Shown: positions 1 to 25,348 of the stretch, piece by piece
Numbering within the stretch: position 1 is the first letter of the stretch
Layout of the letters: each line of letters begins with the position of its first letter
DNA from: a virus
Virus record (IMG/VR): IMGVR_UViG_3300025543_000190
Location: 1-25,348 of that record
Strand: one strand, 5' to 3'
Length of the DNA stretch: 25,348 nucleotides
Made by a program: the position numbers and the translations under genes
The notes under the pieces: model-generated
Told to the model about the DNA's origin: nothing
Seen by the model: only the letters and a program-made list of their open reading frames with translations
Databases searched by the model: none

Positions 1-570
1 GGAACAGCAGGACGCGCAGTTACTCACAATCTTCAAGCTATACCAGAAATGATGTTTGTAAAAGCGTACAGTACAGGCAATGAGGCTCACTGGGTTTATC
101 ATAAAGCTACTGGAAACACCGCAGCTCTTTTAGTGAATGGAGATGGAAGCGGCTACGGTGGTTTTTGGAATAGCACCACTCCAAGTGCAACCACATTTAC
201 TGTAAGTTCTTCCGCAGCCGTTAATTCAGGATCATATAAATATGTGGCTTGGTTGTGGGCAACACTAGATGGCGTTACAAAGGTTGGCTCATATAGCGGC
301 ACAGGGTCTAATGTAAACGTAGACTGTGGTTTTAGCGCAGGTGCTAGATTTATTCTTATCAAAAGGTCTAACGGTGATGGCGATTGGTACGTCTGGGATA
401 GCGCAAGAGGCATAGTAGCAGGTAATGATCCCTATGTTATATTTGAAGGTGGGGCAAACACCTCAACAGACTACATAGACCCATTGTCTAGTGGATTTAC
501 AGTAACATCATCTGCCCCTGCTGCGCTTAATGCCAGTGGCGGCACTTATATCTTTTTAGCAATAGCATAG
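1..570 (+). CDS. Tail fibre / receptor-binding protein, C-terminal part
   Basis: The reading frame is open from base 1, so the gene begins upstream and only its last 189 codons are here. Two similar blocks of about 80-90 residues follow one another. Each opens with a motif of the form PxMMFVK or ARFILIK, continues with a Trp-rich 'W-hx-(h/D)' strand, and ends in an aromatic strand (YVAWLWA, YIFLAIA). The Gly/Ser/Thr-rich, beta-strand-like composition and this paired module are typical of the C-terminal domains of marine phage tail fibres. The gene is followed 11 bases later by a tail-fibre-assembly-like gene, which supports the call. The part that binds the virion is not visible, and the receptor cannot be guessed. 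The fibre assignment is by family resemblance recalled from memory. Confidence 0.7.
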   Translation, partial: GTAGRAVTHNLQAIPEMMFVKAYSTGNEAHWVYHKATGNTAALLVNGDGSGYGGFWNSTTPSATTFTVSSSAAVNSGSYKYVAWLWATLDGVTKVGSYSGTGSNVNVDCGFSAGARFILIKRSNGDGDWYVWDSARGIVAGNDPYVIFEGGANTSTDYIDPLSSGFTVTSSAPAALNASGGTYIFLAIA

Positions 571-581
571 GAATATCAACT

Positions 582-1082
582 ATGGAGTATCGTATTCAAT
601 CAACTGGCGAAGTCAAAACTCAAGGCGAAGTCAGAAGAATGCATAGCAACACATCCCTCCCACGAGTATGGGATGCAGACACTTGCGAGTTCTTAGGGAT
701 AGACCCTGTACTCGCAGCACCCAAGCCCGAAGCAAGTGCAGCCTATAAACAAGTTAATCGCAACGGCGCAGTGCAGGACGCTAACGGTAACTGGGTAGAG
801 GCTTACATAGAAACAGATATGTTTGCAGACACTACAGAAGACGGTGTTACTACTACTAAAGCAGAGCATGAGACAGCGTACCAAGCACAGCTTGATGCAA
901 CTGCGGCGGCGGGTGTTAGAACTACTAGAAACACCAAACTAGCGGAGACAGATTGGATGGGTATGTCTGACGTTACTATGTCTACCGATATGGCTACCTA
1001 TAGACAGGCTCTTAGGGACATCACGGCACATGAAAACTTCCCTAATCTTTCAGACGATGATTGGCCTGTAGAGCCAGAGTAA
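582..1082 (+). CDS. Putative tail fibre assembly / tail chaperone-like protein
   Basis: This 166-aa protein ends in a recognisable pattern around residues 120-166: R-x-x-R-N-x-x-L-A-E-T-D-W, then a YRQALRDI motif, then a Phe-Pro and a closing W-P. That ending is shared by many small phage proteins encoded directly after tail fibre genes and annotated as tail fibre assembly proteins or tail assembly chaperones. The N-terminal half carries short strand-like repeats (residues 1-90) and no catalytic motif. Its position 11 bases after the fibre gene fits a fibre-specific chaperone or a small fibre-tip component. The ATG start is supported by tight spacing and by conservation-like N-terminal sequence (MEYRIQSTGEV). 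Whether it stays on the virion cannot be seen. Confidence 0.6.
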   Translation: MEYRIQSTGEVKTQGEVRRMHSNTSLPRVWDADTCEFLGIDPVLAAPKPEASAAYKQVNRNGAVQDANGNWVEAYIETDMFADTTEDGVTTTKAEHETAYQAQLDATAAAGVRTTRNTKLAETDWMGMSDVTMSTDMATYRQALRDITAHENFPNLSDDDWPVEPE

Positions 1083-1087
1083 GATGA

Positions 1088-1300
1088 GTGATTCACGTAT
1101 TCGTTTTAATTATGACCATAGGCGGTTTAGAGGTAGCTAACGATAACTGCTCAGAGTCTATGTGCTTTAGAAACATTGACACTTGCAATAGCTTTGCTGC
1201 TAAGTTAAGACGCAGAGGAAGTCCAAGCACTTTAGTAATAACGACATATTGCAAGCCGCTTTTAGTAGACCCAACTCAAGATGGGATAAGGATTTACTAA
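1088..1300 (+). CDS. Small Cys-rich protein with hydrophobic N-terminus
   Basis: This 70-aa reading frame uses a GTG start. An ATG four bases upstream opens only an 18-codon frame, so GTG is preferred. The first ~12 residues (MIHVFVLIMTIGG) are hydrophobic and could be a membrane anchor or an uncleaved signal. The rest has four cysteines (about residues 21, 26, 33 and 55), enough for two disulfides in the periplasm, or for a metal site if it stays inside. Similar short proteins occur in other marine phages without known function. It sits 5 bases after the tail assembly gene and 1 base before the next gene, inside the late operon. No function is assigned. Confidence 0.55.
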   Translation: MIHVFVLIMTIGGLEVANDNCSESMCFRNIDTCNSFAAKLRRRGSPSTLVITTYCKPLLVDPTQDGIRIY

Positions 1301-1301
1301 T

Positions 1302-1769
1302 ATGGCCGTAGAAATAATAGCAGCCGTATCAGCGGCTAACCAAGCCTTCAATTTTATTAAGAAGGCAGTACACAAAGGACAAGAGCTACAAGATTTAAGC
1401 AGGGCTATAGGTGCTTTCTGGGATGCCAGAGAAGAAGTAAGTATTTTAGAACAGAAAGCAACCAACCCTAGCAAGATTCAGAAATTGTTTGGAGGAAAAT
1501 CTGTAGAAGCTCAAGCATTAGAAGTAACTCTACAGAAACAACGTGCAGAAAATCTAGAACGTGAATTGAAAGATATATTTTTATGGACAGGTAACGGACA
1601 TCTTTGGACTGAAATGATACGAGAAAGATCCCGAATAAGAAACGCTAGAATTAAAGCAGCTAAAGAGGCCGCTCAAACAAAAGCAGCATTTATAGACTTA
1701 ACAATTGTAGGTGTTGTAGTAATATTAATATTTGTAACTGTAATGGGAGCCACTTCCATTATATTGTAG
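1302..1769 (+). CDS. Tail-anchored helical membrane protein of unknown function
   Basis: This is a 155-aa protein. The N-terminal ~30 residues are Ala-rich and weakly hydrophobic (AAVSAANQAFNFIKKAV). The middle (about 35-125) is highly charged and looks helical or coiled-coil. Residues about 130-152 form one clear transmembrane segment, rich in Val/Ile (IVGVVVILIFVTVMG), with almost nothing after it. This tail-anchored topology would place the helical domain in the cytoplasm. The next two genes also encode holin-like membrane proteins, so a role in lysis timing or membrane remodelling is plausible, but nothing in the sequence proves it. It recurs in this position in related marine phages as far as I recall; no named domain is recognised. 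Confidence 0.6.
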   Translation: MAVEIIAAVSAANQAFNFIKKAVHKGQELQDLSRAIGAFWDAREEVSILEQKATNPSKIQKLFGGKSVEAQALEVTLQKQRAENLERELKDIFLWTGNGHLWTEMIRERSRIRNARIKAAKEAAQTKAAFIDLTIVGVVVILIFVTVMGATSIIL

Positions 1770-1783
1770 AATGGTATATAAAT

Positions 1784-2026
1784 ATGGAACAGCAAGAGTT
1801 AGAAACTATAATTCAACAAGCTGCTGAAAAGGGAGCTAAACAGGCACTAAAAGATATCGGGTTGTCAGACGAAGAAGCCTATAATGATGTAAAAGAGTTA
1901 AGAGGTCTTTTAGATTCTTGGAGAGCAACTAAATCTACTGTAGGTCAAACAGTTGCTAGAATGTTAACAACATCTATTTTAACAGCATTGGCTGTAGGTA
2001 TCTGGATGTCTTGGGGTGCAGAATGA
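1784..2026 (+). CDS. Small membrane protein, holin-like
   Basis: This 80-aa protein has a charged N-terminal helix (residues 1-50). The motif LLDSWRATKSTVGQTVAR comes next, followed by a single hydrophobic segment at about 60-75 (TTSILTALAVGIWMSW). Short phage proteins ending in this kind of 'L-L-D-x-W-R-x-x-K' helix plus one membrane span are common in marine phages beside holin genes. Its stop codon overlaps the ATG of the next gene as ATGA, so the two are probably translationally coupled and made in fixed proportion. It could be a second holin, an antiholin or a holin partner; the sequence does not distinguish these. Confidence 0.6.
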   Translation: MEQQELETIIQQAAEKGAKQALKDIGLSDEEAYNDVKELRGLLDSWRATKSTVGQTVARMLTTSILTALAVGIWMSWGAE

Positions 2027-2430
2027 TTGGATTAGTAGATTCATTGATAGGGCCTGTATCTGCTGTACTTGATAAATTTATAGAAGATAAAGATAAAAAA
2101 GCTGAACTTGCTCATGAAATAGCTACCATGAGTGAACGTCATACTAATGAGGTTGTAAAAGCTCAGTTAGAGATTAACAAAACAGAAGCGCAACATGCAA
2201 GCGTCTTTGTCAGTGGATGGAGGCCTGCTATTGGTTGGGTGTGTTGTCTTGGTATGGCGGGTAACTTTTTAATTATTCCATTTGTTAATATGACTTTAGA
2301 GTTAATGGAAACTGAAGTAATAGTACCTATGATTCAATTAGACGTAATGATGCCAGTATTGATGGGCATGTTAGGCTTAGGAGCTATGCGAACTGTAGAA
2401 AAAGTTAAAAAGGTGGATAGAAAAGCATGA
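2023..2430 (+). CDS. Holin, three-transmembrane (GTA-holin-like) family
   Basis: This is a 135-aa protein counted from the ATG at 2023, which overlaps the preceding stop as ATGA. An upstream TTG in frame at 2011 is judged not to be the start. A charged helix (about 20-55) contains the E-x-x-K-x-E-A-Q-H-x-S pattern. The family signature SGWRPAIGWVCCLGM follows, then hydrophobic segments near residues 70-95 and 110-125. This arrangement matches the holins described as 'holin of 3TMs, for gene-transfer release'. Holins form the inner-membrane holes that let the endolysin reach peptidoglycan. The endolysin itself lies about 12.5 kb downstream on the same strand, an unusually wide separation. Confidence 0.75.
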   Translation: MIGLVDSLIGPVSAVLDKFIEDKDKKAELAHEIATMSERHTNEVVKAQLEINKTEAQHASVFVSGWRPAIGWVCCLGMAGNFLIIPFVNMTLELMETEVIVPMIQLDVMMPVLMGMLGLGAMRTVEKVKKVDRKA

Positions 2431-2711
2431 AGCAGAAAGATTCTAGACTATCAAAAATAGGAGTTTCAGGTTTTAACAAACCTAAAAAGACTCCTAGTCA
2501 TCCTACTAAAAGCCATGTTGTTGTAGCTAAAGTTGGAGATAAGATAAAAACAATTCGCTTTGGTCAACAGGGCGTTAAAGGTGCTGGTAAGAATCCTAGT
2601 ACAGCAAAAGACAAAGCTAGAAAGAAATCGTACTATGCTAGACACAATGCTCAAGATGCAAGTCCGTCAAAACTTTCTGCACGTTACTGGTCACATAAGG
2701 TTAAATGGTGA
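2427..2711 (+). CDS. Small basic conserved phage protein
   Basis: This is a 94-aa, strongly basic protein whose ATG overlaps the holin stop codon (ATGA). It opens with a Lys/Ser/Pro-rich segment, then has a strand-like stretch with V-V-V-A-K-V-G-D-K and I-R-F-G-Q-Q-G. It closes with K-K-S-Y-Y-A-R-H and the ending L-S-A-R-Y-W-S-H-K-V-K-W. I recognise this type of protein as recurrent in marine podoviruses and myoviruses, near structural genes, with no established function. The high charge and conserved aromatic C-terminus suggest nucleic-acid or virion-protein binding. That is only an inference. Confidence 0.6.
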   Translation: MKQKDSRLSKIGVSGFNKPKKTPSHPTKSHVVVAKVGDKIKTIRFGQQGVKGAGKNPSTAKDKARKKSYYARHNAQDASPSKLSARYWSHKVKW

Positions 2712-2716
2712 TATAA

Positions 2717-5557
2717 ATGGCTAAAAGAAAAAAAAGAAACTTTGGCGGTGGTATGACTGACGAAGATAGGCAAGAAGGTTCTGGAGCTATTAATACAGAT
2801 GACACGTACCGCTTCGAGCTAGGCATTCCACCCGAGATCACTAGCCCCGGTGGAGAGCCTATTGAGCCTATCCCTACTGTTGATTTAACTAAGGGTGTTC
2901 TGGACTATGCTGACGCTAATCCTAATGCCTCGGAAAAAGAGCTAGCCAGATATATTAGAGATACGGGAGCTAATGTTGTTGAGGTAGGTGCTGCTTTAGG
3001 TCTTGATGCAGCAACGTCAGAACAAATGTATGCAGACGCTTTAGGTGCTGAACTTGAAACACAACTAGTAGCGGAAACTCCTGTCGCAGGTATTACAGAA
3101 GATACTCCCGGTACATACAAAGCTCCTCCTGTTGCTGTAGAAAAATACATACAGAAACCTGAAGTAACTGATATTAATATAGCTGCTGGTGTAACCGCTG
3201 ATACTGCTATTCAACAGCTAGATAAGTTTGAAAATATTACAGCTCCTGATAAGGTAACAGTGGCTGAAATGACAACGACTGCTGCTGATATAAAAGAAGC
3301 AGTAATGCAAGGTGACATTGAGCCTCAAGAATATGAAGCCGAATTAGTAAAAGCACTAAACAGAACTGTAGCCGCAGTAGGAACTGAGCGTCCTCCTATT
3401 TCTATACAGGAGATTCGTGACCTAAGCCAAAGAGCGAAAGCCGCTACAATGGGCGATGTTTCAGTTGGGCTAGCTAGTACTGCTGATTTTAAAATTGACC
3501 CTAACTCTTTTGTACCCGGAGTTACTGCAACTAATATACAAATTTCTCCAACTCCTCAAGTTGAAAAGCAACAACGAGAAGCAATAACAGGAACGTCTGC
3601 ATCAGGCGTAGAAGCTCAGATATTAGGCACAGTAAATTATCAAGCTTCTCAGTCTAGGGCAATTAAAGGGACAGCCGCTAAAGGTGCTGCTGCCTCAATG
3701 GTTGCAGAAGTGGCTAATCTACCTCCGTCAGTAGCAGAAGTTATTGTAGAAGATCCTGCGACAGTAACGGCAGCTATAGATACACAGCCTATAGAAATAC
3801 AAGCTGCTGTTGCTGCACTGCCTCAAGAGGCTTTAGTATCTTCACAGTTAGAAACTTTATTAGGTGGCCTTGAAGATGGTAATGTACCTGCATGGGCTAA
3901 ACCAGCAGTAGATCTAGTTGAATCCCAGATGCAACAAAGGGGTATGTCTGTTTCAACTGTAGGCAGGGATGCTCTGTTTAATGCAATTATTCAATCAGCT
4001 ATACCTCTAGCTCAATCGAATGCTACAGCGTTACAGCAAAGAGCAACTCAAAATCTTTCTAATGAACAGCAAGCTAATTTACAATCTGCTCAGTTAGATT
4101 CTACACGTAGACTACAAAATTTAAGCAATCAACAAACTGCTGCAAGTCAAACAGCGCAGATGGCACAAGAGATGGGACAGCTACAAAGCCAGTTCCGTCA
4201 AGATGCAGCGATTCTTACAGCGCAACAGAACCAACAGATTCGCACACAGAACTTGGCTAACCGCCAAAGATCTGCTGAGATCAATGTTCAAAACGTACAA
4301 GCTAATAACGCTCAGAATCTTTCTAATGAACAGCAAATAGAACTAGCAAACCTAGAGGTCATGAATCTTACTGAACGTGAGAACATGAGCGCAGTAAACC
4401 AAGCAAGGCTTGCAGAGTTTCAAGTAGCAGCAGATTTCATGAGTAAAAATGCTGCTTTTACTCAACAGATGGAGTTAGCAAATCTAGATGCTAATCAGCA
4501 AGTAAAGCTTGCTAATCTTACTTCATTAAATAACGCAAGCTCAGATAATCTTAATGCTGCACAGCAGACAGAGTTGGCTAATCTAAACGCAAGAATGGAA
4601 ACAAATCTTGCTCAAGCTAATATTGCTCAAGCAATGGGTATTGCACAGCTTAATGTAAATCAGCAAAGAGCTGTTGAAAATGCTAAGATGGTAGCTAATA
4701 TTGATTTGACTAAGTTTAATGCAGATCAACAAGTCCAACTAGCTAATAGTCAGTTTATGCAGACTGTTACTATGACAGACTTTAATGCTAGACATCAAGC
4801 AGCTATGCAGAATGCTACAGCTCTTGCATCTTTAGATCTGGCTACTGTTGATCAAAGAACTAGGGTATCTATAGAGAATGCTAATAACTTTCTACAGTTT
4901 GATTTAGCTAATCTTTCTAACGAGCAACAAGCAATAGTATTAGATCAACAAATAGAGCAGCAACGTATGTTAAGTGATGCATCGGCTCAGAATGCAGCTA
5001 AACAATTTAAAGCTACGTCTGCCCAGCAAACTGAACAGTTTAATGCTAATTTAGCTTCCCAGATGGAGCAATTTAATGCTTCTCAACAAAATGCTATGGC
5101 ACAGTTCAATGCTAGCGAAGCAAATAGAATGGAAGCTGTAAATGCCCAAAATGAATTAGAAGCGGATAAGTTTAACAATCAGTTGACCGCACAGGTTGAT
5201 CAATATAATTCTTCTATGGATCAACAAAGAGAAATGTGGAATGCTCAAAATGCTCAAGCCGTAGAGCAATCTAATACTGAATGGCGTAGGCAAGCTAACA
5301 CTATTAATACTGCCGCTGAGAACGCAGCAAACGCAACGGCAGCACAGCAAGCTTATAACTTATCAACTCAAGAGCTTGCAAACACTTGGCAGCAATTACG
5401 TGATGATGCCACATACGCGAGAACAGCTTATGAAAATGAAGAGCAGCGTAAAACTACTTTGTATGCAACAGCACTAGCGAATGATCCCGGTGCTGCCGGG
5501 GATACCGACTATATAAATACATTAATTGGAATAGCTGATAGAGTTATAGGCTCATAG
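2717..5557 (+). CDS. Large Q/N/A-rich internal virion protein with hendecad repeats
   Basis: This 946-aa protein has three zones. Residues 1-50 form a basic start (MAKRKKRNFGGG) and a short Gly/Pro-rich region. Residues 50-430 are Ala/Val/Thr-rich and weakly repetitive. Residues 432-871 form an unbroken series of 11-residue units (listed separately) rich in Gln, Asn and Ala. The C-terminal ~75 residues are helical and charged. Cysteine is absent from the parts I examined. Long Q/N-rich helical proteins of this kind, with QFNA motifs, occur in the structural cluster of marine phages and are usually described as internal or unspecified virion proteins. It is the first of five large consecutive genes that probably make the internal core or ejectosome. 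A tape-measure-like or tunnel role would fit the extended helix but is not shown. Confidence 0.7.
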   Translation: MAKRKKRNFGGGMTDEDRQEGSGAINTDDTYRFELGIPPEITSPGGEPIEPIPTVDLTKGVLDYADANPNASEKELARYIRDTGANVVEVGAALGLDAATSEQMYADALGAELETQLVAETPVAGITEDTPGTYKAPPVAVEKYIQKPEVTDINIAAGVTADTAIQQLDKFENITAPDKVTVAEMTTTAADIKEAVMQGDIEPQEYEAELVKALNRTVAAVGTERPPISIQEIRDLSQRAKAATMGDVSVGLASTADFKIDPNSFVPGVTATNIQISPTPQVEKQQREAITGTSASGVEAQILGTVNYQASQSRAIKGTAAKGAAASMVAEVANLPPSVAEVIVEDPATVTAAIDTQPIEIQAAVAALPQEALVSSQLETLLGGLEDGNVPAWAKPAVDLVESQMQQRGMSVSTVGRDALFNAIIQSAIPLAQSNATALQQRATQNLSNEQQANLQSAQLDSTRRLQNLSNQQTAASQTAQMAQEMGQLQSQFRQDAAILTAQQNQQIRTQNLANRQRSAEINVQNVQANNAQNLSNEQQIELANLEVMNLTERENMSAVNQARLAEFQVAADFMSKNAAFTQQMELANLDANQQVKLANLTSLNNASSDNLNAAQQTELANLNARMETNLAQANIAQAMGIAQLNVNQQRAVENAKMVANIDLTKFNADQQVQLANSQFMQTVTMTDFNARHQAAMQNATALASLDLATVDQRTRVSIENANNFLQFDLANLSNEQQAIVLDQQIEQQRMLSDASAQNAAKQFKATSAQQTEQFNANLASQMEQFNASQQNAMAQFNASEANRMEAVNAQNELEADKFNNQLTAQVDQYNSSMDQQREMWNAQNAQAVEQSNTEWRRQANTINTAAENAANATAAQQAYNLSTQELANTWQQLRDDATYARTAYENEEQRKTTLYATALANDPGAAGDTDYINTLIGIADRVIGS
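4010..5329 (+). repeat. About 40 tandem 11-residue (33-bp) repeats inside the 946-aa gene
   Basis: Reading residues 432-871 in steps of 11 keeps the same register from the first unit (AQSNATALQQR) to the fortieth (NTINTAAENAA) with no insertion or deletion. Position 4 is Asn in about 25 of the 40 units. Positions 9-10 are often Gln-Gln, and positions 2 and 5 are often hydrophobic or aromatic. Typical non-adjacent units are ELANLDANQQV, DLTKFNADQQV and EQFNASQQNAM. At the DNA level most units have diverged, but one 21-bp run is identical at 4052-4072 and 4316-4336, with a degenerate third copy at 4910-4930. Eleven-residue periodicity matches a helix of 11/3 pitch, as in hendecad coiled coils and lipid-binding 11-mer helices. 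Confidence 0.85.
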
Positions 5558-5566
5558 GTAATTAAA

Positions 5567-6655
5567 ATGGGATTTTTTAGTAAGATATTTAAAGGTGTTA
5601 AAAAAGTCTTTAAAAAGATTGGTAAGGGTATAAAAAAGGTTGCTGGCAAAGTTGGCAAGTTTATGAACAAGATTGGAATCGTTGGTCAGATTGCAATGGC
5701 TTTTATTCTTCCCGGCATTGGGCAAGCTCTCGCAAGTACTTTAGGTAATATGGGGACATGGGCAGCTTCGGTAATAGCTAATCCTGCTACAAATGCCTTG
5801 GTAAAAGGAGTAGCTCATGTTACTAACGCTGCTGTTAAGTTTGCTGCAGGAACAAGCAGAGTATTTAATACTGTTACTAGTGCGGTTAAAAACTTTACAG
5901 GCGAAATAGGTAAAACTATACTAAATAAAATTCCCGGTATAAAGGTAGAAAGTGCAGCTTCTAATATATTTGGAACAGGTGGAGCATTAGAAAAGGCTGC
6001 AGCTGCTACCGGAAAAACTTGGGATACTACTATAGGTAGTTCAAAGTGGTGGGATGGTTTTGCAAGATCTACTGATAATATACCTGCTGGTTTTACTGGG
6101 CCTCCAGAACCTATAGGTACTACGTCCTATCCTGCTTCTGGGCCAGCAAACTTAACTAGGCAAGGTCTTGAAGTGCGTCAGCCTCCGGCAGGAGACTATA
6201 CGACTATAGATGTTACAGCAAAAAGAATTGATCCTACTACTGGCTTTACAGTTGAATCAGGAGTTCCTGCAGATATACCTTTAGATATACCTGAAGTTAG
6301 ATTTGATAAGCCATCTTTGCTAGACAGAATTAAAGGTGAGTCTGGAGTTTCTATAGGTTCTGAAAATGCAGTATCAGATTTAGGTAAAGATTATCTTATC
6401 ACAGAGCGTAGTCTAGCGGCAGCAGGAACAGAGGCAGTGAAGGCAGTTGGACAGAGCCTAATGGCTCCAGAGGCTCCTGACTATGATTATAGCGGAGGTC
6501 AAGTAGTAGTAGCTGAAAATGCTTATGAGGTTTCATCTAGTCAAGGAGGAATATCTCAAATGCCACAAATAGGCTATGGTGCGCCTATGCTTCAGTATGA
6601 TGCGATGTATAAACCAACAGGAATGTATTCTAGAAGAATGCAAGGCTTCTTATAA
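5567..6655 (+). CDS. Internal virion protein with cationic amphipathic N-terminus
   Basis: This is a 362-aa protein. Residues 1-35 form a strongly cationic amphipathic helix with repeated F-K-K / I-K-K spacing (MGFFSKIFKGVKKVFKKIG), resembling membrane-active antimicrobial peptides. A Gly-spaced hydrophobic segment follows at about 36-62 (IGIVGQIAMAFILPGIGQALA). Residues 62-130 are Ala/Val/Thr-rich and helical. The remainder is Pro/Gly-rich and probably poorly ordered, ending in a Tyr/Met-rich tail. The gene lies between two other presumed internal virion genes and starts 9 bases after the previous stop. The architecture suggests a protein that inserts into the host inner membrane during DNA ejection. 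That role is inferred from composition and context, not from an identified family. Confidence 0.6.
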   Translation: MGFFSKIFKGVKKVFKKIGKGIKKVAGKVGKFMNKIGIVGQIAMAFILPGIGQALASTLGNMGTWAASVIANPATNALVKGVAHVTNAAVKFAAGTSRVFNTVTSAVKNFTGEIGKTILNKIPGIKVESAASNIFGTGGALEKAAAATGKTWDTTIGSSKWWDGFARSTDNIPAGFTGPPEPIGTTSYPASGPANLTRQGLEVRQPPAGDYTTIDVTAKRIDPTTGFTVESGVPADIPLDIPEVRFDKPSLLDRIKGESGVSIGSENAVSDLGKDYLITERSLAAAGTEAVKAVGQSLMAPEAPDYDYSGGQVVVAENAYEVSSSQGGISQMPQIGYGAPMLQYDAMYKPTGMYSRRMQGFL

Positions 6656-6656
6656 A

Positions 6657-7199
6657 ATGGAAAAAAGTTACGTAGATCATATATTAAAAGCTGGAAGATC
6701 TATTCCGGGTCAGTCTCTTACGAACGATCCTGAGCAACGCTATGAATTTGAAAAAGCTCCTGAGATAACTAATCTTAGAGAAGGTATTGAATATTTTTTC
6801 ACAAAGATTGTAGAGGAAGAAACATATCCAGAAGTTATGGAGTTAGTTATAGAGGGCATTCCTATAATGGAAATTGTTCAAACTATACTCTTTGCGGCTT
6901 TTGATAAAGGTATTTGGAATCCTGATCTAATGATGCTGCTTGCAGAACCTGCTACTTACATAATCATGGGATTAGCTGAAAGAGCTGGTATAGATTATGT
7001 TATCTATGCAGAAGAAGATGAAGAAGAAGAAGCAGAAAATAGAGCAACAGGAGCAACTGTTGATATGGCTTCTTATATGAAAAATAAACATCAGAACATA
7101 CCTAAAGGTGCTATACCTAAAGAGATACAAGAAAAAATAGAAGAGTTGCCTGTAGAAAGTTTAATGGCTCCTCAAGAAAAGAATTTGTTAGAGGAATAA
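6657..7199 (+). CDS. Conserved marine-phage structural-cluster protein
   Basis: This 180-aa protein is counted from the ATG at 6657, one base after the previous stop; an in-frame ATG at 6576 would overlap the previous gene by 80 bases. The N-terminus has the pattern R-x-I-P-G-Q-S-L-T-N-D-P, followed by F-E-K-A-P-E. A helical middle carries the conserved-looking stretch FAAFDKGIWNPDLMMLLAEP (about residues 78-97). An acidic run (EEDEEEEAE, about 123-131) precedes a polar tail. I recall the 'PGxSLTxxP ... W-N-P-D' pattern from proteins in the structural region of cyanophages and other marine phages, where it is a minor or uncharacterised virion component. There is no signal peptide or catalytic motif. 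Confidence 0.6.
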   Translation: MEKSYVDHILKAGRSIPGQSLTNDPEQRYEFEKAPEITNLREGIEYFFTKIVEEETYPEVMELVIEGIPIMEIVQTILFAAFDKGIWNPDLMMLLAEPATYIIMGLAERAGIDYVIYAEEDEEEEAENRATGATVDMASYMKNKHQNIPKGAIPKEIQEKIEELPVESLMAPQEKNLLEE

Positions 7200-7201
7200 A
7201 A

Positions 7202-8557
7202 ATGGCTATTGAATCAGTTTTTACTAAGTTACAAAACAACAGACGTAGACAATATAAAGATATTGCTAAACGGCAACAGAGGGAGGCCGCTGTAGGTACA
7301 TTTTCTAATGTAGCTGGTAAATTTTTAGGAACTGTATTAAATGATACATTACGTGAGTCTGCTAATAGTTTTATTAACTCTGCTCCTATAATGGATGAAA
7401 GAATACAAGCTAAAATAGCCAATGATAGAAAAACAAGAATAGGTGGTATTCAGAAGCAAATAGATGCTTCCGGTAAATCTACATACGACTTTTTGTTTGA
7501 GCAGCACCTCCCTACTTTTGAAGAAGGTTACAGAGCAGAGTTGGCTGAAAGAGAAGGCGAAGAAGGCTGGAGAGATTTTGCAGCTAACCCTGATGTATTT
7601 GATGCAGATATTAGAAACAGACTGGGAGAAATAATTACTCCGCTGGCAGCAAATCATGATGAGGCTTATGCGTTGTCCCAAAGAGTAGGAAGCTTTGAAG
7701 ATTTTAATGCTACGGTAGAGTTAGCTTCTAAAAATGCCAAACCTGCTAGTGTCATGGGTCTTCTAAGTCGTGAACTAAGGGGAGCTATATCAGGAAGATC
7801 TAGGCAAGACTTTGAAGATGAGGCTTTTCTCGCTATTCAAAATGGCCCCTTGGCTCAGAATGTAGATGCCTTCAATACCTTTATGGATAAGTATGAGCAA
7901 GAAAAAAGTGTTGTCAAGGCCGCAAAGTTTACAGACTATGTTCATGATCTAGAGGCTCCTACAGATAGAGATAAAGTAGACACAGAGGAAAATATTATAA
8001 GTTTAGGTAGTGGTATTAACCAAGTGTTGTTTAAAACTGAAAAAATAAAAACAACAGATGTTTTTACAGGTGAAGTAACGACAGTCACAAGTGAGCCAGA
8101 AATAGTTTATTCGGCTAGGAAAGATGATCCTGTATTAGCTGCCCAAGCTACAGCAGAAACTTTAAGAAACACTTTTAATTATGCTGATCAAGTTAAAAAT
8201 TATCTGAGTACCGATGGTGTTAATGCATTTGCTACGAAAGTGCAGGAAGCTGGTTATGATGCAGTAGGCGACTACACAACACAGGCTCAGTGGCAAGCAG
8301 AAGGTGAAATATTTACAGAGCTTCTTAAAAATCCATCTTATGTAGATAATCCAGATCTAAGAGCTAGACTAGCCGCTGGATATGATTTAGTTGTTAATGA
8401 TGGCGTAGCACTACAAGCTTTAGTATTAGAATATGAAAGAGAAGATATTACTTTAGAAGAATATCAAACACAATTTGACTCTTTATTCAAAAGAATATTA
8501 CAGAATATGACCCAAGTAAAATCTTTGACTTCACCACAAGAATATGAACGCCCATAA
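7202..8557 (+). CDS. Putative internal virion protein
   Basis: This 451-aa, mostly helical protein starts at an ATG two bases after the previous stop. The N-terminus is basic (residues 1-30, several R-R-x-Q and K-R-Q-Q-R groups) and is followed by a moderately hydrophobic stretch (about 31-62). The remainder is rich in acidic residues and Ala with no cysteines seen. No enzymatic motif was recognised. Its size, composition and place between the smaller virion protein and the giant 1630-aa gene match the T7 arrangement of several consecutive internal core proteins, but I see no sequence link to a specific T7 protein. It may serve as a scaffold or partner for the giant protein. Confidence 0.6.
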   Translation: MAIESVFTKLQNNRRRQYKDIAKRQQREAAVGTFSNVAGKFLGTVLNDTLRESANSFINSAPIMDERIQAKIANDRKTRIGGIQKQIDASGKSTYDFLFEQHLPTFEEGYRAELAEREGEEGWRDFAANPDVFDADIRNRLGEIITPLAANHDEAYALSQRVGSFEDFNATVELASKNAKPASVMGLLSRELRGAISGRSRQDFEDEAFLAIQNGPLAQNVDAFNTFMDKYEQEKSVVKAAKFTDYVHDLEAPTDRDKVDTEENIISLGSGINQVLFKTEKIKTTDVFTGEVTTVTSEPEIVYSARKDDPVLAAQATAETLRNTFNYADQVKNYLSTDGVNAFATKVQEAGYDAVGDYTTQAQWQAEGEIFTELLKNPSYVDNPDLRARLAAGYDLVVNDGVALQALVLEYEREDITLEEYQTQFDSLFKRILQNMTQVKSLTSPQEYERP

Positions 8558-8567
8558 GGACTAAGCA

Positions 8568-11500
8568 ATGCCTAGACCAGTTACATTATCAACAGGAAAA
8601 GTTATTACTAATGTCCCTGATGACGTTACAGATGAGCAAGTTGAAGCTCAATATGTTGGGAGTACTATAGAGCAGCCAGAGCCTGTAGAGCAACCAGAGC
8701 CTGAAGAAGAAATAAAAAATATTCCTGTAGAAAAGGAAGGAGTAGTCTTTGATTTTAGAAAAGTTTTGGCCCGTACTGAAGCGAGTATAATAGGAACAGG
8801 AATCGATGTTTTATCATCCTTCGCACCCAAAGAACATCGTGAAATTATTCAAAAGTTTTCTGGGCAAATGGGAGCGGCTTTAGCTACACAAGGACAACCA
8901 GATCTTTTAGATCCAGAAACAGGTAAAGTGCGAGGGTCTACAACTGTTACTGGGCAGATTGCGGAAGTTGTGCCATATCTTGCGGTAGGTTCAAAAGCAG
9001 CGGGAATTAAAGCAATAGCACAGACTCCAAGGATAGTTCAAGGAGCCTTGAGTGGTATGCTTACGGATCAGCTACTGGGCGATGAAGATGAAAATTTATT
9101 TAACTTTTTAGAAGAAGCGTTTCCTGAGACAACTGTAGCTGACATATCGGCTTATTTAGCAACTGATGAAACGGACTCTGAAGTTGAAAAGCGTTTAAAG
9201 TTAGTAGGCGAGGGTCTTGCGCTTGGTGCCTTAGTAGATATGGCTGTAGCGGGTGGAAAAGGAGCCGTGGACATCTACTCAAAAGCGCGTTCAATGTTTA
9301 ACAAGAACGCTAAAAATCTTAGCCCAGAGGAAAGGGGTGAGGTATTTGTAGATTATCTAAAAGATTCTAGAGAAAGAGCAGGATTACAGAAGCGTGAAGA
9401 TAAAATAGAGTTTAACGAAACTGCTGAGGGGGCTGCACAAGTACAACAGCAGCGAAGCAGTCGTTTAAATAGAGTATTTAGGCAGCTTTTTACTCAGAGA
9501 GGATATTTTACAACCAAAGCTAAGAGTGCTTTTGATGATGCCCAGTACGCGCAGAGATCTGCTGTCAGTAGAGCCGAACACATAGCCACTAGATTAACTA
9601 CAGCTATGGATGAGATGGCTAAAAACTCAGACGTTGATATAAGCGATAAAGTTCAAAAAGTTCTTACAGATCCAAAGTTAAAAGATCTAGGAAGATCTGA
9701 TAGAAAACTTGCTTTGATGGATATAGAAGAAGAGTTTGGTTTTTCAACTGAGGTAGCAGAAGAAGTTTTAAATGCCAGAGAGCTTATTGATGATTTATCA
9801 AAAGAAATAACAGGAAGCTCTAGCATACCCTTAGAGATTAAAGAACTTGTAAATGAAAATATAGGATCGTATCTAAGAAGGTCTTATCGTTTATTTGAGG
9901 ATACAGGATTCAAACCATCTGAAGATGTTGTCAATGATGCCAGAGAGTATCTAGTCCAACAAACTATGGATAAAACTCAGGGTGCAATGGATCTAGATGA
10001 GGCGTACAGGCAAGCAGAGATACAAATAAATAATATTTTAGATCAGGGAGGCTTTGCAGATAGAAACGCAGCAGGAGATTATTTTGTAAAAGCCAAAAGA
10101 ATTAATGGTGAAATATTAACAGGTAAACAAGAAATATCTCCTGAGATTAGGGCATTGATGGGAGAGATAACAGATCCTGCGGATAACATTGTTCTTACCG
10201 TAAGTAAAATGTCTAGGTTTGTAGAGACTAGCAAGTTTTATAGTAACTTAAACAAGCTAGGCACTCAGGGTAAATACATCTTTGATGAAGATAATGCTCC
10301 TGTAGATTTAATTAAAGATGCGAATAAGATAACAGGAACTAATTCAATACTAGATGGCAAGTATACAACTCCTGAAATACTCACTGCAATAAAACAAAAC
10401 GAATCTTTTCTATCAGCCCCACAAGCTGACAATGTTTTAGCTAATGCGTACAGAACTTTCTTATCACTTAAAGGATCTTCACAGGCTGCTAAAACTGTAT
10501 TCAGTGTGACTACACAAGCTAGAAACCTATTAGGTGGTTTACAGTTTGGAACAGCTAACGGACTAAAACCTTACGAGTTCAGTGGTGCAGGAACAACACT
10601 TAAAAATCAACTAACAAAAGGCCAAGATGTAACCTTAGATGCACTTTATGAAAAGTATTTAAGACTAGGCATTATAAACACTAATGTAAGGGTTGGGGAA
10701 TTTAGATCTCTAATGGAGTCAGATATAGATACTCTTATTGACCCCAGTAAACTTAGAGATAAGCTAGGTAAAATAGGAAAGTATGGTGGTAAAGTTGTCG
10801 ATGCTGTAGAAGATGTTTATGTTGCTACTGACGATCTCTTCAAAATAAGCGCATACAATCAAGAGCTAGATACTCTTAAAGAGGCATTCCCGGATAGAGA
10901 ACTAGCTACTCTTGAAGAAGAGGCTGCTAATGTAATCAGAGATACTCTACCTAACTATGACAGAGTTCCTAAAGGTATAAAGGCTTTAAGAAACGCACCG
11001 GTTGGTAGCTTTGTAAGTTTTCCTGCTGAGATTATTAGAACTTCAGGAAATATAATTAGACAAGCCTCACGCGAAATAACCTCAGGTAACGATGTTTTAA
11101 AGGCTAGAGGACTAAGAAGAATTGGAGGATTTCTAGCGACTAACGGAGCCTTTTATGCTGCTGGATCAGCCACTGCTAAACTTGCAGGATTAACTGAAGA
11201 AGAGAGGGAAGCTGCACAGACTTTGACTGAAACTCCTTGGTCAAAGGATGCGCCAAAGTTATTTCTAAGAATGGATGATAAGTTATATACATCTGATACA
11301 CAGTTTTTAGATAGCTATAGTGTAATTAAAGAACCACTAATGGCGGCTTATCGTGAAATACGCGATGGCAGTTTACAGGGAGAGAGACTAGATAAATATT
11401 TAGCGGATGCTACTGTAAGTGCAGTAGATGCTTTAGTAAGACCATATGTAGATGAAACAATACTTACAAAAGCAATAACAGATGTCGGGTTTGCTATGAA

Positions 11501-13460
11501 AGGCAATGGTAGAACTCCAGAAGGTAAGGCTCTGTTTACCGCAAACATGACTAAAAGAGAAAGACTAGAAGCTACTCCTTATCATATTCTAGAGGCATTT
11601 GTTCCGGGTGTGGTTACTCAGACAAAGAATCTTTTTGAAGCAGGGCTGGATGTACCTAATAAGTACACAGGAAAGAATAACTTAGTTTCTACTGAGCTTG
11701 TTGCAATGTTAGGTGTAAGATTTAAAGAGCTAGCCCCTGAAGATTCTTTAAGATTTTCTATATCAGACTATAACGAAGATAACAGAAACCTACAGAGTGT
11801 TTTTGTAAATTATAGATCAACACAGGATCAGATTGTAGGAGATTATGTTAATAAAGAAAAGGCTTTGTACAGAAATGCTCAAGAGCTTTCTAGAAAAGTT
11901 GAAGCCTCTATAGATCTAATAGGCAAAAGAAAAACAGCACAGTATCTACAAGATGGAAATCTTAGTAATAAAACTATAAGCCAGTTTTTAAGCGGTCGAT
12001 ATATGCCCACACAAGTATCTTCAGATTTGATTAGGAACGCATACGAAAAGATGCGGTTTGGGCCGGGAGAGTCTGTTGGGGCTACTGTTAAAGAAATGAC
12101 TAGGCAATATTCCAATATGGTAGGCACTAGGCTAGAAAGACCTAAAGAAGATTCTCCCCTAAGAAGAACTTTGTTTTCCATAGGCGGTGAAGTTTATAAT
12201 GTGCCTAATGCCCCTGAAGAACCTGATGAGCGCATAGATCGTTTGACAGGTCTTCCTTATAATGAACAGGCTGGTGGAGCCTTTATTGATGAGGAAGAGC
12301 GCGTAGAATTTGCTGGCGGTGGTAAAGTTGTTATAGGGCTACTAGCAGATGTGATTGAAAAATATTCTAAAAGAAATGTCTCTAGAGACTCAGCACAAGA
12401 GGCTGCTAGTAGAATAGTTAATGCTGTAGATACACCTATTGAGGATATGGATATTCCTTTGGAGTTAAGCACAGCTAATCCAAAGTATGTAGAATTTCTA
12501 CAAACTAATACTCGCGCTTTGTTAGACGAAAAGCATAGTCCTATTCCCCCTGAAATACTAGAACAAGGCGAGGTAGGTGGCGAAGAGTTTTCAAGACTTA
12601 GAGGATATACAGATGAAGAAATTCAGGTGTTCAATAGGTCGGGTGAACTGGCAGATGAAATAGGTATGGAAACTGGTCAAGACTTAGCAGATGAAACTTT
12701 TTTGATCACAAATGAGTTAGATAATATTAGAGCTAGGGATATGGCCTATGATGACTTTGCACAGGACAGTACAATAGCCAATCAAATAGCCGACATAGAG
12801 CTAGAATACGAAGAGATGATAGCCACGGCAAAAGCAAATGGTGATACTGAAGAATTAAAAGAGCTGCTATTAGAAAGAAAAGAAAGGATAGCAGAACTTG
12901 ATAGAGCCGACTTTGCAGACGGCGGCGTATTAAAAAAGATATTTAATAAAACTCTTACGGCTGGAGCCGAAGCTTTAGGCTTTGGTGCAGAACAGCAACG
13001 CGCTCATGAAAAAGAAGTTGTTCGTTTAGTAAATCAATTTGCTGAACAGGGCCTAATACCTCAAAGATCTATGATACCTACTGATGAAGCAGGGTTCGGG
13101 AAGTTTGGTTCGGGGGCTGATGAAGAAGCCTTCAATGCTTTAAATCATGCCTACCTAGTATACAAGCATGGCTCTACGCTTAAAGATCCTTTACTTCAGG
13201 CAAAGGAAATAGGCCAATCGTTTTTTAGAGAAAACCCTAATACTGAAAAACTAGATATGGTTAATAATGCATACGGTGCTAATCTAAGAGATGTGGCAGA
13301 AAACGAAGAAGATGCAAAAACTAAACTGGCGCTAGCCTATTACAACACAAGTAAAAAATTAGCTGAAGGGAAACCTTTAATATATGGAGAAGATTTAGTA
13401 TTTAATGTGAACGATCTAGATAAAGTAGAATCTGGTAGTTTTGCATACAATCTAAGATAA
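8568..13460 (+). CDS. Giant internal virion / DNA-ejection protein (1630 aa)
   Basis: This is the largest gene in the window. The first ~30 residues (STGKVITNVPDDVTDEQV) resemble the short 'NVPxxxTxEE' leader at the start of many large phage internal proteins, and an acidic EQPEP repeat follows. A long helical body includes SFVSFPAEIIRTSGNIIRQ near residues 814-832, a motif I associate with giant marine-phage virion proteins. Gly/Ala-rich stretches near 135-175 and 850-870 could be membrane-active. Two short motifs, FAGGG (residue 1248) and FADGG (1449), separate the last ~380 residues into two smaller units. The final unit has an N-A-x-N-H-A-Y ... M-V-N-N-x-x-G pattern. No transglycosylase motif was recognised. 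By size and position it is the likely counterpart of T7 gp16-type ejected proteins. Confidence 0.65.
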   Translation: MPRPVTLSTGKVITNVPDDVTDEQVEAQYVGSTIEQPEPVEQPEPEEEIKNIPVEKEGVVFDFRKVLARTEASIIGTGIDVLSSFAPKEHREIIQKFSGQMGAALATQGQPDLLDPETGKVRGSTTVTGQIAEVVPYLAVGSKAAGIKAIAQTPRIVQGALSGMLTDQLLGDEDENLFNFLEEAFPETTVADISAYLATDETDSEVEKRLKLVGEGLALGALVDMAVAGGKGAVDIYSKARSMFNKNAKNLSPEERGEVFVDYLKDSRERAGLQKREDKIEFNETAEGAAQVQQQRSSRLNRVFRQLFTQRGYFTTKAKSAFDDAQYAQRSAVSRAEHIATRLTTAMDEMAKNSDVDISDKVQKVLTDPKLKDLGRSDRKLALMDIEEEFGFSTEVAEEVLNARELIDDLSKEITGSSSIPLEIKELVNENIGSYLRRSYRLFEDTGFKPSEDVVNDAREYLVQQTMDKTQGAMDLDEAYRQAEIQINNILDQGGFADRNAAGDYFVKAKRINGEILTGKQEISPEIRALMGEITDPADNIVLTVSKMSRFVETSKFYSNLNKLGTQGKYIFDEDNAPVDLIKDANKITGTNSILDGKYTTPEILTAIKQNESFLSAPQADNVLANAYRTFLSLKGSSQAAKTVFSVTTQARNLLGGLQFGTANGLKPYEFSGAGTTLKNQLTKGQDVTLDALYEKYLRLGIINTNVRVGEFRSLMESDIDTLIDPSKLRDKLGKIGKYGGKVVDAVEDVYVATDDLFKISAYNQELDTLKEAFPDRELATLEEEAANVIRDTLPNYDRVPKGIKALRNAPVGSFVSFPAEIIRTSGNIIRQASREITSGNDVLKARGLRRIGGFLATNGAFYAAGSATAKLAGLTEEEREAAQTLTETPWSKDAPKLFLRMDDKLYTSDTQFLDSYSVIKEPLMAAYREIRDGSLQGERLDKYLADATVSAVDALVRPYVDETILTKAITDVGFAMKGNGRTPEGKALFTANMTKRERLEATPYHILEAFVPGVVTQTKNLFEAGLDVPNKYTGKNNLVSTELVAMLGVRFKELAPEDSLRFSISDYNEDNRNLQSVFVNYRSTQDQIVGDYVNKEKALYRNAQELSRKVEASIDLIGKRKTAQYLQDGNLSNKTISQFLSGRYMPTQVSSDLIRNAYEKMRFGPGESVGATVKEMTRQYSNMVGTRLERPKEDSPLRRTLFSIGGEVYNVPNAPEEPDERIDRLTGLPYNEQAGGAFIDEEERVEFAGGGKVVIGLLADVIEKYSKRNVSRDSAQEAASRIVNAVDTPIEDMDIPLELSTANPKYVEFLQTNTRALLDEKHSPIPPEILEQGEVGGEEFSRLRGYTDEEIQVFNRSGELADEIGMETGQDLADETFLITNELDNIRARDMAYDDFAQDSTIANQIADIELEYEEMIATAKANGDTEELKELLLERKERIAELDRADFADGGVLKKIFNKTLTAGAEALGFGAEQQRAHEKEVVRLVNQFAEQGLIPQRSMIPTDEAGFGKFGSGADEEAFNALNHAYLVYKHGSTLKDPLLQAKEIGQSFFRENPNTEKLDMVNNAYGANLRDVAENEEDAKTKLALAYYNTSKKLAEGKPLIYGEDLVFNVNDLDKVESGSFAYNLR

Positions 13461-13462
13461 TT

Positions 13463-13633
13463 ATGAAATACTCACTATGTGCATTACTTATTTTAACTGG
13501 CTGTTCAACATCGAACTACGATTTTCCTATAGAGTTTCCTAACACTATGCCTGAGGAATTGTTTCAGATGAATCTTAGAGACTGTAGATCACAGCCTCAC
13601 TGCTCTGCGGATCAACTATTTGATAGGTGGTAA
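13463..13633 (+). CDS. Small lipoprotein (56 aa), possible outer-membrane spanin-type protein
   Basis: This short gene begins two bases after the giant virion gene. The N-terminus is a classic lipoprotein signal: MK, a hydrophobic run, then the lipobox L-T-G-C with the acylated cysteine at residue 14, followed by Ser-Thr-Ser. The mature part would be only 43 residues, with two further cysteines (41 and 47) that could form a disulfide or a dimer. Small lipoproteins close to the endolysin are often o-spanins, which help disrupt the outer membrane. This one is less Pro-rich than typical Rz1, no i-spanin is visible beside it, and the cytochrome/copper gene separates it from the endolysin. It could instead serve that neighbouring exported enzyme. 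Its stop codon directly follows the ribosome binding site of the next gene. Confidence 0.7.
   Translation: MKYSLCALLILTGCSTSNYDFPIEFPNTMPEELFQMNLRDCRSQPHCSADQLFDRW
13625..13630 (+). promoter_or_regulatory. Ribosome binding site of the cytochrome/copper protein
   Basis: AGGTGG lies four bases before the ATG at 13635 and immediately before the stop codon of the lipoprotein. It fixes the start at 13635 rather than at an in-frame TTG at 13620, and it leaves a clean signal peptide at the protein's N-terminus. The placement implies translational coupling between the lipoprotein and the enzyme. Confidence 0.6.
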
Positions 13634-13634
13634 T

Positions 13635-14936
13635 ATGAAAAAGACTTTATTAGCTGTTTGTATGGGACTAGCTACGGCGGCTCAAGCCGATGATACATAT
13701 GTCGATACGGTAGCAAGTATAATAAATAATAACTGTGTTGTCTGCCACAGGGAAGGCGGTATAGGCCCTATGTCTTTTGAGACTTATGAACAGGTAAGAC
13801 CTTGGTCTCCTTTAATTTCCCATAAGGTAGCTAATAGAGAGATGCCCCCTTATGCTTATGATGATCATATAGGCATTCAAAACCTTGAAGGAGATTGGAG
13901 ACTATCACAGGAGCAGATAGAAACTGTTGTGAACTGGGTAAACTCTGGTTCTCCTTATGGTAGTCGAGATACAGTTGTTCAACCTCCTGCCCTACCTAGT
14001 TTAGAATCTTGGAATTTTGAGCCAGAGTTTGGTAGTCCTGACCTTATCATACCTTCTTCATCCTACGACATCCCTGCTACTGGCAATGACCTATGGAGCA
14101 AGGAGTTTGTAGATCCTCAATTAGCTGAAACACGTTGTATAAAAGCTGTACAGGTTAAGCCTAGGGGTGATGCAGCGGCTGTAGTTCATCACGCTAACTC
14201 AGATGTATATGTATATGATGATGAAGGAGAGCTGCAGCAGTATGGTCAGTTGACTGAATATGCTATGGGCAAGTGGGGTGAATTAATGCCTCAAGGAGTG
14301 TGCCGTACTTTCCCTGCTAACTCTTTGGTGCGTTGGGATATCCATATGTTTCCCGGTGGTGTAGGAGCCACAGCAGAAGGGAACATGATTAAAGATAATG
14401 TGGTAGAGATTGGTTTATGGTTTCATGAAGAAGACTATCAAGCTAACAACGATGTCTATCAACAAGACTTAAAGCTCTATCCTCTAAGGGATGGTTATGA
14501 GAATGGACATTTAATTATTCCTCCTAATGGTTACACTATGACACAAGGGTTTCACAGCTTTGATCACCCTGTCAGGATAGATAGCTTCCAGCCCCACGGT
14601 CATCTTCGTATGAATGCTGCTTCACTAGAGATATTTAGCCCCCTTACAGGACGTACAAGACCCGTCAGTCAGATATCTAATTGGAGTGCTACTTGGCACC
14701 ACAGTCATCTATACAGCCCCTCAGAGGCTCCCTTGTTGCTTGCAGGAGAAGTAATGGTAGTAAAACAATGGTACGACAACACAGAAGATAACCCTAATAA
14801 CCCTGATCCTGATCAGTGGGTGGTAGGTGGAAGCCGTACTGGTGATGAGATGTCTCACGCTTGGATTGCTGTTACTCATCTGGATGATGAAGGCTATGAA
14901 AATCTTTTAAGGGAAAGGCTTTATGGGGCTGATTGA
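13635..14936 (+). CDS. Exported cytochrome c / type II copper (PHM-like) monooxygenase fusion
   Basis: This 433-aa protein has a Sec signal peptide, MKKTLLAVCMGLATAAQA, cleaved near residue 18. Residues ~20-110 form a small cytochrome c domain: haem-binding C34-V-V-C37-H38, and M70 in REMPP as the likely axial ligand. Residues ~130-415 match the copper type II ascorbate-dependent monooxygenase fold. H185-H186 and H237 correspond to the CuH ligands of peptidylglycine monooxygenase, and H321-x-H323 plus M406 to the CuM ligands. The stretch DNPNNPDP and the DEM motif match bacterial fusions of this architecture. C168 and C223 may form a disulfide. Substrate is unknown. The product would act in the host periplasm and needs host haem attachment. 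It lies in the late operon, overlapping the endolysin start by 14 bases. Codon use looks like that of its neighbours, so it is not an obvious recent arrival. Confidence 0.85.
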   Translation: MKKTLLAVCMGLATAAQADDTYVDTVASIINNNCVVCHREGGIGPMSFETYEQVRPWSPLISHKVANREMPPYAYDDHIGIQNLEGDWRLSQEQIETVVNWVNSGSPYGSRDTVVQPPALPSLESWNFEPEFGSPDLIIPSSSYDIPATGNDLWSKEFVDPQLAETRCIKAVQVKPRGDAAAVVHHANSDVYVYDDEGELQQYGQLTEYAMGKWGELMPQGVCRTFPANSLVRWDIHMFPGGVGATAEGNMIKDNVVEIGLWFHEEDYQANNDVYQQDLKLYPLRDGYENGHLIIPPNGYTMTQGFHSFDHPVRIDSFQPHGHLRMNAASLEIFSPLTGRTRPVSQISNWSATWHHSHLYSPSEAPLLLAGEVMVVKQWYDNTEDNPNNPDPDQWVVGGSRTGDEMSHAWIAVTHLDDEGYENLLRERLYGAD

Positions 14937-15336
14937 TTTACTAATAAGACATGAAGGTTTAAAACTTGAACCTTACCGATGTACTTCAAATAAATTAACT
15001 ATCGGTGTGGGTAGAAACTTAGAAGATTGTGGCATCAGTGAAGATGAGGCCAGATACCTCCTGAAGAATGACATACAAAACTTTCATGAAGAGCTAACCG
15101 AAAGATTTTATTTCTATAAGTATTTAGAAGGAGCTAGGAAGGATGCCCTGTTGAATCTAGCATTTAATATGGGGGTTCCAAGGCTAGCTACTTTTGTCAA
15201 AGCCTTAGACTTTATGTCTCAGCGTAAGTACACAGAAGCAGCCGATGAATTTTTGAGATCTCGATGGGCTGATCAAGTAGGGAATAGGGCTACAGAAATA
15301 GCCGCTATGATTCGTACTAATGAATATCCTACTTAA
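14923..15336 (+). CDS. Endolysin, T4-type lysozyme (GH24 muramidase)
   Basis: This 137-aa enzyme hydrolyses the MurNAc-GlcNAc bond of peptidoglycan. The N-terminus aligns directly with T4 lysozyme: catalytic E11 in R-H-E-G-L, C20 where T4 has D20, and T26 in K-L-T-I-G-V-G. This is the known E-8aa-D/C-5aa-T triad, so the Cys variant is expected to be active. Further family features are the R-W-A-D-Q-V-G-N-R-A segment near residues 109-118 and the A-L-x-x-L-A-F-N-M-G helix near 65-76. It is shorter than T4 lysozyme (164 aa). There is no signal peptide, so release depends on a holin. The start lies inside the preceding gene, and the gene ends tail-to-tail with the last minus-strand gene, overlapping it by 8 bases. 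Confidence 0.9.
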   Translation: MGLIDLLIRHEGLKLEPYRCTSNKLTIGVGRNLEDCGISEDEARYLLKNDIQNFHEELTERFYFYKYLEGARKDALLNLAFNMGVPRLATFVKALDFMSQRKYTEAADEFLRSRWADQVGNRATEIAAMIRTNEYPT

Positions 15337-15556
15337 CTATGGTAGCAGTAACTGCTTGCATTTCTTTTTCTAAAGAAACCGAAGACTCTTTAAATTTCTT
15401 ATTCATAAACGTATGAATAGTCTTTATTAAAGAGGCTTCGTATTTATTTTTAAATACTTTTTCTATTTCTTCAAAAGGAAGTTCAGCGAACTCACAGTAT
15501 ATATTACCATCAATTCCTAGCTGAACTGCCATAGAAACAATATTACCTTTTTTCAC
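15329..15556 (-). CDS. Small unknown protein at the end of the DNA-metabolism operon
   Basis: This 75-aa reading frame starts at GTG, overlapping the nrdB stop codon as GTGA. Such tight coupling argues that it is a real gene. The protein begins MKKGNIVSMAVQLG, has a short acidic/hydrophobic middle (E-L-P-F-E-E-I-E-K-V-F) and a helical, Lys-rich C-terminal half. There are no cysteine pairs beyond a single Cys and no recognisable motif. It is the last gene of the minus-strand operon, and its 3' end overlaps the 3' end of the endolysin gene. No function is proposed. Confidence 0.55.
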   Translation of the reverse strand: MKKGNIVSMAVQLGIDGNIYCEFAELPFEEIEKVFKNKYEASLIKTIHTFMNKKFKESSVSLEKEMQAVTATIVK

Positions 15557-16515
15557 GAGAAAGTGATTCCTTCTTGCTTACCCCTGAGTCCGGCTTTCAT
15601 ATATGCGGTAGCTCTGCCTTCAAAAAAGTTCTGATGCTCAACGCCTAGCACATCATCTAACCAATCTAAGGGGTTCTCTTTTACTTTGTAGTTAGGCTTT
15701 AGGCCAAGCTGAAGCAGTCTGCGGTCTGCAATATATTCAACATAGTCCGACATCTCTTTGCGTGTTAGGCCGGGGATGTCACCAAGTTCAAATACCAAAT
15801 CAAGAAACTTCTGTTCTAGGTTTACCATATCTCTACATGACTGATAGATTTCTTTCTTAAACTCATCAGTCCATATATCTAAATTCTCTTGTATAAACTC
15901 CCTGAATAGCTTGGTCATAGCCTCAACGTGTAGGGATTCATCCTTAATGCTATAGCTTACAATCTGTCCCATCCCTTTCATCTTACCAAAACGTGGGAAG
16001 TTAAGCAGTATTACAAAGCTTGAGAACAACTGTAGTCCTTCTGTAAAGGCACTATATACGGCAAGGTTCTTAGCAATAGACTTTTTATCTGTCTTGGAAA
16101 TCTTCAGGTCATTGATATACTCATGCTTAGAGGCCATCTCCTCATACTCTGCAAAAGCTTTATACTCTGTCTCTGGCATACCTACTGTGTCTAGTAACAG
16201 GCTGTAGGCGTGTTGGTGTATCGATTCCATGTTGGCAAATGAACCCATCATCATCCGGGCTTCAGGCTTTCTAAAGATTCTCATGTACCTATCTACGTAT
16301 CCTTTACCCACATCAACGTCTGATTGGGTAAAAAGTCTAAAGATTTGCACAAGTAAATTCTTTTCAGCAGTTGTCATATCCTGCCAATCTTTTACATCGT
16401 TGTGTAGAGGTACATCCTCAGGGAACCAATGCATCTGGTTCTGTTGGAAATAGTAATCAAACATCCAAGGGTGGTCAAAAGGTTTATAGTAATCGCGTGT
16501 TGATAGTAAACTCAC
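15553..16515 (-). CDS. nrdB: Ribonucleotide reductase class I, beta (R2) subunit
   Basis: This 320-aa protein makes and holds the radical needed by NrdA to convert ribonucleotides to deoxyribonucleotides. All six expected di-metal ligands align with E. coli R2 at the right spacings: D66, E97, H100, E159, E193 and H196. Tyr104 sits at the position of the radical Tyr122 (E-x-x-H-x-x-x-Y). This is therefore a tyrosyl-radical type subunit, not a metal-only variant. The start is GTG, overlapping the upstream zinc-ribbon stop as GTGA and preceded five bases away by a perfect AAGGAG. It is separated from nrdA by two small genes, all in one overlapping chain. It supplies dNTPs for phage DNA synthesis. 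Confidence 0.95.
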   Translation of the reverse strand: MSLLSTRDYYKPFDHPWMFDYYFQQNQMHWFPEDVPLHNDVKDWQDMTTAEKNLLVQIFRLFTQSDVDVGKGYVDRYMRIFRKPEARMMMGSFANMESIHQHAYSLLLDTVGMPETEYKAFAEYEEMASKHEYINDLKISKTDKKSIAKNLAVYSAFTEGLQLFSSFVILLNFPRFGKMKGMGQIVSYSIKDESLHVEAMTKLFREFIQENLDIWTDEFKKEIYQSCRDMVNLEQKFLDLVFELGDIPGLTRKEMSDYVEYIADRRLLQLGLKPNYKVKENPLDWLDDVLGVEHQNFFEGRATAYMKAGLRGKQEGITFS

Positions 16516-16658
16516 TTTTTCTCCTTATCTTCTATACGGTTTCGGCAATAGGGACACTGCCAAGCTTTATGCTGTACCTTCTTTTGTGGGTCATCCTCGT
16601 CATAGGTTAAGACCTCCATCATTTTAAATCCACAATTACAATACCTATATGACTTCAT
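16512..16658 (-). CDS. Small zinc-ribbon protein (48 aa) between nrdA and nrdB
   Basis: This short minus-strand gene is supported by ATG at 16658, an overlap of 14 bases with the gene before it and a GTGA overlap with nrdB. The protein reads MKSYRYCNCGFKMM, then a charged spacer, then WQCPYCRNR. The two knuckles (C7-x-C9 and C35-x-x-C38) are the signature of a one-domain zinc ribbon. The CPYC tetrad also happens to be the glutaredoxin active-site sequence, but 48 residues cannot hold a thioredoxin fold, so zinc binding is preferred. Its place between the two reductase subunits suggests a link to nucleotide metabolism or to regulation of the operon. The function is unknown. Confidence 0.7.
   Translation of the reverse strand: MKSYRYCNCGFKMMEVLTYDEDDPQKKVQHKAWQCPYCRNRIEDKEKK
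16521..16526 (-). promoter_or_regulatory. Ribosome binding site of nrdB
   Basis: On the minus strand, AAGGAG lies five bases before the GTG start of nrdB, inside the end of the small zinc-ribbon gene. It supports the GTG at 16515 over any later ATG. Confidence 0.65.
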
Positions 16659-16893
16659 ATTTATGTAAAGATTTAATCATTCCTGTTGGAATAACAATAG
16701 GCGTGTTTATTATTGATTTATCTTTGTCATAGTAATCTGTACATAATACAACACAATCACTATTATTTTCTACCAACCATCCTACTGTGGTTCTTGGTAT
16801 GGGCTTTAGTTTTTTTGCTCTCGACACCTCAACGTCCTGAAAGTCAGTCCAAGCATCATCCCATTTAACTTCTACAAGTGTTTTAGCCTTCAC
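16645..16893 (-). CDS. Unknown small protein between nrdA and nrdB
   Basis: This 82-aa protein starts at GTG, 11 bases inside the end of nrdA. It has a compact strand-rich look: V-E-V-K-W-D-D-A-W-T-D, then T-V-G-W-L-V-E-N-N-S-D-C-V-V-L-C, then I-V-I-P-T-G-M-I-K-S-L. Short proteins with this sequence of features ('W-x-D-A', 'TVGWL', 'IPxGxIKxI') are frequent in marine and other phages near nucleotide or replication genes, without an assigned function. They look like small beta-barrels. It overlaps the zinc-ribbon gene that follows. Confidence 0.6.
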   Translation of the reverse strand: MKAKTLVEVKWDDAWTDFQDVEVSRAKKLKPIPRTTVGWLVENNSDCVVLCTDYYDKDKSIINTPIVIPTGMIKSLHKYEVI

Positions 16894-18787
16894 AGCTTAG
16901 GCACTCCCCCTCAGAAAGGTTGATACGAGGAATCTTAATGTTTACATTCTCAGCAGATCTTGCTGCGTCTGACCTGAGATAGTACATAGACTTTAAGTTC
17001 TTGGCACCCGCCCAGTGTACATCATTAATATACTGGAGATACTCATCATGTACTTCTTGAGGCTCCGTAGCCTTAGGAGGAATAAAGAATAGGTTGACGC
17101 TCTGGCTCTGGCAGATGTAGTCTTGCCGCTGATGGGCATGTTCTACAATCCATATCTGATTTATCTCATCTGCTGTTTTAAATATTTCTTTAACACTATC
17201 AGGTAGATCAAGGTGCTGAACCGAACCCTGATGCTCTGCTATGCTTTTCCATATTTTCTTTCGCTTAGTATTGTCGGGGTATAGCTCAAGGAGAACATCA
17301 TCTAGATATTTATTCTGAACTTTAAAGCTTCCAGAGAGAGTCTTATGAGTAAAAATATTGGCCCTTACTGGCTCAATAGAAGGACTAGTACCACCACAGA
17401 TAATAGAGCTAGAGGCGTTAGGAGCTACAGCCATGAGGTGGGCATTCCTTCTACCACTACCTATCATATCAGGAGCCTCTCCTCTTTCTTCAGCTAATAT
17501 ACGTGAAGCAGCAGAAGCCCGATCTTTAATAAGAGAAAAAGATTTGTGATTGAAGGAGGCAGCATACATACCCTCAAAAGGTATTCCCTTGGCCTGTAAA
17601 TAACTATGAAAACCCATAGCTCCTAGACCCAAAGATCTTTCACGGTAAGCTGAATAGGCCGCTTTTGAATAGCCAATCTTTTCAGGGTCGCAGCAATTCT
17701 TAAACTCTGGAAAGTTTAAAGGTTTGTTTATCATATACTCATTTTGTACAGGCCAATCACCTACAACATAACCTACAAAATGTTGTATCACATTATCTAA
17801 CATTGTAATTAGATCAGGTATAAAGGTATCTAATGTTGACCATGCATCAAAGTGTTCTAGATTAACGCTGGACAAACAGCATACAGCGGTACGTTCTTCA
17901 TCTGTAGCTAATGTAATTTCAGAACATAGATTACTCTGTTTGATACTAAGCCCTAATGCTTTTTGCTCATCAGGTAAACTTTCATTACATCTATCTATAT
18001 TAACTATATAAGGCTCACCTGTTTCGGCCCTAGTGGATATAAGCTGCCACCAAAGATCTCTAGCAGATACAGTCTTAATTGCAGTATTAGTTTTAGGATC
18101 TATAAGTCTCCAATCGTCATCACGTTTTACAGCATCTAAGAAATCATTGGTGATGTTAACACCGTTGTGTAAGTTCAAGCATTTCCTATTTATATCCCCG
18201 CCTGTTGTCTTACGCATAGATATAAACTCTTCAATCTCCGGGTGAGAGATATTCATATAGGCAGCATAGCTTCCTCTTCGGGTAACTCCCTGATTGAAGG
18301 CTAACATCTGACTGTCAACTACATGCATGAAGGGAATAGAACCAGTAGATTTACTGCTGTTAGAAGTATCCACGCCGTTACTGCGAACAGCACCCCAATA
18401 TCCACCAATGCCTCCACCTCCACTTGCAAGCCATATGTTCTCATCATAGTGAGTAGATAAACCATGACGGGAATCAGGAACATAATTAAGAAAGCAACTG
18501 ATAGGAAGGCCACGGCTGGTACCCCCGTTGCTAAGGATAGGAGTGCTAAACATAAACCAGAGTAGGCTACTATAGTCATAAAGCCGTTGTGCCAAAGCAT
18601 AGTCAGTAATTTCATTATAAGTTGCTCCAAATATAGATGCTCTTGCGAAAGCCTCTTGAGCATGTTCTTCATCAGCCCAGAGGTATCTATCTTTTAACGT
18701 GGCGATTGCAAAATCACCAAGTAACTCTTCACGGGAATAATCTATTTTAATTCCCTTATAATCTTGTACACCAATTTTAGTTGTCAT
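16883..18787 (-). CDS. nrdA: Ribonucleotide reductase class I, alpha (R1) subunit without ATP-cone
   Basis: This is the 634-aa catalytic subunit that reduces ribonucleoside diphosphates. Key residues are present: C98 in I-S-C-F-L-N and C303 in A-V-C-C-L-S as the active-site redox pair. N286, C288 and E290 in N-L-C-S-E are the thiyl-radical site. The Tyr-Tyr of S-M-Y-Y-L-R is the radical-transfer pair, and C629/C632 in the C-terminal E-C-L-S-C-E-G form the swinging dithiol. Only about 20 residues precede the R1 core, so the N-terminal ATP-cone of E. coli-type enzymes, which gives dATP inhibition, is missing. The start overlaps the DUF3310 gene by 11 bases. No thioredoxin or glutaredoxin gene is seen in the window, so reduction presumably relies on host redoxins. 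Confidence 0.95.
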   Translation of the reverse strand: MTTKIGVQDYKGIKIDYSREELLGDFAIATLKDRYLWADEEHAQEAFARASIFGATYNEITDYALAQRLYDYSSLLWFMFSTPILSNGGTSRGLPISCFLNYVPDSRHGLSTHYDENIWLASGGGGIGGYWGAVRSNGVDTSNSSKSTGSIPFMHVVDSQMLAFNQGVTRRGSYAAYMNISHPEIEEFISMRKTTGGDINRKCLNLHNGVNITNDFLDAVKRDDDWRLIDPKTNTAIKTVSARDLWWQLISTRAETGEPYIVNIDRCNESLPDEQKALGLSIKQSNLCSEITLATDEERTAVCCLSSVNLEHFDAWSTLDTFIPDLITMLDNVIQHFVGYVVGDWPVQNEYMINKPLNFPEFKNCCDPEKIGYSKAAYSAYRERSLGLGAMGFHSYLQAKGIPFEGMYAASFNHKSFSLIKDRASAASRILAEERGEAPDMIGSGRRNAHLMAVAPNASSSIICGGTSPSIEPVRANIFTHKTLSGSFKVQNKYLDDVLLELYPDNTKRKKIWKSIAEHQGSVQHLDLPDSVKEIFKTADEINQIWIVEHAHQRQDYICQSQSVNLFFIPPKATEPQEVHDEYLQYINDVHWAGAKNLKSMYYLRSDAARSAENVNIKIPRINLSEGECLSCEG

Positions 18788-19079
18788 TATAATGATCCTT
18801 TAAATAATCGAGGTAAGGTTCCTCTTTTACTTTACATCCATTTTTTTCTATATACTTAATAAGTCTGTCCTCGTACCATCGTGCTTTATATAAATCTTCT
18901 ATGCCATTCTTGTAGCGGAAACGCCATCTGTATTTTAGGCTGTTGCCCCTCAAGTAACCTATAAACTCCTCAGGGTTAAGCATGGCTTCCATAGCCTCGA
19001 TGCACTCAAGCTTGCCTGAATTATAATGGGTAGGACTATTCACAGGATCGTTATCTGTGACTTTTGTGTTCTCAATCAT
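18777..19079 (-). CDS. DUF3310 protein, T7 gp1.7-type nucleotide kinase family
   Basis: This 100-aa protein has the family signature clearly visible: P-V-N-S-P-T-H-Y near residues 12-19, E-C-I-E-A-M-E-A-M, and the run F-I-G-Y-L-R-G-N-S-L-K-Y-R-W-R (about 39-53). Then come K-N-G-I-E-D-L-Y-K-A and W-Y-E-D-R-L. DUF3310 domains are common in phages and occur in T7 gp1.7, reported to be a nucleotide (dTMP/dGMP) kinase. Placement between endonuclease I and nrdA fits a role in dNTP supply. Its ATG overlaps the preceding stop (TAATG). The kinase activity is inferred from the family only. Confidence 0.8.
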   Translation of the reverse strand: MIENTKVTDNDPVNSPTHYNSGKLECIEAMEAMLNPEEFIGYLRGNSLKYRWRFRYKNGIEDLYKARWYEDRLIKYIEKNGCKVKEEPYLDYLKDHYNDN

Positions 19080-19591
19080 TATTCTTGCTCCTTATCTATA
19101 TCATAATACTCTTCTTTAAACTGTTCGCTTTCACGGTACTCCATATCTACCCAATCATCTGGAATACTTTCTTCACTATACCATTTGAAGCCATTAGCTC
19201 CTGCCCATTCACCATGACTTCGTTTGGTTCCGTCCTTGCGTCTTTTAGCCTGAGGCATTGGAGCGTTAGGATTAGCGAAAAGAAATACTAATTCCACATT
19301 AGGAGGAAGCATCTTTTTTATCCAGATATATTTATTGTATTCTGAGTAATCCCAAAAGCGGCCCTTAGCTTCTATAAGATAAGTCTTGCGCCCTACCTTC
19401 TTGCTAAAGTCTGGATGATAGACATGGTTAACTGTGTAAGGGATCTTCCGGTCATGATGTTTCCAATTTTTAAGAAGACCACTATGCAAAGTGTACTCCC
19501 AAATGGAATCATAACTAGTAGGTACGTTCTTTTCTACAGGACGTTTTACCCTGCTTTTTCTGTAGCCTTTCCTGATCTTTGCTTTTGTCAA
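19079..19591 (-). CDS. T7 endonuclease I-like Holliday junction resolvase
   Basis: This is a 170-aa PD-(D/E)XK nuclease that resolves branched DNA and, in T7, helps break down host DNA. The catalytic residues align with T7 gp3: E32 (in S-I-W-E-Y) for T7 E20, D61 in Y-H-P-D-F for D55, and E74-x-K76 in L-I-E-A-K-G for E65/K67. The N-terminus is highly basic. The C-terminal half, with K-R-S-H-G-E-W and a D-D-W near the end, also follows T7 gp3 order. The acidic C-terminal tail (residues 145-170) is longer than in T7. The start is a TTG overlapping the stop of the 56-aa gene before it (TTGA); no ATG precedes the conserved region. Confidence 0.88.
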   Translation of the reverse strand: MTKAKIRKGYRKSRVKRPVEKNVPTSYDSIWEYTLHSGLLKNWKHHDRKIPYTVNHVYHPDFSKKVGRKTYLIEAKGRFWDYSEYNKYIWIKKMLPPNVELVFLFANPNAPMPQAKRRKDGTKRSHGEWAGANGFKWYSEESIPDDWVDMEYRESEQFKEEYYDIDKEQE

Positions 19592-19758
19592 TGTATTGTA
19601 CTCTCAAGTCTAAAGCCTAACTCATAGTCAGTAAGATCACAGATTCTTTCAATAACGGCATCAGGAATCTCAGCAATGTCGGCGTTATTAGATAACAGGA
19701 ATTCACTAGTCATTATAATCAAATCTACTAGATCAATACTATCTAAATTTTCTATCAT
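19588..19758 (-). CDS. Small acidic unknown protein (56 aa)
   Basis: This short minus-strand frame starts with ATG at 19758, 20 bases inside the previous gene, and ends in TGA overlapping the TTG start of endonuclease I. The protein begins MIENLDSIDLVDLIIMTSEF and is acidic, with alternating hydrophobic and acidic residues and one Cys. It looks like a small helical bundle. It fills what would otherwise be the only gap of more than 100 bases in the operon, and its ends interlock with both neighbours, which is the main evidence that it is translated. No family is recognised. Confidence 0.55.
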   Translation of the reverse strand: MIENLDSIDLVDLIIMTSEFLLSNNADIAEIPDAVIERICDLTDYELGFRLESTIH

Positions 19759-19987
19759 TTATATGATCCACTCCAGATGTTTTGACCTGTTTAATAAACC
19801 ACCTGTAGGTATTAGGCATCAAACGCATCTGTCCTTCATTCATGATATGGGTCTGTGTAGGCATGAGATCCATAAAGTTATCTTGAGTTATCTTCTCTGC
19901 TTCTTCTGAAGAGACTAGAGTTTTAAGCCATCCAAATGCTAGGTCTTTAGCAAGCCTTCTCGCTAATTTACTTTTTCTACCATTCAT
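19739..19987 (-). CDS. Unknown replication-cluster protein
   Basis: This 82-aa basic protein has an ATG that overlaps the exonuclease stop (ATGA). The C-terminal half carries a recognisable pattern: Q-T-H-I-M-N-E-G-Q-M-R-L-M-P-N-T-Y-R-W-F-I-K-Q-V-K. The 'N-T-x-R-W-F-x-K-x-V/I-K' ending recurs in small uncharacterised proteins near replication genes of marine phages. The basic, helical N-terminus (G-R-K-S-K-L-A-R-R-L-A-K) suggests nucleic-acid contact. A role as an accessory factor for the adjacent nucleases is possible but unproven. Confidence 0.6.
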   Translation of the reverse strand: MNGRKSKLARRLAKDLAFGWLKTLVSSEEAEKITQDNFMDLMPTQTHIMNEGQMRLMPNTYRWFIKQVKTSGVDHINDRKFR

Positions 19988-20838
19988 AATATCTCTTCCA
20001 CATTAGGTTCTTTGACTATCTTTGTGAAATAAGTAACGCCCTTGGCATATTTAAATCCTCTAAGCCCCTCGCCATTATTAGAATCAGAATGGCATATGAA
20101 CTTATGAGGGCAGTAGGAACAACCACGATTAAGTTTCATGTTTCCTTTCGCTCCTTCGGGTAGATCAGGATAACATTTTGAGGGAGGGCTATTAGACTTT
20201 AATATTTTCTTGAGAGATACGATACGTTTCTTAGTATCTATCTTACTAAGCTCATCAGGCTCATAAAAAGCAAGCTCACCTGTCTCTTTGTTAATCGCTA
20301 GGAAACCGCCATGACTACTTTTTTCTGCCTGTTCATAGCCAGAGATCTGTGCAATGTAACCGAAAGGATCATCATCAGGTAGTGTACCATGTCTAAACTT
20401 CTTGAAGGCAAATGAGGATGCAGTCTTTACATCTACAACTTCACCATCTATTTTGCAGTCGATATGTCCTTTAACTCCATTGATCTCTACTTCCTTCTGC
20501 TCATCTGTTACATCATGACCCGAAAGCCTAGCCAACAGAAGAACTACTTCTTCGAGAATATGGCCGTAAAAAAACTTGATCATCGTGCTGGGAGAAAGGG
20601 AAGAAGATTTTTCTGATTTGTTGTCATACCATAACTGACGGGAGGGCTTACCTACGTTAGACATTCTCAATTTAAAAGATGAATCTCTGGCAGTAGGTCT
20701 GGCCCAATGACGTAATACGTTTTTCATATCCTCGCCAAACTTATCTATCTCTTCTTCTGATATATCTAAGGACTCACCATTGCAGAGAGGCTTTAGATTT
20801 TCATATATATCTTCTACTATATTTTGTAATGACTTCAT
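19984..20838 (-). CDS. RecB/Cas4-like PD-(D/E)XK exonuclease with Cys cluster
   Basis: This is a 284-aa nuclease. The RecB-type motifs are in order: H93 and E96 in G-H-I-L-E-E, D127 in G-H-I-D, D136-x-K138 in V-V-D-V-K-T, and the Q-x3-Y motif Q164-Y168. The C-terminus has C240-x2-C243-x5-C249, matching the spacing of the iron-sulfur cysteines in Cas4, AddB and Dna2-type nucleases. C19, upstream of the nuclease core, or C222 could be the fourth ligand. Such enzymes degrade or resect DNA ends, and here it probably takes the place of T7 gp6 exonuclease. It overlaps the nuclease gene before it and the small gene after it, each as ATGA. There are no CRISPR genes nearby. Confidence 0.82.
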   Translation of the reverse strand: MKSLQNIVEDIYENLKPLCNGESLDISEEEIDKFGEDMKNVLRHWARPTARDSSFKLRMSNVGKPSRQLWYDNKSEKSSSLSPSTMIKFFYGHILEEVVLLLARLSGHDVTDEQKEVEINGVKGHIDCKIDGEVVDVKTASSFAFKKFRHGTLPDDDPFGYIAQISGYEQAEKSSHGGFLAINKETGELAFYEPDELSKIDTKKRIVSLKKILKSNSPPSKCYPDLPEGAKGNMKLNRGCSYCPHKFICHSDSNNGEGLRGFKYAKGVTYFTKIVKEPNVEEIL

Positions 20839-21152
20839 GTCTTATGCTCCACAAAGCGGCACTTCCGCGTCTTTGAGTTATAGTGTAAGTACTGTACACC
20901 CAGCTTTTTTTGTAATTCTGATTTCGATGATAGCCTACTGTCTTTGTAAGACTTAACATCAATGAGCGTTACCTTTCCTTCAGGTGAAAGAGCTACTATA
21001 TCTATAGGGCCTGTACACCCACAGTTTTTAAAGACATGATAACCATTATCCCATAACCATGTGATAGCATAGTATTCTCCTAGATCACCTACCCTGTTTG
21101 GTTCGTGTTTAATGTGTTTCACTCCAGTTATCTCCAATTTTATATTCACCAT
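20835..21152 (-). CDS. Small PD-(D/E)XK nuclease / resolvase-like protein
   Basis: This 105-aa protein is built as a minimal restriction-nuclease fold. E26 is in G-D-L-G-E, D51 in G-P-I-D-I-V-A, and D65-x-K67 in L-I-D-V-K-S. The G-x-x-D-I-V-A ... D-V-K arrangement is that of archaeal Holliday-junction-resolvase-like and related phage proteins that hold DNA-end or branch-cleaving activity. The ATG used lies 44 bases inside the polymerase gene. A GTG at 21122 (codon 11), preceded by GGAG, is an alternative start that would leave all catalytic residues intact and reduce the overlap to 14 bases. The cysteine pair C44/C46 sits just before the active site. Its precise substrate is unknown; a second branched-DNA nuclease next to endonuclease I is notable. 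Confidence 0.75.
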   Translation of the reverse strand: MVNIKLEITGVKHIKHEPNRVGDLGEYYAITWLWDNGYHVFKNCGCTGPIDIVALSPEGKVTLIDVKSYKDSRLSSKSELQKKLGVQYLHYNSKTRKCRFVEHKT

Positions 21153-22854
21153 CTAAGGGACAGTTAAGTTCTAGATCTTTACCTGCCTGTATAATACACT
21201 CAACACCTACCCTCCCTACTTCTTCTGCATACTGGGCTGGTACTTCTACTTGCCATTCATCGTGGACGTTGCCCACTACAACAGCATTATACTTCTGTAT
21301 CTTTTCATGAAACAGAATCAATCCCTGCTTCATTGCGATAGCACCTCCTCCCTGTAACAAGGCATTCAATGCACTGTGTTGGGATCTAACTTTTATTTTT
21401 CTACCATCTATTCCTTTGAGGAAACCTCTGGTTGCAGCTCTCGATACTTTAGCGATAAGAGTTCTAAATGATGGCAGATTATTGAGGAAAGTGTCTCTAA
21501 GTCTTTTGCCGTCTTTCTTGCTTCCTCCAACCACTGTGCCAATCTTTTCATCTCCGGCTCCGTATATGAGTGCATATATGAATGTCTTTGCCTGATTTCT
21601 TGATTCAAGACCTGCAAGTCTTTGATTAGCTGTGTGTATGTCTCCGTTGAGAATTTCATCTATAAATCCCTCATCATTCATATAGTGAGCAAGTATTCTT
21701 AACTCAAGACCACTAGCATCAATGCCTACTAGTTTATGTTTAGAAGGAACTACCCAACAAGCTCTGCATTCCTTACCGTAAGGAGCGGAACAGCTTGGAA
21801 CTTGAGCCATGTTGGGGTTCCTATGAGTCATTCTACCAGTAACAGTACCATTATGGTTAACAAATCCATGCACTCTGCCATCTTTTTCTAGCTCCTTGAA
21901 CCATGCATTTATCTGTGAGATACGTTTCTGAAGCATCAAATAGTTACCTATCAGTGCTGCTTCTGGTATTCCTTTTACATTAGATAATATCTTTTCATCA
22001 ACCATTGGCTGACCTGTTGGGGTAAACTTCTTGGGCTTCCACCCAAACTCTTTTAGATATTCTCCTATCTGTTTGCGTGAGCCTAGATTAAACTCTATTC
22101 TTTTCTCACGTATGATAGATCCTTTACTAGCTATTTCCTTGTGATCATCTTCTGTAAGTCTTAGTCCCTTACCCTGTAAAGTTTCGCCCATCTTCGATAC
22201 TTTGCCTGACTTGGTTAGACGTTTGAATATTTCTATTCTTTCTACCTTAGGTTTGAATCGCTTCTTAACTTCAGCAGTTACTATCTCAACTTCTTCATTC
22301 AGTTCTGCCAGTAAAATAGATGCCGTCTTCTGATCAAACAAGAAGCCATGTTCTTCCTGTTCCTTCAGGATGTGGGCAACTTTATTCTCTATATCTATAG
22401 ACTGTTTCGAGAAACCCGCAGCTTCCTTGCGTAGTTCAAAATAAACTTTCTTGTTTAGAATAACATCGCTGGTACATCTTGCCATCATTTCAGGACTATA
22501 GGCTGTAAAGTCATCATACCCACTCTTAGAGAAGCCTACCGACTCACCCCATTGTTTAAGGCTATGACCTCCTTCACGTACTGGATTGAACAATCTAGAA
22601 ATGATTAAAGTATCTACCAGTTTTTTATCTGATAGGTCAACGCCACACATCCTGTCTATCCAAGGTATATCATAGTTAATAATATTATGACCGATAAGCT
22701 TGTCAGCCTGTTGTAGTAGCTTGACCCCTTCATCTATCTGACTAGGGCCAAACTCATACACAGTATTACTATCTAAATCTACAGCAGAGATACACCAGAT
22801 AACACTTACATCTGTTATCCCATCTGTTTCAATATCAAAAATTAATGATTTCAT
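21109..22854 (-). CDS. Family A DNA polymerase, T7-like, with 3'-5' exonuclease
   Basis: This 581-aa replicative polymerase starts at ATG overlapping the helicase stop (ATGA). The exonuclease domain has D7/E9 in F-D-I-E-T-D-G, G-H-N-I-I-N-Y-D (residues 55-62) and the R-C-T-S-D-V motif near 126-131. Polymerase motif A is D379 in DASGLELR. Motif B is R419-x3-K423-x3-Y427-x3-Y431-G, and motif C is H531-D532-E533. All three read like T7 gp5. It is about 120 residues shorter than T7 gp5. The segment at 200-262, where T7 carries its thioredoxin-binding thumb insertion, is about 14 residues shorter than the T7 equivalent. The protein ends in N-W-S-E-T-H, echoing the N-W-...-H end of T7 gp5. No thioredoxin gene is seen here. 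Confidence 0.95.
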   Translation of the reverse strand: MKSLIFDIETDGITDVSVIWCISAVDLDSNTVYEFGPSQIDEGVKLLQQADKLIGHNIINYDIPWIDRMCGVDLSDKKLVDTLIISRLFNPVREGGHSLKQWGESVGFSKSGYDDFTAYSPEMMARCTSDVILNKKVYFELRKEAAGFSKQSIDIENKVAHILKEQEEHGFLFDQKTASILLAELNEEVEIVTAEVKKRFKPKVERIEIFKRLTKSGKVSKMGETLQGKGLRLTEDDHKEIASKGSIIREKRIEFNLGSRKQIGEYLKEFGWKPKKFTPTGQPMVDEKILSNVKGIPEAALIGNYLMLQKRISQINAWFKELEKDGRVHGFVNHNGTVTGRMTHRNPNMAQVPSCSAPYGKECRACWVVPSKHKLVGIDASGLELRILAHYMNDEGFIDEILNGDIHTANQRLAGLESRNQAKTFIYALIYGAGDEKIGTVVGGSKKDGKRLRDTFLNNLPSFRTLIAKVSRAATRGFLKGIDGRKIKVRSQHSALNALLQGGGAIAMKQGLILFHEKIQKYNAVVVGNVHDEWQVEVPAQYAEEVGRVGVECIIQAGKDLELNCPLDGEYKIGDNWSETH

Positions 22855-24494
22855 AGTGCTTCTTCCGCATCTTCAAAGTCATCTTCATAGTCAATTACTT
22901 CAGCCAGCCTTCCTGTTTCTTTGTCGTAAGTAAGATGGGTTGCCATGCCTACATCCCCAGTATACCTAGACTTCAATACTCTAACATGGGTAGTGTTGGC
23001 TTCATTAGGATCATCAGACTGCTGATTACGTTCTAAGGCTAGTACACAATCTGAGAGCTGTGCTATAGACTGCGAACCCCTAAGGTGACTGAGGTTAACA
23101 GCAACTCCATTCTCATGGCCTCTGTTGCCTTCAATTCTCTTGAGGTGAGATACCAATATTAAACCTGCATTCGTCTCTTCAACTATAGAGCGGAGCTTGT
23201 GCATAATTGTATCTATCGTTCTGCGTTCATCCCCTTCGGCACTAGCCGACAGTAGCATATGTAAGTGATCTATTACTACCCACTTACAATCAAGACCGAC
23301 AATCATGTATCTTACTTTAGCAAAGATCTCATCAATATCGTTAGACCCAAAGTGTGAATGAATCCAAACACGATCATCTCCAAAGAGATTTGATAGCATA
23401 CTATCTAGCTTTTCCTTTGGGTATTCTTTTCTAATGTGGTCAATGTATAATCTAGTGTTAGCTTCAATAGATACAAGGCAGTCAGCAGTCTTATAGTAAT
23501 CCTCTTCGAGAGCAATAATACCTACATTGTCTTTAGTATTTTTAATCAGCCAGTGTTCTAGTTCTCTGGTGATACTAGATTTACCTAGGCCAGTACCACC
23601 TGTCACGGTAACAAGCTCTCCGGTTCTGAGTCCATACAGCTTATCGTTTAGTCCATGCCAAGGATAAGGAATAGATTCCTTCTCGGGGCGATCATGATAT
23701 TTAGCCATAACATCTTTGGCACTCATGATTCCAGAGGGGGTATAGGTTTTAGAAGCCCACCAAGATGTAGTATATGCCTTGTGATTACCATTACGTAGCA
23801 TATCATTAGCATCTTTAAACTCTTCAGGGAGACTCATGATCAAGGCTTTGCCCGGAGTAAATAACCTAGCCACCTTTTTGGCAGCTTCTCTACCCGGAGT
23901 ATCGCTATCAAAGTTAATAACAATTTTGTCAAACTTTTCTAAAAACTCTAGAGATGCTTTTATATCTCTGACTGCACCGCCAGCACCATTCTTCAGAGAG
24001 ACTACAGGCCACTTAGATCCTAGCAGTTCATACCCTGCCATAGCATCACACTCACCTTCAGTGATAGTAATGTACTTGCCTCCTTCTTGAAATAACTGCT
24101 GACCAAACAGCCCAGTGCCAACTGAAGACCCTTGCCAGAAGAATGTCTTCTTAGCATCTCTAAGTTTATAAGCACCTATCTCATTGACGTTGTAGTAGGG
24201 ATAGATGTGAGTATCTATTTCATCTTTAGAGTTAAGAATAGATTTAACACCATACTTCTTAGCAGTACTAAGAGAAATACTTCTATCTGTTAGAGCGTTG
24301 AAAGAACCATCGGATGTATTAACGGAATTATTTTTGTAGGTTTTAAATTCTACTGGTGTGGGTGAGATACTGCTGTCATGATTGGGAATTAACTTATCAC
24401 AACTAAAACAATACATTGAGCCATCATCATTCAAAGATGCTGGGTCACTGCCACCACATTCAGGGCAGGGTAAATGTGTTTTAATAAATGTCAT
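22851..24494 (-). CDS. T7 gp4-like DNA primase-helicase
   Basis: This 547-aa bifunctional protein unwinds the fork and makes primers. Its zinc-binding domain has C10, C13, C29 and C32, with exactly the T7 gp4 spacing (3, 16, 3). The TOPRIM primase core has E146 in T-E-G-E-C-D and D196-x-D198 in N-F-D-S-D. The helicase domain has Walker A at 299-306 (GGTGLGKS), a Walker B-like W-V-V-I-D-H-L, and the later V-S-H-L-K-R and R-G-S-Q-S motifs. The C-terminus is an acidic tail ending E-E-A-L, where T7 gp4 ends in an acidic stretch with terminal Phe. The ATG is preceded five bases away by AAGGAG, directly after an intrinsic terminator. It starts a 13-gene overlapping chain. Confidence 0.95.
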   Translation of the reverse strand: MTFIKTHLPCPECGGSDPASLNDDGSMYCFSCDKLIPNHDSSISPTPVEFKTYKNNSVNTSDGSFNALTDRSISLSTAKKYGVKSILNSKDEIDTHIYPYYNVNEIGAYKLRDAKKTFFWQGSSVGTGLFGQQLFQEGGKYITITEGECDAMAGYELLGSKWPVVSLKNGAGGAVRDIKASLEFLEKFDKIVINFDSDTPGREAAKKVARLFTPGKALIMSLPEEFKDANDMLRNGNHKAYTTSWWASKTYTPSGIMSAKDVMAKYHDRPEKESIPYPWHGLNDKLYGLRTGELVTVTGGTGLGKSSITRELEHWLIKNTKDNVGIIALEEDYYKTADCLVSIEANTRLYIDHIRKEYPKEKLDSMLSNLFGDDRVWIHSHFGSNDIDEIFAKVRYMIVGLDCKWVVIDHLHMLLSASAEGDERRTIDTIMHKLRSIVEETNAGLILVSHLKRIEGNRGHENGVAVNLSHLRGSQSIAQLSDCVLALERNQQSDDPNEANTTHVRVLKSRYTGDVGMATHLTYDKETGRLAEVIDYEDDFEDAEEAL

Positions 24495-24499
24495 TTTTG

Positions 24500-24505
24500 C
24501 TCCTT
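24500..24505 (-). promoter_or_regulatory. Ribosome binding site of the primase-helicase
   Basis: On the minus strand AAGGAG begins immediately after the T-tract of the intrinsic terminator and lies five bases before the ATG at 24494. A transcript ended at the terminator would lack it, so helicase translation depends on readthrough. Confidence 0.75.
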
Positions 24506-24532
24506 AAAAAAAAAGGGGAGCCTAAACTCCCC
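24506..24532 (-). terminator. Intrinsic (rho-independent) terminator between the small coiled-coil gene and the primase-helicase
   Basis: Read on the minus strand, GGGGAG and CTCCCC form a 6-bp GC-rich stem around the loop TTTAGG, followed directly by nine T residues. It lies 19 bases after the stop of the 93-aa gene and ends just before the helicase ribosome binding site. It is the only strong intrinsic terminator I found in the window. Because no intergenic space remains downstream for a promoter, it is probably a partial terminator or attenuator. Confidence 0.85.
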
Positions 24533-24550
24533 CAAATCAACAGCACACAA

Positions 24551-24832
24551 TTAATCTATAGTCCAAGCCTCATCCTCAGGAGTGTCGGGATTGTCGGCAA
24601 TAAACTTACCATCTTCATCCCTAGTTCTTTTATATATGGCCTTTGTATCATCATTACATTCAGTGCCTAGCTGTAACTTAAAGTACTCAAGTGCAGCCTT
24701 CTTGGTTTGAATATCTTTTGACAAAGATTCTATATCAATTATCAGATACTGAGCTAATTCAAAGTTACGTTGGTTTTCTAAAGACATCTTGGAGACATCG
24801 AAGTCTCCATTGTCAGTCTTGAATATACTCAT
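24551..24832 (-). CDS. Small coiled-coil protein next to the ssDNA-binding protein
   Basis: This 93-aa protein has an ATG that overlaps the ssDNA-binding protein stop (ATGA). It begins MSIFKTDNGDFDVSKMS. Residues ~18-55 form a probable coiled coil (I-D-I-E-S-L-S-K-D-I-Q-T-K-K-A-A-L-E-Y), and the tail is acidic and polar. The pattern of a short strand, 'D-V-x-x-(M/L)-S', then a helix with L/I heptads resembles small phage proteins of the DUF6447 kind, but the match is from memory and weak. It lies between the ssDNA-binding protein and an intrinsic terminator, so it is likely made at similar levels to that protein. Confidence 0.6.
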   Translation of the reverse strand: MSIFKTDNGDFDVSKMSLENQRNFELAQYLIIDIESLSKDIQTKKAALEYFKLQLGTECNDDTKAIYKRTRDEDGKFIADNPDTPEDEAWTID

Positions 24833-25257
24833 AGTTCATCCTCAAGTGATTCTTCTATATCAAACTCATCGGCTCCTCCTCCACTAGAGTAAGGGACTAG
24901 GTCTAAAACCTGTAAGGCTATAAACTCTAGCCCTTGATAATGTTGCCCACCTCTGTCCATCTCCCACTCACGATAGGAAACTTTGACCTTAGAACCATTA
25001 CCAACTTCTACATCAATCTCATTCTTCATTCGATCATAAAGTTTAGGAGGCTCTCTAGTTCCTTTTGGCCCACCGTTCACTTTTCTTTTAATGATAATGG
25101 CAGGGCCTTCATTCATATCTTTAATTGTAAATCCTCGGCGTTTAAAATCCGAGGCAGTCTCCTCATCAACCACAAGGTTGACACTGTACACTGGTTCATA
25201 GGTTGTATTAGGGCGTTTAATGCTAGCCCAGTAAGCAGTACCTTGTACTATAGCCAT
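24829..25257 (-). CDS. Single-stranded DNA-binding protein (gp2.5-like, OB fold)
   Basis: This 142-aa protein is counted from the ATG at 25257, chosen because a GAGGAG motif lies seven bases upstream; an in-frame start at 25320 would add residues unlike the family. The body (residues 1-120) is strand-rich with aromatic residues suited to stacking on ssDNA (G-T-A-Y-W-A-S-I, Y-E-P-V-Y-S-V-N-L). It closes with G-L-E-F-I-A-L-Q-V-L-D-L. A Gly linker leads to an acidic C-terminal tail, F-D-I-E-E-S-L-E-D-E-L, the hallmark by which T7 gp2.5 and other SSBs contact polymerase and helicase. The last residue is Leu rather than Phe. It coats the lagging strand and supports recombination. Confidence 0.8.
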   Translation of the reverse strand: MAIVQGTAYWASIKRPNTTYEPVYSVNLVVDEETASDFKRRGFTIKDMNEGPAIIIKRKVNGGPKGTREPPKLYDRMKNEIDVEVGNGSKVKVSYREWEMDRGGQHYQGLEFIALQVLDLVPYSSGGGADEFDIEESLEDEL

Positions 25258-25258
25258 T

Positions 25259-25348
25259 TTATAGCTCCTCTTTAGCTTTGTTGTAAAAATATCTGTGACC
25301 TGCCCAAAACAGAAAGGCAAGCACTACGTTCTCGATAGTAGATGGTAA
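25259..25348 (-). CDS. C-terminal end of a small, probably membrane-associated protein
   Basis: One minus-strand frame stays open from the window edge to a TAA at 25259-25261, one base before the start of the ssDNA-binding protein. It reads as 29 residues with a hydrophobic aromatic stretch (V-V-L-A-F-L-F-W-A-G) followed by a basic-acidic tail (Y-N-K-A-K-E-E-L), which looks like a membrane segment near a C-terminus. The start is outside the window. The spacing matches the tight packing elsewhere in this operon. Too little is visible for a function, and another frame cannot be fully excluded. Confidence 0.4.
   Translation of the reverse strand, partial: LPSTIENVVLAFLFWAGHRYFYNKAKEEL
25265..25270 (-). 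promoter_or_regulatory. Ribosome binding site of the ssDNA-binding protein
   Basis: GAGGAG on the minus strand, seven bases before the ATG at 25257, decides the start of the ssDNA-binding protein. It lies within the last codons of the upstream partial gene. Confidence 0.7.

Follow-up and report, generated by a model that had tools for sequence, protein, structure and literature searches.

Whole-unit length variation of a hendecad array in a probable virion protein family of HMO-2011-type podoviruses

The analysed window, a stretch of viral DNA of 25,348 nucleotides, carries on its plus strand an open reading frame (2717..5557) for a cysteine-free protein of 946 amino acids. The protein belongs to a family that is conserved in HMO-2011-type podoviruses, viruses with short tails that abound in the ocean. 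The family alignment places a conserved helical segment with the anchors P.WA and [LIVMAS]P[ILV]A (3830..4009, plus strand, aa 372-431) directly before the hendecad array. The array (4007..5332, plus strand, aa 431-872) consists of 40 units of 11 residues in a single register. It is followed by a C-terminal tail (5333..5554, plus strand, aa 873-946), and another conserved anchor, QSN..WRR, is located at aa 851-858, just before this tail. The initial annotation had placed the repeats at 4010-5329. These coordinates are exact and correspond to codons 432-871 of the ORF at 2717; the block recognised by an HMM is slightly longer. Its 442 residues include no proline, two glycines, no cysteine and seven lysines. 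Sequence searches with the window protein yielded no Pfam, PHROG or PDB match.

The periodicity anticipated in the initial annotation was recovered at lag 11 for hydropathy (z = 5.8), for Asn (z = 7.2) and for the self-identity of the array (0.217, z = 7.7 versus 1000 shuffles). Self-identity was 0.246 at lag 22 (z = 9.8), with z = 6.5 at lag 33, and the lags 11, 22, 33 and 44 all lay 6 to 10 standard deviations over shuffled sequence. Lags other than multiples of 11 did not exceed a z of about 2 against shuffles. Asparagine occupies position 4 in 27/40 units, where about 25 had been estimated. A cyclic 11-state HMM of hendecads was trained on the relatives alone, with the window protein left out. 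The window protein scored +228, while 100 shuffles of the array region reached 0.7 at most and every other tested gene in the window scored about 0. The HMM reads aa 431-872 as a single block with zero slips, which bears out the reading as 40 successive 11-mers without loss of register. The model is sensitive to slips: when 1-10 residues were inserted artificially, it caught the slip in 300 of 300 trials.

The genes downstream on the plus strand form a cassette with the array gene. The next gene encodes a 362-aa Cys-free protein (5567..6655) with homologues in 56 of the fetched loci. Its N-terminus is cationic, Gly/Lys-rich and amphipathic, is followed by a hydrophobic stretch and has a weak PHROG tape-measure match (E 8e-4). 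It is possibly a membrane-active partner of the array protein. The second gene downstream encodes a p207-family partner protein of about 180 aa (6657..7199), with homologues in 92 of the fetched loci. The ORF was listed from 6576; the family alignment favours the ATG at 6657, probably the true start, and this drops all four cysteines. A fast-evolving Cys-free protein of 451 aa (7202..8557) and a Cys-free protein of 1630 aa, a virion structural protein according to PHROG (8568..13460), complete the cassette. Cysteine is nearly absent: 2 in 86,614 aa of hendecad proteins and 0.13 per 1000 in the four genes downstream, versus 3.82 per 1000 in the upstream genes.

The family corresponds to HMO-2011 gene 25 and matched 27 of 50,697 phage records. 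Members include phage1322_25, CRP1_gp35, HTVC103P_gp59 and CHOED_013, and the annotation is almost everywhere hypothetical. One homologue in ctYwJ313 (L021:7008-9599) is annotated as 'huntingtin', presumably for its Gln-rich composition. Relatives were gathered from isolated phages, IMG/VR and bacterial genome bins. The window protein has the family flanks (P.WA...PIA and N..WRR) around its slip-free hendecad block, and a tblastn search with the pre-array segment (aa 372-431) found the same phages as the family search. Electron microscopy has shown short tails for the isolates CRP-1, CRP-2, CRP-3 and MQM1 (PMC6918029, PMC10410586). The HMO-2011 portal was taken as a marker of this kind of phage; Pfam models of the T7 portal and tail tube gave no hit anywhere, even in controls, and are thus uninformative. 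In most environmental contigs searched, the portal is 48-54% identical to that of HMO-2011. An HMO-2011-like portal was seen where contigs with arrays of the window class and longer include that part of the genome. The long arrays thus sit in the same kind of phage.

According to the HMM, 111 of 112 proteins have a single uninterrupted hendecad block, and the arrays range from about 15 to 81 unbroken hendecads. Array lengths were compared between conserved anchors. For the first anchor pair, counted from xPIA to the W of WRR, 69/70 proteins have a distance of 9 mod 11. For a wider anchor pair, the distance is 5 mod 11 in 85 of the 89 relatives having both anchors, with 20 distinct lengths from 159 to 863 residues. 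Since these counts were taken over related sequences, a binomial p is not to be read literally. After thinning to <70% identity, 44/48 relatives were in register by the wider anchors. Thinning to <45% identity left 8 clusters, five in register by the wider pair; the other three are phiM6, CRP-3 and CRP-738 (lengths 183, 194 and 205). Together with L094, these are the register exceptions for the wider anchors, and CRP-3 and CRP-738 fall in register under the first anchor pair. As a control, the spacing from P.WA to [LIVMAS]P[ILV]A is 39 residues in 99/102 relatives. The control lengths of the N-terminal part, the C-terminal part and the whole protein were not quantised and spread over all residue classes mod 11.

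Pairs of unequal length were compared over the last 140 residues around the downstream anchor, where the closest of them share 69-92% identity. The lengths of these closest pairs differ by 11, 44, 66, 110, 121, 176, 187, 220, 297, 330 or 440 residues, in every case an exact multiple of 11. The repeat number among relatives, named in the initial annotation as the comparison to make, thus changes by whole 11-residue units. Selection on the exact 11-residue geometry, first suggested from the unbroken 33-base steps of one gene, is strongly supported, as whole units alone are gained or lost among relatives. This whole-unit ladder across relatives is the main finding, and the observation is stronger than first stated. 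In the open literature searched, no description of the repeat and the unit ladder of the HMO-2011 gene 25 family was found.

The long arrays have a second level of organisation. Arrays of more than 300 residues lie mostly on a ladder of 313, 423, 533, 643, 753 and 863 residues, in which each step adds ten units (110 residues; 25/28 after thinning to <70% identity, 5/7 at <55%). The mean self-identity of longer arrays is 0.249 at lag 55 and 0.266 at lag 110, compared to 0.16-0.21 at other multiples of 11 up to lag 154. This super-repeat of 55 and 110 residues, or 5 and 10 hendecads, was seen in L058, L071, L072, L076, L082, L088 and L089. The sequences suggest duplication of a block of two five-unit halves. 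The 110-residue step may either have a structural meaning or merely reflect unequal recombination between 330-bp repeats.

On a helical wheel with 11 residues per three turns, the positions follow each other in the order 11, 4, 8, 1, 5, 9, 2, 6, 10, 3, 7. In an alignment of 36 relatives, positions 8 and 1 are charged and variable and are the sole positions with more than 25% acidic residues. Positions 6 and 10 are Gln, Ser, Asn or Ala, with few charges. The most conserved positions are 4 (Asn 64%), 5 (Ala/Leu) and 9 (Gln/Asn 68%). In the window array, the charges are centred at 66 degrees, with an amplitude matched by 1/2000 shuffles, and the amides at 234 degrees (85/2000 shuffles). Charges and amides lie on opposite sides of the helix. 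For the large hydrophobic residues of the window array, no single-face moment was seen above shuffles: 1367/2000 shuffles and, in another run, 315/500 reached the amplitude. These residues do have a significant two-face component. The relatives are mixed in this respect: HMO-2011 has a significant single-face component, and the longest arrays have some single-face component. The pattern of faces fits a helix flanked on either side by another, with one face to the solvent and one amide face. An AlphaFold monomer model was largely helical, of low confidence (pLDDT 55) and bent, without reliable packing. A fold search with it found a few high-identity relatives and generic long-helix phage proteins, such as tape measures.

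A hendecad helix in DNA delivery is known from phiX174. Ten helices make up the H-tube, each with three hendecads and eleven heptads; of 121 residues, 23 positions face inward, and Gln, Asn and Arg provide most of the lining of the lumen (PMC7354561). Placed on the family profile in all 11 phases, the hendecads of H (residues 151-183) scored positively in a single one (+5.6), and the remaining ten gave -9.8 to -42. The fitting phase puts Gln 151, 158, 162, 169, 173 and 180 of H on positions 6 and 10, the amide stripe of the array. We infer that these glutamines point inward, since glutamine is the commonest lumen-lining residue of the H-tube. Hhalign of H against the family found the same phase over 41 columns (probability 6.6%, E 0.0056 for one comparison). 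Both proteins have a hendecad helix with a Gln/Asn stripe in matching phase, and their composition is similar, with Asn/Gln shares of 26% and 32% and large-hydrophobic shares of 25% and 23%. They differ in architecture: three hendecads followed by heptads over 121 residues in H, unbroken hendecads throughout the arrays. The carrier of the array is a dsDNA podovirus, and an hhalign probability of 6.6% does not prove homology with H. The best reading of the comparison is that the array protein may work like phiX174 H, without a claim of homology.

The cassette resembles the genes for the ejection, or internal core, proteins gp14, gp15 and gp16 of T7 and gp7, gp20 and gp16 of P22. All are podovirus cassettes with broadly similar gene sizes and almost free of cysteine; T7 gp15 and gp16 and P22 gp7, gp20 and gp16 have none. 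In contrast, the T7 and P22 proteins have no such hendecad arrays (HMM score 0), and hhalign of the cassette families with T7 gp14, gp15, gp16 and P22 gp20 found no sequence relation. An AlphaFold model of residues 112-1164 of the 1630-aa protein (pLDDT 69, pTM 0.64) was compared with the PDB. With VIA-align, chain 7eyb (residues 551-860) was the first of 958 aligned chains, and 7EYB is T7 gp16 (PMC8954989). The match covers 218 residues, about twice the length of the next matches, at a Z of 6.0 that is below the trust level of the tool. Foldseek alone found no match at E<0.001 for this model. In a relative, a match to phrog_4287, 'DNA ejection protein', was discarded, being due solely to an S74 chaperone tail.

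Dimensions limit the possible arrangements. At 0.15 nm per residue, a helix of 427 residues is 64 nm long and one of 863 residues 129 nm. MQM1 has a capsid of 70.6 nm and a tail of 9.2 nm (PMC10410586), and its array of 185 residues between the anchors corresponds to a helix of 27.8 nm. If heads are MQM1-like, the longest arrays cannot lie straight in a 70.6 nm capsid. A long alpha helix, as initially proposed, agrees with the composition and with the low-confidence, bent AlphaFold model. The shortest arrays (24-28 nm) would be about long enough to span a Gram-negative envelope. A reading of the array as an envelope ruler was dropped: phages of one host genus, Pelagibacter, have arrays of 163 and 317 residues (first anchor pair), and others reach 129 nm. 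Array length is thus not simply set by the host envelope.

We infer oligomeric state, location and function of the array protein as follows. The array would be a continuous, nearly straight alpha helix of 40 hendecads, and copies would pack side by side via two weakly hydrophobic seams. One seam would consist of positions 3, 7 and 11 beside the conserved Asn of position 4, the other of positions 2 and 5 with the conserved Gln/Asn of position 9. The charged, variable stripe of positions 1 and 8 would be outside and the uncharged amide stripe of positions 6 and 10 on the opposite side, forming an amide-lined helical sleeve or tube. In this proposal, both seams would be disrupted by a partial unit, and for this reason length changes by whole units. 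The protein would probably be packaged together with the neighbouring cassette as the internal or ejection set of an HMO-2011-type podovirus. It may leave the head bent or disassembled, reassemble and help to line the path of the DNA across the envelope, as H does. We assign a probability of about 0.45 to this reading of an ejected virion protein whose side-by-side hendecad helices form an amide-lined sleeve or tube for DNA. A bundle or tube spanning the envelope during ejection had been suggested at the outset; the ejection role is plausible from the podovirus context, the cassette, the gp16 match and the H-like pattern. A more specific version is tentative. Giant hendecad helices of about 15-81 repeats would form a barrel in these short-tailed ocean phages, a modular, unit-counted DNA sleeve that enlarges the amide-lined type of tube of phiX174 H; it would be stored in the head in bent form and be assembled anew in the host envelope.

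Helices with 11-residue repeats also occur in apolipoproteins and synuclein, and lipid binding of this type by an amphipathic helix on a membrane surface had been considered from the beginning. The window array gives it no support, and it is very improbable. The large hydrophobic residues form no single face above shuffled sequence, charge is confined largely to two positions and lysines are few. A helix with this arrangement of charges, amides and two hydrophobic faces is ill-suited to a membrane surface. Another reading is an internal organising rod. Such a helix in head or tail would not be a conduit; it would set a length or hold DNA or core proteins and grow by unit duplication, as the tape measure proteins of siphophages expand. 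The literature describes tape measure proteins in which the number of 11-aa repeats varies (Belcaid et al. 2011, PMC3271669; TP901-1, PMC5099701). The array protein is similarly long and also evolves in length by 11-residue units, and the length ladder, the 55/110 super-repeat and the weak N-terminal tape-measure match of the 362-aa protein point in the same direction. In contrast to the array protein, those tape measures have Trp/Phe as markers and determine how long the tail of a long-tailed phage becomes. The phages with arrays have short tails, their pattern is one of Asn and Gln, and the tail of MQM1 does not match its array in length. A Trp or Phe marker every 11 residues is absent from the arrays: position 4 is Asn in 64-68%, and aromatic residues are a minority at every position. 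With a tail of 9.2 nm and an array of 27.8 nm in MQM1, the one relative with such data, the array is not a one-to-one tail ruler. An organising rod is unlikely on this evidence.

As an external fibre or stalk, the hendecads would form a homotrimeric coiled coil that serves as a long side fibre or tail fibre, and some members would use a C-terminal chaperone for its assembly. The Peptidase_S74 chaperone domain is known for homotrimers. Such an endosialidase-type chaperone, scoring over the curated cut-off, forms the C-terminal end of the proteins of CRP-738 and CRP-3 (the two loci are L024:1597-4008 and L023:2329-4185), and the hint at homotrimers favours a fibre over a wide tube in these two. 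In both HMO-2011 and the window, the array gene adjoins the tail-fibre cluster, the T7 fibre gp17 likewise has a lag-11 signal (z 3.8), and arrays of up to 129 nm suit an external fibre better than the interior of a capsid. However, an S74-bearing tail was seen in 2/20 family members (PHROG and Pfam matches), and the P22 needle has a strong single hydrophobic stripe that is missing from the window array. The array gene is kept together with the downstream p207 gene, and the near absence of cysteine in array and cassette contrasts with the upstream, tail-fibre side. A fibre is therefore rather improbable for the family. An internal or ejected role is considered more likely, because of the kind of podovirus, the conserved Cys-free cassette, gp16 as the top fold match and the H-like pattern.

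Parallels are known for each half of the system: 11-aa repeats of variable number in tape measures (PMC3271669) and a hendecad DNA tube in phiX174. The array protein is a candidate for a convergent solution to the latter. Natural relatives that differ by whole 11-residue units provide a handle on what a hendecad helix of counted length may do in DNA delivery. The unusually long, slip-free helices with their natural length variants are material for structural work.

Further genes of the window lie downstream of the cassette. An exported-looking protein of 438 aa (13620-14936) has a CVVCH heme-c motif and a cytochrome c Pfam match below the cut-off. From its sequence, the gene may be a host-derived auxiliary gene on the phage. 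It is adjoined by a phage lysozyme (PF00959) at 14923-15336. The region 15553-18787 has Pfam matches to the small and large chains of ribonucleotide reductase, where HMO-2011 has an annotated B12-dependent enzyme.
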